The position numbers and the translations under genes are program-made. The notes below the pieces were generated by a model. That model made no database searches. It was not told the origin of the DNA and saw only the letters and a program-made list of their open reading frames with translations. A stretch of DNA of 64,000 nt from Dialister succinatiphilus YIT 11850 (lineage in GTDB: Bacteria > Bacillota > Negativicutes > Veillonellales > Dialisteraceae), in the NCBI RefSeq assembly GCF_000242435.1, contig NZ_JH591187.1:62001-126000 (forward strand), given 5' to 3'. Each line of letters starts with the position of its first letter. Position 1 is the stretch's first letter. Positions 1 to 64,000 of the stretch are shown one piece after another.

Positions 1-12
1 GGGAGAAAACGT

Positions 13-2040
13 ATGAATCAGAAAATCAAGTATGCAGCTCTGGGAATTGCTCTTGCCTGCACCGGCTGGACCGGCGCTTCGGCAGAGCAAGTGTATGAAC
101 TGAATCCCATTACCGTAACGGCACAGCGTTATGAGAAAAAGGACGTTGATGTGCCTGCCACGACACAGACATTTACTGAAAAAGACATTGCTGCTACCGG
201 TGCAGATAATATGTCTGTAGCTTTAGGATATTTGGATGGCGTTGTTACCTCCGGCATGGGGCCCAACGGGGCGTCTAATTCTTCCATGACCAGCAAAATC
301 GTGATGCGCGGCGTTGAAAATGGCACGGTGGTTATGGTTAACGGTACCCCTATCAACTGGAGAAATCTTTATAATCTGGAAAATATTCCGACCAGTGCGG
401 TATCCCGGGTAGAAGTGGTTCACGGCGGCGGTGCGGTGATGTACGGCAGCCAGGCCACCGGTGGTGTCATCAATATCATTACCAAGAAAAAACTGGATAA
501 CCAGGTGGAAGCAGGCTGGGGGAATCGGGGAAGACAAAGTTATAAGGTCTCTGCCAATGCAGGCCGTTTTTCCTTTGCCTATGATTACAATAAATGGGGG
601 ACCATTGATAAGGTCTCCGATTATAATACAAAGGTGACTACAAAGAAGGATGGGAAGACAGTCACCCTTTTCCCGGTCCATATGCAGCAGAAATTCAGAG
701 GTTCTGAAAAGAACAATTTCAATGCCATGTATCAATTCAATGACAAGCTGGATTTGCTTTACAACCATAATGAATCCACCAATCGCTGGTCCTATAAGTA
801 CAGCGGGATACCGGAGGGAAATAAATATGCGGGCCTGAATGGTCAGACTCGGTATAAGACCAAATTTGAAAGAGATGGAGATTTTATCCAGTTAAATCTT
901 CATGATATGGATGGCTTCAGCGGCCATATTTTCTATAACTATAACTCCCTTGCCACTCACCAGACCAATTTCTACAGTTCCACAGCTTCGCCGTATAAAC
1001 CGGATAATCCCAAATATAGAAGCTATAGCAAGGAAAAGAATAAGACCTATGGCTATGATTTCCAAAAGGTGTGGGACCAGAAGGACAAACAGACCTTCCT
1101 GCTGGGGACATCCCTGGTTCGAGAAGAGTATAAGAACCATGACCCCGGTGCCACCAGCGCTCTGGATAGAGAAATCAGTGAAGGAAGAAATATTTATGCA
1201 GCCTTTGGCTCATGGAACAGAAATATCACACCGAAGGATACCTTTACCTTGAGCGGACGCGGCACATGGACCACGGGAGGAAAGAAGCAGTATCACAATT
1301 TCAGCACCCAGGCACAGTACCTGCATAAGCTGAATAACAACCAAAGCATCTATGCCGGCTTTGGTCAGTCCTTTGTGCTGCCTACCCTTCGCCAGCTGCA
1401 TTCCCGATTTGATATTTCTTCACCGGACCGTATTATTGGGAATCCCGACCTGAAACCGCAGAAGGGTACCCACTATGAAATGGGCTGGAAGATGGAAACG
1501 GAACATAGACAGTACAAGGCAGCCCTGTTTACCGAAAGAATCAAAGATGATATTTCTTTTTCAAAGCAGACCGGTCAGGATTACTGGGATACAGTCAATG
1601 AGGATTTCAAGAATAAAGGACTGGAATTGACGGTGAAAGGGCAGGAAAAGAACGGGTTTGGCTGGCATGCCGGATTTACTTACCAGAATCCGAAAACTAA
1701 GGAAAAATCGCAGAAAAAGACTGCTAAAACCTATTGGGACCGCCATTATGGAAGAATCCTTTTGAATGGCGGCGTGGATTATACAAAGAATAAATGGGAA
1801 ACGGCATTGAATTTCAGTTACCTGGCTGACAGGGTCATGACACCTACCAGTGCCCATTCCTATGATACAAAGCCTTATCTGCTTACCTCTTTCTTTGCTA
1901 AATATTCACCCAACAAGTCCGATGATATTATTCTGACCGTGGATAATATCCTTAACAGGGAAGATGTGACGTCCCACACGTCAAGTGATTATTATTCCAC
2001 GCCAACTACATTCCTTTTGTCCTATCGTCATAAATTTTAA
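13..2040 (+). CDS. TonB-dependent outer-membrane receptor
   Basis: 675 residues. A Sec signal peptide (about residues 1-24, ending GASA) is followed by a TonB-box-like stretch (NPITVTAQRYEKKD, about 31-44), a plug domain (GVENGTVVMVNGTPI, VEVVHGGGAVMYGSQATGGVINIITKK) and a 22-strand-type barrel ending in aromatic LSYRHKF, the usual C-terminal outer-membrane signature. Family knowledge: such receptors import iron complexes, haem or cobalamin using TonB energy. The next genes encode a metal-chelate binding lipoprotein and a CobN-like chelatase, so a haem or cobalamin/tetrapyrrole ligand is likely, but the ligand is inference. A GGGAGA ribosome site lies just upstream. The promoter would be outside the window. 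The class of protein is sure; the substrate is not. Confidence 0.93.
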   Translation: MNQKIKYAALGIALACTGWTGASAEQVYELNPITVTAQRYEKKDVDVPATTQTFTEKDIAATGADNMSVALGYLDGVVTSGMGPNGASNSSMTSKIVMRGVENGTVVMVNGTPINWRNLYNLENIPTSAVSRVEVVHGGGAVMYGSQATGGVINIITKKKLDNQVEAGWGNRGRQSYKVSANAGRFSFAYDYNKWGTIDKVSDYNTKVTTKKDGKTVTLFPVHMQQKFRGSEKNNFNAMYQFNDKLDLLYNHNESTNRWSYKYSGIPEGNKYAGLNGQTRYKTKFERDGDFIQLNLHDMDGFSGHIFYNYNSLATHQTNFYSSTASPYKPDNPKYRSYSKEKNKTYGYDFQKVWDQKDKQTFLLGTSLVREEYKNHDPGATSALDREISEGRNIYAAFGSWNRNITPKDTFTLSGRGTWTTGGKKQYHNFSTQAQYLHKLNNNQSIYAGFGQSFVLPTLRQLHSRFDISSPDRIIGNPDLKPQKGTHYEMGWKMETEHRQYKAALFTERIKDDISFSKQTGQDYWDTVNEDFKNKGLELTVKGQEKNGFGWHAGFTYQNPKTKEKSQKKTAKTYWDRHYGRILLNGGVDYTKNKWETALNFSYLADRVMTPTSAHSYDTKPYLLTSFFAKYSPNKSDDIILTVDNILNREDVTSHTSSDYYSTPTTFLLSYRHKF

Positions 2041-2204
2041 ACAGCCATTTTCATACAAAGATATATGACATAAGGGCTGGTCATAATATATGAGGAAGTG
2101 CCTGAGTGCAGGGAAACATAGATTTAATGCGGCAAGTATCGAGTATTTTGTCTTGGTTTCCTTGACTTAAAAGGCGCTTCCTTTGTATTTCAAAGGAGTT
2201 TCTC

Positions 2205-3164
2205 TTGAAACGGTTTGCTCTATTTCTCCTCTCCCTTCTTTTCGGTACCCTTCTCCTGTCCGGCTGCGGAAAAGTGCAGCCGAACAGCCACCTGCGGCAG
2301 GTGGTGGACGATACAGGACAGTCCGTATCCCTCCCCAGCCATCCCTCCCGTATTGTGTCTCTTACCTATGGCACCGACGAGATTCTTCTGGGTCTGGTAG
2401 ATACGTCCCGGGTGGCGGCCCTCTCCCGATATGCCGGAAATCCGGATATTTCCTTTGTGACGGAGGAGGAGGCTGAGGCCGTGGGGAGGAAGGTGGACAT
2501 GAATGCAGAGTCCATTATGGCCCTGAAGCCGGACCTGGTTATCGTCTCAACAGCGGTGTCTCCTCAGCTGGTCAGTCTTCTACAGCAGTCCGGCATTCCG
2601 GTGTATGTGTCCCTGGTTGCGGTAAGCTTTGATGAAATGGAAGAAAAGGTCAGAGGAGTGGCCAGGGCAGTGAACGAGGAAGCCGGCGGTGAAGCCATGG
2701 TACAGGATATGGAAAATAAAAAAGCGAAGCTTGAGGAAAAACTTTCCGCCATAGGTCCTTCGGATGAGCGGTGTGCCCTGGGACTTTCTTTCAGGGGAAT
2801 TCTGGGAAAGAAGGGCACCCTTTTCAGTGAGGTGCTGGCCATGGCCCACGTGAAGGATGGAGCGGCCCGGTATGATGTACCGAAGGGGACCAATGCCTAT
2901 CTTTCCATGGAAATCCTGCCGGAAATCAATCCCGATGTGATTCTTATGCCCGTATGGAAGGTGAAAACCGGGGATGATGAGGAAGCCTTTGCCCGGGAAA
3001 TCATGGAAAATCTGGCTTACCGGGATGTAAAGGCTGTTAAGAATGGAAGGCTTGTACCTTTCCCGGAAAAGTATAAGTATGTCATGAGCCAGCATATAAC
3101 TGAAGCCATAGAGGCCAGTGCCCGGGCGGTGTATCCGGAACTTTTTGACGAGGCTTCCAGCTGA
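2205..3164 (+). CDS. ABC-type Fe/haem/cobalamin substrate-binding lipoprotein
   Basis: 319 residues. The start is a TTG at 2205, chosen because AAAGGAG lies 6 bases upstream (2192-2198) and the reading opens with a lipoprotein signal, LLLSGC (Cys about 21). The fold is the BtuF/FepB helical-backbone type: N lobe DDTGQSVSLPSHPSRIVSLTYGTDEILLGL, then MALKPDLVIV, and a C lobe with ILPEINPDVILMPVW. It would hold an iron chelate, haem or cobalamin at the outer face of the inner membrane. No permease or ATPase gene is adjacent, so the partner lies elsewhere or the protein works with the TonB receptor alone. The 165-base gap before it shows no recognisable cobalamin riboswitch. Confidence 0.88.
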   Translation: MKRFALFLLSLLFGTLLLSGCGKVQPNSHLRQVVDDTGQSVSLPSHPSRIVSLTYGTDEILLGLVDTSRVAALSRYAGNPDISFVTEEEAEAVGRKVDMNAESIMALKPDLVIVSTAVSPQLVSLLQQSGIPVYVSLVAVSFDEMEEKVRGVARAVNEEAGGEAMVQDMENKKAKLEEKLSAIGPSDERCALGLSFRGILGKKGTLFSEVLAMAHVKDGAARYDVPKGTNAYLSMEILPEINPDVILMPVWKVKTGDDEEAFAREIMENLAYRDVKAVKNGRLVPFPEKYKYVMSQHITEAIEASARAVYPELFDEASS

Positions 3165-3205
3165 TTGCAGGCATCTGATTTCATATAAGGCAAGGGAGAA
3201 TAGAG

Positions 3206-6200
3206 ATGGCAGTGAAACTGATCTATGTAACAAATGTGGACCGCCGGTTTTTCATGATGAGCCGAGCCATGGAGTCCCTGCAGAAGGAGGGCCGGCTTTC
3301 CGAAAGCTGCTGGACGCTGAAGGTGAAAGATGACAGCAGTTTTGCTTCCTATGCGCCTCTTCTTGAGGGAGCTTCCCTGGTGATGATCAAGTTCATGGGA
3401 AATACAATCCGTACGAGGTTCTGGCAGCAGTGCCTTGCCTTTTTAGAGGGCCGTGGGATTCCCTATTACATGGATGCAGCCGGTTCGGCGGAGGAAGAAT
3501 GTGGGAAGTGGATAGGAAAAGAGGACATTGACGCTATTAAAAAGTACAGCTTTTACGGCGGAATGGAAAATTATAGGAATTTATGGCTCTATGGCGCTTT
3601 CCTCTTTGAGACTTCCCCGGTAAAGCCACCGGATCCCAGTCCCCTCTGCTGGGCGGGACTCTACCATTTTGGCATGAAGGACAGGTATATGACGGATCTT
3701 TCTTCCTATAGGGAGAGATTCTGCAAGCCGGAAAGGCCTACCGCCGGCTTTCTTTTTTATCGGGATGAATGGATCTGGGGAGATACAAAATACCAGGATG
3801 CTTTCATTGCGGAGGCAGAGCGGCAGGGGCTTAATGTCATTCCTGTTTTCACTAACGGGCTTCCAGATACGAAACTGGGTATGCCATCCCTTGATGAAGT
3901 ATTTCATCGGTATTTTATGAAAGATGGAAAGCCTGTGATTGACTGCCTGGTGAATGTAATGAAATTTTCATTCACCACATCCGGCTCCATATCCCGCGAG
4001 GTGCTCCATGAAATGGGAATTCCTGTGCTGCAGTGCTATTCCCTGCTTATGCCGGAGGAGGAGTGGAAAAAATCAACGGAAGGCATGAATGCCATGGAAG
4101 TGTCCATCAGTGTTTCCATGCCTGAATTTGACGGCATTATCCACGGGGTGCCCATAGCGGCCAAGCATGTGAAGAAAACAGGAGAGGTGGAATACCTGCC
4201 TTTGAAAGAACGGATAGCTGCCATGGCAGCAAAGGCCGGTGCTTGGGCCAGGCTTCACAGGAAGAGAAATGAAGACAAGAAAATTGCCATTATTTTTCAC
4301 AACTATCCGCCTAAGAATTCCAATATCGGTAGTGCCTTCGGCCTTGACAGCATAGAAAGCGTGCGCCGTCTCCTGGAAAAGATGAAAGCGGCGGGGTACA
4401 GGATAGATTATGTCCCGGAAACAGGCAGCAAGCTCGTTCAGCTCATCACCAGCCAGGCCACCAATGATTTGTCCATGATGACGGAAGCGGAAGAGAAGGC
4501 CTGTCATAAAGTGACAGAAAAACAGTACAGAGACTTTTTTCAGACCTTTCCTGCAGATGTGAGGGCGCAGATGGAGAAAGACTGGGGCAGCCCTCCCGGC
4601 AGTGTCATGGTGGATGAAAAGGGCAGTATCCTTGTTCCTGGTGTCATGGATGGACATGTTTTCATCACGGTCCAGGCACCCCGGGGCTATGGTTTTGATG
4701 CAGCCAAAATCTATCATGATCCTTTTATCGCTCCTACCCATCAGTACCTGGCCTATTACCTGTGGATACGGGATATCTGGAAGGCGGATGCCGTCATTCA
4801 TGTCGGAACCCATGGAAATCTGGAATGGCTGCCGGGCAAGGGCGCGGGACTTGACCGCAGCAGTTATCCGGATCTGGCACTGGGCTGTCTTCCCAATGTG
4901 TATCCTTACCATATGACCATTACCGGAGAGGGTATACAGGCCAAAAGACGGGGAAGCGCCTGCCTGGTAGACCATATGCCTGCACCCATGGCAGATGCAG
5001 GCACCTATGACGAGCTCTCAGAGCTTGAGAAGAATATGGATGAATATGCCCATTTCCTTACAGTGGAGCCGGAAATAGCATCCCGCATGATAGGGGAAAT
5101 ACGCAGTCTGGCTGTGAAAGCGGAGCTGGATGGGGAAGTGCCCTATGATGCATCGAAGCCATTTTCTGAATATCTGACAAGGCTGCATCAGTACATAGAG
5201 GATATTAAAAACAGTGAATGCCATGTGGGTCTCCATATATTGGGACAGATGCCGGAAGGAGAGATTCTCAGAAATGAAATTATCCAGCTCATGAGGCAGT
5301 CTGATGGTTCCTGTCCTGCCATTCTGGATGTGTTTGCAGAAAAATACGGATACACAGCAAAAGAATTGATGGAAAAATCACAGACCCTTCTTCCGGAGAA
5401 AAAAACAGGCAGTGAAATGATGGCGGCAGTCAGAAAAGAAACGGAACAATTTATCGACACTCTGATGGTTCATCATTTTAGTGAAGAAGGTATCAGAAAA
5501 GCCCTTTCAGCCAAGTCAGTACGGGAAGGGGATGCCTTGTGGCAGAAGCAGGTAGAAAAAACGGCCGGTTTTATCTGTCATGACCTGTACAAAAGGCTTT
5601 CCGGCACGATTCAGGAAATGGATCATACCCTGGAAGGAATAGAAGGGAAATATATTATGCCCGGGCCCTCAGGCTCACCTCATGCCGGTGGTGTATCCCT
5701 CCTTCCGGCAGGAATTAATTTCTATGGGATTGATCCCAGAAAGCTTCCTACCAAAGCGGCCTGGGCGGTAGGCAAAGAGCTGGGTGATGAGGTCATATCT
5801 CGATATATCAGGGAGGAAGGAAAGTACCCTGAAAATATTGGCATGGTTTTCTGGTCCGGTGCCAATATGCGAAGTCACGGGCAGTGTATAGCGGAATTTC
5901 TTTATCTCATGGGCATTCGTCCTATCTGGGAAAAAGGAAGCCTTTATGTGAAGCGCCTGGAGCCGATTCCCCTTTCGGAGCTGAAAAGGCCCAGACTGGA
6001 TGTAACAGGCAGAATCAGCGGCCTTTTCCGGGATACCATGCCGGCAGCAGTTTCTCTTATGGACAAAGCAGTCCTGCTGGCTGCATCCCTTCCGGAGAAG
6101 GAGGAAGACAATTTTATACGTAAACATGTCCTTTCCGAAAGCAGTGCCATGGAAAGGAATGGAATGACGACAGAGGAAGCCTGGCGGGAAGCCTGCTATC

Positions 6201-6925
6201 GTATTTTTGGTGATGCGCCGGGAACCTATGGCGCCGGTGTGGGTGTCCTGCTGGAGTCACGAAACTGGAACAATTTGGATGACCTTTCCCGCGTTTTTGT
6301 CAGATGGGGCGGCCATGCCTACGGCAGCCGTTCCAAAGGAACCTACAAACCCGGGCTTTTTAAAGAGCGCCTGTCCCATATGGATGTGACCTTGAAAAAC
6401 GAGGATAACCATGAAACGAATATGATGAGCAGTGATGATTACAATGCCTATCATGGCGGCATGATAGCGGCTGTACGGAGCCTTTCGGGTAAATCTCCCC
6501 GCTCCTATGAAGGCGACAGTACGGAAAGGGGCAGCGTCAAGGTCCGCAGCGTGCAGGAGCAGGCTAAGCGGGTTTTTCGCATGGAAACCATCAATCCCCG
6601 GTTTATACAGGGCATGATGAAGCATGGCTACAAAGGAGCAGCCGACCTGTCAAGCCGTGTATCCATCAGCTTCCAGTGGGATGCTACCAGCAAGGTGATG
6701 GAAAACTGGATGTATGAAAAACTGGCAGAAAAGTACGCGCTGGATGTCACAGTACAGGACTGGATGAAAGAAGTCAATCCCTGGGCACTCCAGCGCATTA
6801 CAGAAACTTTGCTGGAAGCGGAAAAGCGGGGCCTGTGGCAGGCAGCGGATGAAACGATAGATCAGCTGCAGGCCCTGTACCTGGATATAGAGGGAGAGCT
6901 GGAAGAGAGCCAGGATGATACGTGA
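3206..6925 (+). CDS. CobN-like chelatase/dechelatase large subunit (HmuS-like candidate)
   Basis: 1239 residues, about the usual CobN length. The CobN/BchH core is clear from about residue 350 onward: NYPPKNSNIGSAFGLD, HVGTHGNLEWLPGKGAGLD, YPYHMTITGEG, and later GINFYGIDPRKLPTKAAW, FWSGANMRSHGQ and WGGHAYGS. CobN normally inserts cobalt into hydrogenobyrinic acid diamide together with the AAA+ partners CobS and CobT, or a ChlI/D pair. None is nearby and no corrin gene is in the window. CobN homologues sitting in haem-uptake operons (HmuS of Bacteroides) have, as I recall, been shown to remove iron from haem anaerobically. The TonB-receptor plus binding-protein context fits that role better than cobalamin synthesis. 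The start has GGGAGA 9 bases upstream. Confidence 0.9.
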   Translation: MAVKLIYVTNVDRRFFMMSRAMESLQKEGRLSESCWTLKVKDDSSFASYAPLLEGASLVMIKFMGNTIRTRFWQQCLAFLEGRGIPYYMDAAGSAEEECGKWIGKEDIDAIKKYSFYGGMENYRNLWLYGAFLFETSPVKPPDPSPLCWAGLYHFGMKDRYMTDLSSYRERFCKPERPTAGFLFYRDEWIWGDTKYQDAFIAEAERQGLNVIPVFTNGLPDTKLGMPSLDEVFHRYFMKDGKPVIDCLVNVMKFSFTTSGSISREVLHEMGIPVLQCYSLLMPEEEWKKSTEGMNAMEVSISVSMPEFDGIIHGVPIAAKHVKKTGEVEYLPLKERIAAMAAKAGAWARLHRKRNEDKKIAIIFHNYPPKNSNIGSAFGLDSIESVRRLLEKMKAAGYRIDYVPETGSKLVQLITSQATNDLSMMTEAEEKACHKVTEKQYRDFFQTFPADVRAQMEKDWGSPPGSVMVDEKGSILVPGVMDGHVFITVQAPRGYGFDAAKIYHDPFIAPTHQYLAYYLWIRDIWKADAVIHVGTHGNLEWLPGKGAGLDRSSYPDLALGCLPNVYPYHMTITGEGIQAKRRGSACLVDHMPAPMADAGTYDELSELEKNMDEYAHFLTVEPEIASRMIGEIRSLAVKAELDGEVPYDASKPFSEYLTRLHQYIEDIKNSECHVGLHILGQMPEGEILRNEIIQLMRQSDGSCPAILDVFAEKYGYTAKELMEKSQTLLPEKKTGSEMMAAVRKETEQFIDTLMVHHFSEEGIRKALSAKSVREGDALWQKQVEKTAGFICHDLYKRLSGTIQEMDHTLEGIEGKYIMPGPSGSPHAGGVSLLPAGINFYGIDPRKLPTKAAWAVGKELGDEVISRYIREEGKYPENIGMVFWSGANMRSHGQCIAEFLYLMGIRPIWEKGSLYVKRLEPIPLSELKRPRLDVTGRISGLFRDTMPAAVSLMDKAVLLAASLPEKEEDNFIRKHVLSESSAMERNGMTTEEAWREACYRIFGDAPGTYGAGVGVLLESRNWNNLDDLSRVFVRWGGHAYGSRSKGTYKPGLFKERLSHMDVTLKNEDNHETNMMSSDDYNAYHGGMIAAVRSLSGKSPRSYEGDSTERGSVKVRSVQEQAKRVFRMETINPRFIQGMMKHGYKGAADLSSRVSISFQWDATSKVMENWMYEKLAEKYALDVTVQDWMKEVNPWALQRITETLLEAEKRGLWQAADETIDQLQALYLDIEGELEESQDDT

Positions 6926-7093
6926 AACCAGGGCTTATGGGAAATAGAAAACTCTGTCAGGGAGATGTCTTTCATCGGGCTGCAGAGGCTTCATCCTTCT
7001 CTATGGGATTTCTGTTTTTAAAGGAACATGGACCTGCATAGAGGATCGGCTTTCATTATGAACTAATATCGGATAAATAGATAATTATAAAAA

Positions 7094-7136
7094 GGGGCTG
7101 TGATAAATGTAAATCATTTCTTCACAGCCTTTTTTA
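7094..7136 (+). terminator. Rho-independent terminator after the chelatase gene
   Basis: AGGCTGTGA...TCACAGCCT stem followed by six T. The same hairpin, with related sequence, recurs at 41761, 52857 and (partly) 56561, so it belongs to a repeated terminator type. Confidence 0.8.
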
Positions 7137-7139
7137 TAA

Positions 7140-7330
7140 TTTTTCCTGATGGTAAGATTCCAGTCCCTTTGTCATCTCGAGTGGGGAATGTGCCGGCGTG
7201 AGTGGAAAAACTTTGGACTCTATTGAAGCTCTGAACCAAGAAATCTCCTGCCACCAATGCTCTCTGTACCATTGAAAAGTGATATTTCTCTACTCCGCTT
7301 CGCAACGTTTGAAATGACAGTGGGGCGGAG
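7140..7330. repeat. Degenerate copy of the GTCATCTC dispersed repeat
   Basis: From 7168 the text (GTCATCTCGAGTGGGGAA...GCCGG, later AGAAATCTCCTGCC, CTCTCTGTACCATT, ATTTCTCTACTCC, GAAATGACAG) follows the same order as the copies at 41838, 42170 and 52936. The outer ends are near-inverted (GTCATCTCG against CGAAATGAC). There is no convincing gene between 6926 and 7875. Confidence 0.65.
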
Positions 7331-7388
7331 TGGTATCCATGTCATTCATGTATTTTTTCACAGACCCGTCCATCATTGAAGGCACTAC

Positions 7389-7473
7389 GAAAAGCCTGAA
7401 AAGAGCGTGCGCACAGGCAGATTCCTAGGTGAAACTGTCTGATCCATAGAAGGACACTTTCTTCAGGCTTTTC
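7389..7473. other. Long imperfect hairpin of unknown role
   Basis: GAAAAGCCTGAA (7389-7400) pairs perfectly with TTCAGGCTTTTC (7462-7473), and the interior (GGCAGATTC...GAAACTGTCTG) forms a second helix. No U-tract follows, so it is not a plain terminator. The rest of the gap up to 7875 shows nothing I can name. Confidence 0.45.
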
Positions 7474-7875
7474 TATCGCGAAGGCGATTGATTTCTTCTT
7501 GAGTTCTTGGCCGAAAAGGATTTGAAAACTCAGAACGCATTGAACGGGCTTGAGACCCGGAGCTCTTATGTATTCATCTTTGCGAGATGGCTTGCAGCCG
7601 AATCAGGAACCGGGTATTTTTTTGTGGCCACTCCCCGGACCTTTTCCATGCTCTCATCTGTTCTCTATTATACCGGATAGGGAAGAAAATGGGAATAGGA
7701 AATATAGAAATTATGTTTGCTGATTTTGGAGGCATGGAAGGGAGAACTATGAGTTTTATAGATACATTTTCTCGGGAATTCATAGAGAATGTAAGAAAGA
7801 TTCACCGGCCTTTTCCTATTTCATCGTCACTCATGGTACAATAGAATATATTATTGTATGTTCGGAGGAATGAGC

Positions 7876-8820
7876 ATGGGATTTTTTGACAAAATCAAAA
7901 GAGGTCTCACAAAGACCAAGCAGAGTTTGATCAAGAATATTGAAAGCGTAGTTATCGGCTATGCCCAGATTGATGAGGATTTCCTGGAAGATTTGGAAAT
8001 GGTACTCCTTTCCGGTGATATCGGTGTCCGTACTACGGACTATCTGATGCGCCAGATTCGCCGGGGCGTCACGGAAGGGGTAATTCATAATACGAACGAA
8101 GTCATGCCTTTCATGGAGAAAACGGTGAAGGAGCTTTTGAAGGATGATACGGCAGGTGAAGAGTTTACCCATCATCCCGAGGTGATTCTGGTGGTCGGTG
8201 TGAACGGGGTAGGCAAGACCACCACCATTGGCAAGCTTTCCGGCCGTCTCCACAAGGAAGGAAAGAAGGTTCTTCTGGCAGCGGCTGATACTTTCCGCGC
8301 TGCTGCATCGGAACAGCTCACCATCTGGGCGGAAAGAACGGGTGCTGATATTGTAAAGCATGCAGAAGGCGCCGATCCTGCAGCCGTTGCGTTTGATGCC
8401 GTATCGGCTGCCAAAGCCAGAGGGGCTGATGTGGTCCTCATTGATACGGCCGGCCGTCTCCAGACGAAGGTAAACCTCATGGAAGAATTGGGGAAAATCA
8501 GCCGGGTGGTGAAGAAAGTGATTCCTGATGCACCGCACCAGACGCTTCTGGTACTGGATGCCACCACCGGTCAGAATGCCATCAGCCAGGCAAAGAATTT
8601 CGGTGAAATCGTGCCCCTTACCGGCGTGGTTCTTACCAAGCTGGATGGCACCGCCAAAGGGGGCGTGGTGCTTTCTGTTCATGAAGAACTTCATGTGCCG
8701 GTGAAGTGGATCGGCATGGGTGAAAGGGAAGATGACCTGGACCGCTTCAATCCTGATGAATTTGCGAAGGCTCTTTTTGAAACGGATGACCATGTGCTGC
8801 AGGAAAGCACGAAGGTGTAA
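7876..8820 (+). CDS. ftsY: Signal recognition particle receptor FtsY
   Basis: 314 residues. An in-frame ATG exists at 7858 and another at 7870, but GGAGG at 7864-7868 sits 7 bases before ATG 7876, giving MGFFDKIK, so 7876 is preferred. The N domain is followed by the SRP GTPase G domain: P-loop GVNGVGKTTTIGKL (about 105-118), DTFRAAASEQL, DTAGRL, TKLDGTAKGG. FtsY docks SRP-ribosome complexes at the membrane during co-translational insertion. The acidic A domain of E. coli FtsY is absent, as is usual in firmicutes. A terminator follows. Confidence 0.97.
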   Translation: MGFFDKIKRGLTKTKQSLIKNIESVVIGYAQIDEDFLEDLEMVLLSGDIGVRTTDYLMRQIRRGVTEGVIHNTNEVMPFMEKTVKELLKDDTAGEEFTHHPEVILVVGVNGVGKTTTIGKLSGRLHKEGKKVLLAAADTFRAAASEQLTIWAERTGADIVKHAEGADPAAVAFDAVSAAKARGADVVLIDTAGRLQTKVNLMEELGKISRVVKKVIPDAPHQTLLVLDATTGQNAISQAKNFGEIVPLTGVVLTKLDGTAKGGVVLSVHEELHVPVKWIGMGEREDDLDRFNPDEFAKALFETDDHVLQESTKV

Positions 8821-8836
8821 CAGGTATTCAGTCATG

Positions 8837-8870
8837 GCAGGGGTGCATATCCGATGCATCCCTGCTTTTT
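8837..8870 (+). terminator. Terminator of ftsY
   Basis: GCAGGGGTGCAT/ATGCATCCCTGC stem with TTTTT. It separates ftsY from the metallopeptidase gene. Confidence 0.85.
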
Positions 8871-8925
8871 GAGTGCTGCCCCGGGGCGGGGAGAAGGACA
8901 AGAGGAAGGAGTCAGGGGAAAAGTG

Positions 8926-9621
8926 ATGAAAAAAAGGATGGAGGAAATGGAACCTTTCGCCTATGCTGTAACCATTACACGGAAAAGGGGACTCAGGGCT
9001 ATTTACCTTCGGATTTCCAGGACCGGGAGGGTTCTTGTATCAGCACCATCGGCCATGGCTTTAAAGGAAGTGGAACGTTTCGTGGCTTCAAAGGATGGAT
9101 GGATCCGGGAAAAGCTGGCCAAAATGCCTGCCGTCCCCTGCTATACCTATGACAGCGGCGAAAAACATTTCTTTCTGGGCAGGGAATACCCCATTGTTTA
9201 TGAACGAGGCCCCGTGAGCTCCGTGTCGGTAAGGGAGAGAAAACTCTGTCTTACGATAAGCCCACGGACGAAGGATCGGCCCCGGGCTTACAGGAATCTT
9301 ATGAAGGAAGAACTGCGGAAGGTTATAGAAACATATATAGAAATCTGGGCGCCCCGCATGGGCGTCCAGCCTTCTTCCCTGACCATTCGCATTCTAAAGA
9401 GCCGATGGGGCAGCTGCAATGTAAGGACCGGAGAGCTTTCCTTTGCCCTGGACCTCATCACCAAACCGGAGGCATGCATCGAGTCGGTGGTGGTGCACGA
9501 GCTGAACCATCTTCTGGAAACAGGTCATACCCGCCGTTTCCATGCCCTCATGGCCCGCTGGCTTCCGGACTATAAGGAAAGGACGAAGAAACTATACGAC
9601 TACCCCAGAGAGTTTATTTAA
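8926..9621 (+). CDS. YgjP-like zinc metallohydrolase (DUF45, M48-type)
   Basis: 231 residues from ATG 8926 (MKKRMEEM). An upstream in-frame ATG at 8854 lies within the ftsY terminator and has no ribosome site; AGGAAGGAG at about 8902 favours the internal start only loosely. The C-terminal half carries the family signature: LKSRWGSCN, then VVHELNHLLETGHTRRFHAL. The HELNH zinc-binding motif and downstream His/Glu match the YgjP/SprT-like group. Biological role is unknown; proteolysis or nucleotide/RNA-linked roles have been suggested for relatives. The product class is clear and the function open. Confidence 0.85.
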   Translation: MKKRMEEMEPFAYAVTITRKRGLRAIYLRISRTGRVLVSAPSAMALKEVERFVASKDGWIREKLAKMPAVPCYTYDSGEKHFFLGREYPIVYERGPVSSVSVRERKLCLTISPRTKDRPRAYRNLMKEELRKVIETYIEIWAPRMGVQPSSLTIRILKSRWGSCNVRTGELSFALDLITKPEACIESVVVHELNHLLETGHTRRFHALMARWLPDYKERTKKLYDYPREFI

Positions 9622-9699
9622 CAGGGCTCCTGTGGCTGGTTTCCTGGTTTCTGGTGCCAGGAATGATTGAAATACTTATGCAGTTCCCGTAACGCATAA

Positions 9700-9990
9700 G
9701 GTCCTTTTCTAAAATCTGCGGCGTCAGCCGCCACCACATCCTCTGAACCTTTTGAACCTTTTGAACCTTCTGAACCCTGTGAACCCTCACGCCGTAGGCG
9801 TGTCCAATAGCAAAGCCGCCACCACAACCCTCGGCCCAAAGGGCCGTCAAACTTAAGAACCTTCCGGCCCCCTGGGCCGGTCCATCTTAAGAACCCTTTC
9901 CATGCCCCCTGAGCGAAGCGATGCACAACCCTTCTACACAACCTGCGGCGCCAGCCGCGCCCCTCTTTTTAACCTGCGGCCGGTCAATTG
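9700..9990 (+). repeat. Array of short variable-stem hairpins with 9-bp GAACCTTTT repeats
   Basis: This gap holds no gene. It contains TCTGCGGCGTCAGCCGCC, a run of GAACCTTTT units on a 9-base period (about 9745-9785), then ACGCC-GTA-GGCGT, GGCCC-AAA-GGGCC and other stems framed by AACCCTC and GTCAA. The same frame with different stem sequences recurs at 11955, 16555, 20012 (opposite strand), 36305, 47749 and 57480. Confidence 0.8.
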
Positions 9991-10031
9991 TAAGAACCTT
10001 TCCTTACGCCCCTACTTCTCTTTACAGAAAT

Positions 10032-10080
10032 ATGGTATAATCTAATAAAATAATTTTATACCAAAAGATTTTTATACCAT
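10032..10080 (+). promoter_or_regulatory. Probable LysR operator/promoter
   Basis: TATGGTATAAT, then TTTTATACCA twice at a 17-base spacing (about 10054 and 10070). The first is the inverse of the others, giving repeated TATACCA half-sites just upstream of the regulator. Autoregulation is inference. Confidence 0.5.
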
Positions 10081-10114
10081 AGTATTCGTATTATGGTGAG
10101 TAAGGGGTATTTCA

Positions 10115-10981
10115 ATGAATAACACGGACTGGAAAATCCTTATCTATCTTCGTGAGGAACGAAGCATCAATAAGGTAGCAAAGCGGCTTTTCATGACTCA
10201 GCCGTCCTTAACCTATCGCCTGAGCCAGATGGAAAAGGAAATCGGCTGTCCTTTATTTATTCGTACCAATAAAGGGGTTCATTTCACCGATGCAGGCAAT
10301 CGCCTTTTCTCCTTTGCAGAAAAGGAGCTGCAGCAGTACCAGGACATGAAGAATTATGTGACCCATGAGCCTAATTCCATTTCCGGCGTACTCCGCATCG
10401 GTGCCAGCCAGTCCTTTGCCCAGTCCCATATGCCTGCCATCCTGAAGGGCTTTGTGGATAAGTACAGCGACATTGAAATTTCCCTGACCACCGATACCAG
10501 TGATGAACTGGTGAAGCTGGTAAAAAAAGAGGACATCCATCTGGCCATTGTCCGTGGGAACCAGGAATGGCCGGACGCCGATATTCTTCTGGAAGATGCG
10601 CCGCTGTACTTGATTTCCGCCAAGAAAATCGACTACAGCACGCTGCCGGACCAGCCTTCCATCCGCTACCGCAGCGATCCTTCCCTGGATGAGCTCCGTA
10701 CCCGGTGGTGGCGGCAGAATTTCACCGATTCTCCCCATTTCATGCTTACTGTGTCTGACTGCCTGACCTGCGTGGAAATCGTGAACCAGGGCCTTGGCCA
10801 CTCTCTGATTCCGGCGGACCTGCTTCCTAAGTGCGCGCCCCAGGTGAACAGGGAAATGATTTACGACAAGCAGAAGAGACCTCTTCTGCGGCCCAGCCAT
10901 CTGATTTTCAAACAGCCCATGCTCCAGTCCACACCGGTAAGAATCTTCGTGGATTACCTGCGCAGCTATTTCAAGGTATGA
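10115..10981 (+). CDS. LysR-family transcriptional regulator
   Basis: 288 residues. The N-terminal winged helix-turn-helix (RSINKVAKRLFMTQPSLTYRLSQMEKEIG, about 15-43) is followed by a periplasmic-binding-like effector domain beginning SGVLRIGASQSFAQ (about 90). It binds DNA as a tetramer and responds to a small ligand that cannot be read from sequence. The gene stands alone, flanked by a hairpin array and a bidirectional terminator shared with the convergent membrane-protein gene. AAGGGG precedes the ATG. No divergent target gene is present, so the regulon is unknown. Confidence 0.92.
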   Translation: MNNTDWKILIYLREERSINKVAKRLFMTQPSLTYRLSQMEKEIGCPLFIRTNKGVHFTDAGNRLFSFAEKELQQYQDMKNYVTHEPNSISGVLRIGASQSFAQSHMPAILKGFVDKYSDIEISLTTDTSDELVKLVKKEDIHLAIVRGNQEWPDADILLEDAPLYLISAKKIDYSTLPDQPSIRYRSDPSLDELRTRWWRQNFTDSPHFMLTVSDCLTCVEIVNQGLGHSLIPADLLPKCAPQVNREMIYDKQKRPLLRPSHLIFKQPMLQSTPVRIFVDYLRSYFKV

Positions 10982-11020
10982 AAAAAGCCCTGTGAAGCTA
11001 TGACTTCGCAGGGTTTTATA
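10981..11020. terminator. Bidirectional terminator between convergent genes
   Basis: CCCTGTGAAG/CTTCGCAGGG stem with A-run on the left and TTTT on the right, usable from both strands. Confidence 0.8.
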
Positions 11021-11417
11021 ATTTTACAAGAAATCCCAGCATGCTGAAGAGCCAGGTGGAAATTCCGAGAAACAGGGCACAGCAGAGCTTTTCCAGCTTC
11101 AGCCGGATGGCAAAGCGCCGGTGATGGTGGGCATTACCCCATACGGCATTGATGAGGCCGTGATAGTCTACATGCATCATGCGGGCCAGGGTGCAGTAAT
11201 TGAGCAGCAGGTAAGTACAGATCAGGGCGGGACGGAGTTCATCCATCATGAACCAGGCCATCCAGGGAAAACAGAGATTATATACAAAGGCTATGTGTCC
11301 GCCAAGAAAGTAGGCCATTTTCTGGCCAAAGGTTTCGGACAGATCAGTTTTATAGGCAAAGACAAGGTATCCGTTGATGGCGCAAAGAAAAAGACACCAG
11401 AAAAACAGGAACGGCAT
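11016..11417 (-). CDS. Small integral membrane protein of unknown function
   Basis: 133 residues, about four hydrophobic segments (1-20, about 35-55, 60-75, 110-130). A His-rich cytoplasmic-looking stretch WGNAHHHRRFAIRLKLEK lies before the last helix. The ribosome site GGAGGAAA is 6 bases before the ATG and a TATAAT is about 45 bases upstream, so this is a real gene. I do not recognise the family. It is convergent to the LysR gene and not in an operon. Confidence 0.7.
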   Translation of the reverse strand: MPFLFFWCLFLCAINGYLVFAYKTDLSETFGQKMAYFLGGHIAFVYNLCFPWMAWFMMDELRPALICTYLLLNYCTLARMMHVDYHGLINAVWGNAHHHRRFAIRLKLEKLCCALFLGISTWLFSMLGFLVKL

Positions 11418-11839
11418 ACAGATTTCCTCCGGACATATTATTATTATTGTTCGCTTATAATTCGATTATAGCATGATATCTTTTGCCTGCCCATAGCTGA
11501 AAGGCCGGATGAAATCGATGAAATTAGGCCATTCGGAAGCACCGCCCATGACCGCGGAGGAGATGGAAGGACGGAAGAGGAAAAAGAATCACCGGTGGTA
11601 AGGATTTTATATTTTTGCCTGAAAAGAGGCAGAAGAAAAGTATATTCTAAAAATAAAGAGATATAGAAAAAATCTTCCAGTTCTTTATAAATAACTTATA
11701 ACTAGCCAGAATAGAGGAAAGTGATAGAATGGGGCTGGAGACTGGAGGAGCGGCTGTCCGCTGTCTGCTGTCTGCTATCTGCTATCCGTTGTCCGCTTAC
11801 CACTTCCTTAATGCCGACTGTTTCATACGCGGCCTGTAC

Positions 11840-12062
11840 CGAGATTCTTCGCCTGCGGCTTAGAATGACGAGTGGGAGGAGGTCAGTTTCAGCACGTAAC
11901 GCCCAGTCCCCTTTCTGTGGAAGGGGGCTCCGGATCTTCGTTATAGAGATATGGTTGACAAAAAACTAATTACGTAACGCTGACTTTGTAAGCATTGCCG
12001 CGAGGCGGCTATCCACCACCCTCTGAACCCTCTGAACCCTCTGAACCTTTTGAACCCTTATA
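11840..12062 (+). repeat. GATTCTTCG..AATGAC repeat and GAACCCTCT array
   Basis: GAGATTCTTCGCCTGCGGCTTAGAATGACGAG at 11841 is split here only for naming; it is the common inverted-end type also seen at 47612 and 54878. From 11970 CGTAACGCTGACTTTGTAAG leads into GCCGCGAGGCGGC and four GAACCCTCT-type 9-mers that run up to the ribosome site of the next gene. The gap from 11418 to 12078 has no other gene. Confidence 0.7.
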
Positions 12063-12078
12063 ACCAAAGGAGGTTTCC

Positions 12079-12693
12079 ATGAAAAAACTGATTGCTTTTT
12101 TACTTTCTTTTTTCCTTGCCCTGTCCCTGGGCCTTCTGGCGGAGGCGTCGGATACACTGGAAATGAATCGGAAAATGGGGTATTTTGACAATACCCGCAC
12201 GGTACTTCTCCTGTCTCCCCGTGTAAGCGGGAACGGCGGCGAAGCGGCATCCTATGTGAATCGGGAAATGAAGCAGATTTTCCGCTATCCCTATTACCGG
12301 ACCTTGGATACCACGGGCTATGAGGGAGCAGTGTCTCCGGCAGACCTGCCCCGGCTGGCTGATGAATCGGGGGCAGATATAGTAGTGATGCCTGTAATCC
12401 AGTGGCATCAGTGGATTTTCCATCGGTTCCTCTTTGATGATGGCGACGATATTATCCAGACCCGGGCTATCGTGGATATTTACAGCTATAAGAAAACCGA
12501 GGGCACTGTGCGGGATGACCGGGGCACCTATTTTGATACGGAAGACGAGAGTACTGCCCGGAATGTGTACATTCTTGACGATATCATGAAAGAGGTATAC
12601 AAAACATTCCCCTATCGCCGGGTGCCTACCGATGTGTCCAAGAGCCTCACAGGAGAGACGGAGGACCATACGCCCAAAGCGGTGATGAGATAG
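12079..12693 (+). CDS. Exported protein of unknown function
   Basis: 204 residues with a Sec signal peptide (MKKLIAFLLSFFLALSLGLLAEA, cleavage after AEA). The mature part begins with a TVLLLSPRVSGNG strand, then ADLPRLADESGADIVVMPVIQWHQWI and a basic-acidic tail. The ADIVVMPVI strand and overall layout resemble small periplasmic lipoprotein-like families that modulate envelope machinery, but no family can be named with confidence. The ribosome site AAAGGAGG is ideal and stands at the end of a GAACCCTCT repeat run. It terminates at a bidirectional terminator. Confidence 0.75.
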   Translation: MKKLIAFLLSFFLALSLGLLAEASDTLEMNRKMGYFDNTRTVLLLSPRVSGNGGEAASYVNREMKQIFRYPYYRTLDTTGYEGAVSPADLPRLADESGADIVVMPVIQWHQWIFHRFLFDDGDDIIQTRAIVDIYSYKKTEGTVRDDRGTYFDTEDESTARNVYILDDIMKEVYKTFPYRRVPTDVSKSLTGETEDHTPKAVMR

Positions 12694-12797
12694 TGGGCTG
12701 GTGGGGAGAAAGAAAGCTGCCCGCTGCCGGCTATCGGCTGTCCGACTTCTGAACCATAGGGCTCTGCACCGGTGCCAAAGGGCAGGGAACCCATGAC

Positions 12798-12850
12798 AAA
12801 AAGGACCTGGAAGAAATGGTCTATCATTTCTTCCGGGTCCTTTTATTTTA
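12798..12850. terminator. Bidirectional terminator
   Basis: AAAAGGACCTGGAAGAAATG/CATTTCTTCCGGGTCCTTTT, a long stem serving the exported-protein gene and, on the other strand, the serine operon. Confidence 0.85.
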
Positions 12851-13486
12851 CAGCCCTTTCTGTTCAATGCCGCTCACCAGGTAACCCAGATGGGCGGTGC
12901 TGTTTAATGTGACCAGCCGCCAGGTGCCTTTGTCACATTCCAGTACATTGATACAGGCATTGTCCTGCTTGATCTGCCAGAAGTGGCTCATATCAAGGCC
13001 CAGGAGGTCGCAGATAATGGCCTTGTTCACGGCGTCGTGGGCAGCCACAAGCACCGTTTCGCCATCATAGGTTTTTGCATATTCATCGAAGGCTTCTCTG
13101 GCCCGTTTCCGTACGTCCTCCAGATTTTCTCCTTCCGGCATCTGCACCAGGTCCGGGCGGGTGTGCCAGAGGCGGAATTCCTCGGGGTAGCGGGCTTCGA
13201 TTTCATCGGCGTGGATGCCTTCCCACAGGCCATGGGAGATTTCCGTCAGCCTTTCGTCTTTCATCACGGGAAGGTGGTGGAAATCGGCAGCCAGGCGGCA
13301 GGTTTCATAGGAGCGGGAGAGGGGGGAGGAAATGGCCCGGTCTATGGGCACATCCTTCAGAGCCAGCGCCGCTTTTCGGCCCTGGTCCCAGCCCCTTTCG
13401 GACAGGGGTGTGTCTTCCTGGCCCTGGTAGCGGCCTTCTATGTTCCAGGTGGTTTCTCCGTGACGGAGAAGGATGATGCGTATCAT
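12848..13486 (-). CDS. Histidine-phosphatase-type phosphoserine phosphatase candidate
   Basis: 212 residues of the phosphoglycerate-mutase-like superfamily: LLRHGETTWN (catalytic His about 9), GRYQGQEDTPLSERG, SSPLSRSYET, E(I)SHGLWEG and AAHDAVNKA with the second His. It is the last gene of serC-serA-this gene, 10 bases after serA. The expected third enzyme of serine synthesis, HAD-type SerB, is missing from the operon. Metal-independent phosphoserine phosphatases of this fold are known from Hydrogenobacter thermophilus. From memory, shared features are the RYQG, HGxWxG, DNA and LN(S/I)T.HLG stretches. Alternative readings are alpha-ribazole phosphatase or GpmB-like. The family is sure; the substrate rests on context. 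Confidence 0.8.
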   Translation of the reverse strand: MIRIILLRHGETTWNIEGRYQGQEDTPLSERGWDQGRKAALALKDVPIDRAISSPLSRSYETCRLAADFHHLPVMKDERLTEISHGLWEGIHADEIEARYPEEFRLWHTRPDLVQMPEGENLEDVRKRAREAFDEYAKTYDGETVLVAAHDAVNKAIICDLLGLDMSHFWQIKQDNACINVLECDKGTWRLVTLNSTAHLGYLVSGIEQKGL

Positions 13487-13495
13487 AGGTGCTCC

Positions 13496-15085
13496 TTAAT
13501 GTTCACAGTGAACGACTTTGACATCGTGGATGCCGTCGATATTCATGAGGGCCGGAATCAGGGCCGAGGGGATATCCTTGTCCACTGCCACCACCATGAC
13601 GTTGGTGCCTGCTTCCTTGCCGGCGCCTACCTGCATGCCGTTGATGTTGATATGTTCTCTCCCAAGTACCGATGCTACCTGGCCGATCATGCCGGGCTTG
13701 TCTTCATGAGGCGCAATGATGATGCAGCCTTTCGGTTCGATATCCACGCGGAAGTGGTCGATGGATACGATTTTGGCTTCCTTCCGGTCGAAGAGGGAGC
13801 CTGTAATGCGGTGGCTGCCTTTGTCGGTGTCTACGGTGAGGGAAATGGTATTGGTGAAATAGTGGCCCTTCTTGGCTTTCACTTCTCTTACATCCATGTG
13901 CCGCTCTTCCGCGATACCCCGGGCATTGACGAAATTGACGGTCTGCTGCAGTACCGGAGCCAGAAGGCCTTTCAGTACGGCCGTGGTGAGAGGTGCTGTT
14001 TCTGTTTCTGCCAGTTCACCGGTATATTCCACGTTCACCCTGTTAATGCGGCCGCCGGCCAGGTCGATGGCAATATTGCCCATGCGCTCGCAGAGATCGA
14101 AGTAAGGCTGAATCACATGGAGGGTAGCTTTGGTAATGGGGGAAGCGTTCACGGCGGTGGCCACCGGTTCTCCGTGGAGGGCCTGCATAACACCTACAGC
14201 CACATCGGTGGCAACGCCGGCCTGGGCTTCTTTGGTGGAAGCGCCCAGATGAGGGGTGAGGGCTACATTGGTCATGCCCAGGAAGGGGTTGTCTTCCGGT
14301 TTCAGCGGTTCATTGGGCCATACGTCGATGCCTGCGCCGGCTACCTTGCCGCTCTTCAGCGCTTCAGCCAGGGCGTAGATATCCACCACGGCGCCCCGGG
14401 ATGCATTGACAAGGCGGACGCCATCTTTCATTTTGGCAATTTCTTCTTTGCCGATCATGCCCCGGGTTTCATCGGTGAGGGGCGTATGAAGGGTGATGTA
14501 GTCTGATTCCTTCAGCAGGGTATCCAGGTCCACCAGCTCCACGCCCAGCTGCTTGCCTCTTTCCAGGGGAATATAGGGGTCGTAACCGATGGTTTTCATG
14601 TTGAAGGCCTGGAGGCGTTTGGCCACATTGGAACCGACCCGGCCTACGCCGATGATGCCTACAGTCTTGTTCAGAAGCTGGATGCCGGTGAAGCTCTTCC
14701 GGTCCCAGCGGCCTTCCATAATGGACTGATGGGCCTGGGGAATGTGGCGGGTCATGGACAGCATGAGGGCAATGGTGTGTTCGCAGGCTGCAATGGTATT
14801 CGACTCCGGCGTATTGACTACGGTAATGCCTTTTTGGGTGGCTTCCTTTATATCAATGCCGTCGATGCCTACGCCGGCGCGGCCGATGACTTTCAGGTTC
14901 TTAGCGGCGTCAATGACTTTTTTCGTGACCTTGGTCTGGCTTCTTGTAATGATGGCATCGTAGTCACCGATGACTTTTACCAGTTCCTCTTCCTTCATGT
15001 TCGGCTGGATATCTACAATAAATTCCTTTTCCAGGATTTCTTTGGCTTCTTTAGCTACGTCGGCAGTAATGAAAATTCTAAACAT
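13496..15085 (-). CDS. serA: D-3-phosphoglycerate dehydrogenase
   Basis: 529 residues, the long SerA type. It has an N-terminal substrate-binding region (VIGRAGVGIDGID), a Rossmann fold (GIIGVGRVGSNVAKRL, about 144-159) and catalytic Arg/Glu/His (NASRGAVVD, GIDVWPNEP, TPHLGASTKEAQ). These are followed by an intervening ASB-like domain and a C-terminal ACT domain (CIIIAPHEDKPGMIGQVASVLG, about 450-470). It makes 3-phosphohydroxypyruvate, the first step of serine synthesis. The ACT domain suggests serine feedback in addition to control by the T-box upstream of serC. The ribosome site is AGGAGGAAA; serC ends 27 bases upstream. Confidence 0.96.
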   Translation of the reverse strand: MFRIFITADVAKEAKEILEKEFIVDIQPNMKEEELVKVIGDYDAIITRSQTKVTKKVIDAAKNLKVIGRAGVGIDGIDIKEATQKGITVVNTPESNTIAACEHTIALMLSMTRHIPQAHQSIMEGRWDRKSFTGIQLLNKTVGIIGVGRVGSNVAKRLQAFNMKTIGYDPYIPLERGKQLGVELVDLDTLLKESDYITLHTPLTDETRGMIGKEEIAKMKDGVRLVNASRGAVVDIYALAEALKSGKVAGAGIDVWPNEPLKPEDNPFLGMTNVALTPHLGASTKEAQAGVATDVAVGVMQALHGEPVATAVNASPITKATLHVIQPYFDLCERMGNIAIDLAGGRINRVNVEYTGELAETETAPLTTAVLKGLLAPVLQQTVNFVNARGIAEERHMDVREVKAKKGHYFTNTISLTVDTDKGSHRITGSLFDRKEAKIVSIDHFRVDIEPKGCIIIAPHEDKPGMIGQVASVLGREHININGMQVGAGKEAGTNVMVVAVDKDIPSALIPALMNIDGIHDVKVVHCEH

Positions 15086-15112
15086 AATGATTTCCTCCTG
15101 TACATAATCAAA

Positions 15113-16183
15113 TTATCCGTTGACTCTTTCGTATTCTTTCATGAACTGGGAGAGCGCTTCCGCTGCTTCCGGTGTTACCGCATTGTAGAGGGATACCCGG
15201 AGGCCGCCTACCAGACGGTGGCCTTTCACGCCTATGAAATCATGGGCCTTTGCTTTTTCCACGAAATCCTTCTCCATGGCTTCATTGGCCAGATTGAAGG
15301 TAATGTTCATGCGGCTTCTGGCATCCTTTTCCGCATGGCCCCGGTAGAATCCGCCGCTTTCATCAATCACGTCGTAAATCAGGGCTGCTTTGACCTTATT
15401 TCTTTCTTCAATGGCCTTGAGACCGCCCATATTTTTGATCCAGTGGAGCATGCGGTTCAGGGTATAAATGCAGAAAACCGGCGGCGTATTGTAGGTAGAA
15501 TCTTTTTTCACAAAGGTCTGGTACTGCAGGAATTCGGGGATATCAGTGCGGGCCGTTTCCAGAAGGCTCTTTTTGATGATAGCCAGAGCCACACCGGCGG
15601 CGCCCAGATTCTTCTGGATACCGGCCCAGATCATATCGAACCGGTTGAAATCGATGTCCCGGGAAAGAATGTCTGAAGACATATCGCAGATCAGGGGCAC
15701 CTTCACCTCTGGGAATTTCCAGTATTCCGTGCCGTAGATAGTATTGTTGGCGCAGATGTAGAGGTAGTCCGTACCATCCTTGATGTCATAGGTGTCAGGA
15801 ATATAGGAGTAATCTTTGTCCTGGGCGGAATTGGCATCGTAGGTTTCACCGAAGAAGGCGGCCGTATTTCTTGCCTTGTGGGCCCATACGCCGGTGTCTG
15901 CATAGGCAGCCCGGGTATGGAGGAAATTGTATCCCGTCATGAGGAACTGCATGGTGCCGCCGCCCTGGATGAACACGATTTCATAATCCGGCGATAAATG
16001 CATGAGCTGCCGCAGGAGATCCTTTGTCTCATCCAGCATATCCTGGAACTCTTTGGACCGATGGCTGATTTCCGTAATACCCATGCCTGTGTTTTTGAAA
16101 TTGGTGAGATCCTCCTTCATAGCCTCCAGCACTTCCAGGGGCATAGGGGACGGACCGGCGTTGAAATTGAATACTCTCTTCAT
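15113..16183 (-). CDS. serC: Phosphoserine aminotransferase
   Basis: 356 residues from ATG 16183 (MKRVFNFNAGPSPMP), chosen because GGAGG lies 6 bases upstream; the reading extends further 5' but that part is the T-box leader. It is a class V PLP aminotransferase: GGGTMQFLM, DMSSDILSRDID, and the PLP-lysine stretch IWAGIQKNLGAAG. It converts 3-phosphohydroxypyruvate and glutamate to phosphoserine. It is first gene of the serCA-phosphatase operon, so the whole pathway from 3-phosphoglycerate is co-transcribed and read out by serine-tRNA charging. Confidence 0.96.
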   Translation of the reverse strand: MKRVFNFNAGPSPMPLEVLEAMKEDLTNFKNTGMGITEISHRSKEFQDMLDETKDLLRQLMHLSPDYEIVFIQGGGTMQFLMTGYNFLHTRAAYADTGVWAHKARNTAAFFGETYDANSAQDKDYSYIPDTYDIKDGTDYLYICANNTIYGTEYWKFPEVKVPLICDMSSDILSRDIDFNRFDMIWAGIQKNLGAAGVALAIIKKSLLETARTDIPEFLQYQTFVKKDSTYNTPPVFCIYTLNRMLHWIKNMGGLKAIEERNKVKAALIYDVIDESGGFYRGHAEKDARSRMNITFNLANEAMEKDFVEKAKAHDFIGVKGHRLVGGLRVSLYNAVTPEAAEALSQFMKEYERVNG

Positions 16184-16204
16184 CATGAACCTCCAAATAA
16201 CACA

Positions 16205-16240
16205 AAAAGAGAAGACGTCCCATGGGACGAGCTTCTCTTT
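16205..16240 (-). terminator. Second T-box terminator
   Basis: AGAGAAG-CTCGTCCCATGGGACGT-CTTCTCTTTTT on the minus strand, immediately before the serC ribosome site. Confidence 0.8.
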
Positions 16241-16285
16241 TCTCGCGGTGCCACCCAATTTAGCCAGGGCAAAAAGGAGCGAGGT

Positions 16286-16322
16286 ATAAAAAAACGCTCT
16301 CCATCCACTAAGGGACGAGAGC
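16286..16322 (-). terminator. First T-box terminator
   Basis: GCTCTCGTCCCTT...GGAGAGCG followed by seven T on the minus strand. Confidence 0.75.
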
Positions 16323-16509
16323 ACCCGCGATACCACCCAAATTGCCAGAAGGCCATCTTTGAAAGGCTGTAACGGGCCGGCCCGAAGGATTCTTCATCCA
16401 TGTCTCCGAAGTGGAAAGATAATCAGCCCCTGACAGCTCTCACCGGCCGCTGTCTCTCTGAAAAGGTCTCATTACCCCTTCTTCATCATCGCTTGTTTCG
16501 TATGGCTGA

Positions 16510-16539
16510 ATTATAGCGCCGGAACTTTCACTTTGTCAA
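16510..16539 (-). promoter_or_regulatory. Sigma-70 promoter of the serine operon
   Basis: On the minus strand TTGACA (16539-16534), 18-base spacer, TATAAT (16515-16510), both perfect. Confidence 0.85.
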
Positions 16540-16554
16540 GATGAAAATTTTTGG

Positions 16555-16750
16555 ACACCATCTGCGGCGCCAGCCGCGTCCCTTTTTTAAAATCTGCGGC
16601 GAAGCCGCCACCGCAACCCTCAGCGCCATAGGCGCTGTCGCCCCCTGAGCGAAGCGAACACAACCTGCCGCCATCGGGCGGCCATAACCCTCGGGACGAA
16701 GTCCCGTCAACCCTCACACCGAAGGCCGCCATCGCTACCCTTTGAACCTT
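16555..16750 (+). repeat. Array of variable-stem hairpins
   Basis: Successive stems GCGGCG-AA-GCCGC, AGCGCC-ATA-GGCGCT, CCGCC-ATC-GGGCGG and GGGAC-GAA-GTCCC are framed by AACCCTC and GTCAACCCTC. There is a GAACCTTT at the end. The array occupies the gap between the divergent serine operon and the dehydrogenase gene. Confidence 0.8.
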
Positions 16751-16914
16751 TATGCAGGGAGTGGTATAATACATGCATATTATCATGTAAAGTAATTATA
16801 CTATGCATGGTAAATATAATGCAGAATCCATATAGGAGAAGAGAAGTATATTTCCTGGAGAAAGGCACTGACAGCCCATTCCCGGAAAATCAGGAAAAGG
16901 AGTGTGGAATTTGT

Positions 16915-17868
16915 ATGTCTATTAAAACAAGGAAAATCGGTATTATCGGAGCAGGCAATGTAGGATCTCATCTGGCCCTCCAGTTTGCCGTGCAGGGTCT
17001 GGCAGATGAAGTGGTATTCTACGATACCAACATGGACAAAGCCATCGGCGAATCCCTGGATCTTCTGGATGCCGTCAGCTACCAGCCCCATCATTTTGAG
17101 GCCTATGCAGGCACCATGGACGATATGAAAGATGCAGATATTCTGATCAATGCATCCGGCAAACCCCGGAAACAGGGACAGAACCGTCTGGACATGATGG
17201 ATGGCGCCATTGCCACCAGCAAGGAATTCCTGCCGCTGATTCAGAAATCCGGCTTTGACGGCATTATTATTTCCATTTCCAATCCCTGCGACATTATTGC
17301 AGAATACCTGCAGTACAAACTGGACTGGCCGAAAAAGAAAATCATCGGCTCCGGCACAGCCCTGGACTCTGCCCGCCTGCAGATGCAGCTTTCTACCCAG
17401 CTCAAAGTCAACCGCCGCTCTCTCACCGCCTACCTTCTGGGCGAACACGGCGATTCCAGCATGATTCCCTGGAGCCATGTCAAAGTGGCAGGCAAGCCCA
17501 TCGATGAACTGCTGAAGGAAAAGCCGGAGCTCTACCATATGGATTCCAAGGAAGAAATCCTGAAGAAAGTCCATGAAGAAGGGAATATTGAAAATGCCAA
17601 GAAAGGCTGCACCGAATTTGGCGTTTCCTCTGCCACCGCCGAACTGGTCCGTGCCATTTACCACGATGAACATAAAATCCTTCCCTGCTCCGTCTATTTG
17701 GACGGCGAATACGGCATCCATGACAGCTTTGCTTCCGTACCGGTGAAAGTAGGCAAGGACGGCGTGGAAGACATTATCGAACTCCATTTGACCGATGAAG
17801 AAAATGAAGAACTCCAGCGTTCCATCAAAATTTTGAAAGAACACTTCGAAAGAGCGCTCACACTGTGA
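16915..17868 (+). CDS. L-lactate/malate-type dehydrogenase (2-hydroxyacid, NAD)
   Basis: 317 residues from ATG 16915 (MSIKTRK), with AAAAGGAG about 12 bases upstream; the reading extends 36 codons further but without a ribosome site. It has a Rossmann GAGNVGSHLA (about 11-20), DTNMDKA, the active-site loop ASGKPRKQGQNRLDM, SNPCD, and the GEHGDSS catalytic His. The residue six before the catalytic loop Arg is Arg, not the Gln of lactate dehydrogenases, which points to a dicarboxylate such as malate/oxaloacetate, but overall text is also close to L-2-hydroxyisocaproate dehydrogenases. A TATAAT promoter element lies at about 16766. It is monocistronic with a strong terminator. Confidence 0.88.
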   Translation: MSIKTRKIGIIGAGNVGSHLALQFAVQGLADEVVFYDTNMDKAIGESLDLLDAVSYQPHHFEAYAGTMDDMKDADILINASGKPRKQGQNRLDMMDGAIATSKEFLPLIQKSGFDGIIISISNPCDIIAEYLQYKLDWPKKKIIGSGTALDSARLQMQLSTQLKVNRRSLTAYLLGEHGDSSMIPWSHVKVAGKPIDELLKEKPELYHMDSKEEILKKVHEEGNIENAKKGCTEFGVSSATAELVRAIYHDEHKILPCSVYLDGEYGIHDSFASVPVKVGKDGVEDIIELHLTDEENEELQRSIKILKEHFERALTL

Positions 17869-17878
17869 TCGTTTGAAC

Positions 17879-17910
17879 AAAAAGGGTACCCGCCGGGGCG
17901 CCCTTTTTTG
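17879..17910 (+). terminator. Terminator of the dehydrogenase gene
   Basis: AAAAAGGGTACCCGCC/GGGGCGCCCTTTTTT. Confidence 0.85.
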
Positions 17911-17994
17911 TTTTGTAAGTGCTATGCCCTTATGAAACATGGTTCACTGGTTTTCTTTCTGTTTTTCTCCTCAAATTTCTTGTTTCCCCTTGAG

Positions 17995-18065
17995 GGGAAA
18001 TGCCACGTAGTGGCAAAAGGGTGTACGGGGCTGAGCAGCAATGTGATACTCTATAGCTATCCTGA
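17995..18065 (-). repeat. 72-bp repeat, inverted relative to the copy at 35980
   Basis: GGGAAATGCCACGTAGTGGC, then AAAAGGGTGTACGGGGCTGA and GTGATACTCTATAGC. Its reverse complement matches 35980-36053 with about four differences. The gap from 17911 to 18285 has no gene; CGCCAATCGGCGG follows the repeat. Confidence 0.85.
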
Positions 18066-18285
18066 CCGCCAATCGGCGGCCTCCCTCGCCACCTCATGGT
18101 TCTCTCCCCCTTGCAAGCAGGTGGCACTCGTTTTAATAAATGCAGTTCTAAAGGTTTTTTCATAAGAGGGCGCCTTCTATAAATGTAGAGGCGCCCCAGT
18201 CCCCATTTATAGAGAAAATCCCTTTTCACAGCCCCGTCCCATGGGGTATAATGGTATGACGCTTATTTTAATTTTGAGGTGAAAC

Positions 18286-19893
18286 ATGACTGATTTGGAA
18301 GAAATAAAAAGACGCCGTACCTTTGCCATCATTTCCCATCCGGATGCCGGCAAGACGACGCTTACTGAAAAACTGCTGCTCTACGGCGGAGCCATCCATC
18401 TGGCAGGATCCGTCAAGGCAAGAAAGACAGCCCGCTATGCCGTTTCCGACTGGATGGAAATTGAAAAACAGCGTGGTATTTCTGTCACCAGCTCGGTGCT
18501 CCAGTTCGACTACCAGGGCTGCCGCATCAATATTCTGGACACCCCGGGGCATGCGGACTTTTCTGAAGATACTTACCGTACCCTTATGGCGGTGGACTCC
18601 GCCGTCATGGTCATCGACGTGGCCAAGGGCGTGGAAGCCCAGACGAAGAAACTCTTCAAAGTCTGCTCTGACCGGGGCATTCCGATTTTTACCTTTGTCA
18701 ATAAAATCGACCACTTCGGCAAGAACCCCTTCGACCTCATGGCCGATATTGAAGATGTACTGGGCATCCGCTCCTGCCCCATGAACTGGCCCATCGGAGT
18801 GAATGGCGATTATACCGGCATTTACGACAGAGAAACGGAAATGTGCCATCTCTTCATCAAGGACAATGCCCATGGCGTAAAGAAACTGGAAATGATTTCC
18901 GGGAAAATGGACGATGAAAAAATCACTTCCCATCTGAGCCCTGAAATCATTCAGTCCCTGAAAGACGACCTGGAACTTCTGGACGAAGCAGGGGACCCCT
19001 TCGATGAAGAAAAAGTGGCAAAAGGAGAACTGACCCCCATGTTCTTCGGCTCCGCCATGACCAATTTCGGCGTACAGCCCTTCCTGGAAAAATATCTGCA
19101 GCTCGCTCCGCCGCCGGAACCGAGAAAGACACTGGAAGGCACTGTGGCCCCGGAAGATCCCAATTTCTCCGCCTTCGTTTTCAAAATCCAGGCCAATATG
19201 GATCCCAAGCACCACGACCGGGTGGCTTTCATGCGCATCTGCTCCGGCGTCTTTGAAAAAGGGGCGAGCGTGCTTCACCGCCAGAGCGGCAAAATGATCC
19301 GCCTCTCCCAGCCCCAGCAGTTCCTGGCTACGGAAAGACAGACCGTGGAAAAAGCCTATCCCGGCGATATTATCGGCGTTTTCGATACAGGTGAACTGGG
19401 CGTAGGGGATACGGTATGCGAAAAGAAACATCCTGTCACCTTCATCGACTTCCCTGTGTTCCCGCCGGAACTTTTCGCCCGGCTTTCACCGGTGAGCAGC
19501 ATGAAGAGAAAGCAGTTCCTGAACGGCGTTACCCAGCTGGCCCAGGAAGGGGCCATCCAGGTGTACAAACAGCCCTACATCATGGAATCCTTCATTATCG
19601 GTGCCGTTGGCCAGCTGCAGTTTGAAGTCATGAAATACCGGCTGGAAAACGAATACAACGTATCGGTGAACCTGGAACCCTTAGGCTTCACCGCTGCCCG
19701 CTGGACCGAAGGCGACGTGCCGCCGGAAGAACTGGTAGGCATCGACAATGCCATGGTGGTCTACGACCGCCGCGAACGGCCGGTGTACCTCCTGCCCAAT
19801 GCCTGGCAGGCAGGCTGGCTGGCCCAGAGAAATCCAAAGGTCAAATTCCTGGAAAGCCCGCCCCTGGGTGTGGCAGAACTGGAAGGAAATTAA
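18286..19893 (+). CDS. prfC: Peptide chain release factor 3
   Basis: 535 residues, full family length. A translational GTPase: P-loop SHPDAGKTTLTEK (about 17-29), RGISVTSSVLQF switch I, DTPGHADFSEDTYR (DxPG), and NKIDH. RF3-specific text follows, such as GVFDTGELGVGDT and the C-terminal QFEVMKYRLENEYNV. It releases RF1/RF2 from the ribosome after peptide hydrolysis. Monocistronic, with GAGGTG before the ATG and a terminator after the stop. Confidence 0.97.
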   Translation: MTDLEEIKRRRTFAIISHPDAGKTTLTEKLLLYGGAIHLAGSVKARKTARYAVSDWMEIEKQRGISVTSSVLQFDYQGCRINILDTPGHADFSEDTYRTLMAVDSAVMVIDVAKGVEAQTKKLFKVCSDRGIPIFTFVNKIDHFGKNPFDLMADIEDVLGIRSCPMNWPIGVNGDYTGIYDRETEMCHLFIKDNAHGVKKLEMISGKMDDEKITSHLSPEIIQSLKDDLELLDEAGDPFDEEKVAKGELTPMFFGSAMTNFGVQPFLEKYLQLAPPPEPRKTLEGTVAPEDPNFSAFVFKIQANMDPKHHDRVAFMRICSGVFEKGASVLHRQSGKMIRLSQPQQFLATERQTVEKAYPGDIIGVFDTGELGVGDTVCEKKHPVTFIDFPVFPPELFARLSPVSSMKRKQFLNGVTQLAQEGAIQVYKQPYIMESFIIGAVGQLQFEVMKYRLENEYNVSVNLEPLGFTAARWTEGDVPPEELVGIDNAMVVYDRRERPVYLLPNAWQAGWLAQRNPKVKFLESPPLGVAELEGN

Positions 19894-19895
19894 TC

Positions 19896-19934
19896 AAAAG
19901 CAGCAGAACCATAGATGGCTCTGCTGCTTTTTTT
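19896..19934 (+). terminator. Terminator of prfC
   Basis: AAAAGCAGCAGAACCAT/ATGGCTCTGCTGCTTTTTTT. Confidence 0.9.
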
Positions 19935-20011
19935 GCATTCTGGCAAGCGCAGTGAGCTAATCAGCAGACTGTTTTTCATGCCATATAGAACAGAAAGGGA
20001 AATCCAGTCCC

Positions 20012-20200
20012 TTATGAGTGTGAAGGTTCAAGCGCCTTTCGACGCGGTCGGGATCGGGACCAGCGCGGTGCTTTCCAGTATTCCCGAAGGTTGACACGCT
20101 CTTACGGGCGTGAGGGTTGAGCCAGCCGTCGGGCCTTTGGCCCTGGGCTGCCAGGGTTCTGCCTGTGATCGGCTTCGCCTTACAGGCGGGCTCCATGCTC
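20012..20200 (-). repeat. Hairpin array in reverse orientation
   Basis: On the minus strand: GAACCCTGGCAGCCCAGGGCC, CAACCCTCACGCCCGTAAG followed by AGCGTGTCAACCTTCGGG. It is the only copy of the array type here on this strand. No gene lies between 19935 and 20640. Confidence 0.7.
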
Positions 20201-20224
20201 TCGCCCTCGGGAGTTATATAGTAT

Positions 20225-20311
20225 TGTGGAGGTCCTGCATAGGACCTCCAAGTCAGCCAAAGTAGGCCCTTAGCCTGTCCATAAAAGGGCCTACCTATTG
20301 GCTGGCTGACC
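20225..20311 (+). other. Multi-stem element with TGCATA loop, variant copy
   Basis: Hairpin GGAGGTCC-TGCATA-GGACCTCC (20228-20249), then GTCAGCC, GTAGGCCCTT-AGCCTGTCCATA-AAAGGGCCTAC and closing GGCTGAC. Compared with the copies at 41931, 47639 and 53062 the loops hold and both sides of the stems change together. Confidence 0.7.
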
Positions 20312-20455
20312 GTGCCCACTGGCGAGGTACGGCGCCTTCGGCGCCATTTTTTATACTGCCTTTGACGGCGAAAACCATACAACCGCCCTGGCGGGCGAGG
20401 AAATGCATTCCCCCTTTGGTGGCTGGCACCACCACCTTTCCGCCCCGCTGGGAAG

Positions 20456-20545
20456 CGTGTCACTGGATTCTCAGTCGCCTGCGGCTCCTTGCGAATCCAG
20501 TTCCCTTGCCACCCCGCAGTTCGGTGAGGCGGCAAAAGGAAAGCG
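20456..20545 (+). repeat. ACTGGATT..AATCCAGT repeat module
   Basis: GTGTCACTGGATT...GCGAATCCAGTTCCCTTGCC, shared with 36063-36120 and, shortened, with the tandem copies at 55011-55154. Confidence 0.7.
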
Positions 20546-20573
20546 CCTTAATGGGCAGGCTAGGTGTCCCGTG

Positions 20574-20645
20574 CGGCTTCCGAGGAATATTCTCTTAACG
20601 ATAGACAGGGGGGGCAAGGGGGTGCATCGTTATTTGTATCAAAAA
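20574..20645 (+). repeat. Left-junction sequence shared by both recombinase remnants, copy A
   Basis: CGGCTTCCGAGG, CTTAACGATAGACAGGGGG, GGGGTGCATCGTTATTTGTATCAAAA in order. The same ordered text lies at 28236-28333 directly before the second recombinase remnant, though the two recombinase genes are cut at different codons. Confidence 0.8.
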
Positions 20646-21515
20646 GACCTTCACACCGGACTTCCCCACGAAGAAGGTGGTGAAGAACACGGGGCAAGTC
20701 CCCAGCTACTTCGTGGAGCAGAGCCATCCCGCCATCATCGACCCTGTCACCTTCGAGATGGTGCAGTCGGAGGCAGCGCGGCGCAAGCGGGAGGGAGGCA
20801 GATACAGCGGCGTGAGCATTTTCTCCGGGAAAATCAAATGCGGCGAATGCGGCGGCTTCTTCGGAGCCAAGGTCTGGCATAGCACCGACAAGTACCGCAG
20901 GGTCATCTATCGTTGCAACAACAAGTACGACGGGCATAAATGCCAAACGCCCCATGGGTAATATGCCGGTGGCATATTACCGAGGAGGAAATCAAAGTAG
21001 CCGTCGTCACGGCCTTTAACAAGCTGGTGACGGAGCGGGCTGGCGCAAACGTCGCATCACGCTCCTGCGCCAGCACTAGCGCATCCTGCGCGTCGGAGGA
21101 GATTGCTGCCAACGCCCGGCTCGTCCGGCAGACGCTCTGCGATACTGCGGAGTTGGAGCGGGAGAAAGCCTCCTTGGGGCAGGAGCTTGCGGTGCTGGTG
21201 GAGATGACCCAGAACTGCATCGCCGAGAATGCAAGGATTGCCCAAGATCAGGGCGAGTACCAAAAACGCTACAACGGCTTGGTGGAGCGGTACGAGAAAG
21301 CCAAGGCACGGTTTGACGAGGTGATGGAGGCCATCGCAGAGCGGTCAGCCAAGGGCGAGAGTCTGGCGGGGTTCATCAGGACACTTGAGGCGCAGACCGA
21401 GCCTGTGGCAGAGTTCGATGAGCGGCTCTGGGGTACGATGGTGGATTATGTGACGGTGGGCGTGGACGGCGGCATGACGGTGGTGTTCCGCGATGGGACG
21501 GATATACTGGTTTGA
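20641..21515 (+). pseudogene. Large serine recombinase remnant (5' truncated, frameshifted)
   Basis: The reading starts abruptly at KKTFTPDFPTKK in the recombinase domain, so the catalytic resolvase domain and about half the protein are missing. Zinc-ribbon text KIKCGECGGFFGAKVWHS is followed by CQTPH. A 24-base segment containing TAATATGCC-GGT-GGCATATTA (about 20958-20981) then breaks the frame, and coding continues as EEEIKVAVV with the coiled-coil tail to ...FRDGTDILV. It aligns along its length with the remnant at 28303-29490. It is not functional as it stands, and marks the left side of the accessory island. Confidence 0.85.
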
Positions 21516-21572
21516 ATACTTGCACAGTGCAGACGGACGTCTTTCCATACGGTGAATAATTATTGGTGCATA

Positions 21573-22499
21573 TCAGCACAAATAAGGCAAGACGCAGTCT
21601 GTATGGTTTTTAGCCTCACTGATGAATTTTTGTACGGCAGAGTTTTTGTTTAGGGCAGAGTCTTTGCGATAGTATATGCCCATTGGTGCACGGGGAGATT
21701 CGTCCCAAGGCAGAAAAGCAAGTTCCTTGTGAGGCAACGCTAAATGCTCGGGGATAAGCGCAAACCCCGCACCCGTCAGCGCCAGATTGTAGGCTTCGCT
21801 GATGGTAGCACAGAGAATATTGTCCAGTTCATCGTTGACGGGAATGATGCGGTGGCCACGGGAAAAGGTACGCTTCAGAAGATACAGCGGTATGGCGATA
21901 ATTTGACGATGAGGCCATAACCCCGAAGAAGAGACGCTTTTTTGGCGTCTTTTTTTGCATTGGAGAGCAAGTGCATGCGCCTTGCTCACGACGCAGATAA
22001 AACCATCGTCATGGAGCTTTACAAAATGAATTGCCTCGTCAGAAAATTTAGCATCCTTCATGCCAATGACCAGATCAAGCTGATTGACAGCAAGGCGGTG
22101 CAGATTGGCATCTGTTTGGTCGAGGGTAAGCTCCGGCAAAATGTTGTCCTGCGTCTCAAGCAGTGGAGTGAGGATTTTGCTGATGAGCCAATTTGCGTGG
22201 GAATCGGCGTAGCCAATTCGCAGGACATTCCGCTGACTTTTGTGAAAGCTCTCCATCCATTCTTTTGAGCGGTAGTAGATTTCGAGGATTTGCCGTGCAT
22301 CGGGTAGGAACTGACAGCCGATTTGCGTCAGCGTCACCGAACGGGTGGTACGCTGAAAAAGCTGCACGCCCAGCTCGTTTTCCAGACTTTTGATTTGACG
22401 GGAGACGGCGGGCTGCGTCATGGAGAGCTGCTCGGCAGTCCTGGCGTAGTTCAGTGTCTTTGCGAGGGTGGCAAAGCATTCCAACTGTTGCGTGTTCAT
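21573..22499 (-). CDS. LysR-family regulator divergent from the RiPP cluster
   Basis: 308 residues from ATG 22499 (MNTQQLECF), preferred because GAGGTGA lies 8 bases upstream; the reading could extend 30 codons. The helix-turn-helix is LNYARTAEQLSMTQPAVSRQIKSLE (about 16-40). The effector domain runs from VLRIGYADSHANW (about 92). It is transcribed away from the precursor gene across a 150-base gap that carries a perfect palindrome, the classic arrangement of a LysR activator and its target. The inducer is unknown. Control of the RiPP operon is inference from position. Confidence 0.88.
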   Translation of the reverse strand: MNTQQLECFATLAKTLNYARTAEQLSMTQPAVSRQIKSLENELGVQLFQRTTRSVTLTQIGCQFLPDARQILEIYYRSKEWMESFHKSQRNVLRIGYADSHANWLISKILTPLLETQDNILPELTLDQTDANLHRLAVNQLDLVIGMKDAKFSDEAIHFVKLHDDGFICVVSKAHALALQCKKRRQKSVSSSGLWPHRQIIAIPLYLLKRTFSRGHRIIPVNDELDNILCATISEAYNLALTGAGFALIPEHLALPHKELAFLPWDESPRAPMGIYYRKDSALNKNSAVQKFISEAKNHTDCVLPYLC

Positions 22500-22533
22500 G
22501 GAAATCACCTCATCCCTATTATGACATGTCACA

Positions 22534-22568
22534 CGGATTATTGATACGCCTAGCGTATCAATAATCCG
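22534..22568. promoter_or_regulatory. Perfect 16-bp palindrome in the divergent promoter region
   Basis: CGGATTATTGATACGC (22534-22549), CTA, GCGTATCAATAATCCG (22553-22568). It sits 34 bases before the LysR start and 85 before the precursor start, so an operator is the natural reading. A TGACATGTCA palindrome lies next to it at 22522. Confidence 0.7.
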
Positions 22569-22652
22569 AAATTTGCATTTCACAACCATGGCTGTTCCTG
22601 TTATTATGAACCTGTCGAAAGTTAATGCCAGCTAAAAGAAAGGATGATTCAC

Positions 22653-22934
22653 ATGGCACTCAAGAATTTAGCAGCATGGAACAAGAAGGCAGCCATGAAT
22701 CTGACCGGCTCCTCCTGCGGATCCGGCGACAAGATTATGTCCGTGGCTTGCGGTTCCGGGGATAAGGTATTGCCTGCCGCTTGCGGTTCCGGTGACAAGG
22801 TCGTGCCGACGGCTTGCGGCTCCGGCGACAAGGTCGTGCCGACGGCTTGCGGCTCCGGCGACAAGGTCGTGCCGACGGCTTGCGGCTCTGGCGACAAGGT
22901 CGTGCCGACGGCTTGCGGCTCCGGCGACAAGTAA
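22653..22934 (+). CDS. Repeat-type RiPP precursor peptide (ACGX-like)
   Basis: 93 residues from ATG 22653 (MALKNLAAWNKK); an ATG at 22644 abuts AGAAAGG too closely, while 22653 is 11 bases on. A short leader (about residues 1-19, AAWNKKAAMNLTG) precedes seven CGSGDK motifs, one per 11 residues. The motifs are joined by IMSV, VLPA and then four VVPT linkers, nearly all as ACGSGDK. The single Cys per unit next to Gly-Ser-Gly-Asp-Lys and the radical SAM/SPASM gene 95 bases downstream mark it as a ribosomally made, post-translationally modified peptide. I recall a computationally defined ACGX-repeat precursor family. The modification, likely at Cys, and the final product are unknown. Confidence 0.88.
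   Translation: MALKNLAAWNKKAAMNLTGSSCGSGDKIMSVACGSGDKVLPAACGSGDKVVPTACGSGDKVVPTACGSGDKVVPTACGSGDKVVPTACGSGDK
22716..22931 (+). repeat. 33-bp tandem repeat encoding the precursor core
   Basis: Six full 33-base periods plus 18 bases. The last four units are almost base-identical (GCTTGCGGCTCCGGCGACAAG), the first two diverged, so recent duplication has extended the 3' part. It is coding, not a CRISPR. Confidence 0.9.
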
Positions 22935-22973
22935 TTTTGGTGTTCCGGTGGGCATGAATGTCCCCGTGGGGGC

Positions 22974-22994
22974 GTAGGTGCAAAATACACCTAC
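22974..22994 (+). promoter_or_regulatory. Hairpin between precursor and maturase genes
   Basis: GTAGGTG-CAAAATA-CACCTAC. No T-run follows. A stem in this place often lowers expression of the enzyme relative to the precursor or protects the precursor mRNA 3' end. Confidence 0.45.
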
Positions 22995-23029
22995 ATCCGA
23001 TGACAGGAAAAAGCAAGGAGGGCGGTCGA

Positions 23030-24064
23030 GTGAAACCGTATTTTTCATTTCAGTGGCATATCACCGATGATTGCGATCAGCGCTGCAAGCACTGTTATAT
23101 TTTCGCCGAAAACAAGGAGAAATGTATCAGCAGAATGACGCGGCAGCAGATGACGGCTGTACTGGAAAACTGTGAGGATTTTTGCGAAACCTTTGACCGT
23201 CAGCCCTACTTCTACCTGACCGGGGGAGATCCCATCCTGCATCCAGATTTTTGGTGGTTGCTGGAAAAATTCCGGGAAAGGAGCATTCCTTTTACTATCA
23301 TGGGGAATCCCTTCCACCTGACGGAGGATGTATGCAGACGCATGAAGGAATGCGGCTGTGTGCGCTATCAGATGTCTATAGACGGTCTTTGGGAAACCCA
23401 CGATTGGTTCAGGAAGCCGGGTTCTTACAAAACTACCCTGGAAAAGGTTGCCACCCTGAATGCTGCGGGTATCCGCTCCATTCTGATGACTACCGTTTCC
23501 GGGAAAAATATAGATGAAGTGCCGCAGATAATTGATGCGGCGGTGGCGGCGGGAGCGAAGGTCTATGCCTTTGCCCGATACTGCCCCACAAGCGAGGAAA
23601 AAAGTACCAATATCACGCCTCGGCGCTATCGGCAGCTTTTGGCCGAGTGTGACAGGAAGTTCCGTGCCTATGAGGAATCCGGCTGCGAAACCTATTTCAA
23701 TCGCAAAGACCACCTCTGGACGCTCTATGATTACGAAGAAGGAAAATTTACGATTCCAGAGGATGCGGAGCCTGATATGATTTACGGTGGTTGTAACTGC
23801 GGAAACGGGCATTTGACGATACTGCCAACGGGGGATGTCTATGCCTGCCGCAGGGTGCAAAACAGTCGTGTGGGCAATGCCTTTACAGACAGGCTGGCTG
23901 ATTTGTGGGTAAACGAGCTGGAAGATTATCGGGAATATGATAAATTTGCCAAGTGCAGCAAGTGTGAGCTAAAGGCTTGGTGCCGTGGCTGTCCCGCCGT
24001 AGCATCTGCCAATTCCGGCGGAGATTTTTATGCCGCCGACCCGCAATGCTGGAAGGAGATTTGA
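23030..24064 (+). CDS. Radical SAM/SPASM peptide maturase
   Basis: 344 residues from GTG 23030 (VKPYFSFQWHIT); AAGGAGG at 23015-23021 gives 8-base spacing, whereas the upstream ATG readings lack a ribosome site. The radical SAM cluster CDQRCKHC (CxxxCxxC) is at about residues 15-22, with FYLTGGDP as the GGE-like SAM contact. The SPASM/twitch region has C-NCGNGHLTILPTGDVYAC and CSKCELKAWCRGCP...C, enough for auxiliary [4Fe-4S] clusters. Such enzymes abstract a hydrogen from a peptide residue, commonly forming thioether or carbon-carbon crosslinks. The substrate is presumably the repeat peptide just upstream. The linkage type cannot be read from sequence. Confidence 0.92.
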   Translation: MKPYFSFQWHITDDCDQRCKHCYIFAENKEKCISRMTRQQMTAVLENCEDFCETFDRQPYFYLTGGDPILHPDFWWLLEKFRERSIPFTIMGNPFHLTEDVCRRMKECGCVRYQMSIDGLWETHDWFRKPGSYKTTLEKVATLNAAGIRSILMTTVSGKNIDEVPQIIDAAVAAGAKVYAFARYCPTSEEKSTNITPRRYRQLLAECDRKFRAYEESGCETYFNRKDHLWTLYDYEEGKFTIPEDAEPDMIYGGCNCGNGHLTILPTGDVYACRRVQNSRVGNAFTDRLADLWVNELEDYREYDKFAKCSKCELKAWCRGCPAVASANSGGDFYAADPQCWKEI

Positions 24065-24069
24065 GAGAT

Positions 24070-24648
24070 ATGGATATACTCACGCTGATGAAGGAACGCC
24101 GTTCTATTCGGAAATACCAAGACAAACAAGTTCCAAGGGAACTGGTGGACAAGATTGTAGAGGCAGGGCTGTATGCTCCCAATGCCGGAGGTGGTCAGCG
24201 CAGCATGATTGTTACTCTGCATAATGCAGAGTTGGCGAAGAAGCTCGGCAAGCTGAACTTTTCAACCTTTGACCGCAGTAAGCTCCTGGGCGGTCATGTG
24301 TCCGATGAGCAGCCTTCTGTCATTGATGATCCGAATATCAGGAACGGCTTTTACGATGCACCTACGGTCTGCGTGATTTTCGGGCAGAAGGATTTTCTTT
24401 TTAGTGTGGCGGATGCCTTCTGCATAGCAGAAAATATGATTTTGGCTGCTCATGCGCTCGGGGTTGATTCCTGCATTATTTCCCGTGCCGAGGAAACCTG
24501 TGCCCTGCCGGAAGGCAAGGCGTTCATGGAGGAATGGGGTGTGCCGGACACAATGGAGGCCAAGGCTTTTGTAACCTTGGGCTACCATGCGGGGGACTAT
24601 CCGAAGGGCAAGCCCCGCAAAGCGTGCCGGAACATTGTGATTGAGTGA
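24070..24648 (+). CDS. Nitroreductase-family flavoprotein
   Basis: 192 residues from ATG 24070, five bases after the maturase stop, with AAGGAGAT overlapping the end of that gene. The nitroreductase fold is evident: LTLMKERRSIRKYQDKQVP at the FMN-binding start, LYAPNAGGGQRS, and a C-terminal VTLGYHAGDYPKGKPRKA. It is a short single-domain FMN enzyme. In RiPP clusters relatives oxidise azoline rings or Cys-derived groups or serve as reductases; which one here is unknown. Translational coupling to the radical SAM gene argues for a role in the same pathway. Confidence 0.88.
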   Translation: MDILTLMKERRSIRKYQDKQVPRELVDKIVEAGLYAPNAGGGQRSMIVTLHNAELAKKLGKLNFSTFDRSKLLGGHVSDEQPSVIDDPNIRNGFYDAPTVCVIFGQKDFLFSVADAFCIAENMILAAHALGVDSCIISRAEETCALPEGKAFMEEWGVPDTMEAKAFVTLGYHAGDYPKGKPRKACRNIVIE

Positions 24649-24678
24649 ACTTTGTAAATTTGAGGGGAGATTCTGTCG

Positions 24679-25074
24679 ATGAGTTTGATTAAAGGACTGC
24701 ATCATGCGGCTTTGCGCTGTTGTGGCAAAGCGTAAATGGACGCTGTGATCGCGTTTTATTGTGATGTGCTTGGCATGAATATACTTCGCAGCTGGGGCGA
24801 TGGCGTGGAAGCCGGAGCGATGCTGGACACGGGGAACGGCGTGATAGAGCTGTTTGCCAACGCCGAGCCGGGGCGCAGGCCGGGGCAGGTTGACCATATC
24901 GCCCTGGCTACGGATAAGGTAGACGAGTGTATGGCGGCCTGTGCCAAGGAAGGACTGAAAGTCATCATGGCGCCGCAGGACATTGTCGTACCCTGCGAGA
25001 CGCCCTACCCCTTGCATATTGCCTTTGTAGAGGGCAAAGCCGGGGAAATCATTGAATTCTTTGACGAGAAGTAA
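24679..25074 (+). pseudogene. VOC/glyoxalase-fold protein with in-frame stop
   Basis: From ATG 24679 with GAGGGGAGA upstream the reading is MSLIKGLHHAALRCCGKA, then TAA at 24733, then in the same frame MDAVIAFYCDVLGMNILRSWGD to the end. Both sides belong to one vicinal-oxygen-chelate domain, where HHAAL carries a first-strand metal ligand and AFYCDVLGM the following helix. A GAA to TAA change is the simplest cause. The restart ATG 24736 has no ribosome site and would lose the first strand. The gene is likely inactive or made only by reinitiation. It lies between cluster genes with tight spacing. Confidence 0.8.
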
Positions 25075-25092
25075 GAAAGAAGGGTTAAGACC

Positions 25093-25971
25093 ATGCATTT
25101 TTCCAGCGGTATCAATCGTCCTCCTTATGAGGCCAATGACGGATTTTTGCAGATTACATCAGGCTGCAGTCATGGGAGTTGTAAATTCTGTACCTTTTAC
25201 AAGGAAAGTCCCTTTTCCCTGTCGCCCATGGAGGAAATAGAAGCTGACATTAAAGAACTGGCTCATTCGGGCTGGAGATTTGACCGCATTTATTTGCAGG
25301 GGGCTGATCCCTTCATTCGCAAGACCGAGGACTTGCTGAAAATCGCCGACATGATTTATCATTATCTTCCTCGGGTGAAATCCATCGGCGGCTACGCCCG
25401 TGTGGACAATCTCAAAAACAAGACGGTAGAGCAGGTGAGACAGCTCAAGGATGCGGGCTACAACTATTTCTACTTCGGCGTGGAAAGCGGCGACGATAAA
25501 CTCCTCGACCGCATGAACAAGGGCTATCATGCCGACTATGTGCTGCACGAGTGCCGCAAAATGGACGAGGCGGGAATGCCTTGGATCGCCAATTTCCTCG
25601 GCGGACTTGGCGGCCATGGCTGGGGACTGTCCCATGCACGGGAAACGGCAAGGCTCTATAATCAGCTCAAACCAGCCATGATTTATGCTTCGGAACTGAC
25701 GCTCTTTCCCGATACGCCGCTTTCCCGTGATGTGGAGGAAGGAAAATTCGCCGAGGCCACGGAGCGGGAACGCATGGAGGAAATGCAGGAGTTTATCCGC
25801 TGTCTGACCGTGCCCACAATTTTCCGCGCCGAGCATGTCACCATGCCTGTGCGCATCAATGGCCGGGTGCCGGAGGACAAGGAGGCCATGATAAGCCGCT
25901 TGCAGGAAACCATGGATACCAACGGTGAGGAAAGACTGCAAATGTATCGAAGCAGCGTGTACAGCCTGTAA
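25093..25971 (+). CDS. Second radical SAM enzyme of the RiPP cluster
   Basis: 292 residues. The iron-sulfur motif is CSHGSCKFC (CxxxxCxxC, about 23-31) rather than classical CxxxCxxC, as in Elp3/YgiQ-like and related B12-independent radical SAM groups. IYLQGADPF, SIGGYARVDN, YNYFYFGVESGDDKLLDRMNKG and LGGLGGHGWG are typical of these barrels. No SPASM domain or B12-binding domain is present. AGAAGGG precedes the ATG. It could add a second modification or be an accessory enzyme; its substrate is unknown. Confidence 0.85.
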   Translation: MHFSSGINRPPYEANDGFLQITSGCSHGSCKFCTFYKESPFSLSPMEEIEADIKELAHSGWRFDRIYLQGADPFIRKTEDLLKIADMIYHYLPRVKSIGGYARVDNLKNKTVEQVRQLKDAGYNYFYFGVESGDDKLLDRMNKGYHADYVLHECRKMDEAGMPWIANFLGGLGGHGWGLSHARETARLYNQLKPAMIYASELTLFPDTPLSRDVEEGKFAEATERERMEEMQEFIRCLTVPTIFRAEHVTMPVRINGRVPEDKEAMISRLQETMDTNGEERLQMYRSSVYSL

Positions 25972-25983
25972 GAAGGTGTCAAC

Positions 25984-26754
25984 GTGATTCTCTACTTCAG
26001 TGCCACAGGCACCAGTAAATATGTGGCGGAACAAATCGCCAAGGCAACCAACGACAAGATTGTTCCGCTGAAAGAATTGGTACGACAGGAGACGTATTCC
26101 ATCGCTGTGCCAGAAGGGGAAAATTTCGGGGTGGTCATGCCGACTTATTGGGAAGGCCTGCCTGCGATTTTGCTGGACTATCTGCAAAAAGTCGAGATAA
26201 ATTTGGAAGGGAGCAGCCATTACTGCTATTTTGTGGCTACTTATGGATGCGACTATGGTAATATTTTATCCACGGCGCAAAGGGGATTCAGCAAGGTGGG
26301 AATTCAGTTTGACAGCTTGTATGCGGCTCGTTTTGTCGATAATTGGAGTCCCATGTTCTACCTGAAAGATGCCCAGCACAACCGCCTCGCCGAGGAAAAT
26401 GGCGAGGCCGAGACTCGTACCATCATAGAGCAGATACTGCGCCGTGAAAAGGGGCACAGTTTGCCAGATCAGATGTCAAGTATCATGGCGGCGGCAGCTA
26501 AGGCAAATTACAACCGCATCCGAAAAACGAAAAACTTCCGTCTGGACAGGGAAAAATGTATCGGCTGCGGGCTATGTGCCAGACAATGCCCCCTCGATGC
26601 CATTGTCATGCAGGAAGGAAAGCCAAAGTGGGTCAAGGAAAAATGTACCCTGTGTCTCGGATGCTTCCATCGTTGTCCGGCGGCAGCGATTGACTACGAT
26701 GGCGGACTGCGCAACGGGCAGTATGTCAATCGTCATGTCACGCTGGATGATTGA
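25984..26754 (+). CDS. EFR1-type flavodoxin plus 2[4Fe-4S] ferredoxin fusion
   Basis: 256 residues from GTG 25984 with AGAAGGTG upstream. The N-terminal flavodoxin-like domain (FSATGTSKYVAEQIA, FMN phosphate loop about 5-19) is followed by a C-terminal bacterial ferredoxin with CIGCGLCARQCP (about 188-199) and CTLCLGCFHRCP (about 217-228). It likely supplies the electrons that reduce the radical SAM clusters in this operon, a need that such operons often meet with a dedicated carrier. The role in this cluster is inference from context. Confidence 0.88.
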   Translation: MILYFSATGTSKYVAEQIAKATNDKIVPLKELVRQETYSIAVPEGENFGVVMPTYWEGLPAILLDYLQKVEINLEGSSHYCYFVATYGCDYGNILSTAQRGFSKVGIQFDSLYAARFVDNWSPMFYLKDAQHNRLAEENGEAETRTIIEQILRREKGHSLPDQMSSIMAAAAKANYNRIRKTKNFRLDREKCIGCGLCARQCPLDAIVMQEGKPKWVKEKCTLCLGCFHRCPAAAIDYDGGLRNGQYVNRHVTLDD

Positions 26755-26767
26755 AAGGGGGATAACG

Positions 26768-27214
26768 ATGAATTACAGGCAAATGGGTGAGCGGGTTTAC
26801 ATCCGCATCGACAAAGGTGAGGAAATTCTCGCACAGATGGTGGACGTGTGCCGACAGCTTCACATATCCGCCGCGACATTTCAAGGCATCGGGGCTTGCG
26901 GCGAGGTGGAAGTAGCAACTTATATCCCGGACAGGCAGGAATTTCTGCCCCATGTGCGGAATGGTATGCTGGAGATGATTTCCCTCATGGGAAATCTCGT
27001 GACCGGAAGGCAGGGGGAATTGGTGCAGCACGCCCATGCTCTCTTTTCTGCCTTTGATGAAGCAAAGGGACGTATAGACTATCTTGGCGGTCATTTGAAA
27101 AAAGCGACGGTGCTCTACACAGCGGAACTGGTTCTTGTCCCTGTGCAGGGCGGCAAGATCGGGCTGAGATATGATGCAGCTGCGGGAATTGATGTCTGGG
27201 ATTTGGAGGCATAG
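26768..27214 (+). CDS. PPC/DUF296-domain protein
   Basis: 148 residues from ATG 26768, AGGGGG upstream. The single domain matches the PPC (DUF296) fold: YIRIDKGEEILAQMVDVCRQLHI, FQGIGACGEVEVATYI, LEMISLMGNLV and HAHALFSAFDEAKGRIDYLGGHL. The conserved histidines in HAH and GGHL suggest a metal site. Bacterial members have no settled function; plant ones are AT-hook-linked DNA binders. It lies 13 bases after the ferredoxin fusion and 2 before the hydrolase gene, so it is in the operon. Confidence 0.83.
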   Translation: MNYRQMGERVYIRIDKGEEILAQMVDVCRQLHISAATFQGIGACGEVEVATYIPDRQEFLPHVRNGMLEMISLMGNLVTGRQGELVQHAHALFSAFDEAKGRIDYLGGHLKKATVLYTAELVLVPVQGGKIGLRYDAAAGIDVWDLEA

Positions 27215-27216
27215 GT

Positions 27217-28167
27217 ATGATTTGGCAAAAAATGCTCTATGGGACTGGCGCACTTCTGCTGAGTACGGCGATTCTGCTGGCGGGAAGCATGGAAATCGGC
27301 GAGGCGGCTAAAGCCGAGAGCGGTATACGCTATTTTATGCAGGCACCGAAAGCCAAGGGCAGCGATACGCCCTACGGCAACAACACAGCGGCAGGGCATT
27401 ATGCGCAGGCCGGCGATGCAAAAATTTACTATGAGATTTATGGCAAGGGCAAGCCGCTTTTTGTCTTTCATGGCGGTGGAGTAGGTACGCCATATGAGAT
27501 GGGACAGATGATCGACAACTTGCGGAAGAATTACCAAGTGATTGTTGTGTCCACTCGCGGACACGGACGCTCGGAAATCGGACATTCGGAGCTGACCTAT
27601 GAGCAGAAGGCGAATGATATGCTGGCGGTGATGAGGGAAGTCACCGATGAGCCTGCTGTCCTGCTTGGCTTCAGCGACGGCGCATACACGGCCTACAAGG
27701 TCGCTTCCATGTACCCGGAGCGTGCCGAGCGCATCGTGGCCATCGGTGCCGGGACTCTCAAGCCGGGCTTTTTCGGCGGAGAAATGAAGGTAGCGGATTT
27801 GGAGAAAATAGATGCGGCATTTATTGAGCAGCAGAAAAGAATCATGCCGGAGCCGGAACGCTATCAGGAATTTTGCACGAACTATATGAACTTCTGGAGC
27901 AAAATGGAAGTCGGCGAAGATTTCCTGCGGACGATTGAATGCCCAGTGCTGTTGATTGCCGGAGACGAGGATGACCATGCGCCTTTGGTGACGATGGTGG
28001 AGGCAGAGCAGTATATCCCCAAGTCCAGTCTATGTATCGTCCCCAAAGCATGGCATACGGCATTTCTTGATAATTTCGATGTGACATGGACGGCCGTAGA
28101 ACAATTCCTGCAAACGGATAAAGCAAAGCTAATCGGCAGCAGGAAAGTGGAGTATAACAGAAAATAA
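27217..28167 (+). CDS. Exported or membrane-anchored alpha/beta hydrolase
   Basis: 316 residues. An N-terminal hydrophobic segment (YGTGALLLSTAILLAGSM, about 7-24) ends near EAA and works as signal peptide or anchor. The fold shows FVFHGGGVG (oxyanion HGG), the nucleophile elbow GFSDGAYTA (Ser about 151), the acid GDEDDHAP and the His in KAWHTAFLDN, so the catalytic triad is complete. It would act outside the membrane and may cleave or remodel the exported RiPP, or serve as immunity. That is speculation from position as last gene of the cluster. A terminator follows. Confidence 0.85.
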   Translation: MIWQKMLYGTGALLLSTAILLAGSMEIGEAAKAESGIRYFMQAPKAKGSDTPYGNNTAAGHYAQAGDAKIYYEIYGKGKPLFVFHGGGVGTPYEMGQMIDNLRKNYQVIVVSTRGHGRSEIGHSELTYEQKANDMLAVMREVTDEPAVLLGFSDGAYTAYKVASMYPERAERIVAIGAGTLKPGFFGGEMKVADLEKIDAAFIEQQKRIMPEPERYQEFCTNYMNFWSKMEVGEDFLRTIECPVLLIAGDEDDHAPLVTMVEAEQYIPKSSLCIVPKAWHTAFLDNFDVTWTAVEQFLQTDKAKLIGSRKVEYNRK

Positions 28168-28184
28168 TGTGATATAGGTTTTGA

Positions 28185-28215
28185 GGGGGTGCAAATGCAC
28201 CACCCCTTCTCTTTT
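28185..28215 (+). terminator. Terminator of the RiPP operon
   Basis: GGGGGTGC-AAAT-GCACCACCCC followed by TTCTCTTTTT. Confidence 0.7.
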
Positions 28216-28235
28216 TGCGGAAGCCTTGTCCTGAG

Positions 28236-28333
28236 CGGCTTCCAAGGCATACTCGCTTAACGATAGGCAGGGGGGTGCAAGGGGGTTCATCGTTAAGAGG
28301 GTTTGGGGGGGGCATCGTTATTTTGTATCAAAA
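28236..28333 (+). repeat. Left-junction sequence shared by both recombinase remnants, copy B
   Basis: Same ordered text as 20574-20645, with an extra internal CATCGTTAAGAGGGTTTGGGG duplication-like insert split around position 28300. Ends in TTTTGTATCAAAA at the point where recombinase coding begins. Confidence 0.8.
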
Positions 28334-29490
28334 TTTGCGGTAAAGGGGAACTCCTCATCACCATCATGAGCAGCCTGGCACAGGAAGAGAACCGGAGAAT
28401 TTCGGAAAACGTCACCTGGGGCCATCGGAAGCGATTCGCTGACGGGAAGGTGTGTGTGCCGTTCGGCCATTTCCTTGGCTATGACCGGGGACCGGACGGG
28501 AATCTGGTCGTCAACCGGGAACAGGCCAAGACGGTGAAACTGATTTACCGCTTGTTCCTGGACGGGTATACCTTCCACTCCATTGCCAGGGAGCTGACTT
28601 CCAGAGGGCTGGAAACTCCGGCAAGAAAGAAACGCTGGTATCCGGGGACGGTAGAGAGCATCCTGACAAATGAGAAATACAAGGGCGATGCCCTGCTGCA
28701 GAAGCGGTTCACCGTCAACTTCCTGACCAAAGAAACGAAAGCGAATGAAGGGGAAGTGCCGCAGTACTATGTGGAAAATAACCACGAAGCCATCATCAGC
28801 CCGCAGGTCTTCGACTGGGTACAGGAAGAAATCAAGCGGCGGCGTGAAGGCAGGGGACGTTACAGCGGCGTATCCATCTTCTCCAGCAAAATCAAGTGCG
28901 GCCAGTGCGGAGGCTGGTACGGGGCCAAGGTCTGGCATTCGACCGACAAGTACCGCAGAACCATCTACCGATGCAACGATAAGTTCAAGAGCCATTGCAA
29001 GACACCACATCTGACAGAGGATGATATCAAGGAAGCCTTCGTCCGGGCCGTCAATCAGCTCATCGAAAACAAAGCGGACGTACTTGACAGCATCACACTG
29101 CTGAAGGAACGGCTCACTGACACAGAAGACTTGGAAGAGGAGCGGGACAGGATAAGCACAGATTTGAACCTGCTGGCCGACAAGATACAGCAGCTCATAG
29201 CCGAGAACGCCAGGGTCGCGCAGAACCAGGATGATTATGACCGGAACTACAACGAACTGGTCAGTCGGTATGAAGCAGCGAAGACGCAGTACGACAAGAC
29301 CTGTGAAGCCATCCAGTATCGCAAGGCCCGGAGCCGTCAGATGGACAGCTTCATCAAGGAGCTTAGGAATCAGGATCTCATTAAGGAGTTCGATGCCCGG
29401 CTGTGGGGCAGCCTGGTGGATTTCATCACAGTGTACAGCAAAGACGATATCCGGGTGACCTTCAAGGACGGGACGGAAATCAGAGCATAA
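28303..29490 (+). pseudogene. Large serine recombinase lacking its catalytic domain
   Basis: The open reading runs 395 residues from TTG 28303, but homology starts at about GELLITIMSSLAQEE, the end of the resolvase domain. The N-terminal catalytic serine region of about 120 residues is missing and upstream sequence is unrelated junction DNA. The recombinase domain (GHRKRFADGKVCVPFG, FHSIARELTSRGLETP), zinc ribbon KIKCGQCGGWYGAKVW, and coiled-coil tail are intact to FKDGTEIRA. It cannot recombine on its own. A terminator at 29506 follows. Confidence 0.85.
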
Positions 29491-29505
29491 GCAGGAAAAA
29501 AGGAT

Positions 29506-29553
29506 TACGGCAGAGAATCCAAGAGGAAACGCAGGATTCTCTGCCGTATTTTT
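29506..29553 (+). terminator. Terminator after the recombinase remnant
   Basis: TACGGCAGAGAATCC/GGATTCTCTGCCGTA with TTTTT, a 15-bp perfect stem. Confidence 0.9.
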
Positions 29554-29691
29554 GATGAAGAAAATCGGAATATGATATAATAGTAAGGGTTTCAGGTGTG
29601 CGAAGTTTGAGTGAGATATAAATGTTTGGCGAAATATTTTTGCGTGATGGCCCTCTCTGCCCATCGGCAATACCGATGCTATCAAGCCCCT

Positions 29692-30546
29692 TTAAAATAC
29701 TAAATTATCAAAAATTCGTTTTGCCGCCTCCGCAATCATAGCGTCGTCAGATTTTGCATTTTTTTCCGTGCGGCGCGACATTATCGCCATGACAATGGGT
29801 TTGCGATTGGGCGGATAAATCACGGCAATATCATTCCGCGCCCCATAATCGCCTGAACCGCTCTTGTCGATAACTTTCCAACCTTGCGGAGTTTCTGCCT
29901 TGATAAGCGTGTCGGTTATGGAATTGTCGCTCATCCAATCAATCAGCAGTTTTTTCTTGTCGTCGCTCAAAATATCGCCGAATATATAGACTTGCAAATT
30001 TTTTACCATCTGTCTCGGCGTGCTAGTATCACGATTATCTTTTGGATTGAAAAGATTAAGTTCAGGTTCATTTCGCGCAGGTTTGGTAGTTTTGTCGCCA
30101 ATATTTTTAAGTGCCACCTTGAAATTTTCCACGCCGCCGATCTCCTGCAAAATTAAATTTGCCGCCGTGTTGTCACTCCACCTGAGCGATGCCGAACAAA
30201 TTTCCGCCAGCGTCATGCCATCAGCAACATGGTCTTTGGTGATTGGCGCGTAGGACAAAATATCTTCCGCCGAAAACTTACGAATTTCATTCAAATCGGA
30301 GGTATTTTTTTGTCTTAGCAATTCTGCAGCCGTAAAAACTTTGATTGTCGAGCAGTAGGAAAAACGCGTATCAGGTTTGTAGCAAATTTTTTTTCCATTC
30401 TCCATGTCAACGGCGTAAACACCAATCACGGCGTTATATTTATTTTCCAGATCAGCAAGATTTAATTTCTGCCGCGCTTGACAATCCTGAAGGCTGAAAA
30501 CCATCAAGCCACAGATTATCAAAAACAAAAAACAAAATTTCTTCAT
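29692..30546 (-). CDS. Class A beta-lactamase, ACI-1-like
   Basis: 284 residues with signal peptide MKKFCFLFLIICGLMVFSLQ. Active-site motifs: YCSTIK (Ser-x-x-Lys), WSDNTAAN (SDN), EPELN (Glu of the omega loop) and DKSGSGDYG (KSG in place of KTG). From memory the text is close to or identical with ACI-1 of Acidaminococcus, a penicillin/cephalosporin-hydrolysing enzyme found in gut Negativicutes. AGGAGG lies 5 bases before the ATG. Base composition is visibly richer in A/T than flanking genes, and it lies between a recombinase remnant and an IS3-type element, so it was acquired. Exact allele needs an alignment. Confidence 0.92.
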   Translation of the reverse strand: MKKFCFLFLIICGLMVFSLQDCQARQKLNLADLENKYNAVIGVYAVDMENGKKICYKPDTRFSYCSTIKVFTAAELLRQKNTSDLNEIRKFSAEDILSYAPITKDHVADGMTLAEICSASLRWSDNTAANLILQEIGGVENFKVALKNIGDKTTKPARNEPELNLFNPKDNRDTSTPRQMVKNLQVYIFGDILSDDKKKLLIDWMSDNSITDTLIKAETPQGWKVIDKSGSGDYGARNDIAVIYPPNRKPIVMAIMSRRTEKNAKSDDAMIAEAAKRIFDNLVF

Positions 30547-30570
30547 AATAACCTCCTACTATCTGTTGAA

Positions 30571-30594
30571 CGACCCGCCAAATTCAACGGGTCG
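30571..30594. other. Small hairpin before the beta-lactamase ribosome site
   Basis: CGACCCG-CCAAATTCAA-CGGGTCG, in the 5' leader of the beta-lactamase mRNA. Could be an old terminator or element end. Confidence 0.4.
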
Positions 30595-30821
30595 TATTGG
30601 CTCAATAGAGCGTGATCATCAGCAATTAGCACTCTTATTGCCATTACTAATACATCACTTCATACAATCAAAGATGCAGTCACTTGCACTTGTCAACAAA
30701 AATTGGACACAAAACTAAAAAAATCAGGCATAAAAAACGAATCGATGTACAAGATTCATCAACTTTTCTGACATCCTTCAAGCTTGTTAGACAAACCATG
30801 CCATCGATAATGCAGACGAGA

Positions 30822-31676
30822 TCAGCAGATGGGCGTGTGACGTTCCCGATACTGCTTCGGCGTCAGGTAGCCTAAGGAATAGGCTGGCCTCTGTTCATTG
30901 AAGAAAAGAATGTAGTCATCCACCTCCTCCTTGACCGGTTTCTCGCCGGTCACATGCAAGTCCATGAACAGCTTCGCCTTGATCCATCCATTGATGGACT
31001 CCATAGCGGCATTGTCTGTGGGGGTCCCGGCACGTGACATGGATCGGGTGATGCCGTACATGGGCAATAGCTCGTTGTAGGCTTTGGAGGCGTAGACCGA
31101 TCCCTGGTCAGAATGGAGAACCATTTGGTGCTCCGGATGCCGTTTTTGCCACTCAATCAGATTTTCCAGTCCGCTGATGTAAGTCATGCGATCACCGCGT
31201 TTTGCAGAGAGGGAATGACTGACAATCTCATTGTTCCATAGATCCATATAAAGAGTCAGTTCATGGTAGATGCCTTTCACATAAAAAGCGGTCATATCAC
31301 TCACGATGCACTGCATTGGCCCATCGATCTGCATTTCAGACATGAGCAGGTTGGGAAATATCCGCGCTGGATCGCCAGCCTTCTTGTACCTGTAGTGCTT
31401 GGATTTGCTCTTGATTCCCGCAATCCTACAGCATTTGTGGGCATAGGGATCGGACAGGACAATCTCTTTGTCCAACCGTATCTTGGCGTTCAGCCAGCGA
31501 TAGCCGTGCGATGGATACTTCCAATGGTACTCCTGGAACAGCAGGACGTTGCTCAAAAGGCGCTTTTCTTTGCCCGACGGCTGAGAAAGATGTTTTTTCC
31601 AAGCGTAGAAACTGCTCCTCTGGATGCCCATTGTCTTGCAAAGAAGCTTCACCGGAATTTCTCCGGATAGTTCCAT
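30822..31676 (-). CDS. IS3-family transposase OrfB (DDE integrase core)
   Basis: 284 residues. HTH_21-like start (GIQRSSFYAWKKHLSQP), then an rve DDE domain: DGPMQCIVSDMTAFYV (first Asp), VLHSDQGSVYAS (second Asp) and AAMESINGWIKAKLF (Glu). The ATG lies two bases after the orfA stop (TAATCATG), so expression by termination-reinitiation is possible. No A6G slippery heptamer is seen near the junction, and the usual programmed -1 frameshift is not evident. Complete and apparently active. Confidence 0.92.
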   Translation of the reverse strand: MELSGEIPVKLLCKTMGIQRSSFYAWKKHLSQPSGKEKRLLSNVLLFQEYHWKYPSHGYRWLNAKIRLDKEIVLSDPYAHKCCRIAGIKSKSKHYRYKKAGDPARIFPNLLMSEMQIDGPMQCIVSDMTAFYVKGIYHELTLYMDLWNNEIVSHSLSAKRGDRMTYISGLENLIEWQKRHPEHQMVLHSDQGSVYASKAYNELLPMYGITRSMSRAGTPTDNAAMESINGWIKAKLFMDLHVTGEKPVKEEVDDYILFFNEQRPAYSLGYLTPKQYRERHTPIC

Positions 31677-31678
31677 GA

Positions 31679-32029
31679 TTACTTGATAATCTTGTTGCCG
31701 TACAGAATTACAGTACCATCCCCCTTCACCTCGTAGCCTTTTTTTAGCCGTGCCTCGGTTATCTTGGCCTTGATTAGTTCCTGGATAAGTTCTTCCTTTG
31801 TCATCGCCTTCAGTTCATCCAGCTCTGCCGGAGCTTTCTTGAACGAGGGCGCACAGATGCTTCTTCGTCCCTGCTTGGGCGGCAACTGGTTGGCATCCCG
31901 GTACATTCTCATGTAATTCCGTGCCGTCTGCTCATTGATAACGTATTCCTCTGCAGCTTCATACCGGCTGATTTCGCCGTCGTAAATGCGGCGGCCAATG
32001 TCCAATCTCTGTTCTTTTGTGTACTTCAC
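31679..32029 (-). CDS. IS3-family transposase OrfA
   Basis: 116 residues. An N-terminal helix-turn-helix (YDGEISRYEAAEEYVINEQTARNYMRMYRD) is followed by a linker and a C-terminal helical segment (LDELKAMTKEELIQELIKAKITEARLKKGYEV), as usual for the DNA-binding subunit that joins OrfB to recognise the IS ends. AGGAGG before the ATG. Confidence 0.88.
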   Translation of the reverse strand: MKYTKEQRLDIGRRIYDGEISRYEAAEEYVINEQTARNYMRMYRDANQLPPKQGRRSICAPSFKKAPAELDELKAMTKEELIQELIKAKITEARLKKGYEVKGDGTVILYGNKIIK

Positions 32030-32189
32030 GGCAAACCTCCTGTCCTGTGAGGGAGAATTTCTGTCCGATAATTAATTTCGTACTATCCGTACAGTATACA
32101 CCGTATGTCCAAAAATTACCCCCTCCGTGTCCAATTTTAGTTTACCACTTCAAGATTCACCACAAACCAAACACGAGAGGTGCTACGTG

Positions 32190-33551
32190 ATGTCTCAATT
32201 ATACACCAGTCAGCCGACAGTTAACAGACTCCTGACGACTTTTTCTTCCTTGTTCCCATCTGCGACGAGACGGACGCGCCATCTGCTGGCGTGGTTACTC
32301 ATTGCTCAACTGGCTCTGGAGTCGGCGCCGTCGGTGCGCTGCCTGTTCCGGCAGTTCCTATCGAAGCAGACGGACGCATCGCTCAACAGCTATTACCGCG
32401 CCCTTGGCAACGGCCTCGTCACGGATGCATCCATTCGCCAGGCCTTGGCGCTGCAGGCGCTTGCCATAGTGCCAGAGGCACTGCGGCAGGAGCCTATCCG
32501 GCTCAGCGTGGACGACACGTCCATTGCCAAGTGGGGCAAGCACTTCGACGGTGTAGGCATCCTGTACGACCACGCCAAACACGATGGCAAGTCCTATTTC
32601 AATGGGCATGCCTTCGTCAGCCTGACGATGAGCGTGCCGGTCCTCCATGAGACCGCAGGCAAGCAGCAGATCCGTTATATCGCGGTGCCGATTGGCTACG
32701 TCATGAGCAACGGCGAAGCCTCGAAGCTGACACTTGCCTGCCAGCTTCTCGATGAAGTCATGCCAATCCTTGAAAAACGCCAGGTCATCCTGCTCTTCGA
32801 TAGCTGGTACGCCAAGCGCGAGTTGCTCGCACATGCTCTCAGCTATCCGAATCTCAATGTGACCTGCAATGCACGCCACGATACGGCCATGTTCGAGTTG
32901 CCGGATTCGACGGCAGGCCGTCGCGGCCGTCCACCAAAGTACGGTAAACGCTTGATGCTGGACGAGATTGCCAATGATCTCACGAATTACCTTTGCCGGA
33001 TGGACAACTATTTTGTTGCTCACCGTCTGGTGAAAACGCGCATCTTTGGCGACCATACCGTCCATGCCTATGTGACGCTGAGCAAGAGTGGCTCGTACCG
33101 TCTCTTTTTCAGCACCATAGATCCGATGGCGCTGCACATGAGCATTGCTTGGCAGGAGAACAAAGGGCTCCGCAACACCAGCTCCAAGCATATGGCGATT
33201 TACCCGCTCAAGCTCTACAAGCTCCGCTGGGGCATTGAGACGAACTACTACGAGCAGAAGATGTTCTGGGAGCTCGGCAGCTACAAAGTTCGCACAAAGA
33301 CTGCGATTGAGCATCTGCTGAACCTAACGAATTCCGGGCACGCTCTCATGAAGATCCTGCCGTATGAGGACGAGCGGCTGAACACCTACCGGGACAAGAG
33401 CCCGCAAGAGCTGCGGCACGCGCTAAGCCAGCAGATCCACAAGGAAGTATTTTTCGCCACTTTGGTGTCCAAAGCCCAAAGTAGCATAAATTCAAGCACA
33501 TTGCTCAAGGCTTTGCAAGCATTGGCTTGGGGCGATGAGCAAGCGGCTTAA
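32190..33551 (+). CDS. IS4/IS701-type DDE transposase
   Basis: 453 residues from ATG 32190 (MSQLYTSQ), GAGAGGTG upstream; a longer reading would start inside the IS3 end. RNase H-like DDE motifs: LSVDDTSIAKWGKHFDG (Asp), VILLFDSWYAKREL (Asp) and KLRWGIETNYYEQK (Glu of the YREK-like region). The insertion sequence ends could not be fixed by eye: left boundary is within about 43 bases of the IS3 end and right boundary before 33616. It probably forms a composite with the neighbouring element. Confidence 0.85.
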   Translation: MSQLYTSQPTVNRLLTTFSSLFPSATRRTRHLLAWLLIAQLALESAPSVRCLFRQFLSKQTDASLNSYYRALGNGLVTDASIRQALALQALAIVPEALRQEPIRLSVDDTSIAKWGKHFDGVGILYDHAKHDGKSYFNGHAFVSLTMSVPVLHETAGKQQIRYIAVPIGYVMSNGEASKLTLACQLLDEVMPILEKRQVILLFDSWYAKRELLAHALSYPNLNVTCNARHDTAMFELPDSTAGRRGRPPKYGKRLMLDEIANDLTNYLCRMDNYFVAHRLVKTRIFGDHTVHAYVTLSKSGSYRLFFSTIDPMALHMSIAWQENKGLRNTSSKHMAIYPLKLYKLRWGIETNYYEQKMFWELGSYKVRTKTAIEHLLNLTNSGHALMKILPYEDERLNTYRDKSPQELRHALSQQIHKEVFFATLVSKAQSSINSSTLLKALQALAWGDEQAA

Positions 33552-33615
33552 AAGCTGTAAACTGTTGTATAATAGTAGAAAATTATGGAACTCAGGGACG
33601 GCAGGTGAAGCGACA

Positions 33616-34830
33616 ATGGAACGGATTGAAGGAACAGTTACAACGGCAATATCGTATGCCAAGAGTATCGATGAGAAAGCGAGGGAACAAATCCGCCGCA
33701 TGTGCAGCTATGAGCTGACGAAGGGGAGCCGGGTGCGGATTATGCCGGACGTCCATGCCGGGAAAGGCTGTACGATTGGTACGACGATGACAATCACAGA
33801 CAAGGCAGTACCGAACATCGTCGGCGTGGACATCGGCTGTGGCATGTATACGATTGCTCTTGACAAGCAGCCGATTGATTTTGCCAGACTCGATGAAGCG
33901 GCTCACATCGTACCTTCCGGGATGAATGTCTGGCCTGAGAAACAGGCTGACTTCAATTTGCAGCGGCTCTATTGTTATGACAAGCTGAAAAAACTGTCTT
34001 GGATTGCCTGCAGTATCGGTACCCTGGGAGGCGGGAATCATTTCATCGAGGTCGATAAAACCCATGATGGTCGACATTATCTCGTCATCCATACAGGAAG
34101 CCGGAACCTGGGAAAACAGGTGGCGGAGATTTATCAGCGCATGGCCGTTGAGCTGAATGCCCATGATGAAACACTGGAAGAACGGCTCCAGCATATCATA
34201 GCAGAATACAAGGCAGCAGGACGGCAAAAAGAAATCCAGAAGGCCATCCAGCAGGCGAAGTCAGAACAACGCAGAGAAAAGCTGCCGGAAGATCTTTGCT
34301 TTGTCTCCGGAAAATACCTGAGGCAGTATCTGCATGATGTGGCTCTTTGCCAGCAGTTTGCTAGACTGAACCGGGAGCAGATTGCCAAAAAACTGCTGGA
34401 AAGAGCCGGCCTTCAGCCCGGCGAAGCGTTTCATACCATTCACAACTACATCGATGTCGATGAGATGATTCTCAGAAAAGGAGCCATCGCCGCACATAAG
34501 GGTGAAAAGGTTCTCATTCCCATCAACATGCGTGACGGAAGCATCCTGGCACTCGGCAAAGGCAATGCCGAGTGGAATTACTCTGCCCCGCACGGCGCAG
34601 GCCGCATCATGTCCCGTACCCAGGCAATCAAAGAGCTTTCCCTCAAGGAATACCAGCAGGAGATGGCAGGCGTATATACAACATCGGTAAACGAAGGTAC
34701 CATTGACGAGGCTCCTATGGCCTACAAATCCCTTGACGATATCTTGGATGTCATCGGTGACACCGTGGACGTTATCGACGTGATGAAACCAGTCTATAAT
34801 TTCAAGGCGGCAGAGGAGAAGCATTTCTAA
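33616..34830 (+). CDS. rtcB: RtcB-type RNA ligase
   Basis: 404 residues from ATG 33616 (MERIEGTVTT). Metal and guanylate-binding motifs are complete: DVHAGKGCTIGTTM, VGVDIGCGM (metal-binding Cys), GGGNHFIE, HTGSRNLGK, HTIHNYID, and SAPHGAGRIMSR with the His that carries GMP. RtcB joins 2',3'-cyclic phosphate to 5'-OH RNA ends and repairs tRNA cut by toxins. It sits within the mobile region directly after a transposase and 16 bases before a nuclease-like gene, suggesting an acquired repair/defence pair rather than housekeeping. The gene starts 64 bases after the transposase stop. Confidence 0.93.
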   Translation: MERIEGTVTTAISYAKSIDEKAREQIRRMCSYELTKGSRVRIMPDVHAGKGCTIGTTMTITDKAVPNIVGVDIGCGMYTIALDKQPIDFARLDEAAHIVPSGMNVWPEKQADFNLQRLYCYDKLKKLSWIACSIGTLGGGNHFIEVDKTHDGRHYLVIHTGSRNLGKQVAEIYQRMAVELNAHDETLEERLQHIIAEYKAAGRQKEIQKAIQQAKSEQRREKLPEDLCFVSGKYLRQYLHDVALCQQFARLNREQIAKKLLERAGLQPGEAFHTIHNYIDVDEMILRKGAIAAHKGEKVLIPINMRDGSILALGKGNAEWNYSAPHGAGRIMSRTQAIKELSLKEYQQEMAGVYTTSVNEGTIDEAPMAYKSLDDILDVIGDTVDVIDVMKPVYNFKAAEEKHF

Positions 34831-34846
34831 AGCATCGGGAAGTGAA

Positions 34847-35788
34847 GTGACATATATGGAAAAACTAGGGTGCATGAAACGGATTGATGACTTGCGGTCT
34901 ATCTGGCCGCATGAGGAACAGGATTTTTCAAAATGGCTTGCCCAAAAAGAAAATCTGGAACAGCTGAGTGATGCCATTGAAATTGACCTAGAGCTTGAGG
35001 AAACGGAATCTCCAGTAGGAAGTTTCAGTGTAGACATCTACGCCCGCGAAAGCGGGAGTTCCCGTGGGATTATCATCGAGAATCAGCTGGAAGATACCGA
35101 CCATGATCATTTGGGAAAAATCATTACGTATGCGGCAGGGAAAGACGCTGAAATTATAGTCTGGATTGTCAAAAGGGCTCGTGATGAGCATAAACAGGCT
35201 ATCGGATGGCTGAATCAGCATACGGATGAAAATATTGGTTTTTTCCTGATTGAAATTGAACTCTGGCGCATTGGGGATTCGCTGCCAGCACCACGGTTTA
35301 ATGTTGTAGAACGTCCCAACGAATGGGCAAAAACGGTGAAAGCTGCAGAAACCCTGACGCCGCTGCGGAAATTCCAATTGAACTTCTGGCAGCAGTTCTG
35401 TGACTATGCCTTCGATAAAGACAGTAAGTTCAGCAAGAGCTTCTCATGCAGAAAGGCTTTCGCGACCAATTGGTACAACCTGAGTACCGGCGTATCGTCT
35501 GTGGTGGTAGAATTTACAATCAACACATCCCGCCATCGGGCGACAGCGGGCTTGTATGTTGCCAAGGGGAAGGATTGGTATAGGCAGCTGAAAGATAATC
35601 AAGATACGATAGAAAAGGAATTAGGCGCTTCCATTGAGTGGTCAGAAGGTGAAAAAGATGGACGTATGCTTTTGACCAAGGAGCTTGATGCGGCGTTTGA
35701 TAGAAAAGAATATAAAAACTACTTTGACTGGTTCATGGAAAAAGCACTTCTGCTCAAGAAGATAGCCAATCAGTACAACACCGATTGA
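34847..35788 (+). CDS. DUF4268 protein with PD-(D/E)xK-like N-terminal domain
   Basis: 313 residues from GTG 34847 (ATG 34856 is the alternative; GGGAAGTGA fits the GTG better). The N-terminal part has VGSFSVDIYARESGSSRGIIIENQLEDTDHDHLGKIITYAA, a D...ExQ arrangement typical of PD-(D/E)xK nucleases (Asp about 62, Glu about 78, Gln about 80). The C-terminal half (FWQQFCDYAF, FSKSFSCRKAF, NWYNLSTG, YFDWFMEKALLLKKI) is the DUF4268 region. Related proteins occur beside restriction or other defence genes. It is co-oriented with rtcB with 16 bases between them. Molecular target unknown. Confidence 0.78.
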   Translation: MTYMEKLGCMKRIDDLRSIWPHEEQDFSKWLAQKENLEQLSDAIEIDLELEETESPVGSFSVDIYARESGSSRGIIIENQLEDTDHDHLGKIITYAAGKDAEIIVWIVKRARDEHKQAIGWLNQHTDENIGFFLIEIELWRIGDSLPAPRFNVVERPNEWAKTVKAAETLTPLRKFQLNFWQQFCDYAFDKDSKFSKSFSCRKAFATNWYNLSTGVSSVVVEFTINTSRHRATAGLYVAKGKDWYRQLKDNQDTIEKELGASIEWSEGEKDGRMLLTKELDAAFDRKEYKNYFDWFMEKALLLKKIANQYNTD

Positions 35789-35817
35789 AGTGAACACGGG
35801 GGTGTTCAAAATCCCTG

Positions 35818-35946
35818 CTATCGTTCGATTGTATCAAATACAGACACCTTTGAGACCCCGATGGCGGAATAGTTGGCTTTCTGAACGATGCGGCCATCTT
35901 TACGGACGTTGACAGGGTCAAAAATACCAGGTTTATTAACAGGAAT
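35818..35946 (-). pseudogene. 3' fragment of an unknown gene
   Basis: On the minus strand about 42 codons without a start read IPVNKPGIFDPVNVRKDGR, then IVQKANYSAIG and end VFDTIER-stop at 35818. An in-frame stop is just upstream at about 35949. The text looks protein-like, with no usable start or ribosome site. Family not recognised. Confidence 0.45.
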
Positions 35947-35979
35947 CTAATTTACACAAAGAATTTTACACTCTCGGCA

Positions 35980-36053
35980 GTCGGGATAGCGATAGAGTAT
36001 CACATCGCTGCTCAGCCCCGTACACCCTTTTGCCACTACGTGGCATTTCACCC
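35980..36053 (+). repeat. 72-bp repeat, partner of 17995-18065
   Basis: GTCGGGATAGCGATAGAG...GTACACCCTTTTGCCACTAC, GTGGCATTTC. Inverse of the copy at 18.0 kb. The two lie just outside the accessory block. Confidence 0.85.
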
Positions 36054-36062
36054 ATAGGGAAG

Positions 36063-36140
36063 CGTGTCACTGGATTCGCGGGTCGCTTCTCTCCCCTATG
36101 AATCCAGTTCCCTTGCCACCCTCGCTTCGCGGGAGCACTA
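36063..36140 (+). repeat. ACTGGATT..AATCCAGT repeat module
   Basis: GTGTCACTGGATTCGCGGGT...ATGAATCCAGTTCCCTTGCC, followed by CTCGCTTCGCGGGAG. Same module as 20456 and 55011. Confidence 0.65.
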
Positions 36141-36304
36141 TAACCCGTGCTTACTGTAGAGCCGCTTATGAAGCGAGGCTTCGAGGTGTTTTATTGTCCC
36201 ACCGCTTCGCGGGGGGAAGGTGGTGCCGTAAGGCACCAAAGGGGGGAAAGCCACCGAAGGTGGCTGATCACCATAATGCTTATTTTGCCATATGACACTG
36301 AAAG

Positions 36305-36450
36305 CCAATCCCGTAACGCTGACTTTATAAGCATTGCCGCAGAGCGGCAATCCGCAACCCTCGGCTCGAAGGGCCGTCAAACTTAAGAACCTTTAGAACC
36401 CTCGGGCCGTAGGCCCGTCAACCTTCACACTGCAGGCCTGTCCTTCTATC
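36305..36450 (+). repeat. Array of variable-stem hairpins
   Basis: CGTAACGCTGACTTTATAAG, then TGCCGCAGAGCGGCA, GGCTC-GAA-GGGCC and GGGCC-GTA-GGCCC framed by AACCCTC and GTCAAAC/GTCAACC. The gap 35950-36518 has no gene. A TATAAT at 36484 begins the promoter of the next gene. Confidence 0.75.
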
Positions 36451-36518
36451 TTAATAACCTTTTTCCTGTTGCCGTAAAATGGTATAATATCCTAAATAGC
36501 GGAAAAGGCGGTGGAACG

Positions 36519-37445
36519 ATGGCACGGCGCAAAGGGCTGAAGAAATGGGACCGGATTACGGAAGAGGGCTGGCTCATGCTCATGGGAGATACCTCTGTCA
36601 TGAGTCGTCTCATGATGGATATTTTTGATAGGCTCTATGATTCCACGGACCATATGGACAACGGCAAAAGCATTGCTGCCGCTCTCCACATGGAGTATCG
36701 GGCCCTGAATTCCGCTGTGGGATGGGCCGGCGGAAAAATCCGTGACATGGCGGAAAAGGGACTCCTTCCCCTGTATCCGGAAGAAAAGAAGGCCCGGAGG
36801 CCGAAGAAATCAGCGCCTCTTGTGCAGGAAAACCTGGAGAAGGAAGAAGAACCGCTGCAGGAATCCTTGGCCATGGCGCCCTGGGAGTATGTGTTTGACG
36901 GGGTGGAAGGGGAAAACGGTACCTATTTCTGGATATTGAAGCCTGCAGCCGCCGCCGCTTTCGGTGAAATGAAGGAAGCCGGGGACCGGAGGATTCGAGC
37001 CATTTCCAAAATCCTGGAGGATGATAAGACCGCAGAGGGGCGGGAAGAAAATCTCTTTTCCAATTCTTCCGACACCTCGGTGAGGGCGATCCGGCGGCTT
37101 CTGGAGAAGGACCGGGATTTCCAGCGCAAATCCTTTGGCCGGGACCACCCCTGCTGTCTGGTCTGCGGAGCGGATCGGATGTCCCTTCTGCGGGCCTTTC
37201 CCTATGGGGAGAAGGAAGAGGGGGAGAAGGGGCTTCTCTTCTGTCCCACCCATGGCGCCCTGTTTGCGGCCCATCTCATTTCCTTCAGCATGAAAGGGGA
37301 GCTTCTCGTTTCAGAGAGGCTCACGGAGAAGGAAAGGGAGCTTTTCCATCTGACGGCGGGGGAGAAGGCTCATGGACATTTTGTGCGGCGCCGCATGGCG
37401 GAGCACCGGAGGATTTTTAACCAGGAAGGCAGGAAATTGAAATGA
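36519..37445 (+). CDS. Unrecognised protein with a zinc-finger-like CxxC..CxxH module
   Basis: 308 residues, ATG 36519 with GGTGG upstream. The N-terminal 90 residues are helical, followed by a charged linker (EEKKARRPKKSAP). A middle helix carries SVRAIRRLLEKDRDFQRKSFG, then HPCCLVCG (about 213-220) and FCPTHGALFAAHLISF (about 244-259), spacing that could bind zinc or form an HNH-like beta-beta-alpha unit. I cannot name a family. It overlaps dcd by four bases (ATGA), so the two are translationally coupled, which hints at a link to nucleotides or DNA. Confidence 0.65.
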   Translation: MARRKGLKKWDRITEEGWLMLMGDTSVMSRLMMDIFDRLYDSTDHMDNGKSIAAALHMEYRALNSAVGWAGGKIRDMAEKGLLPLYPEEKKARRPKKSAPLVQENLEKEEEPLQESLAMAPWEYVFDGVEGENGTYFWILKPAAAAAFGEMKEAGDRRIRAISKILEDDKTAEGREENLFSNSSDTSVRAIRRLLEKDRDFQRKSFGRDHPCCLVCGADRMSLLRAFPYGEKEEGEKGLLFCPTHGALFAAHLISFSMKGELLVSERLTEKERELFHLTAGEKAHGHFVRRRMAEHRRIFNQEGRKLK

Positions 37446-37963
37446 TTTTATCCGGCAGGGAAATCGTAAGACATATGGGAGAGGAAATCATTATCGATCC
37501 TTTTGACCCGAAAAAGGTCAATCCCAACAGCTATAACCTTACCTTGTCTGACGAGCTCATGGTCTATGACCATCATGAGCTGGATATGAAGAAGAAAAAT
37601 GAAGGCCATCTGCTCCACATTCCCGAAGAAGGTATCGTGCTCCAGCCTAATAAACTGTATCTGGGGCGCACCAGGGAGTACACGAAGACCAAGTGCTTCG
37701 TGCCCATGCTGGAAGGCCGTTCTTCCATCGGCCGTCTGGGTCTTTTCATTCACGTCACCGCAGGATTCGGCGATGTAGGCTTTTCCGGCTACTGGACATT
37801 GGAAATGTTCTGCGTCCAGCCTATCCGTATTTATGCAGGTGTAGAAATCTGCCAGATTTATTTCCATACGGTCCTGGGAGAAGCGGACAGCTATAACGGA
37901 GGCAAGTACCAGAACAATCAGGGGATTCAGCCCAGCCTCCTTTACAAAGATTTCGAAAAGTAG
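37442..37963 (+). CDS. dcd: dCTP deaminase
   Basis: 173 residues. The dUTPase-like trimer fold is read from NPNSYNLTLSDEL, EGRSSIGRLGLFIHVTAGFGDVGFSGYWTLEMF and a C-terminal GKYQNNQGIQPS lid. EGRSS carries the phosphate-binding Arg/Ser pair and WTLE the catalytic Glu. It makes dUTP from dCTP. GDVGFSGYW resembles the bifunctional deaminase/diphosphatase form as well, so dUMP production is possible. Terminator at 38003. Confidence 0.93.
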   Translation: MILSGREIVRHMGEEIIIDPFDPKKVNPNSYNLTLSDELMVYDHHELDMKKKNEGHLLHIPEEGIVLQPNKLYLGRTREYTKTKCFVPMLEGRSSIGRLGLFIHVTAGFGDVGFSGYWTLEMFCVQPIRIYAGVEICQIYFHTVLGEADSYNGGKYQNNQGIQPSLLYKDFEK

Positions 37964-38002
37964 TATTATAATAGTAACTTTATAACACATGGGGCAAAGA
38001 AG

Positions 38003-38050
38003 CTGCAGCTGACGTATAGGTTTTTCCTATGCGCCGGGCTGCTTTTTTAT
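38003..38050 (+). terminator. Terminator of dcd
   Basis: GCAGCTGACGTATAGG/CCTATGCGCCGGGCTGC with TTTTTT. Confidence 0.8.
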
Positions 38051-38135
38051 TTCACCCTTTGTGGATTTCGGGACATTCCGATGGAATTTCAAGGAGAACC
38101 GGATGGTCCCAGTGAGGGTATTCAAGGAGGACAGT

Positions 38136-39122
38136 ATGATGAAGAAGGCATTGAAAAAACTGATGGTAGCAGGTGCATTTTGTCTGGCTGGTACGGCACT
38201 TCTTGCAGGCTGCGGCGGCAGCTCCGGCTCCGGTTCTGCTTCGGCAGGGGGCAAGCAGTTCCTGAATATCGCCACCGGCGGTACCGCAGGCACCTATTAT
38301 CCTCTGGGCGGCGCACTGGCTGAACTGCTGAACCAGAATATCAAAGGCATGAACGCTTCTGCCCAGTCCACCGGCGCATCGGTAGCCAACGTGAATATGC
38401 TGAAGGACGGCTCCGTAGATATCGCTTTCATTCAGAACGATATCGCCTACTATGCAGCTAACGGCAAGGAAATGTTCAAAGACAACAAGATGGATAATAT
38501 CCGCGGCCTGGCTGCCCTGTATCCGGAAACCATCCAGTTCGTTACCACCCAGGATAAGGGCATCAAGACAGTGGCTGACCTGAAGGGTAAGAAAGTTGCC
38601 GTCGGTGCTTCCGGCTCCGGCGCCGAAGCCAATGCCCGCCAGATTCTGGAAGCCTATGGCATTACCTATAATGATATCGACGTACAGTACCTCTCCTTCG
38701 GCGAAGCTGCCAATGCACTGAAGGATGGCAACGTAGATGCGGGCGTAGTGGTAGCAGGCTTCCCGACTGCCGCTATCCAGGACCTGGCTGCCAACAAGTC
38801 CGCTGCCATCGTCAACATCGATCCGAAGATCGTTGACCAGCTCATGCAGAAATATCCGTACTACACCAAGATGACCATTCCGAAGGGCACCTACCCTGGA
38901 CAGGATGAAGACGTCAACACGGTAGCTGTAAAGTGCGTCATCGTCACCACCGATAAGCTCAGCGACGATCTGGGCGAACAGATTGTGAAGGCCATCTATG
39001 AACATCTGGACCGTATGAAAGCAGCCCATGCCGTAGGCAAGTACATCACCAAGGACACCGCTCTGGAAGGCATGTCCGTGAAGATGAACGCCGGCGCTGA
39101 AAAGTACCTGAAGTCCAAATAA
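38136..39122 (+). CDS. TAXI-family TRAP transporter solute-binding lipoprotein
   Basis: 328 residues from ATG 38136; ATG 38139 is equally possible, both after AAGGAGG at 38124-38130. Lipoprotein signal ending LLAGC, then a Ser/Gly-rich linker. The TAXI signature is FLNIATGGTAGTYYPLGGALAELLN (split here for length: NIATGGTAGTYYPLGG), with DIAFIQNDIAYYA and DLKGKKVAVGASGSGAEANARQIL. It delivers a solute, likely a carboxylate or amino acid, to the fused permease two genes downstream. The specific solute is unknown. Confidence 0.92.
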   Translation: MMKKALKKLMVAGAFCLAGTALLAGCGGSSGSGSASAGGKQFLNIATGGTAGTYYPLGGALAELLNQNIKGMNASAQSTGASVANVNMLKDGSVDIAFIQNDIAYYAANGKEMFKDNKMDNIRGLAALYPETIQFVTTQDKGIKTVADLKGKKVAVGASGSGAEANARQILEAYGITYNDIDVQYLSFGEAANALKDGNVDAGVVVAGFPTAAIQDLAANKSAAIVNIDPKIVDQLMQKYPYYTKMTIPKGTYPGQDEDVNTVAVKCVIVTTDKLSDDLGEQIVKAIYEHLDRMKAAHAVGKYITKDTALEGMSVKMNAGAEKYLKSK

Positions 39123-39156
39123 GGAAGAATCCCCATCGGATCCATACCTTGCATAG

Positions 39157-39202
39157 AAAGGAGGGAGAACGGGCCTGACAGGGGTCCGTTCTCGCTTTCA
39201 TG
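39157..39202 (+). promoter_or_regulatory. Hairpin bridging a distant ribosome site and the start codon
   Basis: AAAGGAGG (39157-39164) is 35 bases before ATG 39200, too far to work linearly. GAGAACGG (39165-39172) pairs with CCGTTCTC (39186-39193), which would bring the site to 6 bases from the ATG. Confidence 0.6.
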
Positions 39203-39724
39203 AAAAAACAGAAAAATGGGACACTGGAAACAGTGATTATTATCATCGGCATTATCGTGGCCCTGGTGACAGGAATAGGCGGCTGGTACATCCGCATGCC
39301 TTTCCTCTTTGCCCAGACCTCGGACGGTATCATTTTCAGACAGCGGGTGGACGCCGGCACGCCGGTGACCCTGGCCTATCGCCATTCCGTCCAGAAGACC
39401 ATGATTTATGAGTATCTGGAAGTCAATCAGATAGCAAACGGATTTGTCCTGAAATCCACCAAGTATCAATCCATGGGGGTGGGGCTTCCCTTTTCCGCTG
39501 ACGAGGGAAAGTTCCGGGAAGAGGACGGCTGGTTTATTCTGGATGATATCAACCGGAATTATCCTGAGCTCTCTATCCGCAACGGAGTAACAAATCATGG
39601 AGTCCTGACCGTAGGAGACAAAGACTACGATCTGGATGCCATGGTCCCTCTGGGAAAAGAAATGAAGCTATATGTAGCGCCACTTTATAAAGGGTGGTAC
39701 ATGAAAAAAGAAATTAGGAGTTGA
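39200..39724 (+). CDS. DUF1850 small protein of the TRAP operon
   Basis: 174 residues with one N-terminal membrane helix (VIIIIGIIVALVTGIGGWYI). The external domain (FRQRVDAGTPVTLAYRHSVQKTMIYEYLEV) matches DUF1850, which occurs regularly between TAXI binding proteins and fused TRAP permeases. Its role in the transporter is unknown. The stop codon overlaps the region of the permease ribosome site. Confidence 0.82.
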   Translation: MKKQKNGTLETVIIIIGIIVALVTGIGGWYIRMPFLFAQTSDGIIFRQRVDAGTPVTLAYRHSVQKTMIYEYLEVNQIANGFVLKSTKYQSMGVGLPFSADEGKFREEDGWFILDDINRNYPELSIRNGVTNHGVLTVGDKDYDLDAMVPLGKEMKLYVAPLYKGWYMKKEIRS

Positions 39725-39729
39725 TTATT

Positions 39730-41712
39730 TTGGCTGATTTAGAAAAAAAGGGAGCCCCCGCCGGAGCAGAGGCTCCGGCAGACGGCAAAATGACGGACGA
39801 ACTCCAGGAAAAACTGAAATCCCTGGATAAAGAGTCCAATACCATGGAATACGGAGGAATCTGCGGCAAAATCGTAGCCGCCATCTGCATCTGCTTTTCC
39901 CTCTTCCAGATTTACACCGGTATTTTCGGCACACTGGATGCCATGATCCAGCGCTGCGTCCATCTATCCTTCGGCATCTGCCTTGTATTCCTTCTCTGCC
40001 CTACGAAGAAATCCTGGGTCAAAGGCGGCAGATTCCATCCTCTTGACCTGCTTCTCACGGTGCTGGCCGTGATTCCGCCGCTCTATATCCTGGTCAACTA
40101 CCAGCAGCTGATTCTCCGCGCCGGTACCGTGACCCCCACCGATGCGGTAGTAGGCCTTCTGGGCATTGTGATGGTACTGGAAGCAGCCCGCCGTATCGTA
40201 GGCCTTCCTATCGTGATTGTGGTTCTCTGCTTTTTGGCTTACGGCTTCCTGGGCCCCTACATGCCGGGACCGCTGGCCCACAGAGGATTGACCATCAACC
40301 AGATGGTAGGCCACCTCTTCTTCACCACCGAAGGCGTTTTCGGTATCCCCCTGGGCGTATCGTCCACCTTCATTTTCCTCTTCATCCTCTTCGGTGCCTA
40401 CCTGGAAAAGACGGGCCTGGGCAAATTCTTCATTGATATTGCCAACGCCCTGGCTGGCTGGGCTTCCGGCGGACCGGCCAAAGTAGCCGTTATCTCCAGT
40501 GCCCTCCAGGGCACCATTTCCGGCTCCTCCGTAGCCAACGTGGTCGGTTCCGGCTCCTTCACCATTCCTATGATGAAGAAACTGGGCTATCACAAGAACT
40601 TCGCCGGCGCCGTAGAAGCAGCTGCATCCACCGGCGGACAGCTCATGCCGCCGATTATGGGCGCTGCCGCCTTCCTTATGGCTGAATTCGTAGGCATTCC
40701 CTACATGGAAGTAGTGAAAGCCGCCATCGTACCGGCCATTCTCTACTTCCTGGGCGTGTTCCTGGGCGTGCACTTCGAAGCCAAGAAAAATCACCTGGAA
40801 GGCACACCCAGAAGCCAGCTGGAACCCTGGGGCAAGATTATGAAGGAAGAAGGCCATCTGGCCATTCCGCTGATTGCCATCATTGCCCTTCTGGCCTCCG
40901 GCTACACACCTATGAAAGCAGCGCTGGCAGGAATCTTCATTTCCATTGGTACTGCCATGCTTCGCGCCAGTACCCGCATGAGCTTCTATGACATTGTGGA
41001 CGGCCTGGTCAAAGGTGCCAGAGGAGCCCTGGGAGTCATCATCGCCTGCGCCTCTGCCGGCATGATTATCGGTATCGTTACTAAAACCGGCGTAGGACTG
41101 AAACTGGCTTCCGCCCTGGTCACCGTGGCAGCAGGCAACTTCATGCTTCTGCTTCTCTGCACCATGCTCACCTCCCTCATTCTGGGCATGGGCGTGCCTA
41201 CCACGGCCAACTACGTCATTACCTCCACCATCGCCGCACCGGCACTGATTCAGCTGGGCGTACCGATTCTGGCGGCTCATATGTTTGTATTCTACTTCGG
41301 CATTATCGCCGACATTACCCCGCCGGTAGCCCTGGCTGCCTACGCAGGAAGCGCCATTTCCGGCGGCGATCCTCTGAAAACAGGGGTGAATGCGTCGAAA
41401 CTGGGCATTGCGGCATTCATTATTCCTTATGTATTCGTCCTCTCGCCCCAGCTTCTGGGCATCGGTGCCACCTTCGGCAGCGTACTTTTCACCACCTGCA
41501 CCGCCATCATCGGTATGACCGGTATCTCCGGTGCCATGATCGGCCAGTTCTACTGCAAAGCCAATGTATTTGAACGGCTCCTCCTTCTGGCCGGCGGCCT
41601 CTGCCTTATTGATCCCCATACCCTCACGGATATTATTGGCGTGGCCATTCTGGCCGGTGTCTTTGCACTTCAGTACTTCCGCACCAAAAAGGCAAAAGCC
41701 GCAGAAGCCTGA
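39730..41712 (+). CDS. Fused TRAP transporter permease (4TM-12TM)
   Basis: 660 residues from TTG 39730 (LADLEKKG); TTG 39721 is in frame but sits one base after the AGGAG site, 39730 has 10-base spacing. A hydrophilic N-terminus is followed by a DctQ-like 4-helix part and a DctM-like 12-helix part: GAYLEKTGLGKFFIDIA, GGPAKVAVISSALQGTISGSSVANVVG, GQLMPPIMGAAAF, and GMGVPTTANYVITSTIAAPAL. It uses the sodium or proton gradient to import the solute held by the TAXI protein. The operon is binding protein, DUF1850, permease, terminator. Confidence 0.93.
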   Translation: MADLEKKGAPAGAEAPADGKMTDELQEKLKSLDKESNTMEYGGICGKIVAAICICFSLFQIYTGIFGTLDAMIQRCVHLSFGICLVFLLCPTKKSWVKGGRFHPLDLLLTVLAVIPPLYILVNYQQLILRAGTVTPTDAVVGLLGIVMVLEAARRIVGLPIVIVVLCFLAYGFLGPYMPGPLAHRGLTINQMVGHLFFTTEGVFGIPLGVSSTFIFLFILFGAYLEKTGLGKFFIDIANALAGWASGGPAKVAVISSALQGTISGSSVANVVGSGSFTIPMMKKLGYHKNFAGAVEAAASTGGQLMPPIMGAAAFLMAEFVGIPYMEVVKAAIVPAILYFLGVFLGVHFEAKKNHLEGTPRSQLEPWGKIMKEEGHLAIPLIAIIALLASGYTPMKAALAGIFISIGTAMLRASTRMSFYDIVDGLVKGARGALGVIIACASAGMIIGIVTKTGVGLKLASALVTVAAGNFMLLLLCTMLTSLILGMGVPTTANYVITSTIAAPALIQLGVPILAAHMFVFYFGIIADITPPVALAAYAGSAISGGDPLKTGVNASKLGIAAFIIPYVFVLSPQLLGIGATFGSVLFTTCTAIIGMTGISGAMIGQFYCKANVFERLLLLAGGLCLIDPHTLTDIIGVAILAGVFALQYFRTKKAKAAEA

Positions 41713-41719
41713 AGTATCG

Positions 41720-41750
41720 AAAAAGCTCTCCCTCTCGGGGAGCTTTTTTC
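41720..41750 (+). terminator. Terminator of the TRAP operon
   Basis: AAAAAGCTCTCCC/GGGGAGCTTTTTT. Confidence 0.85.
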
Positions 41751-41760
41751 GATGGAAAGA

Positions 41761-42120
41761 AAAAGGCTGTGAAGAAATGCGTATCCATTTCTCACAGCCT
41801 TTTTTATGACTTTTTTCGGGGAACCTGTCTGCCCATGGGTCATCTCTGGCGGAGGCAGGGGCCGGCAGGGATGGTAAAGTTTCCTGCTCCATGCTCACTG
41901 TACCATAGGGGCGTGAGATTTCTCCACTCTGTGGAGACTCTGCATAGAGTTTCCAAGTCAGCCGAAGTTGGCCTCTAGCCTGCACAATAAGAGGCTTTCC
42001 TATTGGCGGCTGACCGGCTACGGTCGAAATGACGAGGGGGGTGACGTCCCTGTCATTTGAGGAATGAGATTTCTCCACTCCTCTCCGCTTTCGTCGAAAT
42101 GACGAGGGCGGGGGCGGCGG
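41761..42120 (+). repeat. Composite dispersed repeat: terminator-type hairpin plus GTCATCTC element
   Basis: AAAAGGCTGTGAAGAAATG/CATTTCTCACAGCCTTTTT, then GTCATCTCTGGCGGAGGCAG, GGATGGTAAAG, CTCACTGTACCATAGG, GTGAGATTTCTCCACT and GTCGAAATGACGAGG. The copy at 52857-53215 has the same order. The gap 41751-42583 contains this, a second shorter GTCATCTC copy at 42170-42300, and nothing coding that I can support. Confidence 0.8.
41931..42015 (+). other. Multi-stem element with TGCATA loop
   Basis: GGAGACTC-TGCATA-GAGTTTCC, then GTCAGCC, GTTGGCCTCT-AGCCTGCACAATA-AGAGGCTTTC, closing GGCTGACC. Nearly identical to 53062; stems differ from 20225 and 47639 in a paired way. Confidence 0.7.
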
Positions 42121-42619
42121 TTTTTGTCATTTTTTCTCCCTTTGAAATGACTGTATGCTGCCTGCCACTATCGTCATCTCCAGCGGAGGCAGGGGCCGGT
42201 ATTGAAACAGAGGGACTTCGGCTCTGTTGTGGCTCAGAGCCGAGAGATCTCCTGTCCTGATGCTCACTGCACCAATGAGGTGTGGAAATTTCTTACATCC
42301 TCTTTTGATGGGAAAGGAAGGCGGACCTGTTATGGGCAGCTTCTTTCTACCTATCTTCTAATGCAAAATAATGATTTCCGTTTACATTCTCTAGAAATAG
42401 AGATACAATAGTAAAACCATCACTTATAAGTATTAAAACTATCATCTATGAGTCCTGCCTGATTAGGGTTTGCTCGGGATCTGCTGATTCATGGCAATAA
42501 AAGTCATGAATCAGCGCCTGCTTTGGGAGCCCTTTTTCCGGGCAGGCGGTTTTCAGGAAGCTCTGGCTTCATTCTAAGAGAGAATGAATCATCGTTTCCT
42601 TAGGAGGCATCTTTTCATT

Positions 42620-45600
42620 ATGGCAAGTGAGGAACGGAAGAGCGCATGGAGGCCCTTTGATCAATTTCCTTCCGGAGTATGTCTGATTTCTATGGATAGT
42701 TCTGAGCGCATTCTCTATGCGAACCGGGAACTTCTCCTTATGTATGAATTCAAAGACCAGGAATCCTTCCTCCGAAATGTCCGTTCTTATCACGGCATGG
42801 TACAGCCCCATGAGTATGTGCCTCTTTCCGAAATTTATGAACGGCGGCTTCCGGGGGAGAATTATTCCTTCTTCACCATACTTATCAACAGCAGCAGTCA
42901 TGATTTCCGAAGGCTCGAGGGCATCCTTGGCACTTATGAAGATGAGAGCCTGGGAAAAGTGTGGATTCTGAGCTTCATAAACAGCCCTTCCAGAGGAGAA
43001 GTGCTGGAACAGGACAATCTCACCGGTTTCATGGGCCGCCATACTTTTTATGAAATGGTTCGGAAGACGGCGCTGGAAGATATGAAAAATGGCGTTTTTG
43101 GCCGTTTTCTGCCGGCTTATGTGAATCTCACCAATTTCAAAATGTACAACTCCCGCCGGGGCGTGAAGGCAGGGGATGCGCTCATCCGGAAAATGGCGGA
43201 GCTTCTCAGAAAGCATTTTCCTGATTCTCTCATCGGCCATTTGGCAGGGGATAATTTCATCCTTCTGGCGCCGAAAGCAGATATCGAATCTTCTTTCCGG
43301 CATATGGCAGGAGAGCTTGATAAATTGGCCGATGACCGCTCCATTGCCCTGAAAGTGGGCATTGTGACAGATCAATTAGAAGGGACCATAAGCCTGCAGC
43401 TGATACGCGGTGCCTTCGATGAGGCCCGGATTGCCTGTGACTCCATCAAGGAGGACAGCAGCCGCCTTTTGTCAGTGTATGACAAAACCATGGGCCAGAA
43501 GCTGGCGGACCGGGCCTATGTACTTCGAAATTTTGACGAAGCCCTGGAAAAGGGTTACATCAAAGTGTACTACCAGCCGGTGGTGCGTACATTGACCGGC
43601 AAGGTCTCTAGCATGGAAGCCCTGGCCCGGTGGGAAGATCCGGAAAAAGGGCTGCTCACGCCGGCCATTTTCATTCCTGTGCTGGAAGAGGCCCGGCTCA
43701 TTCCCCGGCTGGATTCCTATATGATAGAAGAAGCGGCCAAACTCTGCGCAGTTCTCCGACGGCATCGCCGCCCGGTGATTCCGGTATCGGTGAACCTGTC
43801 CCGGGTGGATTTTGACGTGATGAAGCCTTTCCAGTTTGTGGAATCCATAGTCAGCAAATATGAAATTCCCCGCAGCGCATTGCGGATGGAAGTGACAGAG
43901 TCCGCCCTCACCGTGGACAGCGGCCGGCTGAAGGAGGAACTGGCGAAGTTCAGGAAAGCAGGGTACCAGTGCTGGCTCGATGACTTCGGCAGCGGTTATT
44001 CATCCCTCAATGTACTGCAGAATTTCAGCTTCGATGAGCTGAAGATGGACATGGCTTTCCAGCGGCAGAGCGGCAGGAAAAGTCGGGAAATCATGCGTTC
44101 CATCGTGACCATGGCCAAAGCCTTGGGCATCCATACCCTGGCAGAGGGGGTGGAAACGAAGGAGCAGGCCGATTTTCTTAAAAGTATAGGCTGCGAAAAA
44201 ATCCAGGGCTATTACTACAGCAGGCCCCTTCCTTTTGAAGACCTCAGCCGCCACTTGGAAGCCCGGTCCCTGGAAGTGGAAACACGGCAGGAAGAAGATT
44301 TGATGGAGAAACTGGGACTGGTAGATGTGCTCACGGACCTGCCGGTATCCCTTTTCCTGGACGATGGAAAGAACTCGAAAATCCTTCTGGAAAACGAAGC
44401 ACTCCGCCGTACCATGGAATCCATCATACCGGGAAGGCATTCTCCGGAAGGAGAACTTCTCACTGTGAAGGACGCACCGGCCATGGAAAAATACCGCAGC
44501 CTGGTGAAACGGGCTGTGGATTCCGGACGAAAAGAATCCATGATTTATGTGGACCACGGTCAGTATATCAACTGCCAGGTCCAGATCATAGCAGGCCGGG
44601 ACGGCTTATATGCAGGACGCTGCGAAATTTATAATATGAATGCCCTGAAAGGACTGAAAAAAGAGAATCAGGGAAAAGACCAGGTCTTTCGAAATCTGGC
44701 CATGATATATGATGGCCTGTACCTGTTTCATCATTCCGACAGACAGGTGGAAATCCTGGGATCCCGGCAGCCCTTCTTCCATCCGGGACAGTTCATTTCC
44801 TGGGATGAATGGATGCAGCGCATCCAATATATTCATGCCGAAGATAGAAATCGGTTCGAGGTTTTCATGAATCCCCGCTATCTCTTCAAGAAAGCGGAAA
44901 AAGCGGATAACCCGGTGGTTACCGGCATCTTCCGCGTGCGCTGGGGCGGAGGATACAGCTGGAAAGAAATGAATGCCCTCATGCTGGATCGGGAAGAAAA
45001 GGCGGATATTCTTTTCTGCGTTAAGAAAGCCTCCCTGTCTATGGTGGATAACCGGGACGAAATCCTTTCCCTTTATGCCACATCCAGGGGCTATACCTTT
45101 TCCTCACAGAATGTGGGAAAATGGGAAAGCAAAGGCCGTATTCTGGAGGTGCTGCAGAAATCCGATGATATCATGTTCTTCTGGAAAGACCGGCAGCGCC
45201 GGTTCCTTGGCGCCAGCAGAGCTTTCCTTGAATGCTTCGGAATCACCGATGAAAAAGACCTGATTGGAAAAACCGATGAAGACATGGGATGGCATGTGGA
45301 CGACCTGGATTGCAAAGACATAGAGACAAAGGTACTGGAAGAAGGGCTCATTTCCCGAAGAGCCCGGGGAGAATGCATTATCCGGGGAAAAATCCACCAC
45401 ATCGAATCCACCAGATTCCCTGTGTATCAGGGAAATGAAATCGTAGGCCTTCTGGGCTATTTCCGGGATCTGGACCATGTGGAGCAACGAGAGGAAACCG
45501 ATAAAAAACTGGGCTTTGTAGATAAGGAAACAGGACTTCTGAGTTTCCGCGGCATGATTATGACCGGCATGGCCTATATGGAAAATTACGAAAAGCAGGG

Positions 45601-47311
45601 TGAAGATTTCCTGGGCCTTCTGATTCATATTCCCGAGCTCCATGAAACCCTCAAAATGCAGGCCGACACGTTTCGGAAAGACCTTCTGCACCAGGTGGTA
45701 TCTGCGATTCTTTCCTTCTTCCCCCTGAAGGAAACCCTGTCTTATCTGGGTGAAGGCAGATTCCTTATTTTGGTAAAAGTCAGGCAGGCAGACTATTACC
45801 AGATCCGCACCCGTCTTCTGGATATGGCCAATCACATCCACCATATCCATGAAGTGGACGGACAGCCGGTGACCCTTTACCTCCACTATGCCCTGGCTCA
45901 CGGCAGCGAAGCTGAAAATCTGGACGAATTCCTCCGCATCCTTTTCCAGCGTCTCCATGTGGCGGAAAAAGAACGATGGAGCCAGTCCATGTATACCGGC
46001 GACCGGGTCAACTTTGACCGTGAAGCCTTTGACCATGCCGATGAAGCTGTAGCCATCTGCGATTTCGACAATTATGACCTTCTCTATCTGAACCGGGAAT
46101 CGCTGAGAGATCTGGGCCTTCCGGCATCCTATCCCTACAGAGGGCAGAAATGCTATGCCCTCCTCCATGGCAATGAAAAACCCTGCGACGACTGTCCCAA
46201 GGACCTGCTCCGCCGGGGCCGTTTCTTCAGCAGCTTCATGCATAACCGGAAAATAGGGAAGGAGTACCTGGCCCGGCACATCCTGGTGCCCTTTGAAGGA
46301 CGAAAATGCCAGTTTATCACCGCCTTGGATTTGGGAAAATATGTGGAAAAGGAAAACAGGAAAAATTACTTCCTCTATAAAGAAGCGGCCGTGAATGACG
46401 CCATCGAAGCGGGCATGAAAGAAGGGGACCCCTCGCAGGGCATCATGCAGATGCTTTCCTGCGTAGGGAAAATCCTGGAAGCTGAAAAAGCCTGCATCTT
46501 TGAAGAAATGCCCGACGGCACCGTCAGAAATACCTATGAATGGTGCAGGGAAGGAATCCCTTCCACCAAAGCCATGCTGCAGCACGTGCCGAAAGAAGAT
46601 GTACGATACATTTATGATTCCTTCGGTCCCGAACAGGTAGCCATCGTGGAAGATGTGCCGGCGGTATTGAAAAAATACGGGAAGAAGGCTGCTCATATGC
46701 CTGGACTGGAAAGTTTGATTTCCGGTCATCTCATCATGGCCGGCCAGTCCCTGGGATACACGGAAATTGTGAATCCCTCTGCCAGCATACTGGAAGAAGC
46801 CAGCCCTCTTCTGGCCACCCTCACCCGATTCTTTTCCATTATGATGAGAAATCGCAATACCATGCATCAGCTGAGGGACTGGAGCTATGAAGACCAGCTC
46901 ACCGGTGTGAAGAACCGGCGGGCCTTCCTGAAATTCATCCGCTCCCTCAGGAAGGGCAGCAGCTGGACCTTCTTCTTCGGTGACCTGAACGGTCTGAAAA
47001 CCATGAATGACGAAAAAGGCCACGAAAAAGGAGACGAAGCCCTCCGCCAGGCCGCCCGGGTACTGGCGGAACCTGCCGGCCCGCGGCATGTCTTCCGCAT
47101 GGGCGGCGACGAATTCATTCTGGCCCTGGAAAACGGCTCCCCTGAAAAGGCAGAGGCCCTGAAAAAAGAACTGAAACAGAACTTTGCCCGCCATGGAATC
47201 AGTATGGCCCTGGGATGGGCCATCCGCCAGGCGCCGGTGAAGGACATAGACGCCCTCATTACCGAAGCGGACCGGAATATGTATAAAGACAAAAAGAATC
47301 CAAGAAAATAA
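42620..47311 (+). CDS. Multidomain GGDEF/EAL cyclic-di-GMP protein
   Basis: 1563 residues from ATG 42620 (AGGAGG 12 bases upstream); ATG 42584 is an alternative. Order: PAS-like (about 1-130), degenerate GGDEF (GHLAGDNFILL instead of GGDEF), EAL with catalytic features intact (MEALARWEDPE, MEVTES, DDFGSGYSSL, AEGVETKEQADFLKSIGC, QGYYYSRPL), further PAS-like regions, a second degenerate GGDEF (SYLGEGRFLIL), a Cys-bearing PAS-like region (KPCDDCPKDLL), a GAF-like part, and a C-terminal GGDEF with a true RMGGDEFIL. It can probably both make and degrade c-di-GMP. No transmembrane helix is evident, so signals would be sensed in the cytoplasm. Single gene with no visible effector nearby. Confidence 0.9.
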   Translation: MASEERKSAWRPFDQFPSGVCLISMDSSERILYANRELLLMYEFKDQESFLRNVRSYHGMVQPHEYVPLSEIYERRLPGENYSFFTILINSSSHDFRRLEGILGTYEDESLGKVWILSFINSPSRGEVLEQDNLTGFMGRHTFYEMVRKTALEDMKNGVFGRFLPAYVNLTNFKMYNSRRGVKAGDALIRKMAELLRKHFPDSLIGHLAGDNFILLAPKADIESSFRHMAGELDKLADDRSIALKVGIVTDQLEGTISLQLIRGAFDEARIACDSIKEDSSRLLSVYDKTMGQKLADRAYVLRNFDEALEKGYIKVYYQPVVRTLTGKVSSMEALARWEDPEKGLLTPAIFIPVLEEARLIPRLDSYMIEEAAKLCAVLRRHRRPVIPVSVNLSRVDFDVMKPFQFVESIVSKYEIPRSALRMEVTESALTVDSGRLKEELAKFRKAGYQCWLDDFGSGYSSLNVLQNFSFDELKMDMAFQRQSGRKSREIMRSIVTMAKALGIHTLAEGVETKEQADFLKSIGCEKIQGYYYSRPLPFEDLSRHLEARSLEVETRQEEDLMEKLGLVDVLTDLPVSLFLDDGKNSKILLENEALRRTMESIIPGRHSPEGELLTVKDAPAMEKYRSLVKRAVDSGRKESMIYVDHGQYINCQVQIIAGRDGLYAGRCEIYNMNALKGLKKENQGKDQVFRNLAMIYDGLYLFHHSDRQVEILGSRQPFFHPGQFISWDEWMQRIQYIHAEDRNRFEVFMNPRYLFKKAEKADNPVVTGIFRVRWGGGYSWKEMNALMLDREEKADILFCVKKASLSMVDNRDEILSLYATSRGYTFSSQNVGKWESKGRILEVLQKSDDIMFFWKDRQRRFLGASRAFLECFGITDEKDLIGKTDEDMGWHVDDLDCKDIETKVLEEGLISRRARGECIIRGKIHHIESTRFPVYQGNEIVGLLGYFRDLDHVEQREETDKKLGFVDKETGLLSFRGMIMTGMAYMENYEKQGEDFLGLLIHIPELHETLKMQADTFRKDLLHQVVSAILSFFPLKETLSYLGEGRFLILVKVRQADYYQIRTRLLDMANHIHHIHEVDGQPVTLYLHYALAHGSEAENLDEFLRILFQRLHVAEKERWSQSMYTGDRVNFDREAFDHADEAVAICDFDNYDLLYLNRESLRDLGLPASYPYRGQKCYALLHGNEKPCDDCPKDLLRRGRFFSSFMHNRKIGKEYLARHILVPFEGRKCQFITALDLGKYVEKENRKNYFLYKEAAVNDAIEAGMKEGDPSQGIMQMLSCVGKILEAEKACIFEEMPDGTVRNTYEWCREGIPSTKAMLQHVPKEDVRYIYDSFGPEQVAIVEDVPAVLKKYGKKAAHMPGLESLISGHLIMAGQSLGYTEIVNPSASILEEASPLLATLTRFFSIMMRNRNTMHQLRDWSYEDQLTGVKNRRAFLKFIRSLRKGSSWTFFFGDLNGLKTMNDEKGHEKGDEALRQAARVLAEPAGPRHVFRMGGDEFILALENGSPEKAEALKKELKQNFARHGISMALGWAIRQAPVKDIDALITEADRNMYKDKKNPRK

Positions 47312-47398
47312 AAGAAATCATCAACGCCCCGTCCGGCCCAGTGCCCTGGAGCGCAGCGAGCCGGAAGGGGTCGGCTGCCGCTGGATTTCTTAGTGAAC

Positions 47399-47563
47399 TA
47401 GGGAAGCACTGATTAATTCATAGAGTTTGCTTTTATAAGAATTTTCATGCACTGCTTCGTCATGAGGCTCCTTAAATAGCTCGCTATTCGCGTCGCCTCA
47501 TTCCTTGCATTGCATAAAAATTCAAGAATAAAAGCAAACAACGATTTAATCAGCGCTTCCCTA
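47399..47563. mobile_element. MITE-like 165-bp palindromic element, copy 1
   Basis: TAGGGAAGCACTGATTAA ... TTTAATCAGCGCTTCCCTA with internal pairs TTTGCTTTTAT/ATAAAAGCAAA and ATGAGGC/GCCTCAT. No coding capacity. Flanked by TA, as expected for IS630/Tc1-type transposition. The second copy at 54683 carries paired changes. Confidence 0.75.
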
Positions 47564-47638
47564 ATGAGCTGGTGGACTAGTGGGCTGGTCGGAGTTAATG
47601 TCAGGGTGCACCAAGATTCTTTGCCCGGGGTTAGAATG

Positions 47639-47729
47639 GTCGGTCGGCCAAATAAAAGGAAGGCCCTTTAATGTGCAGGCTAAGGGAGGGCTTTGGACGA
47701 CTCGCGCATTCTATGCAGAATGCGCGCAA
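47639..47729 (-). other. TGCATA-loop element, reverse orientation, divergent stems
   Basis: On the minus strand CGCGCATTC-TGCATA-GAATGCGCG (47726-47703), then TTAGCCTGCACATTAAAGGG and GGCCGACC. Loops match the other copies, stem 1 is entirely different yet fully paired. Confidence 0.65.
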
Positions 47730-47748
47730 GTGGGGGCAGGAAGGAAAG

Positions 47749-47870
47749 TACGTAACGCTGACTTCATACTCATCGCCCGATAGGGCGATACCACCACCCT
47801 CAGCGGCGAAGCCGCTGTCAAACCTAAGAACCCTTGGGCCCGAAGGGCCCATCAATCTTAAGAACCTTTT
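47749..47870 (+). repeat. Array of variable-stem hairpins
   Basis: CGTAACGCTGACTTCATACT, then ATCGCCC-GATA-GGGCGAT, AGCGGC-GAA-GCCGCT and GGGCCC-GAA-GGGCCC, framed by AACCCTC-like and GTCAA text, ending about 50 bases before the rpsU promoter. Confidence 0.8.
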
Positions 47871-47917
47871 GCGTCCAAAGGGTGCTGCCGGGAATTTCTA
47901 TTTCCGTAAAAAATAAA

Positions 47918-47946
47918 TTGACAGATAGGCCGTTGTAATTTATAAT
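47918..47946 (+). promoter_or_regulatory. Sigma-70 promoter of rpsU-yqeY
   Basis: TTGACA (47918-47923), 17-base spacer, TATAAT (47941-47946). Confidence 0.88.
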
Positions 47947-47998
47947 TTATAAGTGTGCAATAGCACCCCATCAGTCTTATTGGGAGGGAGGGATATAG

Positions 47999-48175
47999 AT
48001 GTCTGAGATCAAAGTTCAAAAGGGCGAATCTCTTGATAGTGCTCTTCGCAGATTTAAACGTTCCTGCCAAAAAGCCGGGGTTCTTTCTGAAGTAAGAAAA
48101 CGTGAACATTATGAAAAGCCCAGCGTTAGACGTAAACTGAAATCTGAAGCCGCAAGAAAACGCAAGTATAAGTAA
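47999..48175 (+). CDS. rpsU: 30S ribosomal protein S21
   Basis: 58 residues: [58 protein letters not shown]. This is the standard short basic S21, which sits near the anti-Shine-Dalgarno end of 16S rRNA. GGGAGGGAGG precedes the ATG. It is followed 24 bases later by the GatB/YqeY gene, the usual firmicute pair. Confidence 0.97.
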
Positions 48176-48199
48176 TAACAGGTTGTAAGGTGATTAGTT

Positions 48200-48649
48200 T
48201 TGTCAATTAAAGAACAGCTTATGGCTGACATGAAGACAGCCATGAAAGCTAGAGAAGAAGGTAAGCTTGCACTGAACACGATCCGTATGGCCCGTGCTCA
48301 CATCAGGCAGGCTGAAATCGACGACGGACACGCGGACTTCAATGATGATCAGGTTCTTGCCGTTCTCCGGAAAGAAGTGAAGCAGAGGAAAGAAACCCTT
48401 GCTGAAATCGCTGGTTCCGGAAGAGAAGACCTGGTTAAACAGACCAAAGCGGAAATCGAAGTACTGGAAAAGTACCTGCCGGCAGAAATGTCTGCAGAAG
48501 AAGTAGAGAAGATTGTAAAAGAAACAATCGACGCCTTGGATCCTGGGCAGAGAAATATGGGTTCTGTGATGAAAGCTGTCATGGCAAAGCTCAAAGGTAA
48601 GGCAGACGGCAAACTGATTAACGGGATTGTTCGTAAACTGCTGGCCTGA
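48200..48649 (+). CDS. yqeY: GatB/YqeY-domain protein
   Basis: 149 residues from TTG 48200 with TAAGGTGA upstream. Whole protein is the YqeY domain (LMADMKTAMKAREEGKLALNTIRMARAHI, LEKYLPAEMSAEEVEKIV, MGSVMKAVMAKLKGKADGKLINGIVRKLL). The related tail of GatB contacts tRNA in the amidotransferase; the free-standing protein likely has a tRNA- or translation-linked role that is still undefined. It is co-transcribed with rpsU. Confidence 0.93.
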   Translation: MSIKEQLMADMKTAMKAREEGKLALNTIRMARAHIRQAEIDDGHADFNDDQVLAVLRKEVKQRKETLAEIAGSGREDLVKQTKAEIEVLEKYLPAEMSAEEVEKIVKETIDALDPGQRNMGSVMKAVMAKLKGKADGKLINGIVRKLLA

Positions 48650-48718
48650 GCTCAAAGGCTTGACAAAAGTAAGACACGTGGTGTATCCTTATTACATAAG
48701 TTCATATGCTGCGTCAAA

Positions 48719-48756
48719 GATGACTCATTCCTATCGGGATGGGTCATTTTCTTTTG
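48719..48756 (+). terminator. Terminator of rpsU-yqeY
   Basis: ATGACTCATTCC/GGGATGGGTCAT with TTTTCTTTT. A close relative sits after the first glutamine synthetase gene. Confidence 0.8.
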
Positions 48757-48818
48757 TAACACATAGGACTTTATAGATATAAAAAAATGGAACAATTTAA
48801 GTCTATAGGAGGGCTCAA

Positions 48819-50714
48819 ATGAACAAAGAATTATTGTACTGCATTCCGGCCGGCCAATACGGTAAAGAAGGGGTTCTTTCCCTGCTGGCACAGCACCCGG
48901 AAATCCGGTTCGTGTCTCTCGTAGGCATTGACCTGGCAGGCAATGATACCGATGAAAAGATCCCCATCGAGATTTTTATGAAAGACTACGAAGACTTCTT
49001 CGCCGGCAAGGCTGTGCAGACCGATGGTTCTTCCGTAGTATTCATGAATATCGCTACTCTGAACGATGCACGGGTAGACATGGTGGCCGACAGCACGGTC
49101 AACTGGTATGTGGATTATAATGATGATAATGTGATGGAAGAAAACGGACGTCCCGTAGGCACCCTGCGGATTCCCTGCTTCCTCATCCATAACGGAAAAT
49201 TTATCGATTCCCGCTCCATTCTGAAAAACTCCTGCGAATATGTGGCCAGAGAACTGAAGAAAATGCTCCTCGGCGCCACTGTGAAGGGCATGGAAAACTT
49301 CCCCTTCTCTGAAATCCAGGATATCGTATTTACCACCGGCACGGAACTTGAATTCTGGGTGAAAACCCCCAGCGAAAAGGAAACGGTACAGCACCTGTCC
49401 ATTTCCCAGCGCCTCCAGGAACAGTACTGGCAGCGCATGCGCGGCAACGTCCGTACCGCCATGGAACAGACCATCGAAGAACTGGATGCCCGGGGCCTCC
49501 ATGTAGAAATGGGCCATAAAGAAGTAGGCGGCATCAAATCCAAAATCGATGACGACGGCCATATCTTTGATGTATGCGAACAGCTGGAACTGGACTGGCT
49601 CTTTTCCACCAATCCCCTGCAGGCAGCAGATAATGAACTGGAAGCCCGCATCGTGGTACGGGAAGTCTTCCGCCGCAACGGTCTGGACGTATCCTTCAAG
49701 GCAAAGCCCATTATCGGCGTAGCCGGCAGCGGCGAACATACCCATGTAGGCATTGCGGCCCTCCTGAAAAACGGTAAAACCATCAATTTGCTGGCACCGG
49801 AAGACATGTCTTCCGATTTCCTCTCCACCATTGGCTATGGCTTCATCATGGGCATTCTCCACAACTACGAAGCCACCAATCCCTTCGTTTCTTCCACCAC
49901 CGACGCCTTCAACCGCCTGAAACCGGGCTTTGAAGCACCGGTATGTATCGTCACCTCTCTGGGCCATACGCCGGAAGTACCGTCCCGCAACCGTTCCATC
50001 CTCATGGGACTGATCCGGGATATCGGAAATCCGAAAGCCACCCGCTTCGAACTCCGTGCGCCGAACCCCTTTACCAATACCTACCTCTGCGTTTCCTGCC
50101 TCTACCTCACTGCCTTAGACGGCATCGAATATGCCTTGAAATCCGGCAAATCGGCAGCAGACCTTCTGGCTGAACTTTCCAAGAAGCCCGGCGAAGACGC
50201 AGACTACCTGGAAAAAGACAGAGCCTACCGCTGCGAAGAAAACGTATTCGAAGACTTCACCGACGAAGAAAGAGATGCAGCCTTCGGCAAACCACCTGCC
50301 ACGGTTTGGGAAAACGTGAAAATCATGAAAGCCAACCCGGACAAGGTGGCAGTCCTCACCAGAGGCGGCACCCTTTCCGAAAAGATAGTAGACTCCTTCC
50401 TCGCTTCCATCGTATACCGCTGGAAGAACGAACTCATCGACCGGATTATCCCCGGTGTGGAAGCTGCCGTGAGAGGCTATAAAAAACTGGATAATGATGA
50501 CAAGATTGATGAAAGACGCTGGAAATCCATCAAAGCCAAACGGGTGGAACTGGCAAAAGATCTGGACGATGAAAAATGCATCTGCACCAGGCTGAAAGAA
50601 GCCCTGGAAAAAGACGACTACGACACCGCCTCGGACCTCCAGCTGGAAATGATGAAAAAAGCCCAGGCCCTGGAAAAGGAATACCGCGTGTATGCCCTGA
50701 ACATTCTCGACTGA
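48819..50714 (+). CDS. Large glutamine synthetase, first copy
   Basis: 631 residues. Catalytic beta-grasp and barrel motifs: GTELEFWVKTP, VEMGHKEVGGIKSKID, KAKPIIGVAGSGEHTHVGI, NPFVSSTTDAFNRLKPGFEAP, RFELRAPNPFTNTYL. These bear the metal glutamates, ATP- and glutamate-binding residues. It is longer than type I enzymes (about 450), with a C-terminal helical extension of about 130 residues ending EKEYRVYALNILD, as in the clostridial-type forms. It makes glutamine from glutamate and ammonia. AGGAGGG precedes the ATG. The close paralogue lies 234 bases downstream. Confidence 0.92.
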   Translation: MNKELLYCIPAGQYGKEGVLSLLAQHPEIRFVSLVGIDLAGNDTDEKIPIEIFMKDYEDFFAGKAVQTDGSSVVFMNIATLNDARVDMVADSTVNWYVDYNDDNVMEENGRPVGTLRIPCFLIHNGKFIDSRSILKNSCEYVARELKKMLLGATVKGMENFPFSEIQDIVFTTGTELEFWVKTPSEKETVQHLSISQRLQEQYWQRMRGNVRTAMEQTIEELDARGLHVEMGHKEVGGIKSKIDDDGHIFDVCEQLELDWLFSTNPLQAADNELEARIVVREVFRRNGLDVSFKAKPIIGVAGSGEHTHVGIAALLKNGKTINLLAPEDMSSDFLSTIGYGFIMGILHNYEATNPFVSSTTDAFNRLKPGFEAPVCIVTSLGHTPEVPSRNRSILMGLIRDIGNPKATRFELRAPNPFTNTYLCVSCLYLTALDGIEYALKSGKSAADLLAELSKKPGEDADYLEKDRAYRCEENVFEDFTDEERDAAFGKPPATVWENVKIMKANPDKVAVLTRGGTLSEKIVDSFLASIVYRWKNELIDRIIPGVEAAVRGYKKLDNDDKIDERRWKSIKAKRVELAKDLDDEKCICTRLKEALEKDDYDTASDLQLEMMKKAQALEKEYRVYALNILD

Positions 50715-50746
50715 TTCAATCTGCCAAAGCTGAACATCAGGCCAAT

Positions 50747-50782
50747 GATGACCCATTCTTAACAAAGGATGGGTCATTTTAT
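50747..50782 (+). terminator. Terminator after the first glutamine synthetase gene
   Basis: ATGACCCATTCTT/AAGGATGGGTCAT with TTTTATATTT. Related to 48719-48756. Confidence 0.75.
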
Positions 50783-50819
50783 ATTTCATGACATAGATGA
50801 AAATGTATATACAGGAGGC

Positions 50820-50918
50820 ATGGATGATGAGGAACTGGAAAAAGAAATACCGCTTTTCCATTCTGGGTTTCCCGTTAGATACCTGATGGGGGACTCATCT
50901 GAAAAATATTTTATATAG
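50820..50918 (+). CDS. Possible 32-residue protein between the glutamine synthetase genes
   Basis: MDDEELEKEIPLFHSGFP, then VRYLMGDSSEKYFI, stop. A perfect AGGAGG sits one base before the ATG (50813-50818, spacing tight), with ATG codons at 50824 and 50827 in another frame as alternatives. Acidic, no membrane segment. No family recognised. It may be a leader for the second gene or a small regulator; it may also be chance. Confidence 0.35.
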   Translation: MDDEELEKEIPLFHSGFPVRYLMGDSSEKYFI

Positions 50919-50948
50919 AAAAAATGATTATAACAGGAGGAATTCAAC

Positions 50949-52844
50949 ATGAACAAGGACTTACTTTACTACATCCCCACCGGTGAATTTGGCAAGGAAG
51001 GCGTACTTTCCCTTCTGAAAACCCATCCGGAAATCCGCTTCGTATCCCTGGTAGGCATTGACCTGGCAGGCAACGATACCGATGAAAAGGTACCGATTGA
51101 ACTGTTCCTCAAGAACTACGACGACTTCTTCGCCGGCACCGCCGTACAGACCGACGGCTCCTCCGTAGTACTCATGAACATCGCCACCCTGAACGATGCT
51201 AGGGTCGACATGGTAGCAGATCCCTCCGTCAACTGGTATATCGACTACAATGAAGACAACATCTATGAAAACGGCCGCCCTGTAGGCACTCTCCGCATTC
51301 CCTGCTTCCTCCTGCACAACGGCAAATTCATCGACTCCCGCTCCATTCTGAAAGACTCCTGTGCCTTCGTGGCAGATAAACTGAAAGGACTTTTGGCCGG
51401 CGGCAAAAAAGTCAAAGGCATGGAAGACGTTCCCTTCGAAGACATTGAAGACATCGAATTCACCATCGGCACGGAACTGGAATTCTGGGTCAAGACCCCC
51501 AGCGAAAAAGAAACCATTCAGCACCTCTCCATTTCCCAGCGCCTCCAGGAACAGTACTGGCAGCGCATGCGCGGCAACGTCCGTACCGCTATGGAAGAAG
51601 CCATTGAAGAACTGGATGCCCGCGGCATGAGCGTGGAAATGGGCCATAAAGAAGTGGGTGGCATTAAACCGAAAGTGGACGACGCCGGCCACACTGTGGA
51701 CGTCTGCGAACAGCTGGAACTGGACTGGAGATTTTCCATGAACCCCCTGCAGGCTGCAGACAATGAACTGGAAGCCCGCATCATTATCCGTGAAGTATTC
51801 CGCAAATACGGCCTCGACGTATCCTTCAAGGCAAAGCCCATTATCGGCGTAGCCGGCAGCGGCGAACACACCCATGTAGGCATCTGCGCCACCTTGAAAA
51901 ACGGCAAAACCATCAACCTCCTGGCACCTACAGAAATGAAAGCCGACTTTCTTTCCACCATCGGCTACGGCTTCATCATGGGCATCCTGAAGAACTACGA
52001 AGCCACCAACCCCTTCGTATCCTCCACCACCGACGCCTTCAACCGTCTGAAACCGGGCTTTGAAGCACCGGTCTGCATCGTCACCTCCCTGGGCCACAAA
52101 CCGGAAGTTCCGTCCCGTAACAGAACCATCCTCATCGGCCTGGTAAGAGACATTGACAATCCGAAAGCCACCAGATTCGAACTCCGCGCTCCAAACCCCT
52201 TCACCAACACCTACCTGGCAGCCTCCTGCCTCTTCCTCTCTGCCCTTGACGGCATCACCTACGCTGTCACCTCCGGCAAGACACCGGCAGACCTTCTGGC
52301 CGAACTCTCCAAGAAACCGGGAGAAAAAGCAGACTACCTGGAAGAAGGAAGAGCCTATCGCTGCGAAGACAACGTATTCGAAGACTTCACCCAGGAAGAA
52401 AGAGATGCAGCCTTCGGTAAACCGCCGGCTACTGTCTGGGAAAACGTGAAGACCATGAAAGCCAACCCCGACAAAGTGGCAGTCATTGAAGCAGGCGGCA
52501 CACTCAATGCCACCATCGTAGACTCCTTCGTAGCCTCCATCGTATACCGCTGGAAGAACGAACTTATCGACCGCATCATCCCGGCCACCGAAGCCCTGGT
52601 CAAAGGCTTCAAAAAACTCTCCAGCGAAGACGACCTGGACGAAGAACGGTGGGCTGATATCCTTGATAAGAAATACGAACTCATCAAAGACACCAAAGCC
52701 GGCAAATCCCTCTGCACTAAGCTGAAAGACGCTCTGGAAGCCGATGACTACGACACCGCCTCCGACCTGCAGATCGAAATCAATAAGAAAGCTGAAGCCC
52801 TCGAAAAAGAATACGGCGAATACGCCCTGAACATCGTAGGCTGA
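50949..52844 (+). CDS. Large glutamine synthetase, second copy
   Basis: 631 residues, collinear with the first copy without large gaps and most positions identical. All catalytic motifs are present (GTELEFWVKTP, VEMGHKEVGGIKPKVD, GSGEHTHVGI, RFELRAPNPFTNTYL). Differences cluster at the N-terminal 12 residues, the VKG-E region (about 155-175) and the C-terminal extension (SSEDDLDEERWADILDKKYELI). AGGAGG 8 bases before the ATG. The codons are visibly more biased to C-ending synonymous forms than in the first copy, suggesting this is the strongly expressed gene. The functional division between the copies is unknown. Confidence 0.92.
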   Translation: MNKDLLYYIPTGEFGKEGVLSLLKTHPEIRFVSLVGIDLAGNDTDEKVPIELFLKNYDDFFAGTAVQTDGSSVVLMNIATLNDARVDMVADPSVNWYIDYNEDNIYENGRPVGTLRIPCFLLHNGKFIDSRSILKDSCAFVADKLKGLLAGGKKVKGMEDVPFEDIEDIEFTIGTELEFWVKTPSEKETIQHLSISQRLQEQYWQRMRGNVRTAMEEAIEELDARGMSVEMGHKEVGGIKPKVDDAGHTVDVCEQLELDWRFSMNPLQAADNELEARIIIREVFRKYGLDVSFKAKPIIGVAGSGEHTHVGICATLKNGKTINLLAPTEMKADFLSTIGYGFIMGILKNYEATNPFVSSTTDAFNRLKPGFEAPVCIVTSLGHKPEVPSRNRTILIGLVRDIDNPKATRFELRAPNPFTNTYLAASCLFLSALDGITYAVTSGKTPADLLAELSKKPGEKADYLEEGRAYRCEDNVFEDFTQEERDAAFGKPPATVWENVKTMKANPDKVAVIEAGGTLNATIVDSFVASIVYRWKNELIDRIIPATEALVKGFKKLSSEDDLDEERWADILDKKYELIKDTKAGKSLCTKLKDALEADDYDTASDLQIEINKKAEALEKEYGEYALNIVG

Positions 52845-52856
52845 TACAGGAAATCA

Positions 52857-52904
52857 AAAAAGACTGTGAAGAAAGGTCAATCATTTCTTCGCAGTCTTTT
52901 TTAT
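52857..52904 (+). terminator. Terminator of the second glutamine synthetase gene
   Basis: AAAAAGACTGTGAAGAAA/TTTCTTCGCAGTCTTTTTT, the same type as at 7094 and 41761. Confidence 0.82.
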
Positions 52905-52914
52905 TGTCATATGA

Positions 52915-53215
52915 TGACATGCAGCCTGCTGCTATCGTCATCTCGAGCGGGGGAACGTGCCGGTATGGATGGTAAAGCCCCTGGGGCTATGGAAACGCAG
53001 AGCCGAGAGATCTCCTGCCCCCATGTCCTGTGTACCATCAGGGAGTGAGATTTCTCCACTCTGTGGAGACTCTGCATAGAGTTTCCAAGTCAGCCGAAGT
53101 TGGCCTCTAGCCTGCACAATAAGAGGCTTTCCTATTGGCGGCTGACCGGCTGCGGTCGAAATGACGAGGCGGGGGGACGTTTTGTCATTTGAGGAGTGAG
53201 ATTTTTCCACTTTGC
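52915..53215 (+). repeat. GTCATCTC composite repeat
   Basis: TATCGTCATCTCGAGCGGGG, GGATGGTAAAG, AGCCGAGAGATCTCCTGCC, GTGAGATTTCTCCACT and GTCGAAATGACGAGG in the same order as 41838-42120. Outer ends TCGTCATCTCG and CGAAATGACGA are inverted. The gap from 52905 to 53411 has no gene. Confidence 0.8.
53062..53147 (+). other. Multi-stem element with TGCATA loop
   Basis: Essentially identical to 41931-42015 and embedded at the same place in the GTCATCTC composite repeat. Confidence 0.7.
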
Positions 53216-53411
53216 CCTTTCAGTGGAAGAAGCAGTAATAGGGGCAGGGACCGCCAGCTATTATCTTCATACAAGTGAGTTTTATGAATGAGTAATTGCT
53301 TTTTGAGCATAAAGACATAAATTGTTACGTTACGCCTGCAGGCGGCCCCCTTTGCAGTTCTCTCCCGTTTGTTATATGATGGATGCAAATCAAAAATAAG
53401 AGGTGGTACCT

Positions 53412-54656
53412 TTGGATTTAGATACAGAAAAGATTTTGAAACGGTTTGAAGATTATATTTCCTACAACACCCAGTCCGACGAGGAGAATGACCAGGTCTA
53501 TCCCAGTACGCCGGGGCAGATGGTGCTGGCCCGCCATTTGAAGGAGGAACTGGAGCAGCTGGGGCTTCAAGAGGTGAGTCTGGATGAAAACGGCTATGTC
53601 ATGGCTACCCTTCCGGCTAACGGCGCAGAAGGCAGTGTGGTGGGTTTCATTTCCCATATGGATACCAGCCCCGATGCCCCCGGCGGCCCCATTCACAGCC
53701 GGGTGGTTCATGACTATGATGGGAAGGACATATGCCTGAATAAAGAAAAGAATATCGTCCTTTCTACGAAGGATTTCCCGGAAATTTTGAAATACAAGGG
53801 CCAGGACATCATAGTCACTGACGGTACCACTCTTCTTGGCGCCGATGACAAGGCGGGAGTGACGGCTATTGTGAGCGCCATGGAGTACCTGCTCCATCAC
53901 CGGGAAGTGAAGCACGGAAAAATCCGCATTGCCTTCACACCGGATGAAGAAACGGGACGGAGTCCTCTTCGTTTTGATGTGAAGAAATTTCATGCGGACT
54001 TTGCCTACACCATTGACGGCGGCGAGCTGGGCGGCCTGGAATATGAAAATTTTAACGCTGCCAATCCGGAAATCATCATTCATGGAAGAAGCGTGCACAC
54101 CGGCGATGCCAAGGGAAAAATGGTGAATGCCATTTCCATTGCTTCCCAGTGGCAGTCCCTGCTGCCGGAAGGGGAGAAACCGGAATGCACGGAAGGCAGG
54201 GAAGGATTTTTCCATGTGTATAAAATCAGCGGCTCTGTGGAAGAATGTACTCTGTCCATGCTGGTGAGGGACCATGACCGGGCGAAATTTGAAAAGAAGA
54301 AACAGTACCTCCAGCACATGGCGGATTTCCTGAATGAGAAGTATGGGGAAGGCACGGTGGAAGTGAAGCCCCATGATGTGTACTTTAACATGCTGGACAT
54401 TATCCGGGACGGCCATATGGATATCGTGGAGCTGGCGCGGAAGGCCATGAAACAAGCGGGGGTCACGCCGGTGGAACTTCCTATCCGCGGCGGTACTGAT
54501 GGCGCCCAGCTTTCCTTCAAAGGACTGCCCTGCCCCAATATTTTCACCGGCGGTGCTAATTTCCACAGCCGTTTCGAATACCTGCCCATACCTTCGCTGG
54601 TAAAGGCTTGTGAAACGGTCATCGAAATCGCCTGCCACGGGTGGGAAATCAGGTAA
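53412..54656 (+). CDS. pepT: Peptidase T (tripeptide aminopeptidase)
   Basis: 414 residues from TTG 53412 (LDLDTEKILKRFEDY), AAGAGGTGG upstream; the GTG at 53403 overlaps that ribosome site and is less likely. M20 metallopeptidase: SHMDTSPDAPG (zinc His and Asp), LLGADDKAGVTAI (bridging Asp), TPDEETGRSPLRFDV (catalytic Glu and zinc Glu), HGRSVHTGDAKGKMVNA dimer-domain, and a C-terminal NIFTGGANFHSRFEYLP with the last zinc His. It releases N-terminal residues from tripeptides in the cytoplasm. Monocistronic in a repeat-rich stretch. Confidence 0.95.
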   Translation: MDLDTEKILKRFEDYISYNTQSDEENDQVYPSTPGQMVLARHLKEELEQLGLQEVSLDENGYVMATLPANGAEGSVVGFISHMDTSPDAPGGPIHSRVVHDYDGKDICLNKEKNIVLSTKDFPEILKYKGQDIIVTDGTTLLGADDKAGVTAIVSAMEYLLHHREVKHGKIRIAFTPDEETGRSPLRFDVKKFHADFAYTIDGGELGGLEYENFNAANPEIIIHGRSVHTGDAKGKMVNAISIASQWQSLLPEGEKPECTEGREGFFHVYKISGSVEECTLSMLVRDHDRAKFEKKKQYLQHMADFLNEKYGEGTVEVKPHDVYFNMLDIIRDGHMDIVELARKAMKQAGVTPVELPIRGGTDGAQLSFKGLPCPNIFTGGANFHSRFEYLPIPSLVKACETVIEIACHGWEIR

Positions 54657-54682
54657 ATCAGTGAACTGGTGGGCTGGTGAGC

Positions 54683-54847
54683 TAGGGAAGCACTGATTAA
54701 TTCATAGAGTCTGCTTTTATAAGAATTTTTATGCACTGCTTCGTCATGGGACTCCTTAAATAGCTCGCTATTCGCGTCGTCCCATTCCTTGCATTGCATA
54801 AAAATCCAAGAATAAAAGCAGACAGTGATTTAATCAGCGCTTCCTTA
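54683..54847. mobile_element. MITE-like 165-bp palindromic element, copy 2
   Basis: TAGGGAAGCACTGATTAA ... TTTAATCAGCGCTTCCTTA. Versus copy 1, both arms change together: GTTTGCTTTTA/TAAAAGCAAAC becomes GTCTGCTTTTA/TAAAAGCAGAC, and ATGAGGC/GCCTCAT becomes ATGGGAC/GTCCCAT. Confidence 0.75.
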
Positions 54848-54929
54848 ACGGCATTTGTCTCATATGCTTCAACTACTGAGATTCTTTGCTGGCGCTCAGG
54901 ATGACAAGTGTGAGGCAGGAAGGATAGCA

Positions 54930-55235
54930 CGTAACGCTGATTATAAAACTCATCGCCCCCTAAAGGGGAAACGACTCACTACATTTTGCGCGTCGCTAGC
55001 GCTCCTTCACCCACTGCTGTCACTGACTCACTGGATTTTCAGGTCGCTGATGCTCCCTTACAAATCCAGTTCGCATAGTGCATCCACTGCTGTCACTGAC
55101 TCACTGGATTTTCAGGTCGCTGATGCTCCCTTACAAATCCAGTTCGCATAGTGCAAAATGTGTTCGCTGTGCACCGTAAGGGCGATACCACAACCTTATG
55201 AACCATCTGAATCCGGGCCGCAAAGCGGCCCAAAG
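54930..55235 (+). repeat. Hairpin array interrupted by a nested insertion
   Basis: CACGTAACGCTGATTATAAA followed by CATCGCCC starts the array as at 47749, but its partner GGGCGATACCACAACC appears only at 55180. The DNA between holds ends ACATTTTGC (54981) and GCAAAATGT (55153) and a 73-bp tandem duplication. A last stem GGGCCGC-AAA-GCGGCCC ends at the pepC ribosome site. Confidence 0.75.
55011..55154 (+). repeat. 73-bp direct tandem duplication
   Basis: Two copies, starting CCACTGCTGTCACTGACTCA at 55011 and 55084, each containing ACTGGATT...AATCCAGT, identical by eye over the shared length. Confidence 0.9.
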
Positions 55236-55242
55236 GAGGAAT

Positions 55243-56556
55243 ATGATGAAAGATATTTCAGATACCCTGCTTCAGACATTTCGCACATCCTATGAAGCAG
55301 ATAAAAATGCCCAGGTGCTTCATGGCGCTTTGGCGAAGACGGATATGATGAATCTGGCCTATTATCCTGCAAAGGGAGCGGCCCTGAAAGGGGCCTTCAC
55401 AGTGGAAGTGAAGACCCGGGGAATTACGGCCCAGGAACAGTCTGGGCGCTGCTGGCTCTTTGCGGCGCTGAACATTCTAAGGGAGAAGGTGGCGGAAAAG
55501 TGCCACCTGGATCAGTTTGAGCTGTCCCAGAATTACCTTTCCTTCTATGACAAGCTGGAGAAAGCGAACAATTTCCTTGAAATGGTGATTGAAAATGCAG
55601 ATGCGCCGGTGAAGGGACAGCTTATGCAGTATGTGCTTCGCGGCATGAGCGACGGGGGATACTGGACTGAGGCGGCGGACCTGGTGGAGAAGTACGGCGT
55701 GGTGCCGAAACAGGTGCAGCCGGAAACATACCAGTCCGGCCATACGGACCGTTTCGTTTCTACCCTGAACCGCCTCCTCCGGAAGGATGCCATGGAGCTT
55801 CGGGAGCTGGTGAAGGCGGGCAGGGATCCCTACGCCAGAAAAACGGAAATGATGGAAGAGGTGTATAAGGCAGAATGCATTGCCTTCGGCGAGCCGGTGC
55901 AGACTTTCGATTTCTCCTATCGCGATAAGGATAACCATTTCCATGAGGACCGGGGACTTTCGCCCCTCGATTTCTATCACAAGTACGTAGGGATTTCTCT
56001 CTATGACTACATGGCTGTCATCAATGAACCTACCTTTGATAAACCTCTGGGCCGCCTCATCGCATTCCACGGGGTGGAAAACATGGCAGGCCGGGATATG
56101 AAGGGGCTGAATCTTACGGGGAAGGATATGGAAGATCTCTGCGTGAAGCAGCTGAAAGCCGGAGAGCCTGTGTGGTTTGCCTGCGATGCCGGTGCGGCAG
56201 GCGCCAGAAAAGAAGGGGTGTGGGACCCGGTGAGCGTGCGGTATGAAGATCTTCTGGGCGGGTTCTCCATGGACATGGATAAGGGAAAACAGCTGGAATA
56301 CAGCGCCAGCTCCGCCACCCATGCCATGCTTCTCACCGGCGTCCATCTGGACGAAAAAGGAAATCCGGACCGCTGGAAAATCGAGAATTCCTGGGGCAAG
56401 GATGTAGGGGACAACGGGTACTTTGTGTGCTCAGAAGATTATTTCCAGAAATTTGTGTATGAAGCAGTGATTCCGAAAAAACACTTCACCGAAGACCAGA
56501 AGAAAATGATGGAACTGGAACCGGTATATATCAACGCCTGGGATGAAGACTATTGA
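55243..56556 (+). CDS. pepC: Aminopeptidase C (bleomycin hydrolase family)
   Basis: 437 residues from ATG 55243 with AAAGGAGG upstream (ATG 55246 adjacent is possible). C1-family cysteine aminopeptidase: QSGRCWLFAALN (catalytic Cys about 69), SSATHAMLLTGV (His) and WKIENSWGKDVGDNGYF (Asn). Normally a homohexamer with active sites inside, trimming N-terminal residues from peptides. Together with pepT nearby, it suggests use of peptides as nutrients. The start of the gene is preceded directly by a variable-stem hairpin. Confidence 0.95.
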   Translation: MMKDISDTLLQTFRTSYEADKNAQVLHGALAKTDMMNLAYYPAKGAALKGAFTVEVKTRGITAQEQSGRCWLFAALNILREKVAEKCHLDQFELSQNYLSFYDKLEKANNFLEMVIENADAPVKGQLMQYVLRGMSDGGYWTEAADLVEKYGVVPKQVQPETYQSGHTDRFVSTLNRLLRKDAMELRELVKAGRDPYARKTEMMEEVYKAECIAFGEPVQTFDFSYRDKDNHFHEDRGLSPLDFYHKYVGISLYDYMAVINEPTFDKPLGRLIAFHGVENMAGRDMKGLNLTGKDMEDLCVKQLKAGEPVWFACDAGAAGARKEGVWDPVSVRYEDLLGGFSMDMDKGKQLEYSASSATHAMLLTGVHLDEKGNPDRWKIENSWGKDVGDNGYFVCSEDYFQKFVYEAVIPKKHFTEDQKKMMELEPVYINAWDEDY

Positions 56557-56560
56557 AATC

Positions 56561-56603
56561 AAAAGGGGCTGTGAAGAAATGATTTACAGGAAGCCCCTTT
56601 TTG
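56561..56603 (+). terminator. Terminator of pepC
   Basis: AAAAGGGGCT...AAGCCCCTTTTT, embedded in text resembling the GGCTGTGAAGAAAT terminator repeat. Confidence 0.65.
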
Positions 56604-56668
56604 TACGTGAAATATAAGGCTTGCAAAGAGCCTGCCCCTGGGCTTGGGGAGGCTCTCTTCAAAGGCAC

Positions 56669-56720
56669 AAACCTGAGGGAGCCTTTTCCTTGTGCCAAAG
56701 GAAAAGGCTCCTTCAGGTTT
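56669..56720. other. Very long 23-bp hairpin before the tRNA promoter
   Basis: AAACCTGAGGGAGCCTTTTCCTT and AAGGAAAAGGCTCCTTCAGGTTT, loop GTGCCA, one mismatch. No T-run after it; lies 54 bases before the tRNA-Pro promoter. Confidence 0.6.
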
Positions 56721-56774
56721 ACTGTTATGCCACAGGCTGAAAAGAAAAAATAAAAATTTTCCCCCAAAAATCCA

Positions 56775-56803
56775 TTGACAGATTGCAGGTCTGCTGGTAT
56801 AAT
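56775..56803 (+). promoter_or_regulatory. Promoter of tRNA-Pro and tRNA-Gly
   Basis: TTGACA (56775-56780), 17-base spacer, TATAAT (56798-56803). Confidence 0.9.
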
Positions 56804-56815
56804 CAATTACGTTGT

Positions 56816-56892
56816 CGGGGCATAGCGCAGTTTGGTAGCGCACTTGGTTCGGGACCAAGGGGTCGCAGGTTCAAATCCTGCTGCTCCGACCA
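56816..56892 (+). tRNA. tRNA-Pro(CGG)
   Basis: Acceptor CGGGGCA/TGCTCCG, D arm GCGC..GCGC, anticodon stem CTTGG/CCAAG with loop TTCGGGA (anticodon CGG at 56850-56852), T arm CAGGTTCAAATCCTG, encoded ACCA. Confidence 0.97.
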
Positions 56893-56897
56893 TTTAT

Positions 56898-56971
56898 GCG
56901 GGTGTAGCTCAATGGTAGAGCGCCAGCCTTCCAAGCTGGTTACGAGGGTTCGATTCCCTTCACCCGCTCCA
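56898..56971 (+). tRNA. tRNA-Gly(TCC)
   Basis: Acceptor GCGGGTG/CACCCGC, anticodon stem CCAGC/GCTGG with loop CTTCCAA (anticodon TCC), T arm GAGGGTTCGATTCCCTT, encoded TCCA. Five bases after tRNA-Pro. Confidence 0.97.
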
Positions 56972-56978
56972 TTTTTTT

Positions 56979-57003
56979 ATCCGCTTTTTGCGGATTTTTT
57001 ATT
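56979..57003 (+). terminator. Terminator of the tRNA-Pro/Gly unit
   Basis: ATCCGC-TTTTT-GCGGAT followed by TTTTTT. Confidence 0.85.
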
Positions 57004-57032
57004 TGCCCTTCCTGGGAGAGGGAAAATAGAGT

Positions 57033-57061
57033 TTGACAAATACAGGGGCGTCCTGTAATAT
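57033..57061 (+). promoter_or_regulatory. Promoter of tRNA-Thr
   Basis: TTGACA (57033-57038), 17-base spacer, TAATAT (57056-57061). Confidence 0.8.
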
Positions 57062-57073
57062 ATATATGTTCAT

Positions 57074-57149
57074 GCCGGTATAGCTCAGCTGGTAGAGCGG
57101 CGCATTCGTAATGCGTAGGTCGCAGGTTCAAATCCTGTTGCCGGCTCCA
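57074..57149 (+). tRNA. tRNA-Thr(CGT)
   Basis: Acceptor GCCGGTA/TGCCGGC, D arm AGCTCAGCTGGTAGAGC, anticodon loop TTCGTAA (anticodon CGT at 57107-57109), T arm CAGGTTCAAATCCTG, encoded TCCA. Confidence 0.97.
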
Positions 57150-57157
57150 AGAATTTA

Positions 57158-57203
57158 AGGTCTGGAATTCATCGATAAATACGATTCATTCCAGACCTTT
57201 TTT
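57158..57203 (+). terminator. Terminator of tRNA-Thr
   Basis: AGGTCTGGAAT/ATTCCAGACCT followed by TTTTTT. Confidence 0.9.
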
Positions 57204-57419
57204 CTATTGTTTTGAAGTGCTGAAATACTCCTAAAAAATAGCCATAATCGGGTTACTAACCAGATTTTTTGTGATGAGTGGTTTATCTCGGATCATTCTG
57301 CAGCTCCGATGGCATATTAGGTCATCAATTGGCCGCCGGGGATTTAGAGACCAAAATGGTAAAAGGCACAGCAGGCTACGGAGAGTCTTAGGTTTTCAGT
57401 GAAAATCCTGCTATCCTCC

Positions 57420-57600
57420 GTCGCCTGCGGCGCTACTGTCGGGCATTAAGGTGCTCGCTTACTGTGCAGGCTATATATTTCGGCGAAGCCGACACCACCC
57501 TCTGAATCTTTTGAAACCTATGAACCCTATGAACCTTCACCCCGAAGGCGTGTCCAAGGGCGCAGCCCCGTCAACGTACATCCTTTCCCGCTGCTCGGGA
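57420..57600 (+). repeat. Hairpin array and GAACC 9-mers
   Basis: CGTCGCCTGCGGCGCT, ATTTCGGCGAAGCCGAC, a run of GAATCTTTT/GAAACCTAT/GAACCCTAT 9-mers, then CACCCCGAAGGCGTG and GGGC-GCA-GCCC-GTCAAC. The gap 57204-57743 has no supported gene; a TATAAT-like box (ATGATATAAT) at 57688 begins the next transcript. Confidence 0.7.
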
Positions 57601-57743
57601 ATTTCCCCCAAGGGGAAACAGGAAGTAAGGCGGCCAGGGCACTCCGCCTTTGAGAGACTGCGAAAAGAATTTTCTGGCCCCCACAGTATGATATAATACA
57701 GAAAACAGGATTGCCATGATTTCAATGAAAGAGGTTGATTCCT

Positions 57744-58688
57744 ATGAAACTGGTTGTGATTAACAAGTTATCCGATGAAAAAATCGATGCATTGAAAAAG
57801 GCGGTGCCCGGCTCCGTGGTGGAAGCCTACAAATCACCGAAGGAAGCCCTGCCCCATGTGGCAGACGCCGATGCCATTGCTCTCTGGGGATTCCAGGATG
57901 TGGAGCCCCTCCTGCAGGCAGCGCCCCATGTGCGCTGGGTTCATTCCCTGTCTGACGGGGTGGAAAAACTCCTCACTCCCAGTATGATGGAAAGGCCCAT
58001 TATTCTCACCAATTCCCACGGTGTCCATGACCGGGCGGTATCGGAGCACACCATGGCCCTTCTTCTTTCCTGGTTCCGCCGCATCCCTGACGCCGTCCGC
58101 AGTCAGAGCGCCCATACCTGGTCCAGGCCCCACGGGGAATCCCTTTTCGGCAAGACCATCCTTATTGTAGGTTTCGGCAGCATTGGCAGGGCCATTGCCC
58201 AGCGGGCCAAGGTTTTTGAAACCCATATTCTGGCAGTGAAGAAACATCTGTCCCATGAAATGTTTGCAGACCATGTATACACCCAGGAAGAAATCATGGA
58301 TGTCCTGCCCAAGGCAGACATCATCATCGCTGCTCTTCCTGCCACACCGGAAACGGATAAGTTCTTCGATGAGGAAAAATTCAAAGCCATGAAGAAATCG
58401 GCCCTTTTCATCAACATTGCCCGGGCCTCCGTGGTGGATGAACCGGCCCTGGTAAAGGCTCTTGAGGAAGGGAACATTGCCGGCGCCTGCATGGACGTTT
58501 TCTCCAAGGAACCGCTTCCTGAAGATCATCCCTTCTGGGACATGAAAAATGTGATCATGACCCCTCACATTGCCTCCATGGTACCGGATTTCTGGAATAA
58601 GCTCACCTTCCTTCTGGAAACCAATTTTATCGCCTTCAGCCGCGGCGAGAAGCTGCTGAATGAAGTGGATAAGAAAAAGGGTTACTGA
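57744..58688 (+). CDS. D-isomer-specific 2-hydroxyacid dehydrogenase
   Basis: 314 residues from ATG 57744 with AAAGAGG 9 bases upstream; TTG 57735 is in frame but overlaps the site. Rossmann motif VGFGSIGRAIA (about 137-147), catalytic Arg in FINIARASVVDEPAL, Glu in MDVFSKEPLPEDHPF, and His in MTPHIASM. It reduces a 2-oxoacid to the D-hydroxyacid with NAD(P)H. It resembles short glyoxylate/hydroxypyruvate reductase-like members rather than SerA (no ACT domain). Substrate not readable. Monocistronic. Confidence 0.9.
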   Translation: MKLVVINKLSDEKIDALKKAVPGSVVEAYKSPKEALPHVADADAIALWGFQDVEPLLQAAPHVRWVHSLSDGVEKLLTPSMMERPIILTNSHGVHDRAVSEHTMALLLSWFRRIPDAVRSQSAHTWSRPHGESLFGKTILIVGFGSIGRAIAQRAKVFETHILAVKKHLSHEMFADHVYTQEEIMDVLPKADIIIAALPATPETDKFFDEEKFKAMKKSALFINIARASVVDEPALVKALEEGNIAGACMDVFSKEPLPEDHPFWDMKNVIMTPHIASMVPDFWNKLTFLLETNFIAFSRGEKLLNEVDKKKGY

Positions 58689-58702
58689 TGGCTATGTAAA
58701 AA

Positions 58703-58728
58703 GAGGACTGCCCGGGCAGTCCTTTTTT
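58703..58728 (+). terminator. Terminator of the dehydrogenase gene
   Basis: AGGACTGCCCGGGCAGTCCTTTTTTT. Confidence 0.9.
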
Positions 58729-58911
58729 TATGGCTGTCCATGGTCAGTATTTTTTGCGTTTCAAAGTCCTTCCGCATAGCCTGCCTGCTGCAGCAGGCCA
58801 TAACCCAGGGCGAAGCGGTGACTACTTTGAGGCTCTGAACCTTTTTCTCCCGTATGCTATAATATAGAAAATAAATTCGATGATTACTATTTCATACATG
58901 AGGAGAATACC

Positions 58912-60246
58912 ATGGCAGGAAAAAAGCGGGTGCGGAGAACGAGAGCGGCAAAGAAGGGAGGCCATCCTTTTCTGGTGCTTCTCTTCTTTATAGCCCTTAT
59001 TATGGGTTCTGCCTATATGACGGACCGCATGACCAATGCCCCTGATTCGGAGGTGGCCCAGAACGTTACCACTATTGGCCACCTGTTTAACGATAAGGAA
59101 ATGCAGGGACTGGTGCCGAAAGAAGATCAGGGTACGCCGGAAAGCGTGAAAGAAAAAATCAAAGCCGCCATGGATAAGGTGGTGACGGTGCAGGTAAAGG
59201 CCGATGATGAAGAACCGGCGGGAAGCAGCGGAAGCAGTGTTTCCTCCAATGAAAAAAAGGACGGCAGCCAGACAATGGAAAAGGGGGAAAAGGCTTCCTT
59301 CAGTCTGCTTTCCATTGTGTCTAAAATTACAGGAAAAGAGGAAAGCTATGAAAACACAGCGGCCCCTTCTTCCCTGCAGGGAAAGCCAACGGAAGCGGCT
59401 TCCTCCGCTGTTTCATCTACCTCTTCATCCACTGTTTCTGTTTCCTCCTCTGCTCCTGCGGCCCCGGCAGCCGCTGCTCCTTCCGTGAAGAAGGATGCAG
59501 GACATACGAAGGCTCCTGCCAAACAGAATGCAGCTCCCCTGAAAGCTGCACCGGCAGCTTCGCCAAAGCCCAATACACCTTCAGCAGTAAAAGGAAAGCT
59601 GGCCGTGGTCATCGATGATGCAGGACGGGACCTGGCATCCCAGCATGTCTATGAATCCCTGGGCATTCCGCTGACTCTGGCCGTCATGCCGAACCAGGTG
59701 CACACCAGGGATGCTGCCCTGTCCTGGCATGCCCATGGCCTTCCTGTCATCCTTCACCAGCCTATGGAATCGGTTTCCGGTATCGGTATGGAATCCAAGG
59801 TTATCCTGACTTCCATGAACGATGAGGAAATCCGGGGCCTTCTGAAGAGCTCCCTTTCCCAGGTGCCGGAAGCGGTGGGCATCAATAATCACCAGGGTTC
59901 CAAGGCCACTACCGACCGTCATACCATGGAGGTGGTGATGAATGAGCTCCACCACCGCCATCTCTTCTTCTTCGACAGCCGCACCAATTCCACCACCGCT
60001 GCCGATGGAGCAGCGGCCTCTTACGGCGTGCCCTATGTAAGAAATGATCTTTTCGTAGATAATGAAGCCGACGTGGCGGCCATATCCGCCATGATCCGGG
60101 AAGCGGCCAAACGGGCGCAGAAATACGGCACCTACGTGATTATCGGACACTGCCGACCCAAGACGGCGGAAGCCTTCCGCCAGATGGTGCCCCAGCTGGA
60201 AAAAGAGGGCATCCAGTTCGTTTACGTTTCTTCTCTTGCCAAATAA
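58912..60246 (+). CDS. Divergent polysaccharide deacetylase (YibQ/DUF610)
   Basis: 444 residues. A basic start ([14 protein letters not shown]) and one membrane helix ([18 protein letters not shown], about 19-36) anchor it. A long low-complexity Ser/Ala/Pro-rich linker (about 100-215) leads to the C-terminal catalytic-like barrel: [45 protein letters not shown] and YVIIGHCRP. This is the YibQ family, thought to act at the cell envelope; enzymatic activity is unproven. AGGAGA before the ATG. Followed 10 bases later by an SDR gene. Confidence 0.9.
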
Positions 60247-60256
60247 GGAGAATTCC

Positions 60257-60982
60257 ATGGTACAGACAGTTCTTATTTCCGGCGGCACTTCCGGCATCGG
60301 TCTTGCCACTGCCAAAATTCTGGCAGGTGAAGGCATTCGGCCCGTTCTTCTGGGAAGAAATGAAGAGCGGGGACAGAAGGCCCGGGAGCAGGTCAGGGGA
60401 AGCCTTTACGTTCCCTGCGACGTGACAGTTACAAAAGACTGCCAAAAGGCGGTGAAAGCGGCATCGGCCATTGGAAAAATCACGGGCCTTGTCCTTTCAG
60501 CCGGCATCTATGAAGAAAAACTGCTGGAAAATACGACTGATGAGGAAATGGAGCATTTCTTTGCTGTCAATGTTTTCGGCGCCATGAAACTGACCAGGGA
60601 GGCCATCCCTGCCATGAGAGGGGCGGCAGGCAGCATTGTGGCGGTGGCTTCTGACGCTGCTCTCCAGGGCAATGTGCAGTGCAGCCTCTACGGCGCCACC
60701 AAGGGCGCCCTGGTTTCCTTCATCCGCTCCCTGGCCCTGGAAATGGCAGTGGAAAACATCCGGGCCAACGTGGTGTGTCCCGGAGATGTGGATACCCCCC
60801 TTTTGGACAGGCAGCTTCGCGACTATGGCGGCAGCCGCAAAGAAATGGGGGACTGGTATCCCCTGATGCGCATTGGACGGCCGGAAGAAGTGGGAGAACT
60901 CATTGCCTTCCTTCTCTCACCGAAAGCTTCCTTCATCACCGGCGCCGCCATTCCGGTGGACGGCGGCCTTACAGACTGGTAA
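60257..60982 (+). CDS. Short-chain dehydrogenase/reductase
   Basis: 241 residues from ATG 60257 with TAAGGAG 8 bases upstream. NAD(P) motif [10 protein letters not shown] (about 9-18), LSAGIYE in place of NNAG, catalytic Ser about 138 ([11 protein letters not shown]), YGATKGAL (YxxxK), and the C-terminal [18 protein letters not shown] typical of FabG-like classical SDRs. Substrate unknown. Probably co-transcribed with the deacetylase-like gene. Confidence 0.9.
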
Positions 60983-60986
60983 AAAG

Positions 60987-61027
60987 AAAAGAAGGTCTTT
61001 CCTCACCGGGAAAGACCTTCTTTTTTT
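60987..61027 (+). terminator. Terminator of the SDR gene
   Basis: GAAGGTCTTTCC-TCACC-GGGAAAGACCTTC with TTTTTTT. Confidence 0.92.
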
Positions 61028-61065
61028 GCTTTTATCTCCGAGACGCCATCCATTTACATCATGCC

Positions 61066-61099
61066 AAAAAGGCCTCACCGGAGAGGTGAAGCCTTTTTT
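61066..61099 (+). terminator. Second terminator-like hairpin
   Basis: AAAAAGGCCTCACC-GGAGA-GGTGAAGCCTTTTTT, 40 bases after the first with no gene between. The rest of the gap to 61548 shows only a TATAAT at about 61446. Confidence 0.75.
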
Positions 61100-61548
61100 G
61101 AAAAGGCACTTCTCATGAATGAAATGAAGAGGCCTCCTCCATCAGGGTTTTCATTTCGGGGGCCGAAGAGACTTTTCTGTTTTCAGTGCACTGAAGGGAA
61201 GCAGCCGGGCTCTTTACACCTCCTCCCTCCTGCTCCATGGATGGGCGCCTGCAGGATTTACAAGAAGGCTTTCGGCATTGGCTGTTTCTATATGCATAGT
61301 CAGGGAGAAGGGGAAAGGGTATCAGGGGAGAGAAATAGAAAGAGGAGTATAGCCGGTCAGGGAATATTTCATTTTAAAGGACAGGGACTGCCTGGCAGGT
61401 GCCTGTGAAATCAGAATTTCTATTGGTGCTTTTTATGTTTTTAGGTATAATAGAGATAAGTAATGGTTTGAAATCACCATACATCAGCCATTCTTTACAC
61501 TGGCAGATTCATGGTTTACAGCCCGGATGTCCGGGCAGGGAGGTTTCT

Positions 61549-62994
61549 ATGAGCGAAGAAAGAGATATGGAAAAGACACCGGTTGTTCGTCCTGAAGCAG
61601 CTCCTGAGGTGAAGGAAGCGGCTAAGCCGCCCATGGAAAAGGAGGAGACAGGCCTTCCGGCAGAAAAAGCGGAAGCCGGACTTCCTGCCGAGAAGGAACC
61701 GGCAGGCCTGCCGGCGGAGAAGGAAAAAGGAGAGGTACCGGCAGCTGCGGAGGAAGCAGAAGAAGTCCATGTGGATTCTCCGGAGCCTGATATGGAAATC
61801 AATATCATTGATGACCGGGATAAGGAAGCGGAAGGGCTCATCCGCTGGGCTGCGGGCCGGGCCGGAGTCATTGTGGCGGCTCCCCTTCTGGGTACCGCTG
61901 CCCTGGTGGCCAATGAGGTGTACATGATTTCTAAAATTGGGACGGTCTATGGCGTGGAACTGAACCAGAAGGCGGTATTGTCCTTTATCGGCTCCCTGGG
62001 GGCTACGGTGGTGGGATCCACGCTGGCCACGCTGATTCCTATTTCCTTTATGCAGATCCCCATCGGCGTTTCTGTGACCTACGGTATCGGCAAGGCAGCC
62101 CAGCGCTGGATCAAGGACGGCATGCCCGATGATACGAAACCCTATCGTGCCGTTTTTGAAGAAGAAAAGGCGGAAGGGGAAAAGGATGTAAAGGAACTGG
62201 AGGAGAATCCGAAGAAGGATGAACCTCTGGGTGATGAGAAGAAGGATTTCACAGCCGAACTGAAGAAGAACTGGAATGACGTATATCCGGAAAAGGCTCA
62301 TGAAGCAGTAGACAAGCTGGCCCGCCAGCTCACCGAGTCTGCCGGCATGCTGGGAAATAAGCTGGTAGATGCGCTGAAGAAGGCCGGCGTCACTGACGAG
62401 CAGATCGAAAAAGCCAAGTACACCGCCCTCGGTGCATCGGAAGTGGCCCAGGAAACGGCGGAAAAAACGGCGCGGGATCTGCAGGCCATTGCCCGCATCA
62501 AGTCCAGGGAGTTCAGAAAAGATGCAGCCCGCCGGGCTGATGAAATGAAGGCCCAGGCCCGGGTGCAGATGGATGAGTTCCAGAAGAAGACGGAGGAAAT
62601 GAAGCGGCAGTCTGAAATCCAGTCCCAGCAGATGAAACTGAAGTCGGACAAGCTGAAGGCCCAGGCCCGGGTACAGATGCAGGAGGCCAGAATCCAGGCA
62701 AACAAGCTGAAAATCCAGGCCCAGGAGCAGGCGGAAACGGCCCAGGCCAAAGCCCAGGAGATTTCTGATAAGGTCATGGAATCGGCAGGCCGGTATCGGG
62801 ATGCTGCTGTGGAAGCGGCCACTCAGGCAAAGGCAGATATGATGAGCGCCGCTGAGGAGTATCGGGCAAAGATTGAGGAAAGGGCCCGCCAGAAACAGGC
62901 CGAAGCGGCAGAAAGGGATGGAAAAAGCGTTGAAGGTGCTGGAAAAGCTGAAGAAACTGCTTCTTCCCCTGACGAAAAAATTAAAAGCGAATAA
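61549..62994 (+). CDS. Membrane-associated coiled-coil protein with DUF697-like hydrophobic core
   Basis: 481 residues from ATG 61549 with AGGGAGG upstream. The acidic N-terminus has three LPAEKE-type repeats on a 10-residue period (about 28-60). A hydrophobic region follows (AGVIVAAPLLGTAALVANEV; IGTVYGVELNQKAVLSFIGSLGATVVG; TLIPISFMQIPIGVSVTYGIGKAAQRW, about 105-190), resembling the DUF697 membrane region of GTPase-linked proteins. From about 230 to the end it is an Ala/Gln/Lys-rich coiled coil (KAQARVQMDEFQKKTEEMKR and similar). No GTPase domain is present. Function unknown; apolipoprotein- or phasin-like helical binding is possible. Confidence 0.7.
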   Translation: MSEERDMEKTPVVRPEAAPEVKEAAKPPMEKEETGLPAEKAEAGLPAEKEPAGLPAEKEKGEVPAAAEEAEEVHVDSPEPDMEINIIDDRDKEAEGLIRWAAGRAGVIVAAPLLGTAALVANEVYMISKIGTVYGVELNQKAVLSFIGSLGATVVGSTLATLIPISFMQIPIGVSVTYGIGKAAQRWIKDGMPDDTKPYRAVFEEEKAEGEKDVKELEENPKKDEPLGDEKKDFTAELKKNWNDVYPEKAHEAVDKLARQLTESAGMLGNKLVDALKKAGVTDEQIEKAKYTALGASEVAQETAEKTARDLQAIARIKSREFRKDAARRADEMKAQARVQMDEFQKKTEEMKRQSEIQSQQMKLKSDKLKAQARVQMQEARIQANKLKIQAQEQAETAQAKAQEISDKVMESAGRYRDAAVEAATQAKADMMSAAEEYRAKIEERARQKQAEAAERDGKSVEGAGKAEETASSPDEKIKSE

Positions 62995-63130
62995 CCGGGA
63001 AGTGAAAGGGGACCTGTCTGATCTTCATAAGGAAAAGGTGGGACCTGTCACGAGAAACGTGGTATCTCCCTGGGGCAGAAGGCGGATAGGCCACCGGCGG
63101 TCCAATCACCCCTGGGTCAAAGGAAGGTAA
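62918..63130 (+). CDS. Possible small basic protein overlapping the coiled-coil gene
   Basis: 70 residues in another frame: MEKALKVLEKLKKLLLPLTK, then KLKANNREVKGDLSDLHKEK and a tail rich in Arg and Gly. GAAAGGG lies directly before the ATG with tight spacing. It overlaps the previous gene by 77 bases and ends just before a strong terminator. It could be a coupled gene or a chance frame. Confidence 0.35.
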   Translation: MEKALKVLEKLKKLLLPLTKKLKANNREVKGDLSDLHKEKVGPVTRNVVSPWGRRRIGHRRSNHPWVKGR

Positions 63131-63134
63131 GAGA

Positions 63135-63182
63135 AAGGAGCGGTGAAATCACAGGTTCAATGATTTCACCGCTCCTTTTATT
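63135..63182 (+). terminator. Terminator of the coiled-coil gene
   Basis: AAAGGAGCGGTGAAATCA/TGATTTCACCGCTCCTTTT. Confidence 0.9.
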
Positions 63183-63226
63183 TATATACCATATATGCCT
63201 TTCCGATGACGGAAAAGAGACCATGC

Positions 63227-63250
63227 AAAAAAGCCGGCTTTGGCCGGCTG
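63227..63250 (-). terminator. Terminator of rpmB
   Basis: On the minus strand GCCGGC-CAAA-GCCGGC then TTTTTT. Confidence 0.88.
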
Positions 63251-63264
63251 AAAATGCAAAGAAA

Positions 63265-63456
63265 TCAGATGTCTCTGTTTACTTTATGAGAACGAAGGCA
63301 ACGAGTGCAGACATTCATTCTCTTGACCTGTCCGTCTACCAGTACGCGAACTCTCTGGATATTCGGTTTCCAGGTTCTCTTTGTTTTCAGATGGGAATGG
63401 GATACGTTGAATCCCGTAGCGGTTTTCTTGCCGCAAACTTCACAATAGTTAGCCAT
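63265..63456 (-). CDS. rpmB: 50S ribosomal protein L28
   Basis: 63 residues: MANYCEVCGKKTATGFNVSH, SHLKTKRTWKPNIQRVRVLV, DGQVKRMNVCTRCLRSHKVN. It is the zinc-binding form, with CEVCG and CTRC pairs. AGGAGGTG before the ATG. Monocistronic and divergent from recG across 170 bases that carry both promoters. Confidence 0.96.
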   Translation of the reverse strand: MANYCEVCGKKTATGFNVSHSHLKTKRTWKPNIQRVRVLVDGQVKRMNVCTRCLRSHKVNRDI

Positions 63457-63628
63457 GTGCTACACCTCCTTGCACTTCCGCAATTGCAACATTCATAATA
63501 TATCACAATTGCTTTTTTTAAGCAAGTCTTTTACGTAATCAATTTTCAGGAATATAATAAATAGAGACATTGCTGTTTTGTCCCGGGCACACTTTTTTCC
63601 GGGTTCTGTTTTCGGAAAGGTTTTCCTC

Positions 63629-64000
63629 ATGCATTTATCAGATTCCGTACAATATATTAAGGGCGTAGGGCCCAGTATGAAGGAAAAGCTGGCGCGGCTG
63701 GGCATAGCCACGGTGGAAGATCTGATTTCCTTCTATCCCCGGCGCTACCAGGACTGGACCAAAATCACAAAAATGGAGGAGCTTCGTCCCGATGATGAGG
63801 CTGTCATTTACGGCAGGGTGGCGGATATGCGGATGCTTACGCCAAGGCGGGGCATGAGCATACTGAATGTGCTTTTGGTAGACGGAACCGGCGCCGTGAC
63901 CCTGGTGTATTTCAACCAGCCCTGGAAAGGGGAAACTTTCCGGAAGGACACCCATGTGCTGGCCTATGGCCGGATTGAGTACAACTACGGTAAGCTCCAG
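63629..64000 (+). CDS. recG: ATP-dependent DNA helicase RecG, N-terminal part
   Basis: Open to the end of the window, 124 codons seen: MHLSDSVQYIKGVGPSMKEK, LARLGIATVEDLISFYPRRY, DWTKITKMEELRPDDEAVIY, then VLLVDGTGAVTLVYFNQPW. This is the RecG N-terminal helix-hairpin and OB-fold wedge domain that splits stalled forks; the helicase motifs would lie beyond 64000. GGAAAGG about 9 bases before the ATG. Truncated only by the window edge. Confidence 0.93.
   Translation, partial: MHLSDSVQYIKGVGPSMKEKLARLGIATVEDLISFYPRRYQDWTKITKMEELRPDDEAVIYGRVADMRMLTPRRGMSILNVLLVDGTGAVTLVYFNQPWKGETFRKDTHVLAYGRIEYNYGKLQ

Follow-up and report, generated by a model that had tools for sequence, protein, structure and literature searches.

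In a 64,000-nucleotide stretch of the 2.496-Mb draft genome of Dialister succinatiphilus YIT 11850 (G000; positions C1:62,001-126,000, referred to below as the window), an array of short hairpins is flanked by two genes recognized by Pfam, one YgjP-like (8854-9621) and one for a LysR regulator (10115-10981). With repeats called at a self-comparison depth of ≥8, the array reaches a depth of up to 157, and the orthologous gap in G006, a genome of the same genus, is without it. As in the other arrays of the window, only the right-hand part of a longer, truncated element has been kept. The following features were located, in window coordinates:

9711-9980, forward strand: array at the locus itself, the outward-facing right end of a truncated element
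9744-9781, forward strand: 9-bp direct repeats (GAACCTTTT/GAACCCT) joining hairpin slots, read directly
9782-9806, forward strand: unit AACCCT-CACGCC-GTA-GGCGTG-TCCA in an outermost-type slot (single-stranded DNA fold, -6.6 kcal/mol; z, -4.3)
9826-9850, forward strand: unit AACCCT-CGGCCC-AAA-GGGCCG-TCAA in slot H2 (unit scan; single-stranded DNA fold)
9858-9884, forward strand: unit AACCTT-CCGGCCC-CCT-GGGCCGG-TCCA in slot H3 (slot analysis)
11958-12065, forward strand: truncated right end with module M2 (CGTAACGCTGACTT at 11973), containing no complete frame units (repeat depth; module scan)
16555-16726, forward strand: right-end array located in the gap that separates two divergent genes, for an aminotransferase and a lactate/malate dehydrogenase (Pfam); its units are near 16615 and at 16686-16710
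17976-18196, no strand assigned: interior-module fragments (repeat depth, 18-32)
19942-20553, reverse strand: second element type (GCAG module, ...AACCCTCACGCCCGTAAGAGCGTGTCAACCTTCGGGAATAC...), oriented against replication, with an ATGC-loop hairpin (TGGAGGTCCT) near 20240
35976-36445, forward strand: half element with interior modules, M2 at 36312 and right-end units at 36356-36380 and 36397-36421
41930-42111, no strand assigned: interior-module fragments (repeat depth)
47398-47564, no strand assigned: interior-module fragments (repeat depth)
47641-47882, forward strand: ATGC-loop hairpin (CGCGCATTCT) at about 47712, M2 at 47751 and right-end units at about 47795-47821 and 47829-47855; rpsU and yqeY follow downstream (Pfam; S21 start read directly)
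53062-53148, no strand assigned: interior-module fragment (repeat depth)
54683-55195, no strand assigned: interior-module fragments (repeat depth)
57532-57556, forward strand: right-end unit remnant AACCTT-CACCCC-GAA-GGCGTG-TCCA with one mismatched pair

An earlier note on this DNA had described ten such sites by the formula AACCCTC-stem-GWA-stem-GTCAA. A hairpin of this kind is indeed found at all ten, but several depart from the formula: the loops at 9826 and 16615 are AAA and ATA, TCGCC follows the unit at 16615, the unit at 47795 starts with CACCCTC, one position is unpaired in each of the units at 36356 and 57532 and in the reverse unit at 20091-20118, and the units at 9782 and 57532 end in TCCA, not TCAA. 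The 9-bp runs that the note saw joined to the units are present as well, in the form of the GAACCTTTT direct repeats.

The window holds other duplicated sequences. An IS3-like transposase gene pair (30822-32029) recurs on L059 (1763-2970), and two related proteins (20677-20961 and 28366-29490) resemble, by eye, fragments of a large serine recombinase, which suggests a degraded integrated element. Two tandem duplicate genes of 631 amino acids each (48819-50714 and 50949-52844) are >60% identical; both copies occur in G003 and G006, and the G006 ortholog of the first is 98% identical.

Paired stems and composite architecture

The genome-wide motif search proposed in the note found the strict frame AACCCTC-N4-8-GWA-N4-8-GTCAA at 204 places, with none for the reversed-pattern control. 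Relaxed units (AACCYT-stem-loop-stem-TCMA) were counted in 813 kb of G000, out of about 0.96 Mb of stretches analyzed besides the genome searches; since most sampled stretches were picked for richness in matches, densities in the sample exceed the genome average. This count yielded 480 units (9 in the reversed sequence), only 6 of which overlap predicted genes; they carry 32 distinct 5' arms, and 410 are free of any non-Watson-Crick pair. When pairing was not demanded of the strict frames, 91 of 102 were still perfect, 11 lacked one pair and none was worse, and of 571 units 485 were perfectly paired, a number that dropped to a mean of 91 once the 3' arms were re-dealt among units. Together, these two results bear out the claim that the pair is conserved and the sequence is not; the family does not consist of decayed, unpaired copies, the outcome that would have spoken against this claim. 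Pair statistics were computed directly on the units, since stems of different length misalign under MAFFT and RNAalifold on that alignment found slots H2 and H3 only in part and H1 not at all.

Those three slots make up the right end, in a fixed frame. The stems are mostly ATCGCCC, ATTGCCC, GCGGC or ATTGCCGC in H1 and mostly CGGCCC, CGGCCT or CGGGGCC in H2, with CCGGCC, CCGGCCC, TGGGCC or TGGGCCC in H3. As many as 47 distinct H1-H2-H3 combinations occur among 77 right ends, and the association between slots is weak but significant (chi-square P, 0.0006 to 0.03). The slots are thus not fully independent, and both whole-element copying and slot exchange contribute. The 9-bp direct repeats differ in number. 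Another slot, located elsewhere in the elements, consists of an ATGC loop closed by a 10-bp stem. About 40 copies of it, from four Dialister genomes, carry about eight stem alleles (including TGCACATCCT, TGGAGGTCCT, TGGAGACTCT, TGCGCATTCT and TGCGTATCCC) and are almost all perfectly paired, in a scan that required at least seven perfect pairs beside the loop and would miss worse copies.

The loop is GNA, GNNA or AWA in 337 perfect units and of the complementary classes in 2. C-GNA-G loops form very stable DNA mini-hairpins. Units with a single nonstandard transition pair are divided evenly between G-U and A-C (23:23 in G000 and 9:7 in G006), whereas selection on the RNA of one strand would favor wobble. 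From this we infer that it is as DNA that the hairpins are preserved, whether through selection on the hairpin of one strand, template-switch correction or both.

In every gap with units on both strands (61 of 61), the left-hand array runs inverted and the right-hand one forward, which identifies the arrays as the outward-facing ends of longer elements. These are noncoding composites of about 0.5 to 1 kb, with AACCYT-stem-loop-stem-TCMA hairpins at both ends, the left and right arrays carrying different stem sets. Between the arrays lie the modules M1 (GTTTGTATAAAACC), M0 (TTTATTCTGCCCCCG), AGCG (GGCGAGCGCAGCGAGCC), SNAP (GACACTGAAAG) and M2, whose order, compared pair by pair, was the same in 657 of 658 cases (gaps with single copies); distant loci share up to 93% identity over 300 bp. 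The repeats total 70.9 kb in the sample, with 99.3% of repeat bases being intergenic, and they take up a large share of the intergenic space there. The hairpins are, then, terminal parts of composite elements and not free-standing 5' untranslated region (UTR) modules. We hold this description of the hairpin repeats with high confidence.

Orientation and distribution

The internal modules point in the direction of replication in 77 of 80 gaps, and they still do so in all 11 gaps where both flanking genes are opposed to it. Two of the three exceptions are neighboring gaps (near C1:258-266 kb) on L047 (C1:256-276 kb), possibly reflecting a recent local inversion. Counted by module, copies with and against replication number 96:2 for M2, 29:0 for M1, 17:0 for M2b and 44:4 for AGCG. 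The GCAG element type (CCTTCGGGAATAC), further copies of which were seen on L110 (11513-11869 and 19305-19663), has the opposite polarity (2:43).

Exact M2 is present at 134 places in the genome, and 97 of the 100 listed copies fit the direction of replication. On C1, the listed copies are forward in 29 of 31 cases at 74-609 kb, reverse in 25 of 25 at 767-1,209 kb and forward in 3 of 3 from 1,217 kb onward; on C2 (0-331 kb), 40 of 41 are forward. The gene dnaA (C1:1,213,204) lies within the 8-kb interval (1,209-1,217 kb) in which the sign of M2 flips, and the second flip coincides with a change of sign in gene strand and GC skew, at 660-680 kb in the samples, which was taken as the terminus; the position of the terminus and the direction of replication on C2 to C4 were derived from GC skew. 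In the C4 sample, genes are +5/-13, GC skew is positive and markers are +14/-1. On G006 contigs, orientation matches the gene majority 33:5, a weaker check with few markers on most contigs.

Among 380 genomes of the class, true units were found only in G000 (204), G006 (83) and G003 (2), and scattered single matches in other genomes look chance-like, those inspected being unpaired. The family is abundant only in G000 and Dialister sp. UBA1703, the only named genome with an exact match to the commonest unit; many of the matches in the UBA1703 draft are close to contig ends. G000 and G006 contain element DNA, and G003 and G007 contain fragments of it; the other 57 genomes of the order have none. 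Runs of the hexamer GGGATC adjoin elements in both species (L047, 13893-14159; L125, 4461-5499). A search of the literature found nothing on such repeats in Dialister or in Negativicutes.

At orthologous sites, G003 is without a 0.78-kb element at the corresponding gene pair, and G006 is without two elements in a gap of 1.98 kb and a further one in a gap of 0.92 kb. A comparison of L049 with L129 showed the right half of one element to be common to two species, with different slots; the left part is missing in G006 at the L049 locus, where the flank is conserved up to the canonical left boundary of the element. These differences indicate that gain, loss and module exchange all occur. The difference between orthologous gaps usually amounts to several modules, so that recombination may also have added or deleted material, and no precise single-step insertion was caught at the sites compared. 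Inspection by eye of the flanks of about 150 array ends, the exact boundaries of which are uncertain, revealed no evident target duplication.

Known repeat systems and a possible route of spread

In their working, the repeats appear similar to the BIMEs and REP sequences of Enterobacteriaceae and Pseudomonas, which are likewise high-copy, intergenic, palindromic and arranged in mosaic clusters with inverted units: here too, intergenic clusters of palindromic units alternate in orientation and include other conserved modules. They differ in the use of many stems, perfect and interchangeable, where the others have a single conserved palindrome, in forming composites with a fixed module order and a near-total replication polarity, and in the lack of a RAYT transposase and of a GTAG tag, the frame also being different from the REP Y and Z families. 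The units do resemble REPs and REPINs as high-copy extragenic palindromes of 20 to 40 nucleotides. However, the rule for REPs is an unpaired GTAG or CGTC tag beside the stem (PMC3733652), whereas the flanks here are AACCYT and TCMA. The CGTC-tagged REPs, among them Neisseria dRS3 and Rickettsia RPE, have no dedicated transposase and often end in CCA (PMC3733652). The Dialister units are similar to them in being tagged short palindromes with no dedicated transposase and with tails that are often CCA, but their constant flanks are AACCYT and TCMA, their stems vary freely and CGTC arises only if a stem ends in CG.

MITEs and the elements RU-1 and RU-2 are also noncoding, with inverted ends, and present or absent between relatives; the ends described here are instead hairpin arrays with different left and right stem sets, not one terminal inverted repeat, with neither a target duplication seen nor a matching transposase known. 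Integron attC sites likewise keep structure while sequence varies, and in other bacteria group IIC introns target the attC hairpin, but no R'/R'' core motifs were recognized in the Dialister repeats and no gene cassettes accompany them. Finally, the single-stranded DNA elements of the IS200/IS605 family share subterminal hairpins at both ends, a link to the lagging strand and an orientation bias; they leave no target duplication, and none was evident in the flanks scanned here. Unlike these, the Dialister elements have several hairpins per end and no guide tetranucleotide that we identified, and the genome contains no Y1 HuH transposase: Y1_Tnp (PF01797) gave no hit in G000, G003, G004, G005 or G006 and was positive in five control genomes. 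G007, a genome with only family fragments, has two Y1_Tnp loci (L130 and L131), and no repeat modules lie within the fetched stretches. A search for IS91-type Y2 enzymes was silent even in its controls and so carries no weight. Few multicopy proteins are encoded in the 0.96 Mb (one IS3-like pair and one recombinase pair), and the element ends were not matched to either.

On balance, we lean toward the reading that these are BIME-like mosaic repeats spread by a replication-coupled route, probably through single-stranded DNA, mainly because their orientation tracks the fork rather than transcription and because the coupling of IS200/IS605 transposition to lagging-strand single-stranded DNA is established (PMC6006769). 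Copies would spread, or would have done so until recently, through single-stranded DNA at the replication fork, a route expected to lock orientation to replication and to leave no target duplication. Given the absence of a Y1 transposase, the mobilizing activity would act in trans or have been lost. Stem alleles would then be swapped among copies by recombination, with perfect stems kept at the DNA level by selection on the single-stranded hairpin, template-switch correction or both. We speculate, much more tentatively, that this is a transposase-less family of hairpin arrays that copies itself through the fork, its orientation recording fork direction, and that a candidate non-Y1 activity reads the shape of the hairpin and tolerates any change of stem sequence that preserves pairing and loop polarity.

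Alternative explanations

The main rival, which we consider improbable, holds that the elements are not mobile but are mosaics grown in place by slippage, recombination and template switching, with perfect stems as a by-product of quasipalindrome correction and polarity as the outcome of a mutational asymmetry between leading and lagging strands. Template switching is able to create and maintain hairpins (PMC8794818), and it would suit stems whose arms change together, with few intermediates and no wobble preference, as it would the variable number of 9-bp repeats and the different slot contents of sister species at the same locus. Nevertheless, the near-invariant module order and the near-identical stretches at distant loci need dispersal of copies, empty orthologous sites exist, and inversion of the loop, a named footprint of template switching, is nearly absent (the two complementary-class loops against 337).

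It is unlikely that the elements constitute a polar signal of chromosome organization, read by a DNA-tracking or nucleoid protein that fixes their orientation in a manner analogous to KOPS or AIMS. The near-absolute polarity and the flip at dnaA would be expected of such a signal, but the distribution is patchy, with no elements in the 20-kb samples from C1 0-40, 300-320, 500-520, 640-700 and 980-1040 kb and no steady gradient from origin to terminus, and the absence or rarity of the family in other Dialister genomes would be odd for an essential organizer.

A resident group II intron offers a further candidate. Three copies (L132, C1:476 kb; L133, C1:548 kb; L134, C4:47.7 kb), 99.8 to 99.9% identical, match the Rfam group II models and encode a 469-amino-acid reverse transcriptase, and all three lie inside repeats, directly 3' of the hairpins CCGGC/GCCGG, GCCAC/GTGGC and CCCGC/GCGGG. 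This placement resembles the targeting of terminator and attC hairpins by group IIC introns, which insert after them and which strands at the fork can prime (PMC4424553). The suggestion that the hairpins are targets of a structure-reading protein is thereby borne out to the extent that they are a landing site for this intron, with three different stems being used; it says nothing of where the hairpins came from. That the reverse transcriptase itself drove a SINE-like spread of the repeats seems very unlikely to us: the repeats did not match a group II ribozyme, one of the three copies of the intron runs against replication, and the enzyme was not found in the repeat-rich G006 assembly, an absence made uncertain by a draft that breaks at repeats.

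Highly improbable, too, is the reading of the arrays as 5' UTR modules or other RNA regulatory elements, one of those put forward in the note. It had described the units as often ending where the ribosome site of the following gene lies, which does not hold as a general rule. Right-end slots would indeed fold as RNA, and 20 of the 93 array ends that face a gene start lie within 45 nucleotides of it (20 to 45 nucleotides before the start codon); the median distance, however, is 133 nucleotides, gene ends are faced as often as gene starts (91 and 93), and the orientation of the elements is independent of gene strand. A sigma-70-like promoter was found between array and start codon in 46 of the 93 cases (14.8 expected from shuffles), with none inside the arrays, and 22 of the 91 array ends that face gene ends are separated from the stop codon by a terminator (1.0 expected). 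With promoters and terminators outside the arrays, the majority of elements appear to be located between transcription units, and the missing G-U preference among single-pair defects argues against RNA-level selection as the main force. An Rfam search of the window at the gathering threshold returned only three tRNAs and no match for the arrays; a permissive search of three array-rich loci added two glycine riboswitch aptamers above the gathering score (L060, 13634-13737 and 9238-9337), the remaining matches being subthreshold and chance-like.

Classical REP or REPIN repeats moved by a RAYT are no more probable: the note's view of transposase-mobilized REP-like units stands insofar as the repeats are high-copy, clustered, dispersed, intergenic, short palindromes present or absent between relatives, and falls with regard to the RAYT, given the lack of Y1_Tnp in both repeat-rich genomes, stems that are not conserved in sequence and the missing GTAG tag.

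If the polarity of the elements does reflect insertion, they would preserve the direction of the fork as a natural record and provide a strong example of spread coupled to replication without a recognizable Y1 enzyme, in which a structure-reading activity would await discovery. Selection on single-stranded DNA hairpins can be tested directly against template-switch correction in this family, which has swappable, near-perfect stems, a loop polarity of 337 to 2 and no wobble preference.
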